From the NCBI GenBank assembly GCA_020847435.1, contig JADLBX010000012.1:62001-126000 (forward strand): a stretch of 64,000 bases of DNA. Direction: 5' to 3'. The stretch is from Anaerolineales bacterium. Its GTDB lineage: Bacteria > Chloroflexota > Anaerolineae > Anaerolineales > Villigracilaceae. Position numbers and translations under genes: made by a program. The notes under the pieces were generated by a model that was not told where the DNA came from, did not search any database, and was given only the letters and a program-made list of their open reading frames with translations. Shown here in pieces: positions 1 through 64,000 of this stretch (positions are counted from its first letter, which is position 1; each line of letters begins with the position of its first letter).

Positions 1-376
1 ACATGCGGTTGAAAACCCTGAAACGGTTGCGACAGCGATTCGAATCGGGAAGCCTGCGCGCGGGGAACAGGCGTTGCAAGCGGCGGAAGAATCAAAAGGA
101 AGAATTATCGCAGTGAGCGATGAAAAAATATTGGATATGCAAAAGTTGTTGGCAAAACTCGAAGGGATTTGGGTCGAGCCCGCATCGGCGACGGGGTTGG
201 CGGGGTTGGCGGAGGAGGTTGCAGGTAACAGGTTGAAAGTTGAAGGTTTGCGTGTGGTGGCGGTTTGCACGGGGCATGGGTTGAAGGATGCCGAGATCAT
301 CACGAGGGAGATGCGGAAGCCGCTGGTCGTGCCACCGAGGCTGGAGGCGTTGGAAGAGGCGGTTCTAGGAAATTAA
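1..376 (+). CDS. thrC: Threonine synthase, C-terminal part (5' end outside window)
   Basis: PLP enzyme converting O-phosphohomoserine to threonine. The frame is open from base 2, beginning HAVENPETVATAIRIG, which is the conserved 'NPET.ATAIRIG.P' stretch of threonine synthases. It then runs through a 'EPASATGLAGL' segment, also typical of the family, and ends 'EAVLGN'. The track ORF starting at 74 is only an internal TTG; the true start lies upstream of the window. thrB follows 82 nt downstream, separated by a 9-nt-period repeat, so thrC-thrB probably form one threonine operon. Family assignment is confident from sequence pattern; only about 125 residues are visible. Confidence 0.88.
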   Translation, partial: HAVENPETVATAIRIGKPARGEQALQAAEESKGRIIAVSDEKILDMQKLLAKLEGIWVEPASATGLAGLAEEVAGNRLKVEGLRVVAVCTGHGLKDAEIITREMRKPLVVPPRLEALEEAVLGN

Positions 377-458
377 CCGCTAAGCGCGCGAAGGACGCCA
401 AGAAAACCATTTTTAAAATCTTTGCGATCTTTGCGTGCTTCGCGGTTCAAAAGTTCTT
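377..458. repeat. Nonamer-period palindromic repeat (CGCCAAG/CTTTGCG family)
   Basis: The gap between thrC and thrB is almost entirely repeat. The left arm reads in 9-nt steps (cgctaagcg cgcgaagga cgccaagaa) and the right arm is a roughly complementary set (atctttgcg atctttgcg tgcttcgcg gttcaaaag). Related copies occur near 14170-14255, 17552-17580 and 29622-29697. It may fold as a hairpin in the operon transcript. Confidence 0.75.
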
Positions 459-1418
459 ATGAAGATTCAAATCAAAGCGCCTGCCACATCTGCCAACCTG
501 GGACCTGGGTTCGACGCCCTCGGTCTGGCGTTGGATTTGTGGAATGAGACGAACGTCACGCCAGCGGAATCATTTTCCGTGCAGGTGACGGGCGAGGGCG
601 CGGGGAGACTCACGTCGGGGAAAAATAATCTCATCGTGCGCGCGGCGCAGAGACTGGCGGAACGCGCGAGCATTGTAAAGGGCAGACACATAGGTCTGCC
701 CTTACAGCCTTTTCATATGGAGTGCGTGAATCAAATCCCGTTGTCGTCGGGGATGGGGTCGTCGTCGGCGGCGATTGTGACGGGATTGTTGGCGGGGAAC
801 GCGTTGTTGGGGAATCCATTCGGGCGCGAGGAGATTTTGAATTTGGCGAGTGAAATGGAGGGACATCCCGATAACGTCGCGCCCGCGTTGATGGGAGGGC
901 TGGTCGTTTCGATGGTTGAGGAGGGAGAGGTCATTGCGAGGCGGATTCCAATTGCAGAGAATGTTCACATCACGATTGCGTTGCCCGATTTTTATTTGCC
1001 GACCAAACAAGCGCGGGCGGCGTTGCCGAGACGCGTTTCAAGGAAAGACGCCGTGCATAACATCAGCCGCGCGGCGTTGGTGGTGGAGGCTTTGAGAATC
1101 GGCGATTTGGATTTACTGGGAAAAGCAATGACCGATAAACTGCATCAGCCGTATCGGTTGAAGTTAATCCCTGGCGCGGCGCAGGCGATGAACGCGGCGA
1201 AAGAGGCTGGAGCAAACGCGGTGGCGCTGTCGGGGGCGGGTCCAAGCGTGGTGGCGTTTTCCACGGGCGAGGCAGGCGTCGGCGAGGCGATGAAGCGTGC
1301 GTACGAGGCGGAGGGAGTCGAGGCGCGGATATTCCGTCTAGGGGTGGCGAGTCGAGGGGCTGAGATTCAAAAGCCGTACACGGATTTCACGGAAGGCACG
1401 GAATCCGTTCATAAGTGA
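459..1418 (+). CDS. thrB: Homoserine kinase
   Basis: GHMP-family kinase phosphorylating homoserine, the step before threonine synthase. The GHMP ATP-binding motif IPLSSGMGSSSA is present near residue 97, followed by GHPDNVAPALMGG and the C-terminal SGAGPSVVAF motif. The start at 459 (MKIQIKAPATSANLGPGFD) matches the family N-terminus; the track start at 435 lies inside the upstream repeat. The 319 aa length is normal. Two oddities are visible. A near-perfect palindrome (675-705) is read in frame as part of the loop SIVKGRHIGLPLQP. The last residues (YTDFTEGTESVHK) are encoded by a 9-nt-period repeat that continues past the stop codon. Confidence 0.93.
   Translation: MKIQIKAPATSANLGPGFDALGLALDLWNETNVTPAESFSVQVTGEGAGRLTSGKNNLIVRAAQRLAERASIVKGRHIGLPLQPFHMECVNQIPLSSGMGSSSAAIVTGLLAGNALLGNPFGREEILNLASEMEGHPDNVAPALMGGLVVSMVEEGEVIARRIPIAENVHITIALPDFYLPTKQARAALPRRVSRKDAVHNISRAALVVEALRIGDLDLLGKAMTDKLHQPYRLKLIPGAAQAMNAAKEAGANAVALSGAGPSVVAFSTGEAGVGEAMKRAYEAEGVEARIFRLGVASRGAEIQKPYTDFTEGTESVHK
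675..705. repeat. In-frame palindrome inside thrB
   Basis: GTAAAGGGCAGAC ... GTCTGCCCTTAC, 12-13 nt arms with one bulge and a 6-nt centre. It is read through as coding sequence between the N-terminal fold and the ATP-binding motif. It resembles a small mobile palindrome caught in a loop. Confidence 0.7.
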
Positions 1419-1450
1419 CGGAAAATCCGTGATGTCCGTGCGATCCGTGT
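1379..1450. repeat. Nonamer array forming the thrB 3' end
   Basis: Eight 9-nt steps built on CACGGAxxx, followed by the complementary xxCCGTGxx words, so the two halves pair. The first half encodes the last residues of ThrB and the stop codon at 1416-1418. The second half is the downstream arm. It could act as a terminator-like hairpin but has no T run. Confidence 0.75.
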
Positions 1451-1459
1451 ACCGATGAA

Positions 1460-1906
1460 TCATCGCACCTTCCATTCTTTTGCAAATTTCAAAATGCGCG
1501 GACGGATGTACCACGCGGACGGGTCGGCGACGCGGCGGCGTTGTTTGATGAGTTGCATCGCTTCGTGCGGATCGTAGCCCTGCGCGATGAGGATGCAGGC
1601 GCCCATCGCGGGTCCGCGGTGACGACCGTAGTTGCAGTGAGCGTAGACCTTGCCGCCGTCGCGGATGGCGGCGAGCGCGGCTTGCGCGCCGAAGACCAAT
1701 TTCGGAATCGAAAGCGGGAAGAAGGGACTATCAATGCTCTGCAACCACAAGGATTTGATGGGCGTGTGATGCGAGTCGGGCTTGGGCGCGGACGAGAAAC
1801 GCATGTTGATGACGAGACGCACGCCGAGGTCGCGCAAGGTATCGTAGTCGCTCGCGGAGGGAGTTGTGCCAACGAGGAGGTCGTCGGTGATGGGAGAGAA
1901 GTTCAT
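1460..1906 (-). CDS. Dual-specificity/tyrosine phosphatase-like protein
   Basis: Small cysteine phosphatase. The signature VYAHCNYGRHRGP contains the HCX5R P-loop (Cys nucleophile, Arg phosphate binder). An upstream Asp-rich stretch (LQSIDSPFF) could hold the general acid. The start at 1906 (MNFSPITDDLLVG, 148 aa) was chosen because phosphatase homology begins there; the longer 174 aa ORF adds a tail encoded partly in repeat sequence and neither start has a clear Shine-Dalgarno (SD) sequence. The substrate cannot be told. It is convergent with thrB. Confidence 0.75.
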   Translation of the reverse strand: MNFSPITDDLLVGTTPSASDYDTLRDLGVRLVINMRFSSAPKPDSHHTPIKSLWLQSIDSPFFPLSIPKLVFGAQAALAAIRDGGKVYAHCNYGRHRGPAMGACILIAQGYDPHEAMQLIKQRRRVADPSAWYIRPRILKFAKEWKVR

Positions 1907-1963
1907 GCGGGGAATGGTAACATAGGTAGGATGGAAAGTGGAAAGTGGTTGTAAAATGGGAGT

Positions 1964-2019
1964 GTTGAAGGTTGCAGGTTTCAAGTCTCAGGTTTCAAGT
2001 TTCAAGTCAAAGGTCGGTG
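1964..2019. repeat. Heptamer array supplying the NTPase ribosome-binding site
   Basis: Eight consecutive 7-nt words on the GTTTCAA/GTTGCAG theme, ending GTCGGTG-AGG just before the ATG at 2023. The GGTGAGG at the end is the apparent SD. A shorter purine array (gatggaa agtggaa agtggtt) lies at 1930-1950. Confidence 0.8.
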
Positions 2020-2022
2020 AGG

Positions 2023-4890
2023 ATGGCTGATAACGCATTCGTAAAAATTCTGACCGCATTGCTCAAACACCAAGTGAAGAAAGTGGTGGGAGATGAAACG
2101 CTTGGAGTCATTGGGCAGGAGATCGCCGCGCTAGGCGGGGACAAAGTTGACGACCAGATTCAAACCTGGCTCGGCGAAAAGACGAACGCGGAGCAACTCG
2201 AAAAAGCCGCGCAATCTGCCCAAGCGTGTTTCCGTGAAAAAGTGACCGAGAACGAAATTCAACAATGGATGGTTTCGCTCCCGCTTGGAAATCTCCCCAA
2301 AGTCGTCGAAGCCATTGACGAACTCCCCTCCTCCCCAGACGAATCAAAACTTGAAAACGCCTTGCGAGAATCAGTCGCGCTGAATTGGAGGAAACTTTCC
2401 TCCGAGCAGGTGGATCACGCGGTCGGTTCGTTTTTGTCCTGCCTGCGGAGCGCCCTCCTGCCCATCGAAAAACAGACGCTGATGATCATCGGTCGCTCGG
2501 TGTTGCGGACGGAAGATAAAGTAGATTTGCTCATCCGTTGGTTCGAGCAATACATCATCACGGGCAAGCCAGTTGAAATAAAACAATTGAATCCTGAACT
2601 CGATGAAGGATGGAATCTCGCTCATCCCTACCCCATGCCGCCAAATTTCACGGGTCGCGTGAAAGAACGGAAAATGCTCACGGACTGGCTGAACAAAGAC
2701 AACGAAAATCGTTTATTCATCCTCCGCGCCCTCGGTGGATTTGGCAAATCCGCATTGACCTGGCATTGGCTGACCCATGACGTTGATTCAAAAGAATGGA
2801 CGAAAGTCGTGTTTTGGTCTTTCTACGAAGGCGACGCCAGTTTCGAGCATATCATTGAAGAGACTCTCAATTATCTCAAACTCGAAGTCCCACAAGGAGG
2901 GCGTCCAAAAGTAGATAGAGTGCTTGACGCTATGCAATCTCAAAAAGTTCTATTAATTATGGATGGTTTTGAGCGCGTATTACGACTTTATGCAAGCATG
3001 AATGCTCCTTATCAAAGCGATGAAGAACAGCAAATAGAAGAAAATGAACTTGACTGCAAAGATATCAACGCTGAATGGTTTCTGAAAGGTATATGTGCTC
3101 GCCCAAACATCAAAAGCAAAGTCTTGATGACCACGCGCCTGACTCCTCGCGCTGTAAAACCACGCGGAGAATTCATGCTCGGTTGCCGAGAAGTCGAACT
3201 GACTGCCCTGCAACCCGCGGACGCGGTCGAGTTCTTCCGTAAACAGAAAGTCAAAGGCACACACACCGAGATCGAAGTCGCCTGTGCGCCCTACGGCTAT
3301 CACCCGCTCAGTTTGCGTATATTAGCCAGAAAAGTCTTGAGAGATTTTGACAGTTCTGCTGACATCCTCATTGCGCAAAAATATAAAATTGACGGCGACC
3401 TCAAAGCGCAAAGACATCACATCTTCGAAGTGTCCTACCATAGCCTACCAAAGCAAGAACAGGAACTACTCAGTACAATTGCGTGCTTTCGTTCGCCTGT
3501 GGAATTCAAAACGCTCAAAGCAATTGCTGAAAACAAAGATGTACTAGACAATGACCTTCACGATTTGGTCGACAGCGGCTTGCTCAGTTTCGATGAGAAG
3601 AACAAGAAATTCGATTTACACCCCATTGTGCGACACTACTCATATAAGCGGTTGACCGAATCTGACCGCATTGCTGTACATGGTCGCCTAATCAATTATT
3701 TTGCCGCGGTAGGTGTACCAGATAAACCCCAAACAATCGAAGATGCTTCTCCGATTATTGAGTTGTACTTCCATACAGCTAAAACCGAAAAATTTGAAGA
3801 GGCAGCACGGATATACTACACGCACTTAACAGATTCAATTTACTTTCAATTTAATGCTTATCAATTGGGCGTTGAGCTATTGAGTATTTTGTTTCCAGAT
3901 GGTGAGGATAAACCGCCTCGCATCGATCGCACAGATATCCAAGCATGGGCACTCAATGAGCTTGGAAGGATGTACGCTCGGGTTGGTAAGCCCCACGAAT
4001 CTATTGTTTTGCGAGAAGCACATAACGAATTAAGAGGGAATACAAGATTGTCCCACTTTAATGAAAAAGCAAATTTAGAGAATAAAGTTAAGCTTTCTTT
4101 CGGCATGTCAAACCTGGGATCAGAAGAATTATCCGTCGGTAGTTTACAGTCTGCGGAAAAGCATCTACGACTGAGTTTTGACTTGACTAATGAGATGAAT
4201 GTGAGTTATTTTTCCCAGTCAAAACTTGGTCATCTTTTATCGTATTGTGGTAGGTGGGCGGAAGCCGAACAGGAACTTACAACAGCAACGCAGGGGTTCG
4301 AAAGTATAGGGCATATCCAAATGCAGGCTGTTACTTGGTCGTATATTTCATTTTACTTTTTGCTTAAATGTCTTGAAAGCCAAGATATTGAAGATTTAAA
4401 AAATGCAATTAATAGTGCGTTCCACGCAAAAGAGTTAGCGAATAAAGATGATCCTCCAGTCCCGTATGATCATATGTACATCCATTGGCTACTTGGAACA
4501 ACAATACATGCGGGCGGAAATTTGGTAGAAGCCGAGAAGAACTTAGATGAAGCATTGAGAATTTGTCGTTCAATTAATGCGATTGATCGTGAATCTAATA
4601 TTCTCCTCGATATCGCTCGCTTGCGATTTCACCAAAAGAAAACCGATGAAGCCAAATCACTAGCCGATGAAGCCTTGCTCATCACCGAGCGCTGTGGCTA
4701 CGTCCTGCAAGGCGCGGATGTGAATTTGTTTCTTGCGGAACTCGCCCTCACCCTTGATCCCTCTCCCGAGGGGAGAGGGAAAGCGAAGGGATATGCCGAG
4801 GAAGCCAAGAAACTCGCCACGTGCGACGGTCCGCCGTATTATTACAAGGTGGCGTATGAGGAGGCGGAGAGGATGTTGGGGAAACTTTGA
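2023..4890 (+). CDS. STAND-type NTPase with NB-ARC-like core and C-terminal TPR-like repeats
   Basis: A large (955 aa) signal-transduction NTPase. An N-terminal region of about 200 aa with no motif I recognise is followed by the P-loop GGFGKSALTWHWL near residue 240, the Walker B strand VLLIMDGFERV near 308, the sensor segment MTTRLTPRA near 366 and GYHPLSLRIL near 425, the equivalent of the GxPLAL motif. The C-terminal half (about 560-955) is helical, with repeated WAEAEQEL-type units typical of TPR. ATG 2023 was chosen over 1972 because the first 17 codons lie in a heptamer array. Base composition becomes clearly AT-rich between about 3300 and 4650, suggesting transfer. Such proteins serve as regulators or anti-phage sensors; which one cannot be told here. 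Confidence 0.82.
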   Translation: MADNAFVKILTALLKHQVKKVVGDETLGVIGQEIAALGGDKVDDQIQTWLGEKTNAEQLEKAAQSAQACFREKVTENEIQQWMVSLPLGNLPKVVEAIDELPSSPDESKLENALRESVALNWRKLSSEQVDHAVGSFLSCLRSALLPIEKQTLMIIGRSVLRTEDKVDLLIRWFEQYIITGKPVEIKQLNPELDEGWNLAHPYPMPPNFTGRVKERKMLTDWLNKDNENRLFILRALGGFGKSALTWHWLTHDVDSKEWTKVVFWSFYEGDASFEHIIEETLNYLKLEVPQGGRPKVDRVLDAMQSQKVLLIMDGFERVLRLYASMNAPYQSDEEQQIEENELDCKDINAEWFLKGICARPNIKSKVLMTTRLTPRAVKPRGEFMLGCREVELTALQPADAVEFFRKQKVKGTHTEIEVACAPYGYHPLSLRILARKVLRDFDSSADILIAQKYKIDGDLKAQRHHIFEVSYHSLPKQEQELLSTIACFRSPVEFKTLKAIAENKDVLDNDLHDLVDSGLLSFDEKNKKFDLHPIVRHYSYKRLTESDRIAVHGRLINYFAAVGVPDKPQTIEDASPIIELYFHTAKTEKFEEAARIYYTHLTDSIYFQFNAYQLGVELLSILFPDGEDKPPRIDRTDIQAWALNELGRMYARVGKPHESIVLREAHNELRGNTRLSHFNEKANLENKVKLSFGMSNLGSEELSVGSLQSAEKHLRLSFDLTNEMNVSYFSQSKLGHLLSYCGRWAEAEQELTTATQGFESIGHIQMQAVTWSYISFYFLLKCLESQDIEDLKNAINSAFHAKELANKDDPPVPYDHMYIHWLLGTTIHAGGNLVEAEKNLDEALRICRSINAIDRESNILLDIARLRFHQKKTDEAKSLADEALLITERCGYVLQGADVNLFLAELALTLDPSPEGRGKAKGYAEEAKKLATCDGPPYYYKVAYEEAERMLGKL
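4759..4779. repeat. In-frame CCCTCTCCC/GGGAGAGGG palindrome in the NTPase gene
   Basis: Nine-nt perfect arms around GAG, read as DPSPEGRG near residue 915. The surrounding 'cctcaccctt-gatccctctcccgaggggagaggg' is a bacterial dispersed-repeat type. Relatives occur at 17509-17550. Confidence 0.7.
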
Positions 4891-5147
4891 CCCCCATCCC
4901 GTCCTTCCCCCAAATCAACGAGCGGATTTGGGGGAAGGGGAATGATTTGTTTTTATGGAAATTGATATTCATGTTCTCCCCCATTTGTGATCTTCAAATG
5001 GGGGAGATGTCCGAAGGGCAGAGGGGGTCGTTTTGTGCTAAACTCCCAACACAATCTCTAAACTCCAGTCTCCAGTCTCCAATTCTCTAATTCTCCAATC
5101 CTCCTCACTCACCAATTACCATTTACCAATTACTAATCACTCACCCC
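4891..5147. repeat. Intergenic repeat block: two hairpins plus octamer and heptamer arrays
   Basis: Contains CTTCCCCCAAAT ... ATTTGGGGGAAG and CTCCCCCATTTG ... CAAATGGGGGAG hairpins. Pyrimidine-rich 8-nt words follow (tctccaat tctctaat tctccaat), then 7-nt words (ccaatta ccattta ccaatta ctaatca ctcaccc) directly abutting the carboxyltransferase ATG. No gene and no SD sequence is seen here. Confidence 0.8.
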
Positions 5148-6788
<1,641 letters not shown>

Positions 6789-6791
<3 letters not shown>

Positions 6792-6830
6792 AAAGTAGAA
6801 AGTAGAAAGTGGAAAGTGAGGAGTGAATGA
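6789..6830. repeat. Heptamer array supplying stop, RBS and start codons
   Basis: Six heptamers: tagaaag x3, tggaaag, tgaggag, tgaatga. The first TAG is the stop of the upstream gene. The GAGGAG is the SD, and the ATG in the last word is the start of the four-helix-bundle gene. It is the reverse-complement theme of the array at 7306-7368. Confidence 0.85.
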
Positions 6831-7306
6831 ATTATCAAGAATGGATTTCGACCGTCCCTGAGGAAATAAGACAAGACCCGCTTTGGAGTCTTGAGGTATA
6901 TCGTCTCGGTTTATTGGTCGGTGATGTTACTTGGGAGGACACAGAGCAACTGGATAAAAACTCACACACACGCGGCGCCGCCGATCAAATTCGCCGTTCG
7001 TTGGACTCGATCAGCGCCAACATCGCCGAGGGCTATTCACGTTCTACAGGGAAAGACCGCGCCCGTTATTTCGAATATTCGCTGGGGGAAGCGCGAGAAG
7101 CGCGTGACCGATATTATAAAGTTCGCCGCGCTCTCAAACAGGAAGTCGTTGCTCATCGGATCAAACTGTTGACTCAAATCGTCAAAATCCTCAACTCCTT
7201 TGTCCCAACGCAACGAAAACGCGGAATTAGAGAGGAGAAAGGCATTTACATCACCTTCTCCGAATTTGAAAACGAGATTCTCCTCTCACCAATACCAACG
7301 CCTTAA
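6827..7306 (+). CDS. Four-helix bundle protein (23S rRNA intervening-sequence / S23 family)
   Basis: A 159 aa protein with the family hallmarks LWSLEVYRLGLLV near the N-terminus, AADQIRRSLDSISANIAEGYSR in the middle and FEYSLGEAREARDRYYKVRR after it. Proteins of this family are encoded in rRNA intervening sequences, occur as solitary genes, and are related to the Avd accessory protein of diversity-generating retroelements; no reverse transcriptase is nearby. The N-terminus (about 30 aa) and the C-terminal tail after LNSFVPTQR are longer than in minimal members. It splits the carboxylase operon and is bracketed by inverted heptamer arrays, so it looks like an inserted cassette. Molecular function is unknown. 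Confidence 0.85.
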   Translation: MNYQEWISTVPEEIRQDPLWSLEVYRLGLLVGDVTWEDTEQLDKNSHTRGAADQIRRSLDSISANIAEGYSRSTGKDRARYFEYSLGEAREARDRYYKVRRALKQEVVAHRIKLLTQIVKILNSFVPTQRKRGIREEKGIYITFSEFENEILLSPIPTP

Positions 7307-7368
7307 CTCACCACTTCCCACTTTCCATTCACTACTTTCCACTCGCCACTTCCCACTTTCCACTTTCC
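7306..7368. repeat. Heptamer array downstream of the S23 gene
   Basis: Nine consecutive words (actcacc acttccc actttcc attcact actttcc actcgcc acttccc actttcc actttcc). It begins on the last base of the S23 stop codon and ends immediately before AAAGGAA, the SD of the next gene. It is complementary to the array at 6789-6830. Confidence 0.88.
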
Positions 7369-7381
7369 AAAGGAATTTACC

Positions 7382-7867
7382 ATGCCATTCGAAAACCCCT
7401 CAGACTCCCCTCACCACTTCCTCTCCCAACTCGCAGGAGGTTGGGCGGGACCATCCAAACTCTGGCTCGAACCTGACAAATTGGCTGGTGAGTCGCCGCT
7501 AGTCGGCAACATCCAACTTCTCCTCGATGGACGCTTCGCACTCTTCCTCTATCAATCCTCCATTGACGGCGAGCCGCAACACGGAATGTTCACCTTCGGC
7601 TACAACACAACTCTCAACCGCTACGAAGCCTCGTGGGTGGACTCGTTCCACAACAACACCGCCATCATGTTCTGCACGGGCGAAGCGACCGAGAACGGAT
7701 TCTCCGTCCTTGGCAGTTACCCCGATCCCAGCGGCGGACCCGATTGGGGCTGGCGCACGCAAGTCGAATTGATCGACGCCGACCATCTCGTCATCACTGC
7801 CTACAACATCCACCCCGAATACGGCGAAGCCAAAGCCACCGAAGCCAGATTAACCCGCACAAAATGA
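7382..7867 (+). CDS. DUF1579-like protein
   Basis: A 161 aa soluble protein resembling the DUF1579 family: N-terminal FLSQLAGGWAG, then a beta-rich body with LLLDGRFALFLYQSSIDGEPQHGMFTFGYN and a central ASWVDSFHNNTAIMFCTG. These lipocalin-like domains have no assigned reaction. AAAGGAATTTACC precedes the ATG. The stop codon overlaps the biotin carboxylase start (ATGA), so the two are translationally coupled. Its role in acyl-CoA carboxylation is unknown. Confidence 0.7.
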   Translation: MPFENPSDSPHHFLSQLAGGWAGPSKLWLEPDKLAGESPLVGNIQLLLDGRFALFLYQSSIDGEPQHGMFTFGYNTTLNRYEASWVDSFHNNTAIMFCTGEATENGFSVLGSYPDPSGGPDWGWRTQVELIDADHLVITAYNIHPEYGEAKATEARLTRTK

Positions 7868-9336
7868 TGTTCAAAAAAATTCTCATCGCCAATCGCGGCG
7901 AGATCGCCGTCCGCATCATGCGCGCCTGCAAAGAACTCGGCGTCAAAACCGTCGCGGTCTATTCCGACGCGGACAAAAATTCCCAGCACGCGCAACTCGC
8001 CGAAGAAGCGCTTCCCATCGAATCGTATTTGAATGTGGATTCCCTCCTACGCGCCGCGCGCGCCTCGGGAGCCGACGCGGTCCACCCAGGCTACGGCTTC
8101 CTCTCGGAGAACGCTTCATTCGCCCTTGCGGTTGAATCGGCAACTTTGAAATTTATCGGTCCCTCAGCGGACTCGATCCGCGCCATGGGCGACAAAGCCG
8201 AGTCGAAGATTCGGATGAAGAAAGCGGGCGTGCCGACAGTTCCAGGCTTCGAGGGACTCGAATCTGAATCCGATTTCAAGAAAGCCGCGAAGGAGATCGG
8301 CTATCCCGTGTTGGTCAAAGCGGCGGCGGGAGGCGGCGGCAAGGGGATGCGCGTCGTGGACGATGAGGCTGGGTTGGGCGAGGCAGTTCAAAGTTCCGCG
8401 CGAGAAGCGTTAAATTCCTTCGGCGACGATCGTCTACTCGTTGAAAAATATATCCCGAACGCGCATCACATCGAGTTTCAAGTCTTCGGCGATGAGCATG
8501 GAAATCTCGTGCATCTTTTCGAGCGCGAATGTTCGACGCAGAGGCGTTATCAAAAGATCATCGAAGAGACGCCGTCGCCGTTGCTCACGCCAGAGTTGCG
8601 AAAACAAATGGGCGAAGCGGCGGTGAGCGCGGCGCGTGCGGTTAATTATTACAACGCAGGGACAATTGAATTTATCGTTGACCCTGACACGTTGCAATAT
8701 TATTTTTTGGAAATGAACACGCGCCTGCAAGTTGAACACCCCATCACCGAAGCCATCACTGGACTCGATTTGGCGCAATGGCAAATCCGTGTCGCGGCGG
8801 GCGAGCATTTTCCATATTCGCAAGAGCAGTTGACGCAACGCGGTCACGCCATCGAGTGCCGCGTCTACGCCGAAGACCCCGCTAATGGATTTTTGCCCAG
8901 CGCTGGGAAACTCCTGCAATACCTCGAGCCGCGCGGACTAGGCATCCGTGTTGATTCAGGCTTCCGCGCGAGCGATGAGGTGACGCATTTTTATGATCCG
9001 TTGTTGGCAAAGTTGATCGTTCATGCGGAAAATAGAGAAACTGCAATTCAAAAAATGCAAGCCGCGCTGCGTGAGTTTGTTGTGCATGGCGTGACGACGA
9101 ACATTGATTTTATGCAAGCCGTTTTATCTCATCCTGATTTTGCGGAGGGCAAAGTTTCAACGAAATGGGTGGAAGATCATTTCAAATGGAATCCGCCCGC
9201 CGAGCCGTCGTTTGAATCGTTGATCGCCGCCGCGCTTGCGGATACTCTCGTTCCAAGTTCCACGTCGCAGGTTTCAAGTTCAAATGAGATTGATCCATTT
9301 AGCCCATGGAAGAATCCGAACGGATTCCGTAACTGA
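7864..9336 (+). CDS. accC: Acyl-CoA carboxylase, biotin carboxylase subunit
   Basis: ATP-dependent carboxylation of biotin on the carrier protein. Visible are FKKILIANRGEIAVRIMRAC at the N-terminus, HPGYGFLSENASFA, the ATP-grasp glycine loop AAAGGGGKGMR and the metal/catalytic segment EMNTRLQVEHPITE. The start at 7864 is set by the ATGA overlap with the preceding gene; the track ORF start at 7633 is spurious. The product is 490 aa. The normal domain ends near residue 450, and the tail (about 463-475, VPSSTSQVSSSNE) is encoded by a heptamer array. The stop overlaps the next start by one base (TGATG). Confidence 0.93.
   Translation: MMFKKILIANRGEIAVRIMRACKELGVKTVAVYSDADKNSQHAQLAEEALPIESYLNVDSLLRAARASGADAVHPGYGFLSENASFALAVESATLKFIGPSADSIRAMGDKAESKIRMKKAGVPTVPGFEGLESESDFKKAAKEIGYPVLVKAAAGGGGKGMRVVDDEAGLGEAVQSSAREALNSFGDDRLLVEKYIPNAHHIEFQVFGDEHGNLVHLFERECSTQRRYQKIIEETPSPLLTPELRKQMGEAAVSAARAVNYYNAGTIEFIVDPDTLQYYFLEMNTRLQVEHPITEAITGLDLAQWQIRVAAGEHFPYSQEQLTQRGHAIECRVYAEDPANGFLPSAGKLLQYLEPRGLGIRVDSGFRASDEVTHFYDPLLAKLIVHAENRETAIQKMQAALREFVVHGVTTNIDFMQAVLSHPDFAEGKVSTKWVEDHFKWNPPAEPSFESLIAAALADTLVPSSTSQVSSSNEIDPFSPWKNPNGFRN
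9250..9288. repeat. Heptamer array in the accC tail
   Basis: gttccaa gttccac gtcgcag gtttcaa gttcaaa, the same word theme as 1964-2019, read in frame as a Ser/Val-rich tail. Confidence 0.7.
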
Positions 9337-9818
9337 TGAAAATCACATTCGACAACACCACGCTTGAACTGAAGCCCAACGGCAAAAATTATGAGGTCGC
9401 GCTTGGCGATAAAACAGCGACGGTTGAACTCCTCCGCGCCGACGCAGAGCGTGGAAAACTCGACCTCCTCATTGACGGCGAACGCGTCACCGCGTACGTT
9501 TCCTCCGACGGCGCGAAGCGTTGGGTGACAATCAACGGACGAACATCATTGCTCACCAAGCAATCGGGCACGCGCCGAAGCGGAGGCGCGGGGCAAGCGT
9601 CCACAGGCGCGTTGACCGCGCCGATGCCTGGGCAAGTCCGCGCGGTGAACGTGAGCGAGGGCGAGGCGGTGACGAAAGGTCAAACGCTGTTGGTCCTCGA
9701 AGCCATGAAAATGGAGATTAGAATCCAAGCGCCGATGGATGGCGTGGTGAAATCGTTGGCGGTGAAACAAGGGCAGACCGTTGAAAGAGAGCAAATTTTG
9801 GTCATGGTCGAAAATTAG
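9336..9818 (+). CDS. Biotin carboxyl carrier protein of the acyl-CoA carboxylase
   Basis: A 160 aa carrier. The C-terminal biotinyl domain (about 92-160) contains LTAPMPGQV and the biotinylation site EAMKME, with the acceptor lysine at residue 125. The first 75 residues form a beta-rich domain resembling the BT domain that links carrier to enzyme in larger carboxylases. The start overlaps the accC stop (TGATG). With 5148-6791 and accC it makes a complete three-subunit biotin-dependent acyl-CoA carboxylase; there is no separate alpha-subunit fusion. Confidence 0.92.
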   Translation: MKITFDNTTLELKPNGKNYEVALGDKTATVELLRADAERGKLDLLIDGERVTAYVSSDGAKRWVTINGRTSLLTKQSGTRRSGGAGQASTGALTAPMPGQVRAVNVSEGEAVTKGQTLLVLEAMKMEIRIQAPMDGVVKSLAVKQGQTVEREQILVMVEN

Positions 9819-9890
9819 CCATGGAGTTCACCGAGAACTTTGAGATTTTTTTCTCAAAAACTCTGTGCTCTCTGTGGCAAAGGAGAACGA
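9819..9890. repeat. Nonamer-period hairpin supplying the MaoC RBS
   Basis: Left words catggagtt caccgagaa ctttgagat and right words actctgtgc tctctgtgg, joined by a T-rich centre. It ends CAAAGGAG-AACG, giving the SD for the next gene. Relatives: 15723-15794 and 49932-49990. Confidence 0.75.
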
Positions 9891-10352
9891 ATGACAGGCA
9901 AATATTTCGACGAACTCGAGGTGGGGATGAAATTCAAACACGGCGGACGCACCGTCACCGAAATGGACAACGTGCTCTTCTCCGCGTTGACGATGAACAC
10001 GCAACCGCTACACCTCAACGAAGATTTCGCCTCGAAGACAGAATTTGGTCAGCGGCTGGTGAATGGAATTTTTACGTTTGGACTGGTCGTTGGCTTGACT
10101 GTTTCTGATCTCACCGAAGGCACGATCGTAGCAAACCTCGGCTACGATAAGGTTGTCCATCCCAACCCCGTCTTTCACGGCGACACGGTCTACGCCGAGA
10201 GCGAGATCATCGAGAAGCGCGAGTCCAAGTCAAGACCAAACGCGGGGCTGGTGCGAATCAAATGCTGGGGTAAGAAACCAGACGGTACAATTGTGGTCGA
10301 GTTCGAGAGAACGGTGATGTTTCATAAAAGGCAACTTAAAGGGTTGAAATGA
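9891..10352 (+). CDS. MaoC-family enoyl-CoA hydratase/dehydratase
   Basis: A single hot-dog domain of 153 aa: KYFDELEVGMKFKHGGRTVTE opens the fold, TMNTQPLHLNE corresponds to the hydratase active-site loop (usual pattern D....H, here N at the first position) and GQRLVNGIFTFGLVVGL is the MaoC core helix. ATG 9891 follows AAGGAG; the track start at 9840 runs through repeat. The pairing with a CitE-like lyase two genes on resembles mesaconyl/methylmalyl-CoA hydratase-lyase modules, but the exact substrate is inferred. The stop overlaps the next start (ATGA). Confidence 0.85.
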   Translation: MTGKYFDELEVGMKFKHGGRTVTEMDNVLFSALTMNTQPLHLNEDFASKTEFGQRLVNGIFTFGLVVGLTVSDLTEGTIVANLGYDKVVHPNPVFHGDTVYAESEIIEKRESKSRPNAGLVRIKCWGKKPDGTIVVEFERTVMFHKRQLKGLK

Positions 10353-10813
10353 GCTTTGAAACCCATATTAGAGAAATCGAGTTGGTAAAGCAAAATTTCT
10401 CTTTCTTATTCGATCAGGGGTTTCGGATTATTTACGCCGAACCAGCAAAATCATTCAATAACTGGTTGTTAGATATGGCATCACCAATTCTGCGAATTCA
10501 ATTTGCTGAAGACAGAAGCGAGCTGATTATTCGAGTTGGGCCAAACTCAGCAGGAATAGGTTGGCAAGGAAATGATCTTTGGGATCTTCAATTGCTGATT
10601 TTTCATTTAAAGAAAGATACCAACATGCCTCCCCAATTATTTTTTTCTAAAGATATGGAAAGCGCAGCAGAAGTCTTCAAATCATATTTCACGGATGTAA
10701 CCAGTCTATTTCAACAGCAAGACTATCTTAAATTAGCAAATTCTCTTAAAAAGAGCTATGCAATTATGATGAAGAAATGGCACCCTAAAGTATATAAAGG
10801 AATCTTCCGATGA
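10349..10813 (+). CDS. Hypothetical protein, AT-rich orphan inside the operon
   Basis: A 154 aa protein that I do not recognise. It has no signal peptide or membrane segment; the sequence looks mixed alpha/beta with a basic C-terminus (KKSYAIMMKKWHPKVYK). The gene is much more AT-rich than its neighbours. It overlaps both neighbours by exactly four bases (ATGA at 10349 and at 10810), so it is embedded as a coupled cistron between the MaoC and CitE genes. Composition suggests a recent arrival; the precise overlaps suggest it is expressed. Confidence 0.7.
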   Translation: MSFETHIREIELVKQNFSFLFDQGFRIIYAEPAKSFNNWLLDMASPILRIQFAEDRSELIIRVGPNSAGIGWQGNDLWDLQLLIFHLKKDTNMPPQLFFSKDMESAAEVFKSYFTDVTSLFQQQDYLKLANSLKKSYAIMMKKWHPKVYKGIFR

Positions 10814-11694
10814 AAGCCAGACGCGCGCTCCTCTACATGCCCGGCGACGACCGCCGCAAGATCGAAAAAGCCACCACCCTCGGCGTGGATTCCATTTGCA
10901 TGGACATGGAAGACGGCGTGGCGGCGAACAAAAAAACCGAAGCGCGGGAAGTCATTGCGCAGGCAATGAAAGAATTGGACTTCGGCGTGTCTGAGCGGTG
11001 CATCCGCATCAACCAGATCGGATCGGGCTTGGAGAAACGCGACCTCATTGCCGCGCTCGCGACGAATCCCGACACGATCGTCGTACCGAAGATCGAATCC
11101 GCTGAACAGGTGAAGTGGGTCAGCGAACACATCGAGTCGTACGAACTTTCGAGCAAGGCGAACATCGGCAGCGTCCGTTTGCTGGTGGGCGTGGAAACAG
11201 CGAAGGGAATCATGAACCTCAAAGAGATCGCCGAAGCCGACAAACGCCTCGAAGCGATCATCTTTGGCGGGGAGGATTTCGCCGCGTCGGTTGGCGCGGT
11301 ACGCACAAAAGAGGCGACCGAGTTGCTTTACGCGCGGCAGGCGGTGGTCACCGCGTGTGCGGCGAACGACCTGCAAGCGATTGACATCGTCTTCATTGAC
11401 TTCAAAGACCCCGAGGGTCTGCGCGTCGAAGCGGAGCAGGGAGCGCGTTTCGGCTTTAGCGGCAAACAGATCATCCACCCGAATCAGGTTCAGGTGGCGC
11501 AAGAGGCGTTCACTCCATCCACTGAAGCGGTTGAGTATGCAAAACGAGTCGTCGAGTCGTTCGAGGCGAGTCAACGAGAGGGCAAAGGCGCCTACGCGCT
11601 CGACGGCAAGATGATTGACATGCCCCTCTTGAAGAACGCGCAAAAAGTTTTGGAGCGGGCGCGCGCAGCGGGGAAATCAGGAGCGCGGACTTAA
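10810..11694 (+). CDS. CitE-like HpcH/HpaI-family CoA-ester lyase
   Basis: TIM-barrel lyase cleaving or forming beta-hydroxyacyl-CoA thioesters (citramalyl-, malyl- or methylmalyl-CoA type). Visible are RRALLYMPGDDRRKIEKA at the start, the acidic metal site SICMDMEDGV, VPKIESAEQV, LLVGVETAKGIMN and the lid motif IIFGGEDFAASVG. It is 294 aa, as in free-standing CitE-like proteins. There are no citrate lyase alpha or gamma genes, so it is not citrate lyase. The last codons and the stop (CGG ACT TAA) lie inside a REP palindrome (11685-11700), so the C-terminus is repeat-encoded. Confidence 0.87.
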   Translation: MKARRALLYMPGDDRRKIEKATTLGVDSICMDMEDGVAANKKTEAREVIAQAMKELDFGVSERCIRINQIGSGLEKRDLIAALATNPDTIVVPKIESAEQVKWVSEHIESYELSSKANIGSVRLLVGVETAKGIMNLKEIAEADKRLEAIIFGGEDFAASVGAVRTKEATELLYARQAVVTACAANDLQAIDIVFIDFKDPEGLRVEAEQGARFGFSGKQIIHPNQVQVAQEAFTPSTEAVEYAKRVVESFEASQREGKGAYALDGKMIDMPLLKNAQKVLERARAAGKSGART

Positions 11695-11700
11695 GTCCGC
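11685..11700. repeat. REP type 1: GCGGACTTAAGTCCGC
   Basis: A perfect 16-nt palindrome 10 nt upstream of RAYT1 that contains the citE-like stop codon. Further copies lie downstream of RAYT1. Confidence 0.88.
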
Positions 11701-11710
11701 ACCCCAAAAC

Positions 11711-12253
11711 ATGAACATGAAATGGTCAACCTCCCCTCATCGCCCACCTCACCTCTACGTTGACAACGCATGGTATTTCATCACCGCTTCCATCGTAGAC
11801 AAACAACGCATCATATCTTCCGACGCGCATTTCACGATCTGGGTCAAGGCATTCAAAGAGTTGATCGCCGAGTTCGATGCGAATTTGGCGGCATGGGTTA
11901 TCCTTGCCAACCATTATCACTTTCTCTTTCTTCCTCGGCATGGAATTGAATTGGGAAAGTTCATGAAGCGGCTGAATGGGCGGACTGCCAAAGAATTGAA
12001 CGCGTTGGATCATGCGCTGGGCAGAACGGTTTGGTACAGTTACTGGGATACCTGTATCCGCGGCGAACGCGATTTTTGGACGCGCTTCAATTACATCCAT
12101 ATAAATCCCGTCAAGCATGGCTACGTCGAACATCCCGAAGATTGGAAATATTCGAGTATTCATCAATATACAGGCGAGGATAATAAACTCTGGTTGGCGG
12201 ATTGTGTACGAGAATTCCCCGTTCTAAATTTGTTCGAGGACGATGCGTTTTAA
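11711..12253 (+). CDS. REP-associated tyrosine transposase (RAYT1, Y1/IS200-like)
   Basis: A 180 aa single-strand transposase of the RAYT clade. The N-terminal PPHLYVDNAWYFITASIVDKQ strand leads to the HUH metal motif NHYHFLF (two histidines near residues 68 and 70). The downstream helix SYWDTCIRGERDFWTRFNYIHINPVKHGYV matches the RAYT pattern, with the probable catalytic Tyr in YWD. No partner tnpB is present. It is flanked by copies of GCGGACTNAAGTCCGC on both sides, the expected arrangement for a RAYT and its cognate REP. ATG 11711 is used; 11717 is an alternative. Confidence 0.9.
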   Translation: MNMKWSTSPHRPPHLYVDNAWYFITASIVDKQRIISSDAHFTIWVKAFKELIAEFDANLAAWVILANHYHFLFLPRHGIELGKFMKRLNGRTAKELNALDHALGRTVWYSYWDTCIRGERDFWTRFNYIHINPVKHGYVEHPEDWKYSSIHQYTGEDNKLWLADCVREFPVLNLFEDDAF

Positions 12254-12432
12254 AAATTTAGCGCGTATAACGGAGCGCGGACTTCAGTCCGCTATTACTA
12301 TTTCAAGCGGACTGAAGCCAAAGCGGACCGAAGTCCGCAAAATAACTATACCTTCAGTTCGTAAAAATAACCAAGTTCAATTCGTCACAACCTAATTCAA
12401 GCGGACTGAAGTCCGCATTCCGGAGGTTTTCT
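12254..12432. repeat. REP type 1 cluster downstream of RAYT1
   Basis: Copies at 12277-12292 (GCGGACTTCAGTCCGC), 12307-12317 (half), 12323-12338 (GCGGACCGAAGTCCGC) and 12401-12416 (GCGGACTGAAGTCCGC), with the asymmetric centre alternating between TTCA and TGAA so the copies face each other. The last ends 4 nt before the GGAGG of the next gene. No other gene is visible. Confidence 0.88.
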
Positions 12433-13272
12433 TTGCTTTCCATCATTTACGGCATTGCATCGTCGCTTACGTGGGGGGCGGGAGATTTCGCAGGCGGGCT
12501 AGCCAGCCGCAAGGTCGGCGCGTACCGGGCGGTGCTCTACGCGGACTTCTTCGGCTTGCTCATCCTCGCGGTCGCATCGTTCTTCTATCGTGAATCGTTC
12601 CCCTCGGGAACCGTCGCGCTCAACTCGTTCATCGGCGGCGCGCTCGGCTCGATGGGCTTGCTCGTTTTGTATTACAGCCTGAGCGTCGGGCAGATGAGCG
12701 TCGCCGCGCCGGTCTCGGCGTTGTTCGCGGCGCTGTTGCCCGTCGTCTATGCCGCGCTCACCGAGGGCTTACCCACCCCGATTCAATTCATCGGGTTTGT
12801 CCTCGCGCTCGCGGCAGTCTGGCTGATCTCGCAAGGTGACGGCGGATTCCACGTGAGCAAACTCTCAGATTTAAAATTCCCGGTCCTCGCGGGATTTGGG
12901 TTTGGTTGCTACTTCATCTTCATTCACAACGCCGTCAGCGACCCCGAGGCGCTCTTTTGGCCCATGGTCTTCTCCCGCGCCGCCGGGACGCTGCTCGTGT
13001 TCGCCATCGTGCTGGCGCGGCGTGAGCCGCTTCACGTGCCGCGCGACGCGTGGGGCGTTGTGCTCGTCAACGCCGCGCTCGACCTCGGCGGCAACTTCTT
13101 TTTCATCCTCGCCAGCAAAGCCGGCCGGCTCGATATTTCGGCGATCTTGAGCTCGCTCTACCCGGGCGCGACGGTCATTCTGGCTTGGCTGTTGCTCAAA
13201 GAGAAAATTTCCAAGACGCAAGCGGTCGGCATCGCACTGGCGTTTCTGGCAATCTATTTTTTCACAGTCTAG
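12433..13272 (+). CDS. DMT-superfamily (EamA) transporter
   Basis: A 279 aa hydrophobic protein with about ten predicted membrane helices in two homologous halves, the EamA layout. Each half starts with a Trp/Gly-rich helix (SLTWGAGDFAGG; ALDLGGNFFFILASK), and the LSSLYPGATVILAWLLLKEKIS segment near the end is characteristic. Start TTG 12433 follows GGAGG at the usual distance. The substrate is unknown. It is convergent with the next gene. Confidence 0.85.
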   Translation: MLSIIYGIASSLTWGAGDFAGGLASRKVGAYRAVLYADFFGLLILAVASFFYRESFPSGTVALNSFIGGALGSMGLLVLYYSLSVGQMSVAAPVSALFAALLPVVYAALTEGLPTPIQFIGFVLALAAVWLISQGDGGFHVSKLSDLKFPVLAGFGFGCYFIFIHNAVSDPEALFWPMVFSRAAGTLLVFAIVLARREPLHVPRDAWGVVLVNAALDLGGNFFFILASKAGRLDISAILSSLYPGATVILAWLLLKEKISKTQAVGIALAFLAIYFFTV

Positions 13273-13279
13273 GCGTTAA

Positions 13280-14077
13280 TCATTCACCCGCTTTACATAC
13301 CGAAAGGTATGGGTCTTGTCCCGGGTAGGCAATCACCGTGCAGGAAAAAGTATAGCCGTCATCGTAATGGACGCGAACGTCGAAGCCTTCGGTGGAATCC
13401 GGCGAGGAGGCTTCGTACATGCGATAGGCGCCGCCTGCCTGTTCGGCGAAGCCCGGGAGTTTTGCCAGGGCGTTCCCGTCGCTCGCGCTCGTTTGCTGGA
13501 CGAGAACATGTAAAAAGCGCACAGCCCGCACTGCGCGATCGGGCATCCGCATAAAATAGCCGCCTGCCGCGCCGAATGTGACGGCAATCGCGAATAAGAG
13601 GGCGACGATCGAGGCGCAGTAACGAGACGACCGCGCCTGAGTGTGCCTTTCCGCCAGCCAGCGCAGGACCCACGCGACGGGCAAGACCAGCACGGCGATC
13701 GGCATGAGAATGAAGACCAGCACCATGAACTTCATCCCAGTCGTCGCCTCACCGGATTGCATCAACGAACCGACCAACACCAGCGCCGCCGCGATGACCG
13801 CGCCATAGAACAAGCCGCGCCACGTTTCAACCGCCCAACAGGTGACGAACCCGATGACGCTCAACCCAAGGACAACGATCAGTCCGTAGGATGTCAAAAA
13901 GCCAAACTCGAAACCGAGCGGCAAGTCGCGGTGCAGGATCAAATCCACGCTGGAGGTCGTGAGGGCAAAGGCAATGCCACCCAGCGCCCCATACAGCGCG
14001 CCGAGTTGCGCGTGCTGTTTTTGCACGGCGCGCGAGGGTTCAAGCTCGCCGTCTAGTGAAAGCCCAAAGATTTTCAT
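13280..14077 (-). CDS. Hypothetical multi-pass membrane protein
   Basis: 265 aa. A short cytosolic N-terminus is followed by about five hydrophobic helices (for example LGALYGALGGIAFALTTSS and FMVLVFILMPIAVLVLPVAW) and a soluble C-terminal domain of about 95 aa (PDRAVRAVRFLHVLVQQ ... YPGQDPYLSVC) that should sit outside. The family is not recognised. Rev-comp GAGGAGAAACG precedes the ATG, a good SD. Confidence 0.7.
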   Translation of the reverse strand: MKIFGLSLDGELEPSRAVQKQHAQLGALYGALGGIAFALTTSSVDLILHRDLPLGFEFGFLTSYGLIVVLGLSVIGFVTCWAVETWRGLFYGAVIAAALVLVGSLMQSGEATTGMKFMVLVFILMPIAVLVLPVAWVLRWLAERHTQARSSRYCASIVALLFAIAVTFGAAGGYFMRMPDRAVRAVRFLHVLVQQTSASDGNALAKLPGFAEQAGGAYRMYEASSPDSTEGFDVRVHYDDGYTFSCTVIAYPGQDPYLSVCKAGE

Positions 14078-14408
14078 CGTTTCTCCTCGATACCAAAGTG
14101 GGGCAATTCTGCCACAATTTCAGCGCTTCCTCTACCCTTGGGAGTTCAGGGGCGAACAGGGTTGAGTCTCGGCTTGATTTCTTGAACCGCCAAGCCCGCT
14201 AAGGGCGCCAAGTCTTAATTCTTTCTTTGCGTTCTTCGCGCTCTTGGCGGTAAATCTTATAACCTGTCCGCCCTCAAACCCTCGGGAGGGTGGAGTCAGA
14301 ATCTTGGATCGAGGAGAGCAATATTTAGTAAGTAATCTTACGCAGTTTTGTTCGTAACGCGAGTTCTCGCGCAAGAGCGACATGAATGACGCGTTACGAT
14401 TCCTGCGA
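14078..14408. repeat. Repeat-filled gap between two minus-strand genes
   Basis: Holds a nonamer hairpin at about 14183-14255 (aaccgccaa gcccgctaa gggcgccaa / tctttgcgt tcttcgcgc tcttggcgg). A GTAACGCGAG ... GCGTTAC palindrome lies at about 14355-14398, related to the GTAACGCGACATGAATGTCGC element at 23667. I see no convincing gene. Confidence 0.7.
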
Positions 14409-15662
14409 TCACCCCTGCACAATGCCGAGATTTTTCCAATCCGCATACGACGGGAACACGTCCGCGAGACTCGGATTCTTCAATCGTTTTTCAACCACTT
14501 CGCCCAGCACATCGCGATAGTCGGTGGTGATTGCGAGGTCAATGCCTTCGTACAACTTCTCCGGCGCGAGACCGGGCCACTGACCGTAGACCTTGCCGCC
14601 GTTCACTCCCCCGCCGAGGACGAACATGCAGTTGCCGTGTCCGTGATCGGTTCCATCCGACGCGTTTTCTTTCACGCGCCGCCCAAACTCAGACATGGTG
14701 ACGATGGTCACGCGCTTGGCGCGGTCGCCGAGATCGTGATACAACGAAGCGAGCCCGGAGGAAAACTCGTTGAGCAGGGTCGGCAATTCGCCTTCGAGTT
14801 GTCCCTGCTGGTTGTGCGTGTCCCAGCCGCCAATGTCCACACACGCAACCTCCAACCCGATCTCCGCTTTGGCAATCTGCGCCACTTGTTTCATCGCCAT
14901 ACCGAATTCCGTTTCGGGGTATGCCGCCCCACCCGACGGGGTGTAGTTGTTCACGTCAATCTTGTCGAGGATGTCCACCGCGTTGAAAGTTTCGATCGCA
15001 TCGCCATCGAGCGACGAGCCGAGGTTGTACAGCGACTCGAGCCGCGCGCGGATCTCCGTCAGTTGAGTGACGTCGCCTTGCAAGTGAAAATCGGAAATGG
15101 ATTTGAGCGTGGTGACCGGGATGGGTCCGCGCAAGGCGGCTTGCATCACGCCGCCCATGCCGATGGCGCGGAACGGCGATTCATTCTGCCATGCGGCTGT
15201 CTGCAAGTGGCGGCCGATCCAGCCCGTGGAAATGGACTTCTCACCGGGTGTGCCGCGCTCCATGTAGTCCATCGCGTCGAAGTGCGAGTGAGTCGGGTCG
15301 GGCGAGCCAACCGCATGGACGATGGCGAGCGTTTTTTCATCCCACAGATCTTTGAGCGGACGGAGCGAGGGATGCAGTCCGAAGAATCCGTCGAGATCGA
15401 TGCCGGTCTGGTCGCTTCCGTCTTCGGGTTCGGGGATGGCAAGCGCGGAACGGTTGTGATAATAATCCGCGTCGCCGTGCGGGATGACCGCGTTGATGCC
15501 GTCCATGCCGCCGCGCTGGAAGACGACGACGAGGATATCGCCCGGCGGTTCGACACCTTGCGGAGCGAACGCCATGCGCGGCATCCACGTTGGGAGCGCA
15601 GGCGCGACCGTGAACGCCCCGGCGAGTTTGAGAAAATCTCTACGAGAAATGGTTGTGGTCAT
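14409..15662 (-). CDS. DUF1501 family protein, Tat-exported
   Basis: 417 aa with an N-terminal Tat signal (SRRDFLKLAGAFTVAPALP). The body matches DUF1501: LVVVFQRGGMDGINAVIPHGD, IVHAVGSPDPTHSHFDAMDYME, ACVDIGGWDTHNQQG and VTMSEFGRRVKENASDGTDHGHGN. The fold is alkaline-phosphatase/sulfatase-like and the His/Asp clusters could bind metal; no reaction is established. It lies downstream of the DUF1800 gene, a pairing seen in many bacteria, and both should act outside the membrane. Confidence 0.9.
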   Translation of the reverse strand: MTTTISRRDFLKLAGAFTVAPALPTWMPRMAFAPQGVEPPGDILVVVFQRGGMDGINAVIPHGDADYYHNRSALAIPEPEDGSDQTGIDLDGFFGLHPSLRPLKDLWDEKTLAIVHAVGSPDPTHSHFDAMDYMERGTPGEKSISTGWIGRHLQTAAWQNESPFRAIGMGGVMQAALRGPIPVTTLKSISDFHLQGDVTQLTEIRARLESLYNLGSSLDGDAIETFNAVDILDKIDVNNYTPSGGAAYPETEFGMAMKQVAQIAKAEIGLEVACVDIGGWDTHNQQGQLEGELPTLLNEFSSGLASLYHDLGDRAKRVTIVTMSEFGRRVKENASDGTDHGHGNCMFVLGGGVNGGKVYGQWPGLAPEKLYEGIDLAITTDYRDVLGEVVEKRLKNPSLADVFPSYADWKNLGIVQG

Positions 15663-15915
15663 GGTTTATCCTTTTGTAGCGCAGATTTTGCAAATTAACA
15701 ATTAAACCGAGCAATCCGCTTTGAACCACGGAGACACCGAGTCACGGAGTTTTTTTACTTGTTTTTTTCTCAGTGTCTCTGTGACTCCGTAGTTTGACCT
15801 TGAAGTTTGAGAACCGATTTATTGCTCGATCATTTTGGAAAAGTACAACATCTTGCGGTTATCAGGTTTTATCGTGCGTTAGGTCGGAGCGCAAAGTGAA
15901 CTTTGCGGTACGGGC
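15663..15915. repeat. Gap with nonamer hairpin between DUF1800 and DUF1501 genes
   Basis: A hairpin at 15723-15794 (accacggag acaccgagt cacggagtt / agtgtctct gtgactccg tagtttgac) is the main content, followed by a small palindrome GCGCAAAGTGAACTTTGCG at about 15888. No coding sequence is evident. Confidence 0.7.
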
Positions 15916-17424
15916 TCACCTCATTTGGAAATGCGGCGAGCCGAGGATCAAGCCCGCGATGGATGGGAGGTCCTCGTCGAAGTTGCCGGACGAGGCGAAG
16001 TCCACAATGATCGAGCGCGCGTCGTCCGGCAGGAGTTCGCCGAGGAAACGCAGGCTCAACACATCCACGATATCTTCGGCGGAGGCGGCGTCTGCGGTCA
16101 GCGCGTCCAGGTTCACTTCCACGCCGCGAATCTGATTCGATACGAGCAGGTTGCTGAAGTTCCAACGGTCGAGTAAGCCGCTGGTGGTTGCCCAGTAATT
16201 CTGGCTCTCCGGGAATCCATTGGGCGGCGACCAGGTGAACGGGACCTGCCCCAGCAGGCGCAGATATTCCTGCACTCGGCGCGCGCTGCGGGCATTGCTT
16301 GTAATCGTCGCATCGGTCAGCCGCAACATGGAGATGAAAAAATCGAGCGGGCGTTTGAACTTTTGCCCGGCGGAGGCTTTGAACTCATCCGAAGCGAGCA
16401 ACGCGCGGAGCAACGCGCGGATGTCGCCGTCGGTTTGGGTAAAAACCTGCGCCAGCGAATCAACCAGCCCCTGCGTCGGTGAATCGGAAATAAATCGCCG
16501 GGCGAGTTTGCGGCTGATGAACTGCGCCGCGCTCGGGTGCGAGGCGAGCAAGTCGAGAATCAGCATGCCTTCGTCTTCGCCGCCGGGCGGAATCGTCATG
16601 CCTAGCGCGTGTTTCTCGCCGTTGTCGTGCGTTTCGGGGTTGAAATAGAACGAGCCGAATTCCTGCCGGCGTTTGCGCAGGCCGGTGATTGACCAGCCGG
16701 TTAGGACGCGCGCCACTTCCATCACATCCTGCTGTGAATATCCGGCTGAGGCGCCGATCGTGTGCAGTTCCATCAACTCGCGCGCGTAATTTTCGTTGGG
16801 CGCTTCGGCGCGGCTGTCGGCTTGATCGAGATAGACCAGCATCGCCGGGCTGTGCGCCGAGGCGTACAACAGGTCGCGGAATTTCGCCAGCGCGTTCGGG
16901 CGGATGACTTTCAGATCGTCGTCGGTTTTCAATGCCCGGCAGGCGCTCTTGCCGATGAAAATGTTGAAGTGGTCGCTCCAAAAATCCACCAGCATTTCGA
17001 AGAATTGGCGTTCGCTGTATCGCTGGCGCAACAACGTCGCGGCGATCAACTCTTGCACGGGCAAGCCGCGCTTGTCCAATTTGAAGCGTTCCTCCGCCGT
17101 CATCTCGAGGGTCGTGAACTGCCTCATCATTTTTTCAGTCGCATCGTCGGGGATCGCTTCGGGAGCGAGCTGTTCCTCGATAAACGCTTCGAGTCCGAGG
17201 CGGCGGGCTTTTTCGAACATGGCTGGCGTCGCGCCGAAAGACATGCGCCTCAACGTGTGGACGATCAGCGCGTCGTCTTCGAGCGGAGCGGGCGGCAAGG
17301 TCGGCGCCAACGTGGCTGTCGGCGGGCTGAGCGTTTGGGCAGCGTTCGGCGCGCACGAGGCGAGCGCCGTCCATGCGGCAAACATACCGGACATTTTGAG
17401 AAAATCACGTCGTGAGATCGTCAT
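15916..17424 (-). CDS. DUF1800 family protein, Tat lipoprotein
   Basis: 502 aa from ATG 17424, chosen because GGAGG lies just upstream; the track start at 17442 adds six residues. The N-terminus MTISRRDFLKMSGMFAAWTALASC has a twin-arginine motif and a lipobox (LASC), so it is predicted to be exported folded and lipid-anchored. The body is DUF1800: LRRMSFGATPAMFEKARRLG, VDFWSDHFNIFIGK, NENYARELMELHTIGA, EVARVLTGWSI and FISRKLARRFI. The reaction is unknown; it probably works with the DUF1501 partner downstream. Confidence 0.9.
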   Translation of the reverse strand: MTISRRDFLKMSGMFAAWTALASCAPNAAQTLSPPTATLAPTLPPAPLEDDALIVHTLRRMSFGATPAMFEKARRLGLEAFIEEQLAPEAIPDDATEKMMRQFTTLEMTAEERFKLDKRGLPVQELIAATLLRQRYSERQFFEMLVDFWSDHFNIFIGKSACRALKTDDDLKVIRPNALAKFRDLLYASAHSPAMLVYLDQADSRAEAPNENYARELMELHTIGASAGYSQQDVMEVARVLTGWSITGLRKRRQEFGSFYFNPETHDNGEKHALGMTIPPGGEDEGMLILDLLASHPSAAQFISRKLARRFISDSPTQGLVDSLAQVFTQTDGDIRALLRALLASDEFKASAGQKFKRPLDFFISMLRLTDATITSNARSARRVQEYLRLLGQVPFTWSPPNGFPESQNYWATTSGLLDRWNFSNLLVSNQIRGVEVNLDALTADAASAEDIVDVLSLRFLGELLPDDARSIIVDFASSGNFDEDLPSIAGLILGSPHFQMR

Positions 17425-17768
17425 GGCGCCTCCATACGCCAAGTGTAGAGGCTCGGCTTCAACTTTGGATTACCCCGCTGTAAAATTTTTGTAAAAAATG
17501 GAATGGTTCCTCCCTCACCCTCGCCCTTTCTCAAGGTGGAGGATTCATGAATCGCCAAGTACGCAAAGATCGCCAAGAAATCTTTTTAGTCAGGACTTAC
17601 GCAAAACCACACTTTTTGCTCAAAGGCGGTCTGTGACCGCCGTGTTCTTCGAGCCACCTCGCAGGGTCACAGACCCTGCGGGAGCATTCTGCGTAAGTCC
17701 TATTAGAGTCTTCGCGTGCTTGGCGCCGCTTCGACAAACTCAGTGCAAACCTGCGCGGTGAATATTTT
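17425..17768. repeat. Gap with nested mobile repeats
   Basis: Contains a pyrimidine-rich CCCTCACCCTCGCCC element (about 17513-17530) and a nonamer CGCCAAG repeat (17553-17580 and 17708-17730) that is split by the 113-bp MITE at 17590-17702. No gene is seen. Confidence 0.75.
17590..17702. mobile_element. 113-bp MITE with AGGACTTACGCA terminal inverted repeats and TTAG duplication
   Basis: Terminal repeats TcAGGACTTACGCA and TGCGTAAGTCCTA are perfect over 12 nt. TTAG flanks both ends (17586-17589 and 17703-17706), fitting the YTAR target duplication of IS5-group transposases. The interior carries two more hairpins, including GCAGGGTCACAGACCCTGC. There is no coding capacity. It is inserted within a nonamer repeat. 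Confidence 0.85.
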
Positions 17769-19112
17769 TCACCACACGCGTTCCAAATTCGGGTTCGCCA
17801 ACGGGCGCCGCCCGACCTTTGCCATGTCCACCCATTCGCCGTGAATTTTCACGCGCACCACGTCGGCGGTGAAATCGGTGACCGTGCTGCCGCTATTGTT
17901 GAACAACCACGAACCGACCGCGTAAATATCCACCGGCACTTCCAACTTTTCGAACTTGCGGATCTTCTCCGGGGCAAACCCACCGGAGACGACGATCTTG
18001 ACGTTGCGACAATACTCACGCGCCGCTTCTTGCCAGACGGGCGGGATGCTCCAGTTTTCCCACGCGTGATCCACCGCCCGGCGGACATTGAAGACCAGGC
18101 GCGGGTTGACGCCCAAATCCAGCGCGGGGTCGCCCAACGGCTCGACCGACACATCGCGCACGCTTCCGCTCGTATCCAAACGGACGCCATACAGCGCATA
18201 CTTCGAGGCTTCCGCTTCGTTGGCTTGGTCGCACAACTCGCGATATTTTGTAAACATCGCTTCCATCACCCGCAGAGAGTCGCGCACCGAATCGTTGTTG
18301 AAATCCACCAGTGCAATGCGCGGAATTCCCGCCGGCAAAATGCGCGCGAACTGCATCATCGCCTCTGCCGTATCGCCGAGGAAGGAGGCGATCGCCGCGT
18401 GCGCCACCGTCCCGCCGCCCGCGCCGCCCCACCAATCGCCTTGCGCGTCGGTCGAGACGAACGACCCGATCGCGTGCGAATAATCCATATTGAAGCGTTT
18501 GATGGCGATGTTGTAGGCGTAGCCGTCCGCGGCTTGGACTTCGTGCAGGTCGAAGCGCGCCGGAAAAAACAACACCGGCTTGCCGCGCGCCGCCATCAAC
18601 GTTTCGTAAACGTTCGTGGCAACGCGGCTGGAACGCGTCAACACGCCGAGCGTCGGCGTTTCGAGCAGGGCAAAGTCGCGATAGCGTCCGCGCGCTTTGA
18701 TGACCGGCTCCGCGCTCAACGGGTTGCCGTCCGATTTGACCACCGTCCCATCGTGGACCGCCCACACTTCGAGTTTGTCCGAGGTGTCAACGAAGGTGTC
18801 GCCGTCCCAATACCCCGTGCAGTGACGGAGCATCGCCAGCGCCTTGTCCACGCCGACGACGATGGTATTGCCCAGCCGCCGCGTGAACCATTGCATCTCC
18901 ACTTCGATGTCGCCAACTTCGATGTTTTGCGCGGACACGTCGGCGGGCAGGTTGGGTTGTTGCCCGGCATACGAATATTTTTCGGACGCCAGCGCGGTGA
19001 GCATCCGCCCGATGTTTTCGAAATATTTATCCGAGTACCAGCCGCGGCGCATCCGCTCGATATCGAGTTTGAAGGTTTCGTTCGTGAGGCGGGAGTTGTT
19101 GAAGATGGACAT
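17769..19112 (-). CDS. pncB: Nicotinate phosphoribosyltransferase
   Basis: 447 aa, type II phosphoribosyltransferase barrel making nicotinate mononucleotide for NAD salvage. Visible: TFKLDIERMRRGWYSDKYFE at the N-terminus, LLETPTLGVLTRSSRVATNVYE, FFPARFDLHEVQAADGYAYNIAIK and VVSGGFAPEKIRKFE followed by VDIYAVGSWLF, the C-terminal PRPP-binding half. It lies downstream of the amidase gene, its natural upstream step. The leader before ATG 19112 reads CTCTTTCCTCCC on the sense strand, a pyrimidine tract without SD. Confidence 0.9.
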   Translation of the reverse strand: MSIFNNSRLTNETFKLDIERMRRGWYSDKYFENIGRMLTALASEKYSYAGQQPNLPADVSAQNIEVGDIEVEMQWFTRRLGNTIVVGVDKALAMLRHCTGYWDGDTFVDTSDKLEVWAVHDGTVVKSDGNPLSAEPVIKARGRYRDFALLETPTLGVLTRSSRVATNVYETLMAARGKPVLFFPARFDLHEVQAADGYAYNIAIKRFNMDYSHAIGSFVSTDAQGDWWGGAGGGTVAHAAIASFLGDTAEAMMQFARILPAGIPRIALVDFNNDSVRDSLRVMEAMFTKYRELCDQANEAEASKYALYGVRLDTSGSVRDVSVEPLGDPALDLGVNPRLVFNVRRAVDHAWENWSIPPVWQEAAREYCRNVKIVVSGGFAPEKIRKFEKLEVPVDIYAVGSWLFNNSGSTVTDFTADVVRVKIHGEWVDMAKVGRRPLANPNLERVW

Positions 19113-19130
19113 GGGAGGAAAGAGATGAGA

Positions 19131-19202
19131 ATTGGAGAATTGGAGGATTGGAGGATTGGAGAATTGGAGGATTGAAGATTAGAGACTAGAGATTGAAGAA
19201 AG
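19131..19202. repeat. Octamer array (ATTGGAGA theme)
   Basis: Nine exact 8-nt steps: attggaga attggagg attggagg attggaga attggagg attgaaga ttagagac tagagatt gaagaaag. It is related to the array at 30941-30968 and, by complement, to 5059-5098. Confidence 0.9.
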
Positions 19203-19211
19203 AAACATGAT

Positions 19212-19315
19212 ACGAGTTACAAGTTACGTGTTTCCTTGTCTACGTGTTTACGTGTTTACGTGTTTCCTTGTTTACCTGTTTACCTGTTTCCTTGTCTACG
19301 TGCCTACCTGTTCAC
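19212..19315. repeat. Octamer array (GTGTTTAC theme)
   Basis: Thirteen 8-nt steps, among them gtgtttcc ttgtctac gtgtttac gtgtttac gtgtttcc ttgtttac ctgtttac ctgtttcc. It runs into the stop codon of the amidase. The same theme recurs at 39860-39899. Confidence 0.9.
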
Positions 19316-20322
19316 TTGTACTCCGCCGCTTTCACCACGTGCATTCCCGCCTCGGCGAAGCGCGCGTATGCCGCGTTTGCCGCGTCGGTGTGGTCTACCA
19401 CGCCGGGGACGACGACAGGCGAGGAACAATCTTCGAGCAGGTACACTTTTTGTGCCAGCGCGGGGTCAACCTCGTTGATGTCATCGAGCAAGTCTTGCAC
19501 CGTCCACGCGACGCAATGGGATTTGGCTTGCCCGGCGATGATGAGGCGGTCAACCTGTTGCAATTGCTCGATAAATTTCGGGTTGCGCGTTCCAAGCGTC
19601 TCGCCCATGGGACCGGTCAACACTTCGGGCCCGATGGCGGAGTAATTTTCAGTGAAGGGTTTGTCTCCCTTCATTATTACTTCGTACTGCGTATTGCGTG
19701 CGATGGAATGAAAGAACAATGCTTCTTCCACCGATGAAACAAGCGCGTGACCGATCCCGCCGAGCAGGGCATGATAGGGCCAAACAGTGAGCGCGTACTT
19801 GCCTTTCTGCTCCAACTGTTCGGCATAATGGAGCATCATTTGCTGTCCGTATTCGGGGGCAATGTCGAACTCGTCGGCGAGGGCGGGGTTGAATTTCCAT
19901 TTGCCGTCGCGTAAGTCGGCGAGGTGGATGTCGCTGTAGGGGGCGGGATGGCTGCCGTCCGCGTCCACGAAGAACATGGCGTGAAAGATCTGCATGGCTT
20001 GGTGCGTGTCCATGGTGGCGGTGATGTGGGTGAGGTTTGCAAGGTTGCGGTAGATGAATTCGCACAGGCGCAGGTTATCGTCCACGGCGCCGCGTCCGCT
20101 GCGACCGCCAACGTAGAGTTCAAACTCGGGAATGCAGAAGGTGTTCTGCACGTCAATCAGCAGAAGGTGGGTGCGCGCCGGGGAAACTGAGGCAGGCTGA
20201 ACCGTGCGCAGACGCGCCCAGTCCCGCGCTTGGTGTGCGCGCGCTTCGTAGGGAATCCGCCAGACCGCGCCGACTTTATCCGCATCGAAAAATTCGGGGA
20301 GGGGTAATGCGGGCTCGTTCAT
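19312..20322 (-). CDS. Nicotinamidase-like cysteine hydrolase (isochorismatase fold)
   Basis: 336 aa. The core shows the catalytic Asp in LLLIDVQNTFC, ATMDTHQAMQIFH, the mid-domain ALTVWPYHALLGGIGHAL and the nucleophile region LIIAGQAKSHCVAWTV. This matches the isochorismatase/nicotinamidase fold; the protein is larger than the usual ~200 aa because of an N-terminal 50 aa extension and an insertion. The position just upstream of pncB argues for nicotinamide deamidation in NAD salvage, which is inference. Codons near 19672-19706 follow a 7-nt period (acttcgt actgcgt attgcgt), probably a repeat in the coding sequence. Confidence 0.78.
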   Translation of the reverse strand: MNEPALPLPEFFDADKVGAVWRIPYEARAHQARDWARLRTVQPASVSPARTHLLLIDVQNTFCIPEFELYVGGRSGRGAVDDNLRLCEFIYRNLANLTHITATMDTHQAMQIFHAMFFVDADGSHPAPYSDIHLADLRDGKWKFNPALADEFDIAPEYGQQMMLHYAEQLEQKGKYALTVWPYHALLGGIGHALVSSVEEALFFHSIARNTQYEVIMKGDKPFTENYSAIGPEVLTGPMGETLGTRNPKFIEQLQQVDRLIIAGQAKSHCVAWTVQDLLDDINEVDPALAQKVYLLEDCSSPVVVPGVVDHTDAANAAYARFAEAGMHVVKAAEYK

Positions 20323-20405
20323 TTCACATCCATTACGTTATACGGTGGGAGTAACCAGATGGTGTACATTTCGTCTTGAGCAAGTATAACGCGTTCTAAC
20401 AGGGT

Positions 20406-20434
20406 TTGACTTTTTTTTCTGAACCTTGTACACT
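20406..20434 (+). promoter_or_regulatory. Sigma-70-type promoter for the FHA gene
   Basis: TTGACT at 20406-20411 and TACACT at 20429-20434 with 17 nt spacing; the SD AAGAGGAG and ATG 20468 follow. It lies in the divergent gap with the amidase gene. Confidence 0.75.
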
Positions 20435-20467
20435 AAGCGCAGGAATTATTCAAGAGGAGAATGGCTC

Positions 20468-21046
20468 ATGGCTCAATATCAACTCATCATGCGGACGGGT
20501 CCCACCCCCGGCGCGGTCTTCGCTCTCGAAGGCGATCAAATGACCATTGGGCGCGATTCGTCCAACGAGATCACGATCAACGACGCGGAAGTGTCGCGCC
20601 GCCATGCGCGCTTGACCTTCCAGGGCGGCAAGTTTGTGCTGGAAGACCTCGGTTCGACCAACGGGACATTTGTGAACGGCCAGCGTTTGGCGGGGCCGCG
20701 CGTGCTGAAGGCGGGCGAAGTGGTTTCGTTCGGCGAACAGATCGTGCTGGTGTTCGAAGCCTCCACGTTCGACCCAGCCGCGACCGTCGCGTCGCCGCGC
20801 GCGACAGCCATACCGTCCGCGTCGCGACCCGTTGCGCCGCCTCCCCCAGCCACTTCCCAATACGCGGGGAGCGTCCCTGCCAGCCCCATGGTGGAAGCCG
20901 CGCCGGCGAAGAAATCGCCCGTCTTGCCCATTGCCATCGGAGTCGGCGTGTTGTTGTTCGTTTGTATTTGCGGCGGCATCCTCTGGTACATAGACAGCAA
21001 CTACCTGTGGTGCACGTTCTTCCCGTTCCTCGGCGGGTGCCCATAA
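20468..21046 (+). CDS. FHA-domain membrane protein
   Basis: 192 aa. An N-terminal FHA domain (about 1-95) recognises phosphothreonine: MTIGRDSSNEITINDAEVSRRHARL, then DLGSTNGTFVNGQRL. A Pro/Ala-rich linker (about 105-150) leads to one membrane helix (VLPIAIGVGVLLFVCICGGILWY) and a short Cys-containing tail, so the FHA domain should be cytosolic. No kinase gene lies next to it in the window. ATG 20468 was chosen for AAGAGGAG at the right distance; the track start at 20426 is upstream of it. A hairpin terminator follows. Confidence 0.9.
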   Translation: MAQYQLIMRTGPTPGAVFALEGDQMTIGRDSSNEITINDAEVSRRHARLTFQGGKFVLEDLGSTNGTFVNGQRLAGPRVLKAGEVVSFGEQIVLVFEASTFDPAATVASPRATAIPSASRPVAPPPPATSQYAGSVPASPMVEAAPAKKSPVLPIAIGVGVLLFVCICGGILWYIDSNYLWCTFFPFLGGCP

Positions 21047-21062
21047 ACGCCATCGGCTTTTT

Positions 21063-21103
21063 AAGACTTCGGAAATCTCAAAGACTTCCGAAGTCTTTTT
21101 TTA
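21063..21103 (+). terminator. Intrinsic terminator after the FHA gene
   Basis: AAGACTTCGGA ... TCCGAAGTCTT followed by TTTTTTATT. The same GACTTCGGAGGTC-like stem is used at 34286-34320. Confidence 0.85.
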
Positions 21104-21106
21104 TTA

Positions 21107-21135
21107 TTGCCAAAGACCTGTCTCTTGACTAGAAT
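21107..21135 (+). promoter_or_regulatory. Promoter for the AI-2E-family gene
   Basis: TTGCCA at 21107-21112 and TAGAAT at 21130-21135, 17 nt apart, about 30 nt before ATG 21165. Confidence 0.6.
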
Positions 21136-21164
21136 AGGGTCAACCTATTCGGAGAATATTTTCA

Positions 21165-22400
21165 ATGGATCAAGAAACCGCTTCGTCGCCCCGCTGGAGT
21201 TCGACCACCAAACTGCTCTTTGGCTTGGTGATCGTCGGCATCACGGCGTTTTTGTTGAGTCGCTTTTCCAACCTCATCCCGCCGCTGTTGATGATCTTCA
21301 TCCTCGCCTACCTGCTCCACCCGCTGACCGCCATCGTGTCGCGCGGATTAAAAATTTCGTGGAAAGCCTCGGTCAACCTGATCTTCGTCCTGATCTTGCT
21401 GATCCTCATCGGCTTGCTCACGCTGGGCGGCGTCGGTCTCGTCGGGCAGATCCAAAGCCTCGTCTCTTCGGTCCAGCAAATCGTCACAGACTTGCCAACC
21501 TACATCCAAACGTATTCGGGACGGGTGTTCGAACTCGGTCCGTTCAAACTGGATATGAACACGGTTGACCTGAACGAGATCAGCCAGCAATTGATTTCCT
21601 ACGTGCAACCGCTTCTCGGTCAGACGGGCAACCTGCTCAGCGCGGTGGCGGGCGGGGCGGCGCAGACGATCGGCTGGCTGTTCTTCATCCTGCTCGTTTC
21701 CTATTTCGTCATGGCAGAATCCAGCGGCTTGCAAGGCGATCTCATCAAAGTGAACCTGCCCGGCTACTCGGAGGACTTCCGCCGGCTGGGCAACGAACTC
21801 AGCCGCATCTGGAACGCGTTCCTGCGCGGGCAGATACTGATCTTCACGCTCGCCTTCGTGGTCTACACGATCCTCTTCTCATTGCTCGGCGTAAAATACG
21901 CCATCGGGCTGGCGTTCATGGCGGGGCTTGCAAAATTCCTGCCTTACATCGGTCCGTTCATCACCTCCGCAACCATCGCGCTGGTCACATACTTCCAGCC
22001 GTTCAAACTCTTCGACCTGCCGCCCCTGTTTTACACCGTCGGCGTGTTGGTCATCACCTCCGCCATTGACAGCGTCATAGACAACCTCATCACGCCGCGC
22101 ATCATGGCGCGCACGTTGAAGGTGCATCCCGCCGCGGTGTTGGTGACCGCACTGATCTTCGCCAACCTGCTCGGCATCATCGGCGTGGTCGTCGCCGCGC
22201 CGTTGCTTGCCACGGTCACATTGCTCGGGCGTTACATCACGCGCAAGATGTTCGACCTCGAACCATGGCCCCCCGATAAGGGCGACCACTACAACGATGC
22301 CGCCACCGACTGGCTGGCGCGCATCAAAAATTTCTTCACAACCCGATTTACAAAACATATAGAGTCGCCCAAGGAGAAGAACGATGAACAACAATCATAG
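21165..22400 (+). CDS. AI-2E family transporter (PerM-like permease)
   Basis: 411 aa with about eight membrane helices in the AI-2E/PerM pattern: two N-terminal helix pairs (LLMIFILAYLLHPLTAIV), a large loop with QIVTDLPTYIQTYSG, and the C-terminal conserved block LPYIGPFITSATIALVTYFQP then VIDNLITPRIMARTLKVHPAAVL. Substrates of the family vary (autoinducer export, Na+/H+ antiport); none can be assigned. The 60 aa gene downstream overlaps its 3' end by 17 nt. Confidence 0.88.
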   Translation: MDQETASSPRWSSTTKLLFGLVIVGITAFLLSRFSNLIPPLLMIFILAYLLHPLTAIVSRGLKISWKASVNLIFVLILLILIGLLTLGGVGLVGQIQSLVSSVQQIVTDLPTYIQTYSGRVFELGPFKLDMNTVDLNEISQQLISYVQPLLGQTGNLLSAVAGGAAQTIGWLFFILLVSYFVMAESSGLQGDLIKVNLPGYSEDFRRLGNELSRIWNAFLRGQILIFTLAFVVYTILFSLLGVKYAIGLAFMAGLAKFLPYIGPFITSATIALVTYFQPFKLFDLPPLFYTVGVLVITSAIDSVIDNLITPRIMARTLKVHPAAVLVTALIFANLLGIIGVVVAAPLLATVTLLGRYITRKMFDLEPWPPDKGDHYNDAATDWLARIKNFFTTRFTKHIESPKEKNDEQQS

Positions 22401-22566
22401 CGAACCCGTCACCGAAACGCTCGCCGAGACCGATAACTTCATGGCCTGGCGCGCCGAAGAACCCGACGGCGAGACCACCTATCACATCGAGCTCAACAAC
22501 GTCACCGTGCATTTCTTCGAAGAAGAGTGGCGCGAGTTCATGACGCTGGTGCGCGGCTTGAAATAA
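22384..22566 (+). CDS. Small conserved-looking acidic protein
   Basis: 60 aa, acidic, no membrane segment. The central ETTYHIELNNVTVHFFEEEWREFMTLV looks like a compact alpha/beta fold. It overlaps the AI-2E gene by 17 nt, with AAGGAGAAG 8 nt upstream of its ATG, a strong ribosome-binding site, so it is probably a real coupled gene. Function unknown. Confidence 0.75.
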   Translation: MNNNHSEPVTETLAETDNFMAWRAEEPDGETTYHIELNNVTVHFFEEEWREFMTLVRGLK

Positions 22567-22583
22567 GATTTTCAATTATGCAG

Positions 22584-22643
22584 GTAGGGGCACAGCGAAA
22601 TGATCTGCCGTTAAAGTCCGACTACGACTCGCTGTGTCCCTAC
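22584..22643. repeat. REP type 2 relative upstream of the P1 peptidase
   Basis: GTAGGGGCACAGCGA pairs with TCGCTGTGTCCCTAC (one mismatch). The arms match the RAYT2-associated family but the centre differs. Confidence 0.8.
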
Positions 22644-22654
22644 AATCAAATGTC

Positions 22655-23650
22655 ATGACCCTCAACAACGCCATCACCGACGTGCGCGGCATCGAAGTGG
22701 GACACGCGCAAAACGACGACGCCCTCACCGGTTGCACGGTCATCCTCTGCCGCAAAGGCGCGGTCGCGGGCGTGGATGTGCGCGGCGGCGGACCCGGCAC
22801 GCGCGAAACCGACCTCCTGAACCCCGTCAACCTCGTCCAAAAAGTTCACGCCATCGTTTTAGCGGGCGGCTCCGCGTTCGGGCTCGACGCGGCGAGCGGC
22901 GTGATGAAATTTCTGGAAGAACAAAAAATCGGATTCAACACCGGCGCGGCGAAAGTGCCGATCGTCCCTTCGGCGATTCTCTACGATTTGAACCTCGGTC
23001 GCGCCGACGTGCGGCCTGACTCGGCAATGGGATACCTCGCGGCGTCCCAAGCCTCCTCCGCCCCGCCGAAAGAGGGCAACGTCGGCGCCGGGACCGGCGC
23101 GTCGGTCGGCAAAATGTTTGGAAACACCCTGGCGCTGAAAACCGGGCTCGGCACAACCAGCATAAACATCGGCGGAGGCGTGATCGTCGGCGCGCTGGTC
23201 GCGGTCAACGCGTTCGGCGACGTGGTTGACCCGAACAGCGGCGCGATCATCGCCGGTCTGCGCTCAGGCAAGATCGGTCCATTGCGCGTGGGCGGCAAGG
23301 AAAAATTTGCCGACACACTCTCCATGCTAAAAAAACCGCTGGGACGCGGACTCCTCGGTTTTGCCTCACGCGGAAATACGGTCATCGGCGTCGTGGCAAC
23401 CAACGCGAGTTTGACAAAAGCGCAGGCGACCAAAGTCGCGCAGATGGCGCACGATGGACTCGCGCGCACGATCCGCCCTGCCCACACCCTGCTCGACGGC
23501 GACACGCTTTTCGCCCTCTCCACCGGCACAAAAAAAGCCGACGTTTCCGCCATCGGCGCGTTCGCCGCCGAAGCGTTGGCAGAAGCGATCGTACGCGGGG
23601 CGCGCGCGGCAAAATCTGCGGGGGGATTGCCGGGGTTGAATATTGCGTAA
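22655..23650 (+). CDS. P1-family (DmpA-like) aminopeptidase
   Basis: 331 aa, self-processing Ntn-type serine hydrolase. Visible are NAITDVRGIEVGHAQ, the oxyanion/structural stretch GVDVRGGGPGTRETDLL, LAGGSAFGLDAASGVM and GTTSINIGGGVIVGALVAVNAFGDV, where autocleavage before the nucleophile occurs in the family. ATG 22655 was preferred over the GTG at 22634, which lies in the REP. Substrate unknown; family members cleave N-terminal residues from peptides or beta-peptides. Confidence 0.88.
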   Translation: MTLNNAITDVRGIEVGHAQNDDALTGCTVILCRKGAVAGVDVRGGGPGTRETDLLNPVNLVQKVHAIVLAGGSAFGLDAASGVMKFLEEQKIGFNTGAAKVPIVPSAILYDLNLGRADVRPDSAMGYLAASQASSAPPKEGNVGAGTGASVGKMFGNTLALKTGLGTTSINIGGGVIVGALVAVNAFGDVVDPNSGAIIAGLRSGKIGPLRVGGKEKFADTLSMLKKPLGRGLLGFASRGNTVIGVVATNASLTKAQATKVAQMAHDGLARTIRPAHTLLDGDTLFALSTGTKKADVSAIGAFAAEALAEAIVRGARAAKSAGGLPGLNIA

Positions 23651-23780
23651 TTCACCCCAGGCATCGTAACGCGACATGAATGTCGCTGTTGAGCAAGAAA
23701 CCTCTGTAAATAACAAGAGAGCAAAAAAAGAAAACGGCTTGCTGATCGCAAGCCGTTTCTTACGCAATACGCAATACGCA
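23651..23780. terminator. Terminator hairpin and small repeats
   Basis: AAACGGCTTGC-TGATC-GCAAGCCGTTT at 23732-23758 is flanked on the minus strand by TTCTTTTTTTGC, so it terminates the holin-like gene. A GTAACGCGACATGAATGTCGC palindrome lies at about 23667 and a heptamer trio (tacgcaa tacgcaa tacgcac) at 23760-23780. Confidence 0.8.
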
Positions 23781-24164
23781 CTATTTCCTCTTCCCCTTCA
23801 ACTCATCTTTCAGAATCAACGTCAACACCACGCTGACAATGCTGACAACCAGCCCGCCGAGGAAGGCATTCCACCAGACGGGGTCGCTAATCGTCAGGAC
23901 AAGGCCGAACGATTGACCGATGACGCTCGTCAGCCAGAACATGATGGTATTGATGACCAGCGTGAACAAACCGAGCGTGAGGATGATCAGCGGGCAGGTC
24001 AGGATGCTGATGAGCGGTCTGACCAGCGCGTTCACTAGCCCGAAGATCAGCGCGAGCCAGATGATCGAACTGGATTTGCTTGCCAAGTCAATGCCCGGCA
24101 GAATTAAGACCGCCAGATAGAGAGCGACCGCATTGATCGCCCAACGCAGGATAAATTTTGTCAT
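23781..24164 (-). CDS. Phage_holin_4_2-type small membrane protein
   Basis: 127 aa with four hydrophobic helices: FILRWAINAVALYLAVLILPGI, IIWLALIFGLVNALVRPLISILTCP, LGLFTLVINTIMFWL and WWNAFLGGLVVSIVSVVLTLIL. The pattern matches the Phage_holin_4_2 (YvlD) family, common chromosomal proteins unrelated to active phage. The leader gives AAGAGGAGAACCCC before ATG, a clear SD. Function is unproven; a cell-envelope stress role is known for some members. Confidence 0.85.
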   Translation of the reverse strand: MTKFILRWAINAVALYLAVLILPGIDLASKSSSIIWLALIFGLVNALVRPLISILTCPLIILTLGLFTLVINTIMFWLTSVIGQSFGLVLTISDPVWWNAFLGGLVVSIVSVVLTLILKDELKGKRK

Positions 24165-24222
24165 GGGGTTCTCCTCTTGTTTTTTTCACCTCTTCATACG
24201 TGAGAAGAGGGTCAAGGTTGCG

Positions 24223-25182
24223 TCAGGCGCGCATCCAGATCAGCGTGCGGCGCGGACTGAAGCCCGCCGCGGCGACAGCCTCGGTCATTTCACCGCCGGG
24301 GAAGTCCAACATCAACGTGGAGTTGCGCGCGGCGCGGCGCGCGTGCAGGAGGAGTTGGGTGAGGGCTGGGGCTGAATCGCCGACCGCGGCAAAGAGCGAG
24401 CTGGAGCGTCCGCCATTTGGAAGCCACGTAAGCGCGCCGAGCAGGTCGTCGCCGCGCACCGCCGCCCACTGCTCGAGGTCGAAGTCCATGAAGAGGTTGG
24501 CGAGCCAAGCCCAAAATCCGGGGCGAAGCGTGTTGAAATTCCACGAGTGATACCAGGCGATCGAGTCGGGATAGCGACGACGAAGCCACTCCGCTTGTTG
24601 GTTCCAAAAGCGCGGGGAACGAGGAATAATCTGAATGGCAGAGTCGGCTTGAGCGCGTGGGGAATCCGAGTTTGAAATCCAGGATGTGCGCCGCGCGACT
24701 TCTGTAAACCCGAGGTCGCCGTAAAGTCTTACCGCACCGGGGTTATCCTCGCGGACGTGAAGCCAGACGGCGTCGGTTTTTTTGTCGCGGGCAGATTGGA
24801 GCGTGCGTTCGGTAAGGGCGCGCGCAATGCCCCGGCGGCGATAGTCGGGATGGGTCGCCACGTTGGCGATCAGGTGGATGCGCTTGCCCTTGTCGCGGAA
24901 TTGGATCAGGCTGGCGTTGCCGACGATGCGACCGTCCTCCTCCCAAACGAAGCCCATCAGCGGCAGGGATGTGGTCTCGGCGATGTGATTCGCCCAACGC
25001 AGGAATCCCTCGTCGCGCCCGGCGCGGCGCATATCGTTCACGTAACGCTGACCGTCGTTGTCCATCGTGTTCGAAAAACACAATTCGATCAGGTCCGCCA
25101 CAGTGGAAAGATCGCGCAAGACGTTGAGCGCGCGGATGTGCGGATGCTCTTTCGCTTTGACCGGCAGGGCGATGGTGGTCAT
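24223..25182 (-). CDS. GNAT acetyltransferase with two GNAT-like halves
   Basis: 319 aa. The N-terminal half (about 20-160) is a clear GNAT domain with the acetyl-CoA loop VATHPDYRRRGIARALTERTL and the beta-bulge LYGDLGFTEV. The second half (about 185-319, EWLRRRYPDSIAWYHSWNF ... FSPRRTLIWMRA) keeps only the fold outline and may be a degenerate second GNAT. Acceptor unknown. The start sits 7 nt after a TATAAT (25190-25195), so the mRNA may be leaderless. Confidence 0.8.
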   Translation of the reverse strand: MTTIALPVKAKEHPHIRALNVLRDLSTVADLIELCFSNTMDNDGQRYVNDMRRAGRDEGFLRWANHIAETTSLPLMGFVWEEDGRIVGNASLIQFRDKGKRIHLIANVATHPDYRRRGIARALTERTLQSARDKKTDAVWLHVREDNPGAVRLYGDLGFTEVARRTSWISNSDSPRAQADSAIQIIPRSPRFWNQQAEWLRRRYPDSIAWYHSWNFNTLRPGFWAWLANLFMDFDLEQWAAVRGDDLLGALTWLPNGGRSSSLFAAVGDSAPALTQLLLHARRAARNSTLMLDFPGGEMTEAVAAAGFSPRRTLIWMRA

Positions 25183-25189
25183 CGAGTCG

Positions 25190-25195
25190 AATTAT
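25190..25195 (-). promoter_or_regulatory. -10 element very close to the GNAT start
   Basis: TATAAT on the minus strand, 7 nt before ATG 25182, which puts the expected transcription start at or near the start codon. Confidence 0.5.
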
Positions 25196-25235
25196 AGTCC
25201 TGTTGTTGCGGTTTCGAGAAAAACGCCAAACAAAA

Positions 25236-26375
25236 TCACATCGAATTTAGGCAAACGGCAATCCGTTTGACGCCCTCTTCGATTTGCTCCGCTTCGTAAT
25301 AAACGAAACACAAGCGCATGAAATTTTTCATTTCGCTTTTGGAGGAAAACAACGCGCCGGGGCGAAAATCCACTTTGAAGTTGGACGCGCGCTTGCGGAG
25401 CTCGCTCACGTCCACCGCTTCGGGGAATTCCAGCCAGAAGAAATAGCCGCCGTGCGGGAGGATATATTTCGCTTGCGGCAGATGGCGATGCAACGCTTCA
25501 TCCATGACGGCGATCTGGTTCGCGTACCTCAGCCTGAGTTTGCCGATGTTGGCTTCCAACCCGCCCGACGCGACCGCGCCGCGCAGCGCCGCCGACGTGA
25601 ACGGATTCAACCCGCCGCCGCTGTCCATGAGTCCGCTATTGGCGAAACGATTGAGGATGTTGGCGTGCGCTTGCATCCATCCAAGGCGCAGACCGGGAGC
25701 GAGGATCTTCGAGAACGAGCCCAACGCAATGACGCGTTGCGAGTCAATGTACGCGCCGAATGATTTTGGCGGTTTCTCGCCTGAAGAGTGCAACAGTTGA
25801 TACGCCTCGTCCGCGACGATGATGAAGTTGTGCTTGATCGCAAGTTGCAGAATCTGTTCGCGGCGTTCCTGAGAGAGTGTATGTCCGCTTGGGTTTTGAA
25901 AAGTCGGAATGAGGTAGAGAAACTTCGGGGAAGCCGAGGCAAGCGTCCCTGCGAGCGAAGCGGGGACGAGTCCGTGTTCGTCGGTCTCGATGGGAATCAC
26001 ATTCAAATGATGGTCGGCAAATATCCGCAGCGCGAGAAAATAGGACGGCTCTTCGACGAGAATCGTGTCGCCCGCTTTGGTGAAGAGACTGCACAACAAG
26101 TCCAGCGCGTTTGAGATACCCGCCGTGATGAATAAATTTTCTGCGTGGACGGAAAACTCGTAACCCTTGCTCAAAGAATCAGCCAGCGCCGCGCGCAAGT
26201 AGCCGTCGCCTTGTTCCGTTCCGTATTGCAAAAAGGAATTTTCGTTTTGCGACAAGATTTTTTGCGCGGATGTGTGAATCAAGTCGAGTGGTAATAACGA
26301 AAGCGGCGGGTTGCCCAAGCCGAGGTCAATCACATCGGGCGGGATTTGCGTTTGGACGACGGGGAGCGGGTTCAT
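25236..26375 (-). CDS. PLP-dependent aminotransferase (fold type I, 2-aminoadipate/MocR-like)
   Basis: 379 aa from MNPLPVVQTQIPPDVIDLGLGNPP. Motifs: FITAGISNALDLL, PTFQNPSGHTLSQERRE (ring-binding NPSG), IIVADEAYQLL (Asp and Tyr contacting PLP) and ALGSFSKILAPGLRLGW with the Schiff-base lysine. This fits the class I/II group around LysN/MocR C-terminal domains. There is no GntR domain, so it is an enzyme and not a regulator. Substrate unknown. The ORF-track start at 26429 overlaps RAYT2; ATG 26375 leaves 21 nt between the divergent genes. Confidence 0.85.
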   Translation of the reverse strand: MNPLPVVQTQIPPDVIDLGLGNPPLSLLPLDLIHTSAQKILSQNENSFLQYGTEQGDGYLRAALADSLSKGYEFSVHAENLFITAGISNALDLLCSLFTKAGDTILVEEPSYFLALRIFADHHLNVIPIETDEHGLVPASLAGTLASASPKFLYLIPTFQNPSGHTLSQERREQILQLAIKHNFIIVADEAYQLLHSSGEKPPKSFGAYIDSQRVIALGSFSKILAPGLRLGWMQAHANILNRFANSGLMDSGGGLNPFTSAALRGAVASGGLEANIGKLRLRYANQIAVMDEALHRHLPQAKYILPHGGYFFWLEFPEAVDVSELRKRASNFKVDFRPGALFSSKSEMKNFMRLCFVYYEAEQIEEGVKRIAVCLNSM

Positions 26376-26382
26376 GGGCGGA

Positions 26383-26388
26383 AGTATA
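26383..26388 (+). promoter_or_regulatory. -10 element just before RAYT2
   Basis: TATAAT lies 8 nt before the GTG start of RAYT2 in a 21-nt divergent gap; a leaderless transcript is possible. No convincing -35 is seen. Confidence 0.45.
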
Positions 26389-26396
26389 ATCGGAAT

Positions 26397-26978
26397 GTGC
26401 CATCGAAATTCGATCCGCAGAAACATCATCGTCGTTCGATCCGATTGCCAGGATATGATTATTCACAGGTAGGCGCGTACCATATGACGATCGTTACGTG
26501 GCAGAGAGAATCGTTATTTGGATTTGTGGAGAACGGGGAGATGAAATTGAATCAATTTGGCATGGTTGCTCTGCAACAATGGGAAAAACTGCCGAAACGA
26601 TTTCCAAACGTCGAGCTTGGCGCATACGTCATTATGCCGACGCATATGCACGGGATTATTGAAATCACGCCTCGTAGGGGCACGGCGGAAAATCAGATAA
26701 ACTTTGACGGAGAATCGTTCCGCCGTGCCCCTACGCATGAACAATTTCAAAAACCTGTGAAAGGTTCTATACCGACAATCATTCGTTCGTATAAATCGTC
26801 GGTTTCTTATCGAATCAATTTGATGCGAGTGACCGAGGGCGTTCCAGTTTGGCAGAGGAATTATTACGAACACATTATTCGCAACGAGAAAGATTTACAA
26901 AACAAAACCGATTACATCGAATCCAACCCCATGTTGTGGGATGATGATGAAAATAATCCCAAAAATGTGAAACCGTAG
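26397..26978 (+). CDS. REP-associated tyrosine transposase (RAYT2) with its own REP inserted in frame
   Basis: 193 aa from GTG 26397 (MPSKFDPQKHHRRSIRLPGYD, the typical start of this RAYT clade); the longer track start overlaps the divergent aminotransferase. The HUH motif is MPTHMHGIIEI near residue 83. IPTIIRSYKSSVSYRIN and NYYEHIIRNEKDLQNKTDYIESNP carry the probable catalytic Tyr. Residues about 93-113 (PRRGTAENQINFDGESFRRAP) are encoded by a 63-nt REP unit, exactly 21 codons, placed directly after the HUH strand. The stop codon TAG is the GTAG of the first downstream REP copy. Confidence 0.9.
   Translation: MPSKFDPQKHHRRSIRLPGYDYSQVGAYHMTIVTWQRESLFGFVENGEMKLNQFGMVALQQWEKLPKRFPNVELGAYVIMPTHMHGIIEITPRRGTAENQINFDGESFRRAPTHEQFQKPVKGSIPTIIRSYKSSVSYRINLMRVTEGVPVWQRNYYEHIIRNEKDLQNKTDYIESNPMLWDDDENNPKNVKP
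26673..26735. repeat. REP type 2 unit inside RAYT2, in frame
   Basis: GTAGGGGCACGGCGGAA (26674-26690) pairs perfectly with TTCCGCCGTGCCCCTAC (26718-26734). The centre AATCAGATAAACTTTGACGGAGAATCG matches the centre of the downstream copies. Confidence 0.92.
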
Positions 26979-27138
26979 GGGCACGGCGGGGAATCAGATA
27001 AATTTTGACAGTGATCGTTCCACCGACGTAGGGGCACGGCTGGAATCGGATAAATTTTGACAGTGATCGTTCCGCCGACGTAGGGGCACGGCGGGAATCG
27101 GATAAATTTTGACAGTGATCGTTCCGCCGTGCCCCTAC
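26975..27138. repeat. Tandem REP type 2 array downstream of RAYT2
   Basis: Three head-to-tail units of about 52-59 nt starting at 26975, 27028 and 27080, each GTAGGGGCACGGC.GG, a conserved centre (GATAAATTTTGACAGTGATCG) and a TTCC[AG]CCG right arm. Only the third closes the full palindrome with CCGCCGTGCCCCTAC. There are no unique spacers, so it is not CRISPR. Confidence 0.92.
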
Positions 27139-27156
27139 TGGCATATCATCCTTTGT

Positions 27157-27162
27157 TATAAT
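27157..27162 (+). promoter_or_regulatory. -10 element for the dehydrogenase operon
   Basis: TATAAT 30 nt upstream of the E1 ATG, just after the REP array ends; any -35 would fall on the last REP arm. No consensus -35 is visible. Confidence 0.45.
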
Positions 27163-27192
27163 CCCTCCAACGACATTCTTCAGGAGAAACAA

Positions 27193-29589
27193 ATGCCCAA
27201 AACGAAGGGTTCTGTTACTCTTCCCCTCGAGAAAGAAGAGATCGTCAAAGATTACCGCATCGCCTATCAGAGTCGGCAGGCTTCGCTTATCGGGCGGCGC
27301 GAGGTGTTGAGCGGCAAGGCGAAGTTCGGCATCTTTGGCGACGGCAAGGAGATCGTCAACCTCGCCATTGCGCGTCACTTCCGCAAAGGGGATTGGAGAT
27401 CGGGCTATTATCGCGACCAGACCTGGATGTTCATGCTGAACGTGATGAGCGTCCAGGAATTTTTTGCCCAGTTGTACGCGCACGCAGACGTGGTGCACGA
27501 ATCCAATACGGGCGGGCGCTCGATGAACGCGCATTTTGCGAACCGCTTCATAAACCCCGACGGTTCGTGGAAAAACCAAACGGAACTGTTCAACTCCGCC
27601 GCCGACGTTTCCCCCACCGGCTCGCAAATGCCGCGCACGGCTGGGCTGGCGTACGCCTCCGTTTTGTATCGCGGGCTCGCCGAACTCAAACCCTTCACAC
27701 AATTCTCGCACAACGGCGACGAAGTGGCATGGGCAAGCATCGGCAACGCCTCCGCCGCCGAGGGCATCTTTTGGGAAACGGTCAACGCCATCGGCGTTTT
27801 GAAAGCGCCCGCCATCATCACGATCTACGACGACGGCTACGGCATCTCGGTGCCAAACGAATATCAGGTGACAAAGAACAATGTGGGAGATTTGCTCGCC
27901 GGCTTCCAACGCAATGAAAATTCAAACGGCTATGACTTGTACCGCGTCAAAGCCTGGGATTACCCCGCGCTGATCGAGACGTTCCGCCAGGCGTCCGAAA
28001 CGGCGCGCGCCGAACACGTCCCCGCGCTGGTGCACGTCACCGAGGTCACACAGCCGCAAGGTCACAGCACGAGCGGCTCACACGAGCGCTATAAATCCGC
28101 CGAGCGTTTGAAGTTCGAAGAGGAATTCGACAGCCTCCGCAAGATGAAAACGTGGATGCTCGAAAGCAAGATCGCAACCGAAAAAGAATTCCAACAGTGG
28201 GAAAGCGAAGATCATGAAATTGTCGAAAACATCCGCAAGACGGCGTGGGACGCGTATTTGAATCCGATTCTCGATGAGCGCGGTCAGGTGGCGGATATAC
28301 TCGACGAGATCGCCGGCAGTTCGAATCACGCGTCGGCGTTGAATCAGATTCGGGAGCGGTTGGCAGCCGTCCCTGCGCCGCTGAGGCGTGACGTCCACAG
28401 CGCGGCGCACGAGGCGTTGAGAATCCTGCGCACCGAGGCGAATCCATCCAAGCAGATTTTGATCCAGTGGAAGACCGAACAGGACGCGGCGAATCGCGCG
28501 CGGTACAGTTCGCATCTTTACAACGGGACGGCTGTCTCAGTCCATGAAGTTTCTCCCGCCTATTCAGCCGCCTCGCCCACGCTGATGGGCTTCGAAATCG
28601 TCAACGCCGCGTTCGATGCGATGCTGGCGCGCGACCCGCGCGTGATCGCGTTCGGCGAGGATGTGGGTTTTCTCGGCGATGTAAACCAGGGGTTCAAAGG
28701 GATGCAGGAAAAATACGGCGCGTTGCGCGTGACCGACACGGGCATCCGCGAGGCGACGATCATGGGACAAGCGATCGGCATGGCGATGCGCGGCTTGCGT
28801 CCGATCTGCGAGATTCAATATCTCGATTACATTTTGTACGCGTTACAAGTGATGAGCGACGATCTCGCCACGTTGCATTGGCGCACGGTGGGCGGGCAAG
28901 CCGCGCCGGTGATCGTGCGTACGCGTGGTCATCGCTTGGAGGGCATCTGGCATTCGGGTTCGTTGATGGCGGGTTTGATTCATTTGGTGCGCGGAATGCA
29001 TGTGCTGGTGCCGCGCGATATGACTCGCGCCGCTGGTTTTTACAACACCTTGCTCAAAGCCAACGAGCCTGCGGTTGTGATCGAAGTGTTGAACGGCTAT
29101 CGCGTGAAAGAACGCCTGCCCGATAATATCGGCGAGTTCACCGTTCCGCTGGGCGTGCCTGAGATTCTCCGCAAAGGGATGGACGCGACCGTTGTCACCT
29201 ACGGCGCGTGCTGTCGAATTGTGATGGACGCGGCGGAGAAGTTATCGAAAGTCGGCGTCGAGGTCGAAGTTATGGACGTACAATCGCTTCTGCCGTTCGA
29301 TATTCATGGCAGGATCGTCGAGTCATTGAAGAAAACGAATCGCATTCTGTTCGTGGATGAGGATGTGCCCGGCGGCGCGTCCGCGTACATGATGCAGGAG
29401 GTGATCGAGAAGCAAGGCGGCTACTTCCATCTCGATTCGCCCGCGCGCACGCTGTCCAGTCAGGCGCATCGTCCCGCGTATGGTAGCGACGGCGATTATT
29501 GGAGCAAGCCGAATAGCGAGACAGTGTTCGATGCGGTGTACGAGATGATGAATGAGGTTGATCCAGAGTCATTTCCAAACATTCTTTAA
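27193..29589 (+). CDS. 2-oxoacid dehydrogenase E1, alpha and beta subunits fused
   Basis: 798 aa. The alpha part (about 1-400) shows RSGYYRDQTWMFML, GSQMPRTAGLAYASVL and the thiamine-diphosphate region HNGDEVAWASIGNASAAEG with DDGYGIS. A connecting helical stretch (about 400-445) follows. The beta part (about 460-798) shows PRVIAFGEDVGFLGDVNQG, TDTGIREATIMGQAIGMAM, CEIQYLDYI and LFVDEDVPGGASAYM. Usually these are two proteins. ATG 27193 follows AGGAG. With E2 and lpd downstream it makes a complete 2-oxoacid dehydrogenase complex; branched-chain acids are the likely substrates, by family resemblance only. Confidence 0.9.
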   Translation: MPKTKGSVTLPLEKEEIVKDYRIAYQSRQASLIGRREVLSGKAKFGIFGDGKEIVNLAIARHFRKGDWRSGYYRDQTWMFMLNVMSVQEFFAQLYAHADVVHESNTGGRSMNAHFANRFINPDGSWKNQTELFNSAADVSPTGSQMPRTAGLAYASVLYRGLAELKPFTQFSHNGDEVAWASIGNASAAEGIFWETVNAIGVLKAPAIITIYDDGYGISVPNEYQVTKNNVGDLLAGFQRNENSNGYDLYRVKAWDYPALIETFRQASETARAEHVPALVHVTEVTQPQGHSTSGSHERYKSAERLKFEEEFDSLRKMKTWMLESKIATEKEFQQWESEDHEIVENIRKTAWDAYLNPILDERGQVADILDEIAGSSNHASALNQIRERLAAVPAPLRRDVHSAAHEALRILRTEANPSKQILIQWKTEQDAANRARYSSHLYNGTAVSVHEVSPAYSAASPTLMGFEIVNAAFDAMLARDPRVIAFGEDVGFLGDVNQGFKGMQEKYGALRVTDTGIREATIMGQAIGMAMRGLRPICEIQYLDYILYALQVMSDDLATLHWRTVGGQAAPVIVRTRGHRLEGIWHSGSLMAGLIHLVRGMHVLVPRDMTRAAGFYNTLLKANEPAVVIEVLNGYRVKERLPDNIGEFTVPLGVPEILRKGMDATVVTYGACCRIVMDAAEKLSKVGVEVEVMDVQSLLPFDIHGRIVESLKKTNRILFVDEDVPGGASAYMMQEVIEKQGGYFHLDSPARTLSSQAHRPAYGSDGDYWSKPNSETVFDAVYEMMNEVDPESFPNIL

Positions 29590-29703
29590 ACACGAAGGAC
29601 ACGAAGAACACAAAGGAATTAACCGCAAAGTGCGCTATGGGCGCAAAGATTGAATGATTTTTTCTTACGGGCATAGCGTTCCTCGCGGTTCAAAGGAGTT
29701 TTT
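29590..29703. repeat. Nonamer repeats between E1 and E2
   Basis: acacgaagg acacgaaga acacaaagg at 29590-29616, then the aaccgcaaa gtgcgctat gggcgcaaa hairpin closing with CGCGGTTC at about 29690. The CAAAGGAG at its end is the E2 SD. Confidence 0.78.
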
Positions 29704-30933
29704 ATGGCAACCAAAGTGCTTGTCCCATTGCTCGGCGAAGGGGTCGAAGAAGTAACTGTCATCAAATGGTTGAAAAAGGAAGGCGACTCAGTTAAAGAAC
29801 TGGAGCCGCTTCTCGAAGTGAACACCGACAAGGTAGACACTGAAATCCCCGCGCCTGCGTCTGGGACGGTGTTGAAGATCGTGGCGGAGGAGGGTATCCC
29901 TGCGAAGGTGGGGGCGGTGCTGGCGTTCATCGGGAAGGTGGGGGAATCGGTGGAGAGCGCTTCAATATCAAATGCTCCTGCAAAAACAGAGTCGAAAGTG
30001 GAAAGTCAAAAGTCGGAGGGGCAACCTGCGACTTTGAACCTTAGACCTTCGACCGATCTAGGTTTCATCTCGCCCGTCGTGGCAAAGATCGCGGCGGAGC
30101 ATGGCGTCAATTTACAACAGGTGCAAGGCACGGGGATGAATGGGCGGATCACGAAGAACGACGTGCTGAATTATGTGGAAAATGGAAAGATGAAAGAGGA
30201 AAGAGGAAAAGAAGTTGTCGCTTCACGATCCACGCCACACGCAACCTCGGCGGTTGGCGACCAACTCATCAAACATTCCGTCATCCGCAAGTCCATCGCG
30301 GAGCATATGGTCATGTCCAAGCGCACGTCGCCGCACGTGTTGACAGTGATGGAAGCGGATATGCACCGTGTTGTCAAACATCGTTCCGCCAACAAGGAAA
30401 TTTTCTCGCGCGATGGAGTCAATCTCACGTTTACCGCCTATTTCATGATGGCAATTGTGGCGGGATTGAAGAATCATCCGATAGTCAACTCCTCGTGGAC
30501 GGACGAGGGCGTACTGGTACACAAGGCGGTCAACCTCGGCATGGCAACGTCGCTTGGAGAAGACGGCTTGATTGTTCCCGTTATCAAAGGCGCGGATAAT
30601 CTGTCTCTGCTGGCGACGGCGCGCGCGGTCAACGATTTGGCGAATCGCGCCCGCTCGAAGAAATTGCAGACCGATGAGGTGAAAGGCGGCACGTTCACGT
30701 TGACCAATCACGGAATTAGCGGATCGTTGTTTGCGTTCCCAGTCATCAACCAGCCGCAATGCGGAATTTTAGGCATCGGCGCGATGCAGAAGCGCGTGGT
30801 GGTGATAGATGACGCGATCGCCATCCGCCCGATGGTGTATTTGTCGTTCGTGTTCGATCATCGCATCCTTGATGGCGCCTCAGCGGATAATTTCTTGATG
30901 AAGGTGAAGGAGACGTTGGAGGGGTGGAATTAA
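29704..30933 (+). CDS. 2-oxoacid dehydrogenase E2, dihydrolipoamide acyltransferase
   Basis: 409 aa with the standard order: lipoyl domain (1-76; EVNTDKVDTEI carries the lipoylated Lys), a linker, the peripheral subunit-binding domain (FISPVVAKIAAEHGVNLQQV, about 119-155), a second linker, and the acyltransferase domain ending VFDHRILDGASADNFL with the catalytic HRxxDG. Both linkers coincide with heptamer arrays: residues 97-117 (63 nt, nine heptamers) and about 158-169 (35 nt). Here repeat insertion may have shaped a normally Ala/Pro-rich flexible linker. Confidence 0.92.
   Translation: MATKVLVPLLGEGVEEVTVIKWLKKEGDSVKELEPLLEVNTDKVDTEIPAPASGTVLKIVAEEGIPAKVGAVLAFIGKVGESVESASISNAPAKTESKVESQKSEGQPATLNLRPSTDLGFISPVVAKIAAEHGVNLQQVQGTGMNGRITKNDVLNYVENGKMKEERGKEVVASRSTPHATSAVGDQLIKHSVIRKSIAEHMVMSKRTSPHVLTVMEADMHRVVKHRSANKEIFSRDGVNLTFTAYFMMAIVAGLKNHPIVNSSWTDEGVLVHKAVNLGMATSLGEDGLIVPVIKGADNLSLLATARAVNDLANRARSKKLQTDEVKGGTFTLTNHGISGSLFAFPVINQPQCGILGIGAMQKRVVVIDDAIAIRPMVYLSFVFDHRILDGASADNFLMKVKETLEGWN
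29992..30054. repeat. In-frame array of nine heptamers in the E2 linker
   Basis: tcgaaag tggaaag tcaaaag tcggagg ggcaacc tgcgact ttgaacc ttagacc ttcgacc: 63 nt = 9 x 7 = 21 codons. The two halves are roughly inverted complements. Confidence 0.85.
30176..30210. repeat. In-frame purine heptamer array in the second E2 linker
   Basis: tggaaaa tggaaag atgaaag aggaaag aggaaaa, encoding a charged Lys/Glu-rich linker. Confidence 0.75.
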
Positions 30934-31059
30934 AGAGAGGATTGGAGAATTAGAGAATTGGAGATTGATGGTCGAGTAGCGACGAGCGGTTTTGGCGAGG
31001 AGCGTACACCTGCACCCACCGCAGGTGCGGTGTCGAGACCAGAGACTGGAGACTGAAAG
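30934..31059. repeat. Composite repeat between E2 and the methyltransferase gene
   Basis: Octamers attggaga attagaga attggaga (30941-30964), a GGTCGAGTAG ... TGTCGAGACC palindrome (about 30970-31040) containing CACCTGCACCCACCGCAGGTG, then octamers gagaccag agactgga gactgaaa that provide the GGAG before ATG 31060. Confidence 0.75.
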
Positions 31060-31527
31060 ATGAGTGATAAGAAAGATCACGCGGATGTGAAAATCCATCC
31101 GCCGGTGTTGTTGGCGATTCACATCGCGGCGGCTTGGCTGTTGGGCAGGTTTATTGCTTTGCCCTTTGCTATCTCGCCGCTGATTCGCAACATCGGGCTG
31201 GGATTGGCGGGAATCGGATTCTTGTGTGGGTTGTTTGCACTTTACGCGTTCGTGAAAGAGCGGACGACGTTGAATCCGCATGGGTCGGTGACGAGCGTTG
31301 TCTCGACGGGAATCTATCGCTTCACGCGCAACCCGATCTATCTTGGGATGGTTTTGATGCTAATCGGTTTCCCACTCGCGTTTGGGAATGTGTGGGGGAT
31401 TCCACTGACGCTGGCGTTTGTCCCGTTGATGAATATGTTGGTGATCGAACATGAAGAGGCGTACTTGGCGAAAAAGTTCGGGGAGGGGTACACAGGCTAC
31501 CAGTCCCGCGTGAGGCGGTGGTTGTGA
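31060..31527 (+). CDS. Isoprenylcysteine carboxyl methyltransferase-like membrane protein
   Basis: 155 aa with about four membrane helices and the family C-terminal block: VSTGIYRFTRNPIYLGMVLMLIGFPLAFG, then VIEHEEAYLAKKFGEGYTGYQSRVRRWL. This fits the PEMT/ICMT-like bacterial methyltransferase family, which uses S-adenosylmethionine; acceptors are unknown. The stop overlaps the next start (GTGA). It is part of the dehydrogenase operon by position, with no obvious metabolic link. Confidence 0.85.
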   Translation: MSDKKDHADVKIHPPVLLAIHIAAAWLLGRFIALPFAISPLIRNIGLGLAGIGFLCGLFALYAFVKERTTLNPHGSVTSVVSTGIYRFTRNPIYLGMVLMLIGFPLAFGNVWGIPLTLAFVPLMNMLVIEHEEAYLAKKFGEGYTGYQSRVRRWL

Positions 31528-32165
31528 CAGACATCCAATTAAATGTGAATGGCCGAATTGTCAACGCGTATCTTGCCGACGGCGGCGGACGCGGCGTCTT
31601 GGTTTTGCACGCGTGGTGGGGACTCAAACCGTTCTTCAAACAGGTTTGCGACCGCCTCGCCGAGCGGGGATTCGTCGCGCTGGCGCCTGATTATTATCAA
31701 GGACGCGTTGCGACTACGGTTGACGAAGCCAAAGCAATGCTGGAAAACAACAATGAAGAATTAATGGGCTCTGCGATCAAAGCCGCGCACGACCGTCTCG
31801 CCGCGCAAACAAAACAGCCCATTGGCATCATTGGATTCTCGATGGGCGCGGGGTGGGCGTTGCCGGTCGCGGCGCATGAGTCCGACGTTGCCGCGGTGGT
31901 TCAATTCTACGGCGCGGGCGAGGCGGATTACGGAAATTTCAAGGCGAAGGTGCTCGGTCATTTTTCGGATGTGGACGAATGGGAGTCGCTTGATTGGGTT
32001 AGGAAGATGGAGGCGGACATGAAAGCCGCCGGCGTGGACGCGACGCTTCACATCTACCCGGGAGTTGCCCACTGGTTCGTGGAGGAGGATCGCCCCGAGT
32101 ACGACCCCGCCGCCGCGTCGCTGGCGTGGGAACGGACGTTCGAGTTCCTCAAGCAAAACCTGTAA
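31524..32165 (+). CDS. Dienelactone hydrolase family protein
   Basis: 213 aa alpha/beta hydrolase. GRGVLVLHAWWGLKPFFKQVCDRLAERGFVALAPDYYQG is the DLH N-terminal block. The nucleophile elbow reads GFSMGAG, with Ser where classical dienelactone hydrolase has Cys. The acid is probably the Asp in FSDVDEW and the His is in GVAHWF. GTG 31524 overlaps the upstream stop. Natural substrate unknown. Confidence 0.87.
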   Translation: MTDIQLNVNGRIVNAYLADGGGRGVLVLHAWWGLKPFFKQVCDRLAERGFVALAPDYYQGRVATTVDEAKAMLENNNEELMGSAIKAAHDRLAAQTKQPIGIIGFSMGAGWALPVAAHESDVAAVVQFYGAGEADYGNFKAKVLGHFSDVDEWESLDWVRKMEADMKAAGVDATLHIYPGVAHWFVEEDRPEYDPAAASLAWERTFEFLKQNL

Positions 32166-32227
32166 TCTTTCGGCAACTCCCCTCAAGAGGGAGTTGTTTC
32201 TTTAATAGTAAAATAGTAAAAAATCAG

Positions 32228-32335
32228 TGTCATTGCGAGGAGCGTTCGTTGCGACGCAGCAATCCCCTATTTAGCTAGGAGATTGCTTCGGGCAGTCCTT
32301 CGTCTCCGCTCAGGACAAGCGCCCTCGCAACGACA
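32228..32335. mobile_element. CATTGCGAG-type palindromic element upstream of lpd
   Basis: Terminal arms TGTCATTGCGAGG and CCTCGCAACGACA (one mismatch) with an internal GCAATC ... GATTGC pair; 108 nt. A second, 133-nt copy is at 45342-45474. A non-coding MITE-like element type. Confidence 0.8.
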
Positions 32336-32351
32336 TAAATCAGGAGAACTC

Positions 32352-33740
32352 ATGGCAGAAAATTTCGATGTAGTGGTTATCGGGGCAGGACCGGCGGGGT
32401 ATGTCGCCGCGATCCGCGCCGCGCAACTCAAGCAGAAGGTTGCGATTGTAGACAAGCAGTGGCTGGGCGGCGTGTGTTTGAATGTCGGGTGCATCCCGTC
32501 CAAGTCGTTGTTGAAGAACGCGGAAGTGGCGCACACATTGCGCGAACGCGGCAAGGATTTCGGCTTCTCGTTCGATAATTTAAAGCTGGATTACGGCGTC
32601 GCCTTCAAACGCTCGCGCTCCAATTCGGATCGGCTGACCAAGGGCGTCGGCTTCTTGATGAAGAAAAACAACATCGCGGTCTTCATGGGGTCGGCGCTGT
32701 TCAAAGCCAAAGACACGCTGGCTGTAACCGATAAGGACGGCAAGGTTACCGAACTCAAAGCGAAAAACATCATCGTCGCCACCGGCGCAAGCGCGGCGAC
32801 GTTGCCTAATGTGAAAGTGGACGGGAAAAGAATTGTCACCTACGCCGAAGCGATCATGCAAGAGACGTTACCCGCGTCCGTTCTGATCGTGGGAGGCGGC
32901 TCCATCGGCGTCGAGTTTGCCACCATCTGGAATTCATACGGCGTGGACGTGACCATCATCGAGTTACTGCCGCGCATCCTGCCACGCGAAGACGAAGAGA
33001 TCAGCAAGGAACTGACGAAGGAACTGACCAAGCGGGGAATTAAGATCAAGACCGGCATTAAGTTTGAGAGCATCGAGGTTTCAGGCTCAAAGGTTAAAGC
33101 AAAACTACCCGGCGAAACGCTCGAAGTGGATCAGGCGTTGATCGCGACCGCCTTCACGCCGAACAGCAAAAACCTGGGACTCGAAGCGGTGGGAGTCAAG
33201 ATCAGCGAGCGCGGCATGGTGGAAATCAACGAAAAGATGCAGACGAACGTGCCGGGCATCTGGGCGATTGGCGATGTGACTGGCAAACTCATGCTGGCGC
33301 ACGTTGGTTCGGCGATGGGAATCATCTGCGCGGAGAACATCGCCGGCGCGGAAACCATCACGCTCGATTACGAAATGATGCCGCGCGCCACGTATTGTCA
33401 TCCGCAGGTCGCGTCGTTCGGGTTAACCGAAGCGCAAGCGCGCGAACGCGGGTTCAACATCAAGGTGGGGCGCTTCCCTTTCCAAGCGAACGGCAAAGCG
33501 CTGGGCATGGGCGATTACGCCGGTTGGGTCAAGATCGTGATGGACGATAAATACGGCGAGATTTTGGGCGCGCACATGATCGGTCCCGAGGTGACCGAGT
33601 TACTCCCCGAACTGACGCTGGCGCGTATGATGGAATTGACGCCGCACGAGATCGCGCGCAACGTCCACGCGCACCCAACGTTGAGCGAAACCTTGATGGA
33701 AGCCGCGCACGGCGCGGAGGGGAGTCCGATCCATATTTGA
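32352..33740 (+). CDS. lpd: Dihydrolipoamide dehydrogenase
   Basis: 462 aa flavoenzyme reoxidising the lipoyl groups of E2. FAD site FDVVVIGAGPAGYVAA, redox disulphide GGVCLNVGCIPSK, NAD site VLIVGGGSIGVEFATIW, second FAD motif GIWAIGDVTG and the C-terminal active-site His in HAHPTLSE are all present. ATG 32352 follows CAGGAGAA; the track start at 32283 lies inside the upstream palindromic element. It completes the E1-E2-E3 set, with two unrelated genes between E2 and E3. Confidence 0.95.
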   Translation: MAENFDVVVIGAGPAGYVAAIRAAQLKQKVAIVDKQWLGGVCLNVGCIPSKSLLKNAEVAHTLRERGKDFGFSFDNLKLDYGVAFKRSRSNSDRLTKGVGFLMKKNNIAVFMGSALFKAKDTLAVTDKDGKVTELKAKNIIVATGASAATLPNVKVDGKRIVTYAEAIMQETLPASVLIVGGGSIGVEFATIWNSYGVDVTIIELLPRILPREDEEISKELTKELTKRGIKIKTGIKFESIEVSGSKVKAKLPGETLEVDQALIATAFTPNSKNLGLEAVGVKISERGMVEINEKMQTNVPGIWAIGDVTGKLMLAHVGSAMGIICAENIAGAETITLDYEMMPRATYCHPQVASFGLTEAQARERGFNIKVGRFPFQANGKALGMGDYAGWVKIVMDDKYGEILGAHMIGPEVTELLPELTLARMMELTPHEIARNVHAHPTLSETLMEAAHGAEGSPIHI

Positions 33741-33777
33741 AATTATGGGGCGGTATAATCCTGCCTTGGAGTACACA

Positions 33778-34260
33778 ATGACCGAAGAGAAAACTTTCAC
33801 GATCTCACAGGCGCACTATCAATTTGCAATGGATTTCGGCAACCAGACCTGGGAGTTACTCGAAAAGAAGAACCGCACGCGCCTCGAAGATATCCGCATG
33901 GTGGATTTCGCCTACGCTTCGCTCGCGCACTGGCGGTCGGTTGGGGGAGCCGTGCGGCAACAGCGCGGCGAGTGGCTGGTCTCGCGCGTCCATGCCGTTT
34001 TGGGCGAGGGCGGTTCCGCGTTGAAACATGCCCAACTCTGTTATCAACTGTTGGAGGATAACAAAAGCGAGATGGACGACGCTGATACTGCCTTTGCCTA
34101 TGAAGCCATCGCCCGCGCCTACGCGATTAGCGGGGATAAAAGAGAGTCGTTAAAATACCTCGAACTGGCAAAGAAAGCGGGCGAGGAGATCAAGAACGAC
34201 AAAGACCGCGCAAACTTTATCACGGAGTTGAACAGCGGCGAATGGAATGGCGTGAAGTAA
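33778..34260 (+). CDS. Hypothetical TPR-like helical protein
   Basis: 160 aa, all-helical by appearance. The second half (ADTAFAYEAIARAYAISGDKRESLKYLELAKKAGEEI) reads like TPR units. No signal or membrane segment. ATG 33778 was chosen; TATAAT at 33754-33759 lies 18 nt upstream, so it may have its own promoter within the REP-free gap after lpd. Function unknown. Confidence 0.72.
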   Translation: MTEEKTFTISQAHYQFAMDFGNQTWELLEKKNRTRLEDIRMVDFAYASLAHWRSVGGAVRQQRGEWLVSRVHAVLGEGGSALKHAQLCYQLLEDNKSEMDDADTAFAYEAIARAYAISGDKRESLKYLELAKKAGEEIKNDKDRANFITELNSGEWNGVK

Positions 34261-34285
34261 AGGGTAATAAACTCTTGCAAAAAGC

Positions 34286-34328
34286 AAGACCTCCGAAGTC
34301 TATCAGGCTTCGGAGGTCTTTTTATTTT
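34286..34328. terminator. Bidirectional terminator
   Basis: AAGACCTCCGAAG ... CTTCGGAGGTCTT followed by TTTTATTTT on the plus strand; the minus strand has GCTTTTTGC after the stem. It lies between convergent genes and shares its stem with the terminator at 21063. Confidence 0.85.
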
Positions 34329-37300
34329 GCCACTGGAATCTGAATAAAGAAGGTACTGCCGGGCAATTTCTCTTCGTCGTAGCCGGGGCTTTCGACCCAA
34401 ATTTTCCCTTTGTGCGCTTTGACGATGCCCGCCGCGATGGCGAGACCCAGACCCGGTCCGCCGCCTTTGAATTTGGTGCGCCCGGACGAGTGCAGTTCCA
34501 CCTTGCCAAGTTGGTAGAGCTTCTCGAAGACGATCTTGTGATTCGCCGGGTCAATGCCGATGCCGGTATCGCGGACGCGAATCTCGCAGAATTGTTCATT
34601 GCCGTTCGCGACCACAGCCGCGCTCAAGTTGATCTTCCCGCCGTCGGGCGTGTATTTGACGGCGTTGACGATCACGTTATCCAGCGCTTTTTGCAGGAGT
34701 TCCGGGTCAGCCAGAACAGGCGGCATCGCGTTGAGGCTGGCGTCCAGCTCCACGGCGATCTGACGCGTCTTCAAGTCCTCGGCATAATCTTTTTGAATGA
34801 GGCGCAGGATCGGTCCGAGCGTCACATGTTCGAGGTGGGGGTTCAAAACCTGGTTTTCCAGCCGCGCCACATCCAACATGCTGTTGACGACCTGATGCAA
34901 ACGTTCGCTCCCCTGGATGACGCCCTCGACCGCTTGCGTCAACTGTGCGTTGTCCTGGACGGCGGGCGCGGCTTTGACCATGCCCATGTAGCCTTTGATG
35001 ACGGTGAGCGGTGTGCGGAGTTCGTGCGCCGCGACTTGAATGAAATCGCTTTTGTTCTTATCGAGTTTTTTGAGTGTGTCGTGCGCCACGCCCAGTTCCG
35101 CCACGCGTTGTTCGACCATGCGTTCCATCATCTCGTTGAAGCGCGTCACCTCGTCGAAGAGTCGGGCGTTTTCGAGCGCGATGGTGGCTTGGAGCGCGAA
35201 GGCGCTGGCGAGCAAGACGTCGTCATGGTTGAACGCGGAGGGGTCACTGCGGGTAACGATCAGCATCCCGATAAGTTTGTTCTTGGGGTTCAGCGGCAGG
35301 CACAGCACGGAACGGTCGGACGGAAGCCACGGCGATTGACCCCAGCCGCGCGTCTGTTGGATGTCGTTGACGAGCATGGGCTTTTTCTGCTTGGCGACAA
35401 AATGCAGGACGCTCGTGCCGTTGATGTTGTAATTCAATTCTTCGATCGGCGCGCCGGGCGGATAGCCGCGCTGGGCGGCGAGGCGTACGCCGTTCACGTC
35501 ATCGAGGAAGAGCGCGCTGCGGTCGTGCGGCATGACGTTCGCCAACTCCTTGATGATCTGCTCCGGCACCTCAGCCACCTTACCCAGCGATGAGATTTCC
35601 TGCAGGGCGTTGGTCAGCGCTTCCGCCGAACGGCGGCGGGCTTGTTCGCTCGAATACAATTTCGCGTTCTCGGCGGCGGTCTTGTCTGCCCATTCTTTGG
35701 CAACCGAGAGTTCCGCGGCGCGGTCGTGCGCTTCTTGGAGCAGTCGCTCCACCTGCTGTTGCGCCTGTTCTCTTTGCTGAGCCAGCATGATACGCAACAA
35801 GGCGCTGCTAACCAGGTTACGCACGCGCACGTACACTTCCCACTCATGCGTGGTCATCTCGACCCACATGAATCCGAAACGGTTGCGCGCCAGCGTGAGC
35901 GGCATAACCACCGAGGTACTGCGTTGTTGCGCCGGCGCATTCCCGAGCGGCGTTAATTGACCGGTGGTCAGCACGGTGCGTTTCTTGGGGATCTCGAACT
36001 TCCCAGCCTCGTATTGAAACAGCACGTTATAACTTTCCTGGGTGGAAGCGATATCCTGCGGGGCGCTCACGTCGCCGTAATACATCACATACCAATGCCG
36101 AATATCCATGGCGGGGAAATGTTCCGTCACCGCCGCGCCGAGTTCGCTCATGCTCATGACCGGCGCCATCGAAAAACTAAAGCCTTGCAGAATCTGTTCC
36201 TGTTGTTCGAGCGCGAGCCGCCGGTATGCCTGCGCCCGCTGTGAAAGTTCGCCGGTCAACAGGCGCGCCTGCTGGAAGAGATTCTCCGCCAACAACATCA
36301 CATTATGGTCAGTGATGCCGCCCAGCGCGTAACGCCGCATGACCGAGATGACGTTGTGCCAGACGCCGGCGCCCAGTGACTGCTTCTGCATCAACTCGAC
36401 CACCGCGTTAATGGCTTTGAGGAAATCGTCGCTGGACGAGTTCTCGTTCAACGCCAGCAGGAACGCATCCCAGGCGCGCCCGAAACCCTCGCGGAACGCG
36501 GCGCGCGCGGCGTCGTGGTCGCCGATGCCGGCGGCGCTCAACAACGCCCGCAAGGCGGCTTCGCGTTTATTTTCCAGCCGACCGGTCTTCGCCACATCGT
36601 GCGGCGCGACCGCGGCTTGTTTGACGTTTTCCGGCAGGCATCCGCACGACCAGCGGATCAATAACTGCGTCGGCGTCACCGTCGTGGTTTTCGCCGCGCC
36701 GCCGTGGATGCGCGTCATCAACGCCTCGAACGCCTGTTTGCCCGCCGTATAAAACGATTGCCGTACGGTTGTGAGCGGCACGCCGATGGTTTGCGCCTCG
36801 CGCAGATCGTCGAAGCCTGCCACCGCCACATCATCTGGCACACGCACGCCGCGTTGCTGTAACGCTTCGAGCGCGCCGAACGCCATGCGGTCGTTCGCCG
36901 CGACGATCGCATCCACCCGCTTTTTGCGTTCGTCCAATAACGTGAACGCCGCCGTGCGTCCGCTCTCCGGCGTGAAATCGCCGTCCAGCACGAGGCGCGC
37001 GTCAAACGGCAAGCCGTGCGCTTTGAGTTCATCCTTGTATGCCTGGAAACGTTGCTCGGCGTCCAACTGACCGGGGATGCCGCGCACGAACGCGATCTGT
37101 TTATACCCGTGCGTTTCGATCAAATGCCGCACTTCGGCGCGCATCCCTGCGCTGTTATCAGGCACGAACATGGACGCGTCCTCGAGCTCCACCGACTGCG
37201 TCACGATCGGCGCCTTGCCGAAGCGTTTGCGGAACACCGCCAGATCGTCCGCGCTCGCGCCGTAGGCGACGTCGGCGGTCAGGATCAACCCGTCGAACTG

Positions 37301-37513
37301 TGCGGGCAGGGCAAGGTCATACAAGCCATAGGATTCTTTATCGTTTGCCGCATTGACGATGCGCTTCAGCCCGCCCCCGATAAAATGCACCACATTTACG
37401 TCCGCTTCTTCCGCCGCGTCGTTAATCCCCGCGCTGAACTCCGCGCCCCATGCCCGCCCCACCTGGGATGCGAAGATTGCGATCGTTTTACGTTTGGATG
37501 CAGGTGTCATCAT
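34322..37513 (-). CDS. Histidine kinase fused to a cytosolic LacI-type sugar-binding domain and GAF domain
   Basis: 1063 aa with no signal peptide or membrane helix. Residues 1-310 are a periplasmic-binding-protein/LacI effector domain (TIAIFASQVGRAWGAEF, VDAIVAANDRMAFGALEALQQRGVRVPDDVAVAGFDD), but there is no helix-turn-helix. A middle helical/sensor region (about 310-600) contains coiled coil before the GAF domain (about 650-790). The kinase core has the phosphoacceptor His in FIQVAAHELRTPLTVIKGY near 838, then the ATPase with VNAVKYTPDGG, DTGIGID and PGLGLAIAAGIV. No response regulator is adjacent. It probably senses a cytosolic ligand; the ligand and partner are unknown. Start MM at 37513/37510. 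Confidence 0.88.
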   Translation of the reverse strand: MMTPASKRKTIAIFASQVGRAWGAEFSAGINDAAEEADVNVVHFIGGGLKRIVNAANDKESYGLYDLALPAQFDGLILTADVAYGASADDLAVFRKRFGKAPIVTQSVELEDASMFVPDNSAGMRAEVRHLIETHGYKQIAFVRGIPGQLDAEQRFQAYKDELKAHGLPFDARLVLDGDFTPESGRTAAFTLLDERKKRVDAIVAANDRMAFGALEALQQRGVRVPDDVAVAGFDDLREAQTIGVPLTTVRQSFYTAGKQAFEALMTRIHGGAAKTTTVTPTQLLIRWSCGCLPENVKQAAVAPHDVAKTGRLENKREAALRALLSAAGIGDHDAARAAFREGFGRAWDAFLLALNENSSSDDFLKAINAVVELMQKQSLGAGVWHNVISVMRRYALGGITDHNVMLLAENLFQQARLLTGELSQRAQAYRRLALEQQEQILQGFSFSMAPVMSMSELGAAVTEHFPAMDIRHWYVMYYGDVSAPQDIASTQESYNVLFQYEAGKFEIPKKRTVLTTGQLTPLGNAPAQQRSTSVVMPLTLARNRFGFMWVEMTTHEWEVYVRVRNLVSSALLRIMLAQQREQAQQQVERLLQEAHDRAAELSVAKEWADKTAAENAKLYSSEQARRRSAEALTNALQEISSLGKVAEVPEQIIKELANVMPHDRSALFLDDVNGVRLAAQRGYPPGAPIEELNYNINGTSVLHFVAKQKKPMLVNDIQQTRGWGQSPWLPSDRSVLCLPLNPKNKLIGMLIVTRSDPSAFNHDDVLLASAFALQATIALENARLFDEVTRFNEMMERMVEQRVAELGVAHDTLKKLDKNKSDFIQVAAHELRTPLTVIKGYMGMVKAAPAVQDNAQLTQAVEGVIQGSERLHQVVNSMLDVARLENQVLNPHLEHVTLGPILRLIQKDYAEDLKTRQIAVELDASLNAMPPVLADPELLQKALDNVIVNAVKYTPDGGKINLSAAVVANGNEQFCEIRVRDTGIGIDPANHKIVFEKLYQLGKVELHSSGRTKFKGGGPGLGLAIAAGIVKAHKGKIWVESPGYDEEKLPGSTFFIQIPVAK

Positions 37514-37641
37514 ATTTTCAAATTAGACGAAGCGTCCCGCCGGCGCCGGAGCAACTGACAACCTCACCATTAATCTGCAGGACGTTTCAAGTATAACGCT
37601 TCGCGCCGGACCTCAACCTGATTCTACGACTTACAAATTTC

Positions 37642-38478
37642 TCAAGCGGACGCGGCAAAAGGCAGGCGCATCTGCCACTGAGCAAGTCGTTCGCGTTCGA
37701 AGAAAGCGCGTTCAAAGACGACGCCGAGTTCTTCCGGGTAGATCGGTGGGACGTGCCACGTGCGCCCGGTAAATTTGGCGATCACCTGTCGGAGCGCGCG
37801 CGTGCCGAGCGCCTGTCCGCGCGCTTGCGGCTCGACCAGCGCCGACCAGATCACCACGTGGGTTGAATCGGGGTCCGAAATCGCCACGTACGCGTGCCCG
37901 TTGCGATACGCCCGCGCTGGAGGAGTCATCTGCGCGACGGTCTCACCGGCTAATTGCCACGGGAGATCGCGCAAGCCGAACTGTGCGATCAACGCGCCCA
38001 GCTCGCGCAAGTCCATTTCGGTCAACTCATCCGGTTCCAGTTCAATCGCTTCCCGGCGGATATAGCCCACCAACCGGCGCACAGTTTGAAAGCCGGCTTT
38101 TTCATATAAATGCACCGCGGCGTCGTTCTGCTCGATCACTTCGAGCGTCAGTTCGCGGTCGCCGCGTTCGCGCGCCTGCTGGATCAATTTTTGCATGAGC
38201 CATGAGCCCGCGCCGTTGCCGCGCAGTCCCTTTGAGATGCCCATCGCCGCGAGCCGGCTCACCCAGCCGCGCCGCGCGACCAACGCAACGCCTTCCGGCT
38301 TGCCGTCCACGAGCAGGACGCGGCTGGCGGTCAAGTCTATGCTGTCCTTGTGGACCATGGCAAGGAATTGCGAAATGTTGAAGTGGATCGGAACCGGGTA
38401 TTCTTCAAAGCCGCGATTCAGCGTTTGGACCAGATCCGGCAGAGATGAATCGGAGGCAGACAGGAGGGCAAAATCCAT
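37642..38478 (-). CDS. GNAT acetyltransferase, tandem domains
   Basis: 278 aa from MDFALLSASDSSLPDLVQTLNRGF; the longer track start crosses the divergent promoter region. The first GNAT domain has the acetyl-CoA loop ISKGLRGNGAGSWLMQKLIQ and LYEKAGFQTV. The second (about 170-278) contains VIWSALVEPQARGQALGTRALRQV and resembles another acetyl-CoA loop. Acceptor unknown. It is divergent from the MFS gene. Confidence 0.83.
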   Translation of the reverse strand: MDFALLSASDSSLPDLVQTLNRGFEEYPVPIHFNISQFLAMVHKDSIDLTASRVLLVDGKPEGVALVARRGWVSRLAAMGISKGLRGNGAGSWLMQKLIQQARERGDRELTLEVIEQNDAAVHLYEKAGFQTVRRLVGYIRREAIELEPDELTEMDLRELGALIAQFGLRDLPWQLAGETVAQMTPPARAYRNGHAYVAISDPDSTHVVIWSALVEPQARGQALGTRALRQVIAKFTGRTWHVPPIYPEELGVVFERAFFERERLAQWQMRLPFAASA

Positions 38479-38535
38479 GTCCCAAATTTTACACGCATCC
38501 AATGTATAATCCGCCCGTTCAAAGAGGACAATTTC

Positions 38536-39786
38536 ATGACAGACTATAAACGCCTTGCGGCAAAGATCACGACCACATTGTTCATCGCGCAAAGTTTTGC
38601 GTCGGCGGGGTTCATCGCCGCCGCCGCCATCAACCCGATCCTGGGCGCAAAACTGGCGTCCGATCGTTCGCTGGCGACCCTGCCCACCGCCGCGTATTTG
38701 TTGAGCGGCGCGCTTTCGGCTTCAGCGTGGGGCTTCATCATGGACCGCATCGGGCGGCGCAACGGGATCGTCTCGGGTTTGTTGATCGGCGTGGTGGGGA
38801 ACGCGTTGGTTTTATTCGCCATCCAGCGCGCCTCGTTTCTGCTGGTCATCCTCGGCTTGATGATGATGGGCGCCACGAACTCCGCCGTGCAACTCGGGCG
38901 CTTCGCCGCGGCGGAGGTCAACCCGCCCGACCGGCGCGGACGCGCGATCTCGATGGTGGTGCTGGGCGGCGTGGTTGGCACAGTTCTGGCGCGCGTCTCG
39001 GCGGTGCCGGTCAGCGGATTTGTGGTGAGCATCGGCTGGGACGAACTCGCCGGCGCGTATTTCACCACGCTGGTTTTATTTGCCCTCGCTTCGTTGATCG
39101 TATTTGTCGGCCTGCGCCCCGACCCGCGCGACGTGGGCAAGGAAGTGGCAAAGCAATACCCCGAATCAACCCCGCACGGCGAAGCCAGACCGATCTTTCA
39201 AATCTTGCGCCAACCGGCGGCGATCACTGCGGTGGCGGCAATGGCATTGGGGCAGGTCGTGATGGTCGCCATCATGGTCATCACCTCCCTGCACATGGAA
39301 GACCACCAACACGCGCGCGCCGACATTTACACCGTCATCTCGGCGCACACGTTCGGCATGTTCGCGCCCTCGATCATCTCCGGCTGGCTGTTGGATAAGA
39401 TCGGGCGCGGGCGAATGATCCTCATCGGCGCGTCCACGCTGTTGCTTGCCTGCATCACCGCGCCGCTTTCGCCAGACGTGTTGCCGTTGGGCATCGCGCT
39501 CTTCCTGCTCGGCTTGGGTTGGAACTTCTGTTTCGTCGGCGGTTCCACCTTGCTTGCAGATCAACTCTCGCCGCTTGAACGCTCGCGCACACAAGGCACG
39601 AACGATTTCCTCGTCGGGCTTGCCTCGGCGATCATCAGCCTCTCCAGCGGATTCATCTTCGACGCCACGAGTTATACGATGATGGCGATCATCGCCGGCG
39701 CGCTGGCGCTTGTGCCGCTGGTGATGGCGCTTTCTTACATGCGGAAAAGCGCGGCGCCTGCGAGTGTGTATGTTGGGGGCAAGTAG
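38536..39786 (+). CDS. Major facilitator superfamily transporter
   Basis: 416 aa with about 12 membrane helices. The MFS signature between helices 2 and 3 is GFIMDRIGRRNGIVSG, repeated in the second half as GWLLDKIGRGRMIL. A cytosolic loop (about 195-215) joins the halves. TATAAT at 38505-38510 and AAAGAGGA before the ATG give a plausible promoter and SD. Substrate unknown. Confidence 0.88.
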   Translation: MTDYKRLAAKITTTLFIAQSFASAGFIAAAAINPILGAKLASDRSLATLPTAAYLLSGALSASAWGFIMDRIGRRNGIVSGLLIGVVGNALVLFAIQRASFLLVILGLMMMGATNSAVQLGRFAAAEVNPPDRRGRAISMVVLGGVVGTVLARVSAVPVSGFVVSIGWDELAGAYFTTLVLFALASLIVFVGLRPDPRDVGKEVAKQYPESTPHGEARPIFQILRQPAAITAVAAMALGQVVMVAIMVITSLHMEDHQHARADIYTVISAHTFGMFAPSIISGWLLDKIGRGRMILIGASTLLLACITAPLSPDVLPLGIALFLLGLGWNFCFVGGSTLLADQLSPLERSRTQGTNDFLVGLASAIISLSSGFIFDATSYTMMAIIAGALALVPLVMALSYMRKSAAPASVYVGGK

Positions 39787-39803
39787 GCAGGGAGGCGCGT
39801 ACA

Positions 39804-39899
39804 CAAGTAGACACGTAGATACGTAGAAAAAAAACAGGTAAACACTGGAAACATATTTCCGTGTTTACCTGTTTTCTTGTTTACTTGTTTCCGTACTTC
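39804..39899. repeat. Self-complementary octamer array
   Basis: Twelve 8-nt steps: caagtaga cacgtaga tacgtaga aaaaaaac aggtaaac actggaaa catatttc cgtgttta cctgtttt cttgttta cttgtttc cgtacttc. The left and right halves are inverted complements, so it can fold into a long hairpin between convergent genes. Confidence 0.88.
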
Positions 39900-39901
39900 A
39901 A

Positions 39902-41887
39902 CTACTTGATCTCCACCTGATACGCCGCAGATAAACGCGTGTACCGCGTCGTGCCGGTCACGATCAGAATCGCCTCTTCGCCGGGCTTCAACGAAAACGG
40001 GAAGACAGCCGTCTGGTCGGCGTTGACCGGGATTTGAGTCACAGTGGCAGTGTCGCCTTTGACGATGAGCGACAGGCGGAAGGTCTGCGGGAGAACGTTT
40101 TCGACGCGCGCGAACCCAGCGGAGACCCAGCCGCCATCGTCCGCTTCAAAATCGGACTGGTAGCCTGCCGCGTCCACTTTGACGTCGTCCAACAGGAAGC
40201 CTTCGCCGTTGACCGCCGCGTCCGTGATGTATTCGAAGCGGATCTGCACTTTCTTGCCGGCGAATTGCGAGAGATCAACATCTTCTTGAACCCAATCGCC
40301 GGTTTGACCGTTGTAGCCGCAACCGTACGAATTCCCGGACGGGTCTTCAGTGGTGCAGGACGGCGTGGTGAGAATTTCCCACGTCTGCCCATCGGTGGAG
40401 GCTTCGAGGAAGAGATAATCGTAATCGGTCTCGAGGTCGTACCACATCGAATACGACAGCGTGATCGGCGCGCTGGTGTTGGTGAAATCGAACTCGCGCG
40501 TGAGCATCATGTTCGATTCGTCGCCTTTGTTCGACCAGAAGGCGTATTTACCGGAGTGGGCGTCGGCGGGGAGCAGTTTCGCCACCGTCGAGCCGCTGAA
40601 GGTCAACGTGTGATCGCCCGCGCAGTTAATCGTGAAATAGTCAATGCCGTATTGGTTGACCGATCCGCTCGTCGAAGTCGGGCAGGCTGAAATAGGTTCG
40701 GATACCAAAATTCTAAGCGCTTCGGGGTAGTTGTTGTAGTGATAGCGCCCGTCGCCCACAGACGAATCTTGCAACCACATCGTCGCCGCCCAATCCATGA
40801 ACACATCGTCGGCAGTGACGGGTTGCCCCGTTTGCGGGTCGGTGACCTTTAATTCGACAAACGTTTCGTCAATGCTTGCCAGTCCGTTTTCGGGATGTTT
40901 GACGACTTCCTTGGTCGCGTCCTCGCCGAAGCGGTCGAGCAAGTAGGCAAGGTAGAGGAACGACTGCCCGTAATGAGGTCCGTTCGAGCCGGGGTCGGGC
41001 GACCAATCGGTAAGGTTGATATCCGGCTCGGAGACGTAGTAATAATCGAAGTAGATCGGATATCCGTTCAACAGTTCGGCGACCACCGAAAAACCTTCGT
41101 TAATCCACGAGGCTTCGTTGCGGTCGGTGTTCCAGTGGATCATGTGCTGGAACTCGTGAGCGAGCGTGCCGTAGGTGTCCTCCGCGCCCAGGTCCATATT
41201 GTCGGCGTTGAAGAAGAACATTTCGTGCCCGTTGGAATATTCTTTGACGAGCGGGTTGTATTCATCCGGGGTGGAATAATAGCCCGCGTTCGAGAAGCCC
41301 GTGCCGCGCACGTAGATAATGAAGATGCGCGGATCGCCGTCCACGCCGGGATTTGGCTCACTGCCGAAGAACTCGCGGTTGGTTGGGTACATCTGGTTCT
41401 CGAAGGCGTCGCCGAGTTTTTTCAGATCGCCCTCATCGTACTTCACGCCGTTCTCGATCCAGAAATAAATGTGTTCGCCGACGTAGCGCAAGGTGGCTTT
41501 GGCTTGGAAGTTTTCCACCGTATCCATATTCATTACCCAGAAGGTCTCCTCTTCGTCCAGTTTGTATGACTTGGAGGAGACGGTGGTGGGCACATTGCAG
41601 ATTTTTTGCAAGCGACACGCCAGTTCATACGGATTATTTTCCGGCACAAGCGTTTGCGACAGCGTTTCAACGGTCTCGGTAGAGATCGCCTCCGTGGTCG
41701 GGCGCTCGACCTCCGGGGTGGATGTGGGCGTTTCAAACACGTCAATGGGCGGCAATGGAAAATCGGTGGGAATATTTTGCGATGCCTGATAGACGAGATA
41801 CCCCGCCGCGGCGATCGTGAGGCACGCGCAACAGAGCAGGACGGCAACGATGCCGCCGACGATTTTGGCAGTATTGTCTGAACTCAT
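39902..41887 (-). CDS. Exported zinc metalloprotease with C-terminal jelly-roll domains
   Basis: 661 aa. One N-terminal membrane segment (GGIVAVLLCCACLTIAAAGYLVY), a Thr/Pro/Glu-rich linker, then a catalytic domain with the gluzincin motif TLAHEFQHMIHW and downstream NEGFSVVAELL, where the Glu may be the third zinc ligand. C-terminal parts (about 430-560 and 560-661) are beta-rich; the first resembles the immune-inhibitor-A/MAM-type domain (TLSYSMWYDLETDYDYLFLEAS). The body should be extracellular and membrane-tethered. It is near immune inhibitor A and hyicolysin-like enzymes, but the exact peptidase family is uncertain. Confidence 0.82.
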   Translation of the reverse strand: MSSDNTAKIVGGIVAVLLCCACLTIAAAGYLVYQASQNIPTDFPLPPIDVFETPTSTPEVERPTTEAISTETVETLSQTLVPENNPYELACRLQKICNVPTTVSSKSYKLDEEETFWVMNMDTVENFQAKATLRYVGEHIYFWIENGVKYDEGDLKKLGDAFENQMYPTNREFFGSEPNPGVDGDPRIFIIYVRGTGFSNAGYYSTPDEYNPLVKEYSNGHEMFFFNADNMDLGAEDTYGTLAHEFQHMIHWNTDRNEASWINEGFSVVAELLNGYPIYFDYYYVSEPDINLTDWSPDPGSNGPHYGQSFLYLAYLLDRFGEDATKEVVKHPENGLASIDETFVELKVTDPQTGQPVTADDVFMDWAATMWLQDSSVGDGRYHYNNYPEALRILVSEPISACPTSTSGSVNQYGIDYFTINCAGDHTLTFSGSTVAKLLPADAHSGKYAFWSNKGDESNMMLTREFDFTNTSAPITLSYSMWYDLETDYDYLFLEASTDGQTWEILTTPSCTTEDPSGNSYGCGYNGQTGDWVQEDVDLSQFAGKKVQIRFEYITDAAVNGEGFLLDDVKVDAAGYQSDFEADDGGWVSAGFARVENVLPQTFRLSLIVKGDTATVTQIPVNADQTAVFPFSLKPGEEAILIVTGTTRYTRLSAAYQVEIK

Positions 41888-41973
41888 GGATGGCTTCTCC
41901 TTGATGAAATTCCCCGCATCTTATCGTATTTCAATGAAATTGGCATTAGGAAACCTGTCATGAGCAACAAAAG

Positions 41974-42027
41974 TTTTCTTTCCTCCTTCATCTTTCCAAT
42001 CGCCGCGTGAAAGAGGAAAGAAGAAAG
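41974..42027. repeat. Heptamer hairpin
   Basis: ttttctt tcctcct tcatctt, a short spacer, then gtgaaag aggaaag aagaaag; the two sets are inverted complements. Confidence 0.72.
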
Positions 42028-42051
42028 ATACGGGAGCCGTTAAATTAAAGA

Positions 42052-42082
42052 GATACGGGAGCAGTTGAACTGCTCCCGTATC
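42052..42082 (-). terminator. Hairpin after clpC
   Basis: GATACGGGAGCAGTT-G-AACTGCTCCCGTATC, perfect 15-nt arms just downstream of the clpC stop. A partial second copy precedes it (42026-42040). There is only a weak T run, so it may be a stabilising hairpin. Confidence 0.65.
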
Positions 42083-42085
42083 AAA

Positions 42086-44560
42086 TCACGCCTCGGCGGG
42101 TTGTTTCGCCTTCTTCTTCACCGGCTCGGACGTGTGGAAGATGATCTTGCTTTCCTGCTCGTCCACGTCCACCGTCACGGCCGCGCCGTCTTTGTATTTG
42201 TTGCTGAGCAGTTCCATCGAAAGCGGACTCTCCACGTTCTTTTGGATGGCGCGGCGCAGCGGGCGCGCGCCGAACGCGGGATCGTAGCCAGCCTTCGCCA
42301 GCCACTTGCGCGCCGCGTCGGTCAACTCGACGGTGATGTTATGGTCGTTCAAACGGTCCTGCACTTCCTTCATTTGCAGGACGACGATCTCCTCCATCTG
42401 TTCGAGCGAGAGCGGCGAGAACATGATGATCTCGTCTATGCGGTTGAGGAACTCGGGACGGAACGCGCTCTTCAGCGCCTTCTCGATCTTGTCGTGCTGG
42501 TCGCGTTCCTCGTCAGTAGCTTTGGACTGCAAGAAGCCGAGAGTACCGCCCTTCCGCACGTATTCGGTACCCAGGTTCGACGTCATGATCAGAACCGTGT
42601 TGCGGAAGTCCACCACATTGCCCTGACCGTCGGTGAGTCGCCCATCGTCCAAAATTTGCAGGAGCGCGTTCCACACTTCGGGATGCGCTTTCTCGATCTC
42701 ATCAAACAGGATGACGCGATACGGGCGCCTGCGGACCGCTTCGGTAAGTTGACCGCCTTCCTCATAGCCGACGTATCCCGGCGGCGCGCCGAACAAGCGC
42801 GAGACCGTGTGCTGTTCGCGATACTCCGACATATCAATCCGCACAAGCGCGTCCTCGTCGTCGAACATGAACCAGGCGAGGGCTTTGGCGAGTTCCGTCT
42901 TGCCGACGCCTGAAGGCCCGATAAAGATGAACGAACCGATCGGGCGCGACGGGTCTTTCAAACCGCTGCGCGCGCGACGGATCGCGTCCGAGATCGCGTG
43001 GATGGCTTCCTCCTGCCCGATGATGCGCTCGTGTAAGCGCGCCTCCATGTGCAGGAGTTTTTCGGCTTCGGTCTCAAGCATTTGCGTTACCGGGATGCCC
43101 GTCCATTGATGCACGACCGCGGCGATGTCTTCCACGTTGACTTCTTCATCCAGTTGGTGTTCCACTTCCCAGGTACTGCGTTTCTCGTTGTATTCCTCGG
43201 AAATCCGCAAACGTTCCGATTTCTTCTTCGCGGCAAGTTCATAGTCGCGCGCCACGCCCGCTTGTTCCTCTTCGGCTTGCAGTTTTTCGATCTCGGTCTT
43301 CAGCGCCTTGAGGTCGGGCGGCATGGAATACAACGCCACGCGCAATTTCGCCGCGGCTTCGTCCATCAGGTCAATGGCTTTATCGGGCAAGCGGCGGTCC
43401 GTCACATAGCGGTCTGCCAACCGCGCCGCGGCAACCAGCGCGTCATCCGCAAAGCGGACTTTGTGATGCGCCTCGTAGCGGTCGCGCAAACCGTGCAGCA
43501 TCTTGATCGTGTCGTCCACGTTCGGTTCTTCGACGTAGATCGGCGCAAAACGGCGTTCGAGCGCCGCATCTTTCTCGATGTATTTGTGATATTCGTCCAG
43601 CGTCGTCGCGCCGATGCACTGCAACTCGCCGCGCGCCAACGCCGGCTTGAGCATGTTCGACGCGTCCATCGCGCCTTGCGCCGCGCCCGCGCCGACGACC
43701 GTGTGCAATTCATCAATCATCATGATGATGTCGCCGCCCGCGCGTTGGATTTCCTCCACGACGGCTTTTAACCGCTCTTCAAATTCGCCTCTAAATCGGG
43801 ACCCGGCGATCATCGCGCCCAAGTCGAGCGCCACCACCCTTTTGCCTGTAAGAATCTCCGGCACATCGTTGTTGGCGATCTTCTGCGCGAGTCCTTCCAC
43901 AATGGCGGTCTTGCCGACGCCCGCTTCGCCGATCAGCACCGGGTTGTTCTTCGTGCGGCGCGACAGAATCTGAATCAACCGCAGGATTTCGTTATCGCGC
44001 CCGATGACCGGGTCGAGTTTACCTTCGCGCGCCAGTTGAGTCAGGTCGCGTGAATACTTGTCCAACGTGCGGTAGCGCGACTCAGCCTGCGGGTCGGTGA
44101 CGCGTTGTCCGCCGCGTAAATCCTGCACGGCGGAATAGACGCGGTCGCGCGTCAAGCCCGCCGATTCCAAAATGCGCGCGGCGGGCGTGTTGCGTTCCGT
44201 CAAAATGGCGAGGAAGATATGTTCGGTGGAGATGTATTCGTCTTTGAGGCGGTTGGCTTCCTCGTTGGCGAGGTCAATGATCCGCTTGACGCGGGGCGTG
44301 ATAAAAATTTGTCCCGCGCCGCCGCCGAAGATGTTGGCTTTCGGGCTGGCACGCAAGGTCGCGTCGAGGCGTTCAGTCAACGCTTCGGGGCTGACGCTCA
44401 GTTTTTCCAAAATTTGGGGAATCACCCCGCCGGGCTGTTCGATCAGCGCGAGCAGGATATGTTCGGTATCAATCTGGTTATGTCCGTAGCGCTGGATGAT
44501 CTCCGCCGCGCGTTGGGCGGCTTCCTGCGCTCGTTCGGTAAATCGGTCAAATCGCATCAT
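42086..44560 (-). CDS. clpC: ATP-dependent Clp protease ATP-binding subunit ClpC
   Basis: 824 aa Hsp100 unfoldase. The N-terminal double Clp repeat ([39 protein letters not shown]), AAA1 Walker [14 protein letters not shown], a UVR-like middle stretch ([18 protein letters not shown]), AAA2 Walker [15 protein letters not shown] and the C-terminal D2 domain are present. The short middle domain and the LGF loop (GGTLGFLQ) identify ClpC, which partners with ClpP, over ClpB. Start 44560 (MMRFDRF) lies after GGAGG at a workable distance; the track start at 44584 precedes it. clpP is not in the window. Confidence 0.92.
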
Positions 44561-44578
44561 GGGATTGGTTCCTCCGTG

Positions 44579-44620
44579 GGGCAAATTGGCAATTTGCCCG
44601 ACCTAATTGGTCGCATTATA
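44579..44620 (-). promoter_or_regulatory. clpC -10 and palindromic leader site
   Basis: TATAAT on the minus strand at 44615-44620. Between it and the SD lie GACCAATTAGGTC and the palindrome GGGCAAATT-GCC-AATTTGCCC (44579-44599). It has the position of an operator but is not CIRCE (TTAGCACTC-N9-GAGTGCTAA); it may instead be a dispersed repeat. Confidence 0.5.
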
Positions 44621-44625
44621 ACAAA

Positions 44626-44654
44626 CGCCGCATTGGCGGTCGGTCAATGCGGCG
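44626..44654 (-). terminator. Hairpin between the YczE-like gene and clpC
   Basis: CGCCGCATTG ... CAATGCGGCG, followed on the minus strand by TTTGTT; probable terminator of the YczE-like gene, overlapping the clpC -35 region. Confidence 0.6.
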
Positions 44655-44685
44655 TAAGAGGAGTGTTGGAGATTGAATGTGTAAT

Positions 44686-45327
44686 TCAATCCGCCGCTTC
44701 GACGACCACAGGTTCAGGCTGGTGCGGCCTGACGTTGAAGAGCTTGAACGCCCACTGCACCGAAGGACCGATCAACAGCGCGAAGACGACCGTCCCGATT
44801 CCCAACGGACCGCCCAACAGCCAACCGACCAACACCACCAGCGCTTCGAGAATGCCGCGCGCAAGTCGGATGCTGACACCGGTCACGCGATGGATCGCGA
44901 GCATCATACTGTCGCGCGGACCCGCTCCTGCGTCTACGCCGATGTAAACAGCGGTGGCGATGCCCTGCACGAGGATACCCGCAAAAAAGAAGAGCATCTG
45001 CAAGAACAGGTTTCCCGATATGGTCGGAAGAAGCCACAAGCAAAAGTCCAGCCATGGACCAATGCTGAGGATATTCCCCAACGTGCCCCAACCGACTTTT
45101 TCGCGCAGCGCCAGCGCAAGAATCAGCACCGTAAAACCGACAAAGACGGTCATCCTGCCGATGGTGATTTTGAAAATATCCGCCAGTGCGATCTCGAAGA
45201 CGAGCCAGGTGGTCGTGCCGAGATCGGCGCGAATGATCAGCGCCAGCGCGAGACCGTATAAGAGAAATCCGATTTGGATGACAAAGAAGTCGCGTACAAA
45301 GGTGTTCCAACGAATGGGCTTGAGCAT
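44686..45327 (-). CDS. YczE/YitT-family membrane protein
   Basis: 213 aa with about five or six membrane helices. DFFVIQIGFLLYGLALALIIRADLGTTTW and VYIGVDAGAGPRDSMMLAIHRVTGVSIRLARGILE are the conserved YczE/YyaS/YitT stretches. ATG 45327 was chosen because AGGAGA lies upstream; the track start at 45348 does not have one. Function unknown. Confidence 0.83.
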   Translation of the reverse strand: MLKPIRWNTFVRDFFVIQIGFLLYGLALALIIRADLGTTTWLVFEIALADIFKITIGRMTVFVGFTVLILALALREKVGWGTLGNILSIGPWLDFCLWLLPTISGNLFLQMLFFFAGILVQGIATAVYIGVDAGAGPRDSMMLAIHRVTGVSIRLARGILEALVVLVGWLLGGPLGIGTVVFALLIGPSVQWAFKLFNVRPHQPEPVVVEAAD

Positions 45328-45341
45328 GTGTCTCCTGTTAT

Positions 45342-45474
45342 ATGTCATTGCGAGCGAAGCGAAGCAATCTCAACACGCTACCCAACAATTATTCACAGGA
45401 TAGAGGAGATTGCTTCGAGCGGTCCTTCGTCTCCGCTTCGCTCCGCTCAGGACGAGCGCCACTCGCAATGACAT
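45342..45474. mobile_element. CATTGCGAG-type palindromic element, second copy
   Basis: Perfect 13-nt terminal arms ATGTCATTGCGAG / CTCGCAATGACAT, inner pairs GAAGCAATCTC ... GAGATTGCTTC and a GC-rich TCCGCTTCGCTCCGCT stretch; 133 nt, non-coding, in a divergent gap. Confidence 0.85.
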
Positions 45475-45512
45475 GTGGTCTTGGATGCTATCACTCATGA
45501 TAAACTTTCGCC

Positions 45513-45965
45513 ATGCAAAAAATATTCGAAACGAAACGCGATAACTTCTTCATCAGTACCGATCCCGCGCGGCTCGACCTCAACGCCATCGTGGATTTTC
45601 TCTCCCGCGCCTACTGGTCAAAGGGGCGTCCGCGCGAGCGGACGGAACGAGCCATTGCCAACTCGCTGGTATTCGGCTTATACGACGGGGATAAACAGAT
45701 CGGTCTGGCGCGCGTGATAACCGACTACGCCATCTTCGCCTATCTGTGCGACGTGTTCATCCACGAGGACTATCGCTCGCACGGGCTCGGCAAATGGTTA
45801 ATCGAAACGGTCATGAGCCACCCCGACCTGCAAGGACTCCGCCGCTGGACGCTCGCCACGCGCGACGCGCACGGTCTGTATCAACAATTCGGCTGGGGCG
45901 CGCTCAGCCATCCTGAAAGTTGGATGGAAATTTTTCGTCCCTTCCCCGGGGAGGGAAGAGATTGA
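45513..45965 (+). CDS. GNAT family N-acetyltransferase
   Basis: 150 aa single GNAT domain: YLCDVFIHEDYRSHGLGKWLIETVM is the acetyl-CoA binding strand-loop-helix and LYQQFGWGALSHPESWMEIFR the C-terminal wedge. The pattern DVFIHEDYRSHGLGKWL is typical of the YjgM/At2g-like subgroup, but the acceptor is unknown. Its end merges into a GGGGAGGGAAGAG tract. Confidence 0.86.
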   Translation: MQKIFETKRDNFFISTDPARLDLNAIVDFLSRAYWSKGRPRERTERAIANSLVFGLYDGDKQIGLARVITDYAIFAYLCDVFIHEDYRSHGLGKWLIETVMSHPDLQGLRRWTLATRDAHGLYQQFGWGALSHPESWMEIFRPFPGEGRD

Positions 45966-46109
45966 GTTGTCGTTTTGTCAATATGGGGGAATGCTTCACA
46001 TTGAGTAAGGTTCTTGCCGCCATAGCGGCGCGACCAGCCAAGTCAATCGAATGGTCGCCTGAACGTTGTGAACGCCCGAAAACAATTCGCAGAAAGGCGA
46101 ACAAATCAA

Positions 46110-46769
46110 ATGAACTTACATAACGATCCCTATGACGTTGAATATAACGCCGCCATGGATTTGCAGAAGCGCAATGTTTCTGACGATCAGATCCAGCGTT
46201 TCGAAGGCTACGCCTCCGAAATCTTTTCGGCGCTCGGCATGAACTTGAACACGCCCGCCACCAAAGACACGCCGCGGCGATTCATCAAAGCGCTCTTCGA
46301 CATTACAGAAGGCTATGAAGGCGACCCGAAACTACTGAAAGTTTTCGACACGGAATGTCACGGCGAACCGGACTGCCGCTTGAGTCAAGTTGTGGAAGGT
46401 CCCATCCCGTTTTTCGCATTGTGCGAGCATCACGCCCTGCCCTTCTATGGCATGGCGTATGTCGGTTACATTGCTCACGAAAACATCATCGGCATTTCAA
46501 AACTGACGCGCCTCGTGCGGCTCTTCTCGAAGCGGTTTGCGGTTCAGGAACGGATCGGTCAGCAAATTGCGGACACTCTCGAAGCGATGCTGCATCCGCA
46601 TGGCGTGGCTGTTTTTCTCGAGGCGCATCATCTCTGCGTGGAGATGCGCGGCGTGCGCGACACCTCGCCGAAGACGCGCACCAGCGTATGGCGCGGTCAT
46701 TATGCGGAGGACGCCTCCTTGCGCTCCGAATTCTTCACCGCGAGTGGGTTGCAGAGGAACGAGAAGTAA
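46110..46769 (+). CDS. folE: GTP cyclohydrolase I
   Basis: 219 aa. Converts GTP to 7,8-dihydroneopterin triphosphate, the first pterin/folate step. Zinc ligands are in FALCEHHALPFYGMAYVGYI and HHLCVEMRGVRDTSPKTRTS; the binding stretch GISKLTRLVRLFSKRFAVQERI is present. ATG 46110 was chosen (MNLHNDPYDVEY); the track start at 46068 adds 14 unusual residues. No other folate genes are adjacent. Confidence 0.93.
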   Translation: MNLHNDPYDVEYNAAMDLQKRNVSDDQIQRFEGYASEIFSALGMNLNTPATKDTPRRFIKALFDITEGYEGDPKLLKVFDTECHGEPDCRLSQVVEGPIPFFALCEHHALPFYGMAYVGYIAHENIIGISKLTRLVRLFSKRFAVQERIGQQIADTLEAMLHPHGVAVFLEAHHLCVEMRGVRDTSPKTRTSVWRGHYAEDASLRSEFFTASGLQRNEK

Positions 46770-46790
46770 TCTGGAAAGACTTTATGCTCT

Positions 46791-46811
46791 CGCAGGGTCT
46801 CTGACCCTGCG
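46791..46811. terminator. Hairpin between convergent genes
   Basis: CGCAGGGTC-TCT-GACCCTGCG after folE. No T run; the same GCAGGGTC/GACCCTGC word occurs inside the MITE at 17660-17680, so it may be a repeat rather than a terminator. Confidence 0.45.
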
Positions 46812-46838
46812 ATGGCGCCTATAAAACACGACGATCAA

Positions 46839-47645
46839 TTATGCCAATCGTTGAGCGTACCCAACCCCCGTCATGTCATCGTGCAATCGCACCACATCGG
46901 GCAACGACTGCGATGATCCGATTTGTTCAACCAGTTTGCACACGCTGAAATTTCGACTCGCGTTTTCGTACTCCGTCAGCCACTGCCGGAGTTGAACGTC
47001 TTCGCGCTCGCGCGGAAACGCGACCTTGTAGCCGCGCAGTCTGATACGCGACGGTTTCGGCGTGAGCCTGGCACGATAGCAACCCTGCTTGCCGCACAAC
47101 AACGCGTACAGTGGATCGCAATTGAACTCGTCCATCATCTTTTTGGTTTCAGGTGAGCGGGGATCGAATTCCCTGCCCAACACGATCACCCGCGCGCCGC
47201 GATACGTTTCGTAGATGCGGAATCCGAATTGGTTGTATTTTGTCGTCGTCAGATTGCGGACCATATCGAAGATTTCCGTTTTTCGAGAGCGTTTGTCCGC
47301 CATCTTTTTGAACAACCCGCCAAATCCTTTTGTGGGTTTGGGCTGGTCAATATCGAGGATCATCAACCTCTCGACGTTCAAGACTTGCGCGCCGTAGCGA
47401 TTCCGCGTGATGACCGCGTGGTCGTCAACGACTTTCAACACCTCTTCTCGAATCTCCACTTCATAATCCTCGAAGAGTTGTTTTTCGCCCGCAATCTTTT
47501 TCTCTATCTTTGCGGCTTTCTCCCTCGCCGCCCTGCGCGCATCCTCCACAGAAACGTTCGACCCGCCATAGCAGGTAATTTCCTGAGGCTTGCCCTCGAT
47601 TAGGATTGTTTGCTTTTCGAGAGTCCAATAGCGGTAGGTTTTCAT
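46839..47645 (-). CDS. Hypothetical basic protein
   Basis: 268 aa, not recognised. The N-terminal half has a charged helix (VSVEDARRAAREKAAKIEKKIAGE). The middle contains ERLMILDIDQPKPTKGFGGLFKKM and the second half FRIYETYRGARVIVLGREFDP and a Cys-containing stretch (LYALLCGKQGCYRARLTPKPSRIR). Features such as 'RIYETYRGARV' and 'DPLYALLC' suggest a nucleotide- or primase-like fold, but I cannot support this. No membrane segment. Confidence 0.65.
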   Translation of the reverse strand: MKTYRYWTLEKQTILIEGKPQEITCYGGSNVSVEDARRAAREKAAKIEKKIAGEKQLFEDYEVEIREEVLKVVDDHAVITRNRYGAQVLNVERLMILDIDQPKPTKGFGGLFKKMADKRSRKTEIFDMVRNLTTTKYNQFGFRIYETYRGARVIVLGREFDPRSPETKKMMDEFNCDPLYALLCGKQGCYRARLTPKPSRIRLRGYKVAFPREREDVQLRQWLTEYENASRNFSVCKLVEQIGSSQSLPDVVRLHDDMTGVGYAQRLA

Positions 47646-47651
47646 TTCAAC

Positions 47652-47846
47652 CTACCGCTCATCCCCCAGACTGGCAATCGCGCGCAAGAGACCGAAGACG
47701 AGCATACCGAGTTTCAATCCTTCGCCAGCCGTGAGCGCGGTTTCGCTTTCGTTCTTCTCCGCGCGGCGGTTGAGCATTAACGCGGCGACGAGTCCCGCAA
47801 ACGCGCCGACAAGCGCGCCAAAGAGTAGGGTTTTGCTTTTGTTCAT
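47652..47846 (-). CDS. Small single-span membrane protein
   Basis: 64 aa from ATG 47846, chosen because GGAGGAA lies 5 nt upstream. MNKSKTLLFGALVGAFAGLVAALMLN is one glycine-rich helix in the style of YtxH-like proteins. The rest is hydrophilic, with a second weak hydrophobic stretch (GLKLGMLVFGLLRAIASL). Function unknown. Confidence 0.68.
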   Translation of the reverse strand: MNKSKTLLFGALVGAFAGLVAALMLNRRAEKNESETALTAGEGLKLGMLVFGLLRAIASLGDER

Positions 47847-47857
47847 ACATTCCTCCA

Positions 47858-47890
47858 AGACCTCACAGGTCTCACAGACCTGTGAGGTCT
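47858..47890. repeat. Perfect 15-nt-arm hairpin between two small genes
   Basis: AGACCTCACAGGTCT-CAC-AGACCTGTGAGGTCT. It ends inside the stop codon of the upstream minus-strand gene and lies 12 nt before the next gene's start, so it would sit on the junction of a shared transcript. Confidence 0.8.
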
Positions 47891-48305
47891 ATTTACCAAA
47901 AAATCTTTTCACGCTCGCGCCGATGCCGTCGAGAAACAGCACGGGCTTGATAGCCATATCCGTCCCGCGCCTGACGTACAGCGCGGCTTTATGAACATAT
48001 TCTTGCGCAATGCCGGTATAGGTCGGCGTGACGCCCAATACTCTCTTCATCAAGTAAATCAGCGCGGCAAGAACGATAAGCACGATAAAACCGACGATCA
48101 GTACCGGAACGACGATCCAGATCGTAGAGACCGCCGCCCAGCGCGCCACGTCACCGCCTTGGTTGAACGCGGCGATGTTGATCAGCGCGATCAACGCGAC
48201 AAAAAGAAGCGCCGCGAGCGCCACAGGGAAAATGATCTGCCACGCCATCTCCCTGCGGTGGCGTTTATAGGATTCGTGAACGGGTTGCGGAATTTTGGCT
48301 TTCAT
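47889..48305 (-). CDS. Hypothetical two-helix membrane protein
   Basis: 138 aa. A basic N-terminus (HESYKRHRREMAW), two long membrane helices (IIFPVALAALLFVALIALINIAAF and TIWIVVPVLIVGFIVLIVLAALIYLM) and a C-terminal amphipathic tail (YVRRGTDMAIKPVLFLDGIGASVKRFFGK). No family recognised. It probably shares a transcript with the 64 aa gene after it. Confidence 0.7.
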   Translation of the reverse strand: MKAKIPQPVHESYKRHRREMAWQIIFPVALAALLFVALIALINIAAFNQGGDVARWAAVSTIWIVVPVLIVGFIVLIVLAALIYLMKRVLGVTPTYTGIAQEYVHKAALYVRRGTDMAIKPVLFLDGIGASVKRFFGK

Positions 48306-48690
48306 TGTTTGTATTTTACCTCAGACCCCCACCGTCCTACGAGACCTCCCCCATCCCGCGACATGTTTTTTTCAAAGTCGGGATTTCTCAACGCGAATGT
48401 CGCAAATGTACGAGTAGCGCGAATAAATCCTTGAAAATTCGAGAAACTTGTACTGAGCCTGCCGAAGTATTCGTCCATTCGAGCAATTCGCGTTCCAAAG
48501 TTGTCAAACGACCTTGAAAAAACCATACATCCCGCGACGTGAATCGCGGGATGGGGGAGGCAGGAGGGGGGCGACGCGCATCGCCCAGGCGCTTCATACC
48601 GCTCCGGCACATGGACTTGACCGATATTGTTATTCGTAGGGGCAAGGTCCTCTCGCCCCGAATGGGCGGGGAGACCACGCCCCTACGTGC
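48306..48690. repeat. Gap downstream of ftsZ filled by two palindromic elements
   Basis: Holds a 216-nt element with 17-nt terminal inverted repeats (48345-48560) and a REP-like CGTAGGGGC ... GCCCCTACG hairpin (48635-48687). No gene is supported; the ORFs called here fall inside the repeats. Confidence 0.8.
48345..48560. mobile_element. 216-bp MITE-like element
   Basis: Terminal repeats CCTCCCCCATCCCGCGA and TCGCGGGATGGGGGAGG are perfect over 17 nt. A nested hairpin CATCCCGCG-ACGTGAAT-CGCGGGATG forms the right end, and T-runs (ATGTTTTTTTCAAAG / TTGAAAAAACCAT) pair inside. It has no coding capacity and no target duplication that I could identify. Confidence 0.75.
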
Positions 48691-49851
<1,161 letters not shown>

Positions 49852-50010
49852 GTTGAGCCTCCATCAAACATTGGTTGAATAATACTTGCTTTTGATTCCG
49901 TAGTTCGATATTTTAAGAGTGAGCGTTTGCTCTTTGCCGCAGGGATCACAGAGTTCTCAGAGAAAACTCTGTGACCTCTGTGGCTGTGTTTTTATCCTCT
50001 CACATTCTCA
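49852..50010. repeat. ftsA-ftsZ gap with nonamer hairpin
   Basis: gggatcaca gagttctca gagaaaact ctgtgacct ctgtggctg (about 49940-49985); ACAGAGTTCTC and GAGAAAACTCTGTG pair. It could form a hairpin in the ftsA-ftsZ mRNA. Confidence 0.7.
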
Positions 50011-51243
50011 CTACGGTAAAATCCTGCCGACAATTTTCTTGATGAAACCAAAATCCATACGCGTTTCTCCTTTCTTGCGGCGACTGCGCCCGATGCCCGC
50101 ATCCTGATCCTGCATCGAGACTGCCCACTGCAATAAACCGACACCGGTCGAATACGCCGGTGATTTCAACCGATCCACAAGCCCGGAGAGGCGCTCCGGT
50201 TGCGCCGTACGGACGGGCAAGCCCAACACTGCGTTTGCCACGCGTCCGATCCCGGTCAAGGCAGACGTGCCGCCGGTCAACACGATTCCCGCCGGCAAGA
50301 GACCGTCATACCCGGAGCGTTTGATCTCCTGCATGATCAACGAGAAGATCTCCGCCACGCGCGCTTCGATGATCTCCGCCAGTTCCTGCCGGTTGATCTG
50401 CACCGGGCGGTCCTCGCCAAACGGGCGGATCGAGAAATATTCCTCCGAGCCCACTTCGCCGCGCACCGCATGACCCTGTTGTTTCTTCACTTCCTCCGCC
50501 TGTGCAAACGGCAGGTGCAACCCGTGCGCGATATCCTGCGTAATATGGTTGCCACCGACAGCCAGCACCATCGTATGCCACACATCGCCGTTAACGTAGA
50601 TCGCCAAATCTGCGGTGCCGCCGCCGATATCGCAGACCGCCACACCCATCTGACGTTCCTGCTCGGTCAAAACCGCTTCGCCGGAAGCCAGCGGGTTCAG
50701 CACAAACTCCTTGATCTTGACCCCGCCCGCGCCCACGCAATGCCGCAGGTTGTCCACCGTCGCGGCGGAGGCGGTGATGATGTGCGCCTCCACTTCGAGA
50801 CGATAACCGTGCATCCCCTGCGCGTTGCGAATGCCGTCCTGCCCATCCACTGAAAAACCGCGCTGGATGACGTGAATGATCTCACGGTCGTGCGGAATGG
50901 CGACCGCGCGCGCCTGCTCCATGGCGTGGTCCAGATCGAACTGCTCGATCACGTTGCCGTTCACAGCCGCCGCGCCGCGGCTATTCACCGACGAGACGTG
51001 CGCGCCGGCGATGCTCACCAACGCGGAGGTGATCTCAAGTCCCGAAGTCGATTCGGCTTTCTTCACCGAACGCGTGATCGCCTGCGTCGCCGCGGCGAGG
51101 TCCACGATGACGCCTTTGCGAATCCCTTCCGACGGTTCAATGCCCACGCCGAGAATGCGGATGGATTTATCATCCTCCACGCGTCCCACGAGAGTGCAAA
51201 TTTTGGTCGTGCCTACGTCAATGCCAACTACGATTTCTTCCAT
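50011..51243 (-). CDS. ftsA: Cell division protein FtsA
   Basis: 410 aa actin-like ATPase that tethers FtsZ to the membrane. EEIVVGIDVGTTKICTLVG opens the fold, the 1C subdomain follows (ITSALVSIAGAHVSSVNSRG), and CDIGGGTADLAIYVNG and GIVLTGGTSALTGIGRVA are the phosphate and adenosine motifs. The C-terminus ends RMDFGFIKKIVGRILP, an amphipathic helix as expected. AAGGAATC precedes the ATG. Confidence 0.95.
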   Translation of the reverse strand: MEEIVVGIDVGTTKICTLVGRVEDDKSIRILGVGIEPSEGIRKGVIVDLAAATQAITRSVKKAESTSGLEITSALVSIAGAHVSSVNSRGAAAVNGNVIEQFDLDHAMEQARAVAIPHDREIIHVIQRGFSVDGQDGIRNAQGMHGYRLEVEAHIITASAATVDNLRHCVGAGGVKIKEFVLNPLASGEAVLTEQERQMGVAVCDIGGGTADLAIYVNGDVWHTMVLAVGGNHITQDIAHGLHLPFAQAEEVKKQQGHAVRGEVGSEEYFSIRPFGEDRPVQINRQELAEIIEARVAEIFSLIMQEIKRSGYDGLLPAGIVLTGGTSALTGIGRVANAVLGLPVRTAQPERLSGLVDRLKSPAYSTGVGLLQWAVSMQDQDAGIGRSRRKKGETRMDFGFIKKIVGRILP

Positions 51244-51434
51244 GATTCCTTTTTATCCATATTCGGTGGTTGAGTAGGCGGCGCTCTTCCGCCGTATCGA
51301 AACCACCAGTAACCAAAATATTTTTTGCAACATCAGCATTTTTGAACATCAGTGGTTTCGGTTTCGACAAACTCAACCCAGCGGATACGCCCTCCGCTAG
51401 CGCTTCGGGCTACTCAACCACCGGAGTTGCCTTT
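51244..51434. repeat. GGTGG(T/C)(T/C)GAGTAG-type palindrome between ftsQ and ftsA
   Basis: GGTGGTTGAGTAG at about 51265 pairs with CTACTCAACCACC at about 51410; inner CGTATCGAAACCACC and GGTTTCGG stretches pair as well. The same family is at 53508-53646 and, in part, 30970-31040. Confidence 0.78.
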
Positions 51435-52403
51435 CTATTGATTCATCCGATAATACGGCGCAGACGGATACGTCACGTTGATCAACGCCGGGCGGATGCC
51501 GCGTTGCGTCAGCGAAGCCACCATCTGTTCATAAACGCGCATCTTCAATTCGACATCGCTCGCGCTCGTGCCAAAGTATGCGCGCCAACCGCGCGGGTCG
51601 TTCCAACCGAAACCGAACGCGGCGTTGTATAAAATCACCGCGCCCGGCGGGACGTGCCAACCGAGCCCCTGCACGGCTTGAACCATCTCGACCGGGATGA
51701 ACGGCGTCGGCGAAAGCGGATCGGTCCCGCTTCCGACCACGGGTGGGGCTGACTCGGCTGCCACCGAGATGAGTCCAATCATTTCGCCGCGCGGACGGAA
51801 CGCCACGCCGTCCGCCGCGATCCACGTGTATCCGCCGCCCTGCTCCCAGCGGATGACCGGCTTGCGCTCGATGACGCGCACGGCGAGCAGGTTGGGGAGT
51901 GAAGCCTCGATCTGGACTGAGGCAAGCTCGGGGTAGTCGAGGCGGAGGCGGGTTTCCAAATCCGAGGGAATCAGCGTGAAGATGGGTTGTCCCGTGGCGC
52001 CCAGCGCCGAATTGATCTCGGCGGGCGTGAGGATCTGGTTGCCGGTCACTTGCGCTTCAGCCACGCGCAACTCGGGGCGGGCGAAAGCGAGGTAGAGCGC
52101 CACGCCGCACAAAACCACGAGGAGGAACGACAGCGACCGCCAACCAAAACGCGGGCGCGGAATTGTCGGCATGTGGAGCGCGCGGAAGTTGACGCGCGGA
52201 ATCTCCGGCAGGGCGATCTGGAAACGCCGCTTGCCGCTGGCGGGTTTCGGCGCGTTGACTTTCTTCGCCCTTTCCGGCTTGGCGCGCGCGGGCGGAAGCG
52301 GCTGCGTGGCTTGCTTCAGCGCCCGTTGCATTTCTTTGGCGCGCTCCTGCTCACGGCGCAAACGGACTTGTTCGGCTCGGGTAAATTCTCTGCGTTCGCT
52401 CAT
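51435..52403 (-). CDS. ftsQ: Cell division protein FtsQ (POTRA domain)
   Basis: 322 aa. A basic, Lys/Arg/Pro-rich cytosolic N-terminus (about 1-88), a single membrane helix (WRSLSFLLVVLCGVALYLAFA), then the POTRA domain LRVAEAQVTGNQILTPAEI, with FtsQ-type repeats LASVQIEASLPNLLAVRVIERKPVIRWEQGG. The start overlaps the ddl stop (ATGA). The N-terminal tail is longer than in E. coli FtsQ. Confidence 0.88.
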   Translation of the reverse strand: MSERREFTRAEQVRLRREQERAKEMQRALKQATQPLPPARAKPERAKKVNAPKPASGKRRFQIALPEIPRVNFRALHMPTIPRPRFGWRSLSFLLVVLCGVALYLAFARPELRVAEAQVTGNQILTPAEINSALGATGQPIFTLIPSDLETRLRLDYPELASVQIEASLPNLLAVRVIERKPVIRWEQGGGYTWIAADGVAFRPRGEMIGLISVAAESAPPVVGSGTDPLSPTPFIPVEMVQAVQGLGWHVPPGAVILYNAAFGFGWNDPRGWRAYFGTSASDVELKMRVYEQMVASLTQRGIRPALINVTYPSAPYYRMNQ

Positions 52404-53485
52404 GCGTGGCTCCGATAAACGTGCGAGGTGCGGTCGCGTTCGGCTTTGCGTTCCATTGCCAGCTCGATCAATCGGTCAACAAGTTTGGCGTAGGGCATTC
52501 CGCTGGCTTCCCACAGTTTGGGATACATGCTGATCTTCGTGAAGCCGGGGATGGTATTCAGCTCGTTGAGGTAAATTTTGTGCGTATCTTTCTCTACAAA
52601 AAAATCCACGCGCGCCATGCCGGCACAGTCAATCAGTTGGTAAGCGCGGACAGCATAGCCACGGATCTGTGCAGAAGTCTCTTTCGGCAACTGTGCGGGA
52701 ATGGCGAGACCCGATGTGCCGTCAATGTATTTCGATTCGTACGAATAAAACTCGCGGCTCGGCAAAACCTCTCCGCACACCGATGCACGCGGTTCCTCGT
52801 TGCCGAGCACGCTGACTTCGATCTCGCGCGCCTCCGTCACACCGCGTTCGACGAGCACGCGCCGGTCGAACTGCGCGGCTTCCATCAACCCTTCCTGCAA
52901 GTCGGAACGGTTGTGGCATTTCGTCACACCGACGGATGAACCCAAGTTCGCCGGCTTGGTAAACAACGGATACGCGCTAACTTGTTCAACGCGCTCAATC
53001 ACGGTGGGCATATTCTTTTCGATCTCACTGCGAGTGACGAGCGCCGACTCAACCACAGGGATGCCGTTGGCGCGCATCACTTCTTTGAAGATGCCTTTAT
53101 CCATGCCGACCGCCGAAGCGACCACGCCCGCGCCCACGTAGGCGACGTCCGCCATTTCAAACAAACCTTGAATCGTCCCGTCTTCGCCAAACGTTCCGTG
53201 CAAGATGGGGAAGAAGACGTCAAGGGCAAGATACGCGTTACGAGATACGCCGGATGGGTTCGGCGAAATCGAAAAGGGCGCGAGTCCTTCAAGTTTGTTC
53301 CGCTCGAATTTTCCGATCACATCCTCGCCGGTCAACCACGCGCCTTCACGCGTAATGCCAATCTGCGTCACTTCATATTTGGCGGGGTCCAGCACAGACA
53401 ACACCGAGCGCGCAGACATCAGCGAAACGTCATGTTCGCCGGAGCGTCCACCGAAGATCACTGCCACTCGAAGTTTGTTTGTCAT
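52400..53485 (-). CDS. ddl: D-alanine--D-alanine ligase
   Basis: 361 aa ATP-grasp ligase joining two D-Ala for the peptidoglycan stem. VAVIFGGRSGEHDVSLMSARSV, ILHGTFGEDGTIQGLFEM, YPLFTKPANLGSSVGVTKC and YLNELNTIPGFTKISMYPKLW are the diagnostic segments. The C-terminal tail MERKAERDRTSHVYRSHA is unusually basic and is encoded by the region overlapping ftsQ. The upstream gap to murB is repeat-filled. Confidence 0.95.
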   Translation of the reverse strand: MTNKLRVAVIFGGRSGEHDVSLMSARSVLSVLDPAKYEVTQIGITREGAWLTGEDVIGKFERNKLEGLAPFSISPNPSGVSRNAYLALDVFFPILHGTFGEDGTIQGLFEMADVAYVGAGVVASAVGMDKGIFKEVMRANGIPVVESALVTRSEIEKNMPTVIERVEQVSAYPLFTKPANLGSSVGVTKCHNRSDLQEGLMEAAQFDRRVLVERGVTEAREIEVSVLGNEEPRASVCGEVLPSREFYSYESKYIDGTSGLAIPAQLPKETSAQIRGYAVRAYQLIDCAGMARVDFFVEKDTHKIYLNELNTIPGFTKISMYPKLWEASGMPYAKLVDRLIELAMERKAERDRTSHVYRSHA

Positions 53486-53668
53486 TTTGTTTTATTCATA
53501 TCCGTTGGTCGAGTAGTTCCGAGCGGAGCGAGGAACGTATCGAGACCAACAATGTTCAATCTTTAATCCTGTAACAAGTATTCCTTTGCTTAGCGGTGGT
53601 CTCGATACGACCTGCGACGATCACGCAGGTCTACTCGACCACCGGGTTCTCTAATGACCAATTACTCC
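53486..53668. repeat. GGTGGTCGAGTAG palindrome between murB and ddl
   Basis: TTGGTCGAGTAG ... CGTATCGAGACCAA at about 53510-53550, then GGTGGTCTCGATACG ... CTACTCGACCACC to 53643, giving two nested hairpins. A heptamer tract (ccaatta ctcctta ccattca) closes the gap. Confidence 0.8.
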
Positions 53669-54586
53669 TTACCATTCACCAACAAACTCGATCTCCAACT
53701 CCAACTCGACGCCTTGCTTCTCCTTTACCGTCTTCTGCGCCAGTTCGATCAACGCGCGGATATCCTGCGCGCGGGTTGCGCCGTGGTTGATGAAAAAATT
53801 TCCATGCAACGGGCTGATCTCGGCGTTACCGATGCGCGCGCCTTTCAAACCCGAGACTTCGATCAAACGTCCCGCATAATCGCCGCTCGGGTTCTTGAAC
53901 ATCGAACCCATGCTCGCGCCGGGCGGTTGTGTCGCTTTACGGTGCGCGCGGAATTGTTGGATTTTAACGGTCACATCTTCCTTGGTTGAATTTTTTAAAC
54001 TCAACTCCGCCGCAAGGACGATGGCTTTGATCGCGCCGCGTTTCATCACGCTCGTGCGATAGCCGTATCCCATTTGCGCGACGGTAAATTTTTCTCTTCC
54101 GTTTTCGGTCAGCAATTCGGCGGAAATCAAATTGCCCGCCACATCGCCGCCGAACGCGCCGGCATTGCCATACACCGCGCCGCCGAGCGTGCCGGGGACC
54201 GCCGCCGCCCATTCGATGCCCGCCAAGCCCTTCGACGCGCAGCGGTTGGCGAGATTGCTGAACACGACTCCCGCTTCCGCCGCGACGGACGGCTGGTCGC
54301 CCACGTGGAATTTAACGCCCTTCGCCCGGTTCAAGACCACGACCTCGCGCACGCCTTTATCGCTGACGAGGATGTTCGAGCCGCCGCCCAACATCACGAA
54401 CGGCATTTCACTCTTCCGCAAAAACTTGACCACGCGCGCAAGTTCCGAGGCGGCATTCACCGTGATGAAAACGTCTGCCGGTCCGCCGATGCGCGCGGAA
54501 GTGTACGGCGCTAACGCGACGTTCTCCTTCACCAGTTCGCCGAACTTCGCGTGCAATTGGTCAACGGGTCTTGCCAACACAGCCAT
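53669..54586 (-). CDS. murB: UDP-N-acetylenolpyruvoylglucosamine reductase
   Basis: 305 aa FAD enzyme completing UDP-MurNAc. FAD-domain motifs TSARIGGPADVFI and FVMLGGGSNILVSD, the substrate segment WAAAVPGTLGGAVYGNAGAFGG and the active-site Ser in GSMFKNP are seen; the C-terminal ELELEIEFVGEW carries the probable Glu. It starts on the last base of the 62 aa gene's stop (TGATG). It is a type II MurB by length. Confidence 0.94.
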   Translation of the reverse strand: MAVLARPVDQLHAKFGELVKENVALAPYTSARIGGPADVFITVNAASELARVVKFLRKSEMPFVMLGGGSNILVSDKGVREVVVLNRAKGVKFHVGDQPSVAAEAGVVFSNLANRCASKGLAGIEWAAAVPGTLGGAVYGNAGAFGGDVAGNLISAELLTENGREKFTVAQMGYGYRTSVMKRGAIKAIVLAAELSLKNSTKEDVTVKIQQFRAHRKATQPPGASMGSMFKNPSGDYAGRLIEVSGLKGARIGNAEISPLHGNFFINHGATRAQDIRALIELAQKTVKEKQGVELELEIEFVGEW

Positions 54587-54774
54587 CAGTCCTTATTTTC
54601 CTTTTCGCTTAATTTCTCGATCAATTTCGTCACGGTCTGCTCATCCGCTTCCTTTTGTTCCTCGCTGTGATCCTGCGCGCGCTGCCTGCGCTCGCGGTCG
54701 AAGAACGACAAGACCATCTTCAACGGCGGCAGAAAAAAGATTTCGGGGCGCGCGGGTTTCTTTTCTTCAGGCAT
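54586..54774 (-). CDS. Small highly charged protein between murC and murB
   Basis: 62 aa, strongly charged (KKPARPEIFFLPPLKMVLSFF, then an RERRQR- and E/K-rich helix). It overlaps the preceding 89 aa gene by 8 nt (ATGCCTGA) and is coupled to murB by TGATG, so expression is likely. There is no membrane segment, though IFFLPPLKMVLSFF is hydrophobic. Function unknown; position suggests a division or wall-synthesis partner. Confidence 0.7.
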   Translation of the reverse strand: MPEEKKPARPEIFFLPPLKMVLSFFDRERRQRAQDHSEEQKEADEQTVTKLIEKLSEKENKD

Positions 54775-55036
54775 GAGCGTTCATCAACTCGTTGGGCGAT
54801 AGTTCGCCTCGAAATAATTGCGGGGAGAGGCTTCGCTCAACCATCAGCGGCGCCGCTTCGAAACGCCTGATCTTTTCGATCAAGGTCAAGGCGAGCAGTT
54901 CATCCACATCGTGCGGCAGACGCGGCGGCTGGGCGGGAGTCTCCAACCCAGCGGTGAATAATGTCATCCGCAGTGGGAACAGCGATGGATGAGAACGCTG
55001 GCGCTGAGCCATATGGAAGCCAAAGTGTTTATTCAT
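54767..55036 (-). CDS. Small protein downstream of murC (missed by the track start)
   Basis: 89 aa from MNKHFGFHMAQRQRSH. The track shows only a long ORF (to 56251) whose upstream part is out of frame with murC; the true gene is its last 89 codons. The ATG overlaps the murC stop (ATGA at 55033-55036), and AAAGGAAAGGA precedes it on the minus strand, a strong SD. It is helical in the second half (DVDELLALTLIEKIRRFEAAPLMVERSL). No homology recognised. Confidence 0.72.
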   Translation of the reverse strand: MNKHFGFHMAQRQRSHPSLFPLRMTLFTAGLETPAQPPRLPHDVDELLALTLIEKIRRFEAAPLMVERSLSPQLFRGELSPNELMNAHA

Positions 55037-56436
55037 GTTGAGTTCCTTTCCTTTAATCCTTTCAAGACATCGGCGCAAATTTTGTCGGCGTCGCCCGCAG
55101 AAAGCACAACCAGCGCGTCGCCGGGTTTCAAATTTTCGAGCAGATATTTGGTCACATCGTCCAGTGCGGCGATGAACCGCGCGGAGTGATGCGGCATCCC
55201 GCTGACGATCTCCGCCGCGGTGAAATCCTGTTTCGGTTCGCGCGCCGCGTAGACCTCGGTGACGATCACCTCGTCCGCGTCTTTGAAGGCGCGGGAAAAC
55301 TCGAGGTACAGCGACTGCGTGCGCGAATACGTGTGCGGTTGCCACACCGCCCAAATGCGGCGGTTGGGATAGCGCGCCCGCGCGCCCGCCAGCGTGGCTT
55401 TGATCTCCGTCGGGTGATGCGCGTAATCGTCGAAGACGCTGACGCCGTCCGCTTCGCCGCGCAACTCGAAGCGGCGGCTCGTGCCGCTGAATTTGGCGAG
55501 CGCTTTGGCGGCTTTCTCGCGCGAGAGCCCCAGCACGTCCACGATCGCCAACGCCGCCAGCGCGTTGCGGACGTTGTGCTCGCCCGGCGCCTGCAGAGAC
55601 ACTTCGACTGAGTTGAGACCGGCGCTCTTCAAGTTCGAGGAAGCGACGAAATCGAATCCGCCGCGTTGGTTCGGCTTCACATCGCGCCCGATCACCCATA
55701 GCGGTGTGTTGAGCGTGTTTTCTTTTTGCACGCCATAGCCGACGACGTTCCTGCCCGCTTTGATCACATGCGGAATCAGCGCCGCCGCGCCTGCATCCTC
55801 GGCGCAGACGATCAGCGTCCCCTCCGACGGAAGCAAGTTCGTAAACGTCTCGAACGATTGGTACAGCGCTTCGAGGGTCGGGAAGAAATCCGGGTGATCG
55901 TGTTCGAGGCTGGTCACCACTTCGATCTGCGGCTTCAAGCCGAGGAACATATTGTCGTACTCGTCGGCTTCGATCACAAACAGGTTGCCTTTGCCCGCCC
56001 GCGCGTTCACGCCAAAATTTTTCATCATCCCGCCGACGATGAACGACGGGTCGCGTTTCAACTCGCTCAAGACCCAGGCGGTCATGGCGGTGGTGGTGGT
56101 CTTTCCGTGCGTGCCGGCGATGGCGATGCCGATCTTGTCGGACATCAACTCGCCGAGGAAATCCGCGCGTTTGTAAACCGGGATATCCGCCCGCCGCGCC
56201 GCGCGGACCTCCGGGTTGTCGTCGCCAATGGCGGAGGAGCGCACGACCCAATCGGCGCCTTCGAGGTTGCGCGCATGGTGACCGATGTACACCGCCGCGC
56301 CGGCGCGGCGCACTTCATCGGCAAACGGGGTCAGCGCGCGGTCAGAGCCGCTCACCTTGTACCCGCTTTCGAGCAGAAGGCGGGCAATGGCGGAAAGACC
56401 GCTGCCCCCAATGCCGATGAAATGGACGTGTGTCAT
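55033..56436 (-). CDS. murC: UDP-N-acetylmuramate--L-alanine ligase
   Basis: 467 aa. Motifs: VHFIGIGGSGLSAIARLL for UDP binding, the ATP P-loop GTHGKTTTTAMTAWVL, EADEYDNMFLGLKP, and VFDDYAHHPTEIKATL, the C-terminal Mur ligase block. The leader before ATG 56436 consists of a pyrimidine-rich octamer array (CTAACTACCAAACTAAC) with no SD, so its translation is likely weak or coupled to the upstream gene 30 nt away. Confidence 0.96.
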   Translation of the reverse strand: MTHVHFIGIGGSGLSAIARLLLESGYKVSGSDRALTPFADEVRRAGAAVYIGHHARNLEGADWVVRSSAIGDDNPEVRAARRADIPVYKRADFLGELMSDKIGIAIAGTHGKTTTTAMTAWVLSELKRDPSFIVGGMMKNFGVNARAGKGNLFVIEADEYDNMFLGLKPQIEVVTSLEHDHPDFFPTLEALYQSFETFTNLLPSEGTLIVCAEDAGAAALIPHVIKAGRNVVGYGVQKENTLNTPLWVIGRDVKPNQRGGFDFVASSNLKSAGLNSVEVSLQAPGEHNVRNALAALAIVDVLGLSREKAAKALAKFSGTSRRFELRGEADGVSVFDDYAHHPTEIKATLAGARARYPNRRIWAVWQPHTYSRTQSLYLEFSRAFKDADEVIVTEVYAAREPKQDFTAAEIVSGMPHHSARFIAALDDVTKYLLENLKPGDALVVLSAGDADKICADVLKGLKERNST

Positions 56437-56438
56437 GT

Positions 56439-56470
56439 TAGTTTGGTAGTTAGATAGTTGGTTGGTTAGA
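56439..56470. repeat. Octamer array at the CvpA-like/murC junction
   Basis: tagtttgg tagttaga tagttggt tggttaga. It includes the stop codon of the CvpA-like gene and forms the murC leader. Confidence 0.75.
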
Positions 56471-56996
56471 TGTAAACGACGATCACGAACACGAAGGCGA
56501 TGATGATGGCAAAGTAGATGCCGGGTTCGCCCAACAACGCCGGGGGCATATACAGCATCATGTTGTTGACCGTATTCACCAGCGATTCCTCCGTTGGACG
56601 CGACATCAATTCCGGGAATGGGTAATTGGCGATATTCAGGTAATACAGCACACTGCCCGAAATGAAATATCCGTTGACGCCGCCCAACAACACGCCGATC
56701 AAAGTATCCTGCACGCGTTCACGCGCCGCGCGCGACGCCAGATGTTGCACGCTGACCACCGTCTGATAGCCGAAGTAGACCAGCACGCCGAGGATGATGA
56801 TGCGCGCCCAGAACAGGTTCAAATCTTGTTCGCTCATGGCGGCGACCAACGGCACATACCGGCGCAGCACATGGCTGATCGCCAAAGCCAGGATGGCGCT
56901 GAATGTCACCAGCAATTCCTTCGCCCAGCCGCGCATCCCCCCGATGAAGGCAAACAGGCAAACATACATCCAGAAGACAACCACGATGCTCATCAT
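56466..56996 (-). CDS. CvpA-like four-helix membrane protein
   Basis: 176 aa with about four membrane helices: VVVFWMYVCLFAFIGGMRGWAKELL, IIILGVLVYFGYQTVVSVQ, TLIGVLLGGVNGYFISGSVLYYL and GIYFAIIIAFVFVIVVYI. The 'GGMRGWAKELL' start and 'LIGVLLGGVNGYFISG' core resemble the CvpA/colicin V production family, as seen in other cell-wall clusters. It overlaps murG by 4 nt (ATGA). Role unproven. Confidence 0.72.
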   Translation of the reverse strand: MMSIVVVFWMYVCLFAFIGGMRGWAKELLVTFSAILALAISHVLRRYVPLVAAMSEQDLNLFWARIIILGVLVYFGYQTVVSVQHLASRAARERVQDTLIGVLLGGVNGYFISGSVLYYLNIANYPFPELMSRPTEESLVNTVNNMMLYMPPALLGEPGIYFAIIIAFVFVIVVYI

Positions 56997-58084
56997 AGGC
57001 TTTTCACTCCTGCCAGCTCGATCAAAAGGCTGGCGATCTTTTCCGCCGCGCGCGGGTGCGATAACTCAAACATCGCGGCGCGCATGGACTTTAATTTATT
57101 GCGGTTATCGAGCAAGACGTTCAAAGTCATCATCAACTCGGTGTTCAGGCGCTGGTCTTCCAAAACGACCGCCGCGCCGCGATACGCCAGGAATTCAGCG
57201 TTCACTTTTTGGTAACGCCATGCGTGTGGATACGGCACAAGCACTGACGGCAAACCGAACAAGGGAAATTCGCCCAAAGCCGACGCGCCCGCGCGCGCCA
57301 CAACCAGGTCGGCTGCGGCGAGCGCCGCGCCCATCTCGTGCAAATAGGGCAAGGCATGATAACGGGCGGCGAGTTCCATCGGCAATTGTTCGCGCATGTG
57401 TTTGACGTAGGTCCAATCCGTCTCACCGGAAAGATGAATGATCTCGAACTTGGCGAGCAGGTCGCGCAGGTTGTTGATCACCGCGAGGTTGATCGAGCGT
57501 GCGCCCTTGCTCCCGCCGACCACCAGCAGGACCGGGAGTTCGCCGGAAACGCCGAGGTGACGAGTCGCCGTCTCACGATCCCACAGCGCCAGGTCCGGGC
57601 GGAGCGGGTAGCCCGTCTCGCGCACTTTCTTGCGGAAGTATTTCTGCGACTGACTCGTCGTCACCGCGATCTCATCCGCAAAGCGCGTCAGCGACCGCAA
57701 CGCCAGCCCCGGTTCGATATCCGGCACAAACAACAAGGTCGGGATCGAGCGCCCAGCCAGCGCCATCGGCACAGCCACGTATCCGCCGGTGAAAAACAAC
57801 ACGTCCGGTTTGAATTCCTTCAGCAGGCGGCGGGCGGCGACCACACCTTGCGCAAGCGCCATGAGGCTGCGCGGCAGGTGCGCGAGGCTCACCCCGTGGA
57901 GCCCGGCGGCGGGGATGCTCTCGAAGGCGATGCCCTGGCGCTTGACCAGAGATTCTTCGATGCCGCCCCTGCCCCCCACCCAGAGCGTATCCACGTCGGT
58001 GACCTTAGCCGTCAGCGCGCTGTGAACGGCGAGCGCGGGATACACTCCGCCTCCCGTTCCCCCGGCGCAAATCAATAACCGCAC
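56993..58084 (-). CDS. murG: Undecaprenyl-PP-MurNAc-pentapeptide GlcNAc transferase
   Basis: 363 aa from GTG 58084. MRLLICAGGTGGGVYPALAVHSAL is the conserved N-terminal loop (G..GGH-like, here GGTGGGVYPA), VLFFTGGYVAVPMALAG is the membrane-facing part, VVGGSKGARSINLAV and VVARAGASALGEFPLFGLPSVLVPYP the UDP-GlcNAc site. The usual GGTGGH histidine is Val here (GGTGGGVYPA). GGAGG lies 7 nt before this GTG; the track ATG at 58126 would add 14 residues with no SD. The start lies 80 nt inside ftsW. Confidence 0.93.
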   Translation of the reverse strand: MRLLICAGGTGGGVYPALAVHSALTAKVTDVDTLWVGGRGGIEESLVKRQGIAFESIPAAGLHGVSLAHLPRSLMALAQGVVAARRLLKEFKPDVLFFTGGYVAVPMALAGRSIPTLLFVPDIEPGLALRSLTRFADEIAVTTSQSQKYFRKKVRETGYPLRPDLALWDRETATRHLGVSGELPVLLVVGGSKGARSINLAVINNLRDLLAKFEIIHLSGETDWTYVKHMREQLPMELAARYHALPYLHEMGAALAAADLVVARAGASALGEFPLFGLPSVLVPYPHAWRYQKVNAEFLAYRGAAVVLEDQRLNTELMMTLNVLLDNRNKLKSMRAAMFELSHPRAAEKIASLLIELAGVKSL

Positions 58085-59246
58085 CGAAAGACCTCCATTC
58101 GTTTTCATCCAACCGAACGCTCTCACCGCTTTGACGTGAGATGTTCAGCATAATGCCGATCGCACACAACGTCGAAACGAGGTTCGAACCGCCCGCGCTG
58201 ATGAACGGCAACGCGTTCCCAGCGAAAGGCATCAACCCAACCATCACTGCCATGTTAATCGCGGCTTCGACGCCGATCCAAAACGTGACGCCGGCGGCGA
58301 GCAACGTGCCGAGCATATCCGGCGCGCGGCGCGCCACCACCAAGCCGCGCCAGATCAACGCGCCATACAAAGCCATGAGCAGGGTCGAGCCGAACAAGCC
58401 GAGCTCCTCCGCGATCACCGCAAAGATGCTGTCGGTCGGCGCGAAGGGCAAACCGGTTAACTTCGTATCCGCCTGCCCCAAACCCACGCCGAAGATGCCG
58501 CCTTTGATGATCGCCTCGAACGAACGCTGGACGTGATACGACGCGTGAGTCGGGTCCTGAAAACCGGCAATGAACGTATCAACCCGGTCACGCCCGGTCA
58601 CGCTGAACTGCACGATCACCCAGCCGATGACGAGCGCCAGCGCCAGCAGGAAGACGATCTGCTTCAAATCTGCCCCAGCCAGAAAGAACAACGCGCCGCC
58701 GAGGATCAACACTGTGCCTGCCGCGCTCAAATCGGGTTGCAAATAGATCAAGCCGCCGATAATTCCCAAAATCACGCCAAGCGGAATCAAACCAAAACTC
58801 ACATAGTGCAGGTTCTGCCGCTTCGCATACAGCCACACCGCCAGGTAGATCACCGTCACGAGTTTCGCCAGTTCCGAGGGTTGGTACGAACCCTCGAACA
58901 ACGTGCGCGAGGCGCCGAGCCGAATCTCGTTGATGAACAACACTGTCACCAACAAGCCGATCGTGCCCAGCATGGCGAGCACCACCACTTTGCGCCAGAG
59001 GTGATAATCGAACAACGAAAGCACGAACGCCGCGACCACGCCGATGCCCAGCCAGCGCAATTGGCGCATGAACATGTACGTGGACGATTTATACTCGTTG
59101 AACGAAAAATCGAACGAGGCGGAATACAACATGATCAAACCGAAGACTGCCAGCGCGATCACCGTCAACAGCAACGGCATGTCCAACCCGCGCCCGAGAT
59201 TCTTCGTCAGCGAAAAACGTTCGTTTACAAAAGCTCTTGAACCCAT
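58005..59246 (-). CDS. ftsW: Lipid II-polymerising division protein FtsW (SEDS)
   Basis: 413 aa, ten membrane helices. SEDS hallmarks: ASRTLFEGSYQPSELAKLVTVIYLAVWL, IYLQPDLSAAGTVLILGGALFFLAGA, DPTHASYHVQRSFEAIIKGGIFGVGLGQ, FAVIAEELGLFGSTLLMALYGALIWRG and LPFISAGGSNLVSTLCAIGIMLN. The cytosolic C-terminal 45 residues are basic. The start overlaps murD by 22 nt and the 3' end overlaps murG by 80 nt. FtsW rather than RodA is inferred from the division-cluster context. Confidence 0.94.
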   Translation of the reverse strand: MGSRAFVNERFSLTKNLGRGLDMPLLLTVIALAVFGLIMLYSASFDFSFNEYKSSTYMFMRQLRWLGIGVVAAFVLSLFDYHLWRKVVVLAMLGTIGLLVTVLFINEIRLGASRTLFEGSYQPSELAKLVTVIYLAVWLYAKRQNLHYVSFGLIPLGVILGIIGGLIYLQPDLSAAGTVLILGGALFFLAGADLKQIVFLLALALVIGWVIVQFSVTGRDRVDTFIAGFQDPTHASYHVQRSFEAIIKGGIFGVGLGQADTKLTGLPFAPTDSIFAVIAEELGLFGSTLLMALYGALIWRGLVVARRAPDMLGTLLAAGVTFWIGVEAAINMAVMVGLMPFAGNALPFISAGGSNLVSTLCAIGIMLNISRQSGESVRLDENEWRSFGAVIDLRRGNGRRSVSRARRSQRADG

Positions 59247-60679
59247 GCTCGAAACCTTTCTCCGCGCTCCTCAAAATCTTTGAACTCATCGAAACTCGTG
59301 GCGCCCGGCGCCAACAGGACGACATCGCCAGCCCGCGCAACCTCCGCCGCCTGGATGACCGCCTGCTGCAACCCATCCACGCGCGTGATGGAAAACCGTT
59401 TCGCCCCGGACGGGAGGCTGTTCGCCGCTCGTTCAATTTTCTCCGCCGCTTCGCCGAAAAGTATCGCGCAGCGTACGCGTTCCGCCGCGAGTTGCATCAA
59501 CCCCTCCCACGGCAGATTCTTATCGCGCCCGCCGAGCAACAGTACCAGCGGCTCCTCGAACGAGCGGATGGCGGCGATGGTGCGCTCCGGCGCGCTGGCG
59601 ATCGAATCGTTGTACCAATGCACGCCGCGCAATTCACGCACGAACTCCAAGCGATGCGGCACGCCGCGGAATTCCTCCACCGCCGCGATCATCGCCGCAG
59701 GCGGAAAGCCCGCCGCGTGACCGATGGCAAACGCGGCAAGCGCGTTCGCCACATTATGATCGCCGCGCAACCGAATATTCTCGCGCGGCATCAGCGGAAC
59801 GCGTGCGCCGCCCTCGCGCAGATTCAACCTGCCCGCGTCGAGATAAGCGCCGTCCAAACCTGCATCGAGAGTCTTCAGGCTGAACGTCATCAGCGTCCCT
59901 TTCACTTTTTCGCGCAGACTCCACGCGCCTGCGTCGTCGCGTCCCAACACCGCCACATCGTCCTGCGCTTGAAACTCCAAAATGCGACTCTTCGCCGCCG
60001 TGTATGCTTCCATCGTGCCGTGCCGGTCTAAATGGTTCGGCGTGACGTTCAAAACTGCGGCAATATTCGGAGAGCGGGTCATTTGCTCCAGTTGAAAGGA
60101 TGAAAGTTCCAGCACAGCCAGGTCGTCGGGTTTCATCTCATCCACATACTTCAACAACGGGTCGCCAAGGTTGCCGCCGACAAAAGCAGAAGGATGAGTT
60201 GTGAAGGATGAAGGATGAATTTCTTTGGATGATAACAATGATTCATCCTTCATCCTTTTTCCTTCATCCTTGAAAGCAAGCTTCGCCATGTTTCCAACCA
60301 GCGTGGTGGTGGTCGTCTTGCCTGCTGAACCAGTGACGCCAATGGTCTTGCACGGGACAACTTCCATGAAGATCTGCGAATCGTTCGTGAGCGGAATGCC
60401 CCGCTTGCCGGCTTCCATCACAATCGGCAAGGTGAGCGGGATTCCGCCGGAGAGGCACAACACATCCATCGCGTCCAACAACTCGAGCGGATGCCCGCCC
60501 AGCGCCCAATCAATTTGATATTCCGCCAGCGACTCGCGCGCCACGCGCAACTCATCCGCGCCGCGCAGGTCGCTGACTGTGACGCGCGCGCCATGCAGAG
60601 ACAGCCAGCGCGCCAAAGCCAGCCCCTGACGGGCGGCGCCGAGTATCAAAACGCGTTTATCTTTCCAGTTCGTTTTCAT
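59225..60679 (-). CDS. murD: UDP-N-acetylmuramoylalanine--D-glutamate ligase with repeat-encoded insertion
   Basis: 484 aa. Rossmann start RVLILGAARQGLALARWLSLHG, ATP P-loop GVTGSAGKTTTTTLVGNMAKLAF, VLELSSFQLEQM, NVTPNHLDRHGTMEAY, and C-terminal WYNDSIASAPERTIAAI and LLLGGRDKNLPW. Residues about 137-164 (DEGKRMKDESLLSSK ... PSA, 28 residues) interrupt the normal 'MAKLAFK-FVGGNLG' order and match exactly an 84-nt heptamer palindrome. Without it the length is about 456, the usual value. Its leader has no clear SD. Confidence 0.95.
   Translation of the reverse strand: MKTNWKDKRVLILGAARQGLALARWLSLHGARVTVSDLRGADELRVARESLAEYQIDWALGGHPLELLDAMDVLCLSGGIPLTLPIVMEAGKRGIPLTNDSQIFMEVVPCKTIGVTGSAGKTTTTTLVGNMAKLAFKDEGKRMKDESLLSSKEIHPSSFTTHPSAFVGGNLGDPLLKYVDEMKPDDLAVLELSSFQLEQMTRSPNIAAVLNVTPNHLDRHGTMEAYTAAKSRILEFQAQDDVAVLGRDDAGAWSLREKVKGTLMTFSLKTLDAGLDGAYLDAGRLNLREGGARVPLMPRENIRLRGDHNVANALAAFAIGHAAGFPPAAMIAAVEEFRGVPHRLEFVRELRGVHWYNDSIASAPERTIAAIRSFEEPLVLLLGGRDKNLPWEGLMQLAAERVRCAILFGEAAEKIERAANSLPSGAKRFSITRVDGLQQAVIQAAEVARAGDVVLLAPGATSFDEFKDFEERGERFRAWVQELL
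60188..60271. repeat. 84-nt in-frame heptamer palindrome in murD
   Basis: Twelve consecutive heptamers: agaagga tgagttg tgaagga tgaagga tgaattt ctttgga tgataac aatgatt catcctt catcctt tttcctt catcctt. GAAGGATGAAGGATGAAT (60203-60220) pairs with ATTCATCCTTCATCCTT (60241-60257). Confidence 0.92.
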
Positions 60680-60735
60680 CGTTATACAAAAGTAATCGGT
60701 AAACGGTAATTACCAATTACTAATTACCATTACAC
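60680..60735. repeat. Heptamer array between murD and mraY
   Basis: gtaatcg gtaaacg gtaatta ccaatta ctaatta ccattac, self-complementary (GGTAATT/AATTACC). It runs into the mraY stop codon. Confidence 0.8.
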
Positions 60736-61722
60736 CAACGCCAGCCCCATGCCGATCATCGCCGCCAGCAAGCCGATCAGCCAGAACCGTTGGACGATCT
60801 GCGTTTCGCTCCAGCCGAGTAGTTCAAAATGCAAATGGATCGGCGCCATCTTGAAGAAGCGTTTGCCTTTCGTCATGCGGAAGTAAACAACCTGAATGAC
60901 CACGCTCAACGCCTCGCTCAACGGGATGACCGCGACCACCAACAACAGGGGCCATTGACCGGTCATCAACGCGACCACCGCCAGCGTGGAGCCGAGCGCC
61001 ATCGAGCCGGTGTCGCCCATGATCAACGCGGCGGGATGCACGTTGAACCACAAAAAGCCGAACAACGCGCCGACGACGATGAAGCAGAACTGCGCGAGGT
61101 ACACCTGTCCGTTGATGAGCGCCACGCCGCCGAACGCGGCAAACGCGGTGGCTGAAATCAAGCCAGCCAAGCCGTCGAGACCGTCGGTGAAGTTGACCGC
61201 GTTCGATTCGCTGACGATCACGAACGCCGCGATCGGGATGTACCACCAGCCGAGTTCGATCTCGTTACGGTAACCGGGCAGGTACATATCCGGCGCCAAC
61301 AGCAAATACTTCAACACGAATGCCGTTCCCGCGGCAAGTAAAACCTGCGCCAGAAACTTCGTGCGGATGCGCATCCCGTCGCCGCGGCGTTTGCCGCGAA
61401 TGCCCTCCCAATCGTCGAGCGCGCCCAGTATGCCGAACGACACCATGACGATCAACGGCACAAGCACCGAGCGCCCGGTCACATCCAAGCCGATCAACGG
61501 CGTGGCATTGAGCAAGCCCGTGAGCAACAACACCGGCAGGATGAACATCACGCCGCCCATGGTGGGCGTGCCCATTTTGATACGGTGCTGGTCCGGTTCC
61601 TCCACGCGGATGATCTTGCCGATCCTGAAGTGACGCAGGACGCGCAACAACGGCGTCCCCCAGATGGCGGTCATCACAAACGAAAACATCGCCAGACCCA
61701 GCACGAGCGCGGTATGCTTCAT
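60730..61722 (-). CDS. mraY: Phospho-N-acetylmuramoyl-pentapeptide transferase
   Basis: 330 aa, about ten membrane helices; makes lipid I. DQHRIKMGTPTMGGVMFILPVLL, the catalytic Asp pair in GALDDWEGIRGKRRGDGMRIRTKFLAQ, VNFTDGLDGLAGLISATAF, FLWFNVHPAALIMGDTGSMALGSTL and IHLHFELLGWSETQIVQRFW are all MraY signatures. The start overlaps the murF stop (ATGA). Confidence 0.96.
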   Translation of the reverse strand: MKHTALVLGLAMFSFVMTAIWGTPLLRVLRHFRIGKIIRVEEPDQHRIKMGTPTMGGVMFILPVLLLTGLLNATPLIGLDVTGRSVLVPLIVMVSFGILGALDDWEGIRGKRRGDGMRIRTKFLAQVLLAAGTAFVLKYLLLAPDMYLPGYRNEIELGWWYIPIAAFVIVSESNAVNFTDGLDGLAGLISATAFAAFGGVALINGQVYLAQFCFIVVGALFGFLWFNVHPAALIMGDTGSMALGSTLAVVALMTGQWPLLLVVAVIPLSEALSVVIQVVYFRMTKGKRFFKMAPIHLHFELLGWSETQIVQRFWLIGLLAAMIGMGLALV

Positions 61723-63143
61723 GAACGCGCCTCCAACAAACTTGTGATGCGGTCCATGCGCAGACCGTGCGAGCCTTTAATCAGCGCGACATCGCTGGAC
61801 GACAGGTTCGTTTTCAACCAGTCCACCACCGGTTCGAGCGCGTCGAACTCCAACACCGAGGATTTCTTCATTCCCGCGCGCCGCGCGGCTTCGGCGATGA
61901 TATGCGCACGCTCGCCCAGCGTGAGCAATACGCCAGCCACCTGCGCGGCGCGCAACCCCACCATTTCATGTCCGCCGCGTTCATACGGACCCAGTTCGAG
62001 CATATCGCCCAACACGGCGATCTTTCGCCCATCCAGTTCGTCGAGCAAATTCAGCGCGGCGAGCATGGATTCGGGCGAAGCGTTGTAGGTATCGTCGAGC
62101 AACAGCGCGCCGCTTTCACTACGCACCGCCGCCAGCCGTAACTGCGTGTGCCCCTGGCTCAACCCCTCCAAAATTTCCTGCCAGTTCAACCCTTCCGCCA
62201 ACCCGACCGCCGCCGCGCGTAACGCGGTATGCACCGAGTGCCGCCCGATCAACGGAATCTTGACGTGTAACGTCTCGCCTTGATAATGAATCCGGAAGCG
62301 GATGCCCTCCAAGCCCAGACCTTCCACTTGATCTGCCCATAGATGCGCCTCATGCGACAAACCGTAGAAGAAGACGCGCGCTTTCGTTTTCTCTTCCATC
62401 TTGCGGACCCACGCGTCATCGAAATTGAGGATTGCCACGCCCTCGGGAGCCGGCGGCAACGCCTGGACCAACTCCGCTTTGCCGCGCGCAATGGCTTCCT
62501 GCGACCCGGCGCGTTCCGCGTGGACGGTGCCGATGTTCGTCACCACGCCCACTTGCGGCTGGGCAATGTCACAGAGGAAAGCGATCTCACCCGGCACATA
62601 GAAGCCCATCTCCATCACCGCGCGTTGGTGACCGGAACTCAAGCGGAGCATGGTCATCGGCAAGCCGATCTCGTTGTTCAAATTGCCGGGGCTTTTCAGA
62701 GTGCGGTAGCGCGCGCTGAGCACTTCGGCGATCATTTCTTTGGTGGTGGATTTGCCGACACTGCCGGTCACGCCGATCACGCGCACGTCCATTTTGCGGC
62801 GCCAGAAACGCGCGATCTGTTGCAGGGCGGTGACGGTGTTTTCCACGCGCAAGCACAGTTGCGGGGCAAAGTCCGCCTCGGTGGTAGAGTCGGCTGAAGT
62901 AAACGCGCGCAGGTCGAAGGTCCGGAAAGAAGCGTCTACGTCCCGTTGGATTAAAGCAAAAGACGCCCCCCGTTGAAAGGCTTCGCCGATGAAGTCGTGT
63001 CCATCCGCTTTTTCGCCGGGGATGGCGACGAAGAGCGAGCCGGGGATGGTGTGACGCGAGTCGATCACCGCCTCGGTGATGATGGTAGCGGCGGGGAGAC
63101 GGATGTTCGTCAGGGCTGCGATCGCATCGGCAATGGTGAGCAT
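61719..63143 (-). CDS. murF: UDP-N-acetylmuramoyl-tripeptide--D-alanyl-D-alanine ligase
   Basis: 474 aa from MLTIADAIAALTNIRLP; the track start at 63224 overlaps the ftsI 3' end. SRHTIPGSLFVAIPGEKADGHDFI is the MurE/F N-terminal pattern, VIGVTGSVGKSTTKEMIAEVL the ATP site, KSPGNLNNEIGLPMTMLRL and NIGTVHAERAGSQEAIARGKAEL the MurF-specific blocks, and LLDDTYNASPESMLAAL the C-terminal motif. This is MurF, not MurE: no DAP/Lys DNPR-type motif is seen. It sits one base after the ftsI stop. Confidence 0.95.
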   Translation of the reverse strand: MLTIADAIAALTNIRLPAATIITEAVIDSRHTIPGSLFVAIPGEKADGHDFIGEAFQRGASFALIQRDVDASFRTFDLRAFTSADSTTEADFAPQLCLRVENTVTALQQIARFWRRKMDVRVIGVTGSVGKSTTKEMIAEVLSARYRTLKSPGNLNNEIGLPMTMLRLSSGHQRAVMEMGFYVPGEIAFLCDIAQPQVGVVTNIGTVHAERAGSQEAIARGKAELVQALPPAPEGVAILNFDDAWVRKMEEKTKARVFFYGLSHEAHLWADQVEGLGLEGIRFRIHYQGETLHVKIPLIGRHSVHTALRAAAVGLAEGLNWQEILEGLSQGHTQLRLAAVRSESGALLLDDTYNASPESMLAALNLLDELDGRKIAVLGDMLELGPYERGGHEMVGLRAAQVAGVLLTLGERAHIIAEAARRAGMKKSSVLEFDALEPVVDWLKTNLSSSDVALIKGSHGLRMDRITSLLEARS

Positions 63144-63144
63144 G

Positions 63145-64000
63145 TTATCTCGAAGACAGTGTGAGGCGGACGTTATCGGGCGGGAGGTCGAGCAGGATGA
63201 CAGTCTGCTCGGCGACTTTGGCAAACGTGGGAGCGGCGGTGTCGGAACTCCAGATGGAGGAGGTGGGCTGTTGCAACCAAACGTAGATCATGAACTGCGG
63301 GTCGTCTACGGGTCCCCAACCGATGAAGGACACGTTGGTGCTGGAGGGGTCGTAGCCGTACTCGGTGGGAATCTGCGCTGTGCCGGTTTTGCCAGCCAGG
63401 CGATAGCCAGGCAGGAGCGCGCCGGAGGCTTCGGCTTCGAGCGAGTTTGCGAGCATGTCATTCAGCGTCTGCGCGGTTTGGGCAGAGATCGGCGAGCCGC
63501 CGTACTGCGAGGGCACGTTGTATTGATGTCCGTCGCGCAACATCGAGTAGAGGATGTGGGGCGTGACCATTTTTCCGTCGTTGGCAAACGCGGAAGCCGC
63601 CATGAGCATTTGCAACGGCGTCACCGTGACGCCCTGTCCGAAGGCGTTGGTACCGAGGTCCACGTTGTACCAATCCGAGTCGCCCGGGGTTTTGAGCCTG
63701 CCCATCGCTTCGTCGGCGAGGTCTACCCCCGTGCGATGACCCAGCCCGAAGCGTTCCATGTAGCCGTAGAAAGCCTGCGGTCCCATTTGCGTGGAGATCC
63801 AAGCCATGCACACGTTGAGCGAATGTTGCAGGCAACCGGTCATATCCTGCTGACCCCACGCGTCGCGGTTCCAGTTCCGAATGGTGATACCGCCGACCTG
63901 GATGGAGCCGGTATCCACGTAGGTGGTCTGTGGCGTGACGGCGCCGGCGTCGAGCGCGGCCGCCATGGTGAGAATTTTCATCACCGAGCCCGGTTCGTAT
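63145..64000 (-). CDS. ftsI: Division-specific penicillin-binding protein FtsI, C-terminal part (5' end outside window)
   Basis: The transpeptidase domain is seen from YEPGSVMKILTMAAALDA at the window edge. The HSLN tetrad is the SxN motif, GLGHRTGVDLADEAMGRL follows, and LAGKTGTAQIP is the KTGT box. The active-site STxK serine and the N-terminal half are cut off. The GTG at 63984 is not a start; the frame stays open to the edge. Position at the head of murF-mraY-murD-ftsW makes FtsI (PBP3) the likely identity rather than another class B PBP. murE does not follow it. Confidence 0.9.
   Translation of the reverse strand, partial: YEPGSVMKILTMAAALDAGAVTPQTTYVDTGSIQVGGITIRNWNRDAWGQQDMTGCLQHSLNVCMAWISTQMGPQAFYGYMERFGLGHRTGVDLADEAMGRLKTPGDSDWYNVDLGTNAFGQGVTVTPLQMLMAASAFANDGKMVTPHILYSMLRDGHQYNVPSQYGGSPISAQTAQTLNDMLANSLEAEASGALLPGYRLAGKTGTAQIPTEYGYDPSSTNVSFIGWGPVDDPQFMIYVWLQQPTSSIWSSDTAAPTFAKVAEQTVILLDLPPDNVRLTLSSR

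Follow-up and report, generated by a model that had tools for sequence, protein, structure and literature searches.

An in-frame heptamer hairpin in murD of an Anaerolineales bacterium as a probable gene-less copy of an S23-linked mobile element

The murD gene, an essential cell-wall gene, of an uncultured Anaerolineales bacterium (Villigracilaceae) contains an in-frame hairpin built of tandem 7-nt words. This insert is probably a solo copy, lacking the gene, of a mobile hairpin that in its gene-bearing form has an S23 gene between inverted arms. In that form a PF05635 gene has an arm of about four tandem 7-nt words on either side, the two arms are inverted relative to each other, and the word, which is specific to the S23 clade, tracks the protein. 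The same arms also occur apart from the gene, dispersed singly or as inverted pairs over both intergenic and intragenic positions. The gene-bearing copy that matches the murD insert is S23 locus L292/L404 of the same genome, which has AAGGATG arms. The DNA analyzed is a 64,000-nt stretch (GCA_020847435.1, contig JADLBX010000012.1, positions 62,001-126,000 of the forward strand), referred to here as the window.

The murD gene lies on the reverse strand (59225..60679) and codes for 484 amino acids with three MurD domains (PF08245, PF02875, and PF21799). The hairpin segment of 84 nt (60188..60271, reverse strand) encodes MurD residues 137-164, KDEGKRMKDESLLSSKEIHPSSFTTHPS. A preliminary description had reported an 84-nt palindrome at this position that preserves the reading frame, and both points are borne out. 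The hairpin is strong (z = -5.9; 0 of 200 shuffles as good), the segment is self-similar at lag 7 to a degree that none of 200 shuffles reaches, and the 484-aa frame is intact across the insert. The same description counted twelve perfect 7-nt steps, and here the anatomy is different. In the reading direction, a first arm of 30 nt (60242..60271, AAGGATG AAGGAAA AAGGATG AAGGATG AA) is followed by a 22-nt spacer (60220..60241) that is unrelated to the arms and differs in sequence between copies, and then by a second, inverted arm of 30 nt (60190..60219, TTCATCC TTCATCC TTCACAA CTCATCC TT), all on the reverse strand. Because each arm consists of four words with a divergent second word, and the middle is unrelated, the segment is not a run of twelve perfect heptamers. 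The second arm is the inverse of AAGGATG-AGTTGTG-AAGGATG-AAGGATG-AA, with its own variant word, and the two arms are alike at 24 of 30 positions. The second arm can be compared with TTCATCCTTCATAATTCATCCTTCATCCTT, which follows the S23 gene L292/L404 on its downstream side. Close relatives have the bare loop NMAKLAYGDKAYVGGN. The segment does code for the 28 residues that had been described as extra, while the net gain over the bare loop is 25 because a few native MurD residues are replaced.

Loops were extracted from 137 MurD relatives, and the loop-less remainder of the MurD proteins served to build a tree. The loop is bare in about half of these relatives, and most of the others have period-7 inserts of differing words. 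Insertion in frame into an essential gene is thus supported by the existence of bare-loop relatives, some of which are near neighbors of insert carriers. The expectation that all other MurD proteins would show a gap at residues 137-164 fails as it was worded, because about half of them carry other inserts at the same place. Loop lengths range from 18 to 51 residues, with bare loops at 18-22 and inserts at up to 51. Among the 70 loop inserts with 24 residues or more, 57 have 7 as their best self-lag, and bare loops have no preferred lag. The insert words include AAGGATG, GAC-words (GGACGAT and GGACCGT), AATGCAG, AAGGCAG, AATTCAG, AATCGT, AACCTGC, and AACCCCT. On the tree, insert presence changes at least 25 times and word class at least 46 times (shuffled mean 53, range 47-56). 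Allele transfer and the quick tree method could alter both counts, and the word classes were set by hand, since single-linkage clustering merged nearly all words into one network. Near neighbors on the tree differ both in presence (L006 with an insert, L033 bare) and in word (AATTCAG in L081, AAGGATG in L156). The MurD loop is an insertion hotspot. Inserts of other repeat families are found in L012 and in part of L016 and L147: L012 has a PHPNPLPQGEG-type palindrome, and repeats of the LALSEVEG / LALSEAEA type or the TPLRAG type are nested within the heptamer inserts of L016, L147, and L155. Inserts without a period occur in L019, L022, and L151. The predicted MurD structure has a mean pLDDT of 89, and residues 149-161, at pLDDT below 50, fall between helix 121-147 and strand 165-169. 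To the question raised earlier, whether the segment is a surface loop, this model answers with a disordered surface loop, and the site is tolerant of inserts.

The murD word reflects the word pool of the genome that carries it. Among 38 genomes, tandem copies of this word outside murD are more numerous in the carrier genome than in genomes whose murD has a different word or none (p = 0.007, 0.010, and 0.004 for three word classes; these values are optimistic because the genomes are related). Bare-loop genomes are poorer in all three words (1.3 vs. 7.2 copies per Mb). Copying acts on whole arms. An exact match to the 30-nt arm AAGGATGAAGGCGGAAGGATGAAGGATGAA occurs 10 times in ten genomes, compared to 2 for a rearranged control. 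One occurrence is in the murD of genome G120, and most others are at unrelated loci with sharp ends. The sequences to the left and right are unrelated at most of these loci, some have a single arm and others an inverted pair, and the spacer between paired arms has no conserved sequence. Inspected by eye, the loci that share this arm have no consistent target-site duplication. A murD-type arm with AAGGCGG as its second word recurs at unrelated loci. Outside murD, array length peaks at 30-33 nt, and neighboring arms are inverted in 36 cases and direct in 4, with the purine-rich arm first in 29 of 30 clear cases; thirty of the loci that entered this count of length and orientation had been picked for an AAGGATG arm. 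A fixed position of the variant word was considered as a general rule and set aside, as the unit-position count on mixed words was uninformative.

The S23 genes carry the other half of the evidence. The gene-bearing form within the window is an S23 (23S_rRNA_IVP, PF05635) gene of 159 aa (6827..7306, forward strand) with a different word, GGAAAGT. Its upstream array of GAAAGTA/GGAAAGT words is at 6784..6826 and its downstream inverted array of CCACTTT words is at 7311..7369, both given on the forward strand. Inverted arms flank all five S23 genes of this genome. The word is particular to each gene, and all five belong to the words that are common as solo copies here. The AAGGATG arms of L292/L404 (contig C32) match the murD insert with a cosine of 0.74. 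Of 109 Anaerolineales S23 loci, 81 have an array in the 200 nt upstream of the gene and 70 in the 200 nt downstream, whereas control windows of the same loci, 350-750 nt away, have arrays in 35 of 436. Taken together with 18 plasmid loci, arms are present beside 64-100% of S23 genes vs. 7-8% of control windows. Where both flanks have arrays, 62 are inverted and 2 are direct. Word similarity climbs steeply with S23 identity, even for pairs with unrelated outer flanks: for non-orthologous pairs the word cosine is 0.014 below 50% identity, 0.26 at 70-80%, and 0.52 at 80% or more. Within the L292 clade the words by S23 identity are AAGGATG (about 75% and above), AAAGATG (70-76%), AATTATG (64-66%), AATGCAG (58-62%; for the AATGCAG test the S23 clade, at 57-63%, was chosen after the arms had been seen), and AAATCGT (about 40%). 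Genomes with an AAGGATG-clade S23 are richer in AAGGATG copies (median 11.5 vs. 4, p = 7e-5). They also have that word in murD more often (9/13 vs. 7/25, p = 0.018), and an AAGGATG-clade S23 is also present in 7 of 25 genomes without AAGGATG in murD. An own-genome S23 arm clearly matches the insert for only 4 of 28 murD inserts tested, counting the best-scoring S23 loci (overall p = 0.026). Relatedness among the genomes makes the p-values of these S23 comparisons, too, smaller than they should be. Solved structures related to S23 are 2rld and 2gsc, the latter being XCC0516 of Xanthomonas. S23 is a small four-helix bundle that is not known to contain a nuclease or recombinase domain, and no activity is known for it.

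Arrays without a gene are common in this genome. In 310 kb, lag 7 gives 44 arrays and lag 8 gives 24 (shuffles 0 and 2), while lags 5, 10, 11, and 13 yield 0-3. In-frame arrays lie in linkers, between domains or within them, in dihydrolipoamide acyltransferase, acyl-CoA carboxyltransferase, MutS2, and an FAD-dependent oxidoreductase with GcvT domains. In the window (forward strand), a solo inverted pair of GGAAAGT words (5965..6011) is in frame in the acyl-CoA carboxyltransferase (ORF 5091-6788, PF01039; ORF residues 292-307). The dihydrolipoamide acyltransferase (29677-30930) has two in-frame solo arrays, one (29990..30014) in the linker that precedes its E3-binding domain and one (30176..30209) in the linker that follows it. 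A solo hairpin of GGTAATT-type words (60692..60733) lies between mraY and murD. Intergenic arrays of 8-nt words include an inverted pair (39799..39890; GTAGACAC / TGTTTACC) and the arrays at 19127..19310 (GAGAATTG and TTACGTGT). At 5063-5141 and 19127-19310, 7-nt words pass into similar 8-nt words (for example CTCCAGT into CTCCAATT), and unit length may shift by one inside an array. Local spreading of words was rejected, as arrays less than 3 kb apart are hardly more alike than those further apart (mean distance 2.55 vs. 2.83, n = 29). Elsewhere in the genome, MutS2 (L163:13048-15492, G000 contig C12) has three separate in-frame heptamer inserts, and a 3272-aa open frame (L169:4196-14011, G000 contig C6) has three 7- or 8-mer arrays in frame. 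A 52-bp tandem repeat in three copies (26974-27129, 95% matches) is unrelated to the heptamer words. The window also has a RAYT-like Y1 transposase gene at 11801-12049 (206-aa frame), and heptamer arrays are absent nearby.

The association of S23 with arms extends to other phyla. Among 18 plasmid-borne S23 genes of Cyanobacteriota, Chloroflexota, Bacteroidota, and Spirochaetota, an array is present upstream of 18 and downstream of 14 (controls 8 of 110). TTAGCGATTAGC is common to Pseudanabaena (L441) and Anaerolineales (L300 and L305), AGAAGGC-type words are shared by the S23 loci of Stanieria, Nostoc, and Calothrix, and the GAAAGTG word is found in Treponema and in the window. Plasmid S23 genes of cyanobacteria and Chlorohelix (L435, L440, L441, L444, L451, L445-L447, and L450) are often in or beside CRISPR-cas or other defense-like clusters, which include type I-D, III-B, cas1/cas2, DISARM, and DUF1156/HEPN. 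One S23 query gave no match in phage records. The heptamers known from earlier reports include the STRR of Calothrix and Nostoc, GGGGA(C/T)T of Nostoc and GGGAATC of Xanthomonas (PMC4692102), TAACTGA of Beggiatoaceae (PMC4679880), and (GATAGRA)n of Chloroflexus (PMC6749651). Arrays of Xanthomonas and Nostoc favor four units and many Xanthomonas arrays are convergent pairs (PMC4692102). Up to rotation and strand, the TAACTGA given there for Beggiatoaceae (PMC4679880) equals AGTTATC beside S23 gene L312, and the GGGGATT given for Nostoc (PMC4692102) equals CCCCAAT beside the Planktothrix S23 gene L447. S23 is not mentioned in the two papers on heptamer repeats in which it was looked for. In the open-access literature we found no link between S23 and scattered heptamer repeats; an earlier report may exist.

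Two known kinds of DNA are closest to the murD insert: the 23S intervening sequence (IVS) that codes for S23, and the heptamer repeats. The IVS of Coxiella, Leptospira, and others has an S23/IVP gene in the loop of its full form, as the S23-linked element does, and has been suggested to be mobile (PMC4990558). In Coxiella, three GACAGAT heptamers lie upstream of the S23 ORF with a strain-dependent copy number, its 28-bp terminal stem has the length of four heptamers, and IVS RNA is cut by RNase III (PMC4990558). Both the IVS and the murD insert form a stem from inverted terminal repeats, and both interrupt a loop of an essential product. The murD hairpin differs in being gene-less, translated, and located in a protein gene rather than in a 23S rRNA loop; the S23 ORF that it lacks is present in the gene-bearing relative with the same word in this genome. 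The full copies described here also differ from the IVS in that they lie between ordinary genes, their words vary by S23 clade, and arrays occur genome-wide. The murD insert is therefore not a 23S IVS as defined, being in another gene and having no ORF. Its arms are tandem 7-nt units, four to an arm, as is usual for STRR-type heptamers. With the heptamer repeats it shares the 7-nt unit, the four-unit preference, convergent pairs, and genome-wide scatter, whereas in-frame colonization of an essential enzyme is not described in the available parts of those reports (PMC4692102; PMC4679880; PMC6749651). The preliminary description had pointed to Rickettsia palindromic elements. These elements are palindromes that are inserted in frame in protein genes and tolerated there. 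The likeness holds for this behavior, since the murD insert is likewise an in-frame palindrome in a protein gene; by their description, those elements are Rickettsia sequence families with no tandem 7-nt words. Like a MITE, the murD insert has terminal inverted repeats, and the matching full element codes for S23, which is not known as a transposase. The REPIN and REP singlets with RAYT (PMC3116915) share short units, single or in inverted pairs with a spacer, and a partner gene in trans. In contrast, REPIN units are imperfect palindromes with a GTAG or CGTC tag, and the arm AAGGATGAAGGAAAAAGGATGAAGGATGAA has neither tag and no visible self-complementary stem. The partner here is S23 and not a tyrosine transposase, insertions within genes are common, and no RAYT gene is flanked by the unit. 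The murD insert is not a REPIN/RAYT member. We place it as the gene-less form of the S23-linked heptamer-arm element.

Other origins have to be weighed against this placement. That the loop simply evolves fast and varies in length, with no insertion in it, is hardly credible: the length range of 18-51 residues and the three inserts without a period would suit it, and against it stand the period of 7 in 57 of 70 inserts and in no bare loop, the DNA hairpins, the identical arms elsewhere in the genomes, and the fact that what recurs is the DNA word. It has also been suggested for bacterial heptamer repeats that polymerase slippage makes them in place, with 7 nt favored by the polymerase footprint, an idea retold in PMC4679880. 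On this account 7-nt arrays arise where they stand and hairpins follow by template switching, which would fit the standing of heptamers as the commonest long simple repeats of many genomes, the drift of words along some arrays, and the presence of lags 7 and 8 together. An array length that peaks at 30-33 nt instead of tailing off argues against it, as does the recurrence at unrelated loci in several genomes of one exact arm sequence, its variant second word included. The murD words moreover follow the genome pool, and inverted arrays adjoin S23 genes with a word that follows the protein. Slippage as sole origin was rejected on the length peak and the arm recurrence, and we consider it highly improbable as the explanation of the insert. 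Spread of whole insert-bearing murD alleles by horizontal transfer, with the number of insertions overstated, is very unlikely to account for the pattern. Inserts of one class are alike across genera (KDEGGRMKDE...HPSSFIIHPSVF in L153, with similar ones in L156 and L157), and scattered presence could be transfer. However, the words match the pool of the host genome, and transfer of a whole allele would keep insert and tree together because the tree was built from the rest of murD.

The remaining alternatives accept that the hairpins move and assign the movement differently. If a RAYT or another Y1 transposase moved them with S23 as a passenger, the five Y1_Tnp genes of the genome, one of them in the window, could supply the enzyme, and the single arms and inverted pairs do resemble REP singlets and REPIN doublets (PMC3116915). 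But no arrays lie beside the RAYT-like Y1 genes, the arms adjoin S23 genes instead, and the arm is not itself palindromic and has no GTAG head. We reject this explanation, to which we give only slight probability, since Y1 genes are present and the RAYT-like ones have no adjoining arrays. A further enzyme, such as a reverse transcriptase or a host recombinase with hairpins as its substrate, could move both arms and S23, with S23 only regulating or protecting the hairpin. S23 has no known catalytic domain, and Avd, which is related to it in fold, is the partner of a reverse transcriptase in diversity-generating retroelements. The Avd analogy, the missing catalytic domain, and the cutting of IVS RNA by RNase III (PMC4990558) all speak for such an enzyme, and as it is compatible with the link between arms and S23, there is little against it. 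We hold it to be unlikely, on balance, as a replacement for an S23-driven element; arms and S23 gene might also both be moved by some third factor.

For the S23-linked hairpin that we prefer, the following mechanism may be proposed. S23 would recognize its own word in the arm or hairpin, as DNA or as RNA, and a partner enzyme would then copy the hairpin into new places; candidate partners are RNase III processing, a reverse transcriptase, and a host recombinase. S23 would in this way mobilize the hairpin. The murD insert behaves like a mini intervening sequence within a protein gene. Mobility is read here from sequence patterns, no transposition event having been seen. The in-frame murD copies lie in a turn at the protein surface that connects the P-loop helix to the GGN strand, and the tolerance of this turn is probably why they are kept and why the MurD loop has been colonized repeatedly.

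Heptamer repeats are widespread and have been reported for decades. The present results suggest that the widespread heptamer arrays are pieces of one mobile element family. For the broader proposal we see about even chances: S23/IVP proteins would be word-specific mobilizers of pan-bacterial minimal hairpins, and the heptamer repeats of cyanobacteria, xanthomonads, Beggiatoaceae, and Chloroflexi, the 23S IVS, and the in-frame inserts would be forms of this element. The purpose of S23/IVP and the origin of heptamer repeats, two old puzzles, become one testable question, whether S23 recognizes its own word. The MurD loop is a natural record, since the presence of inserts has changed at least 25 times at this single tolerated site of an essential enzyme, and it is useful for dating the spread of the element and for learning how selfish DNA supplies protein segments.
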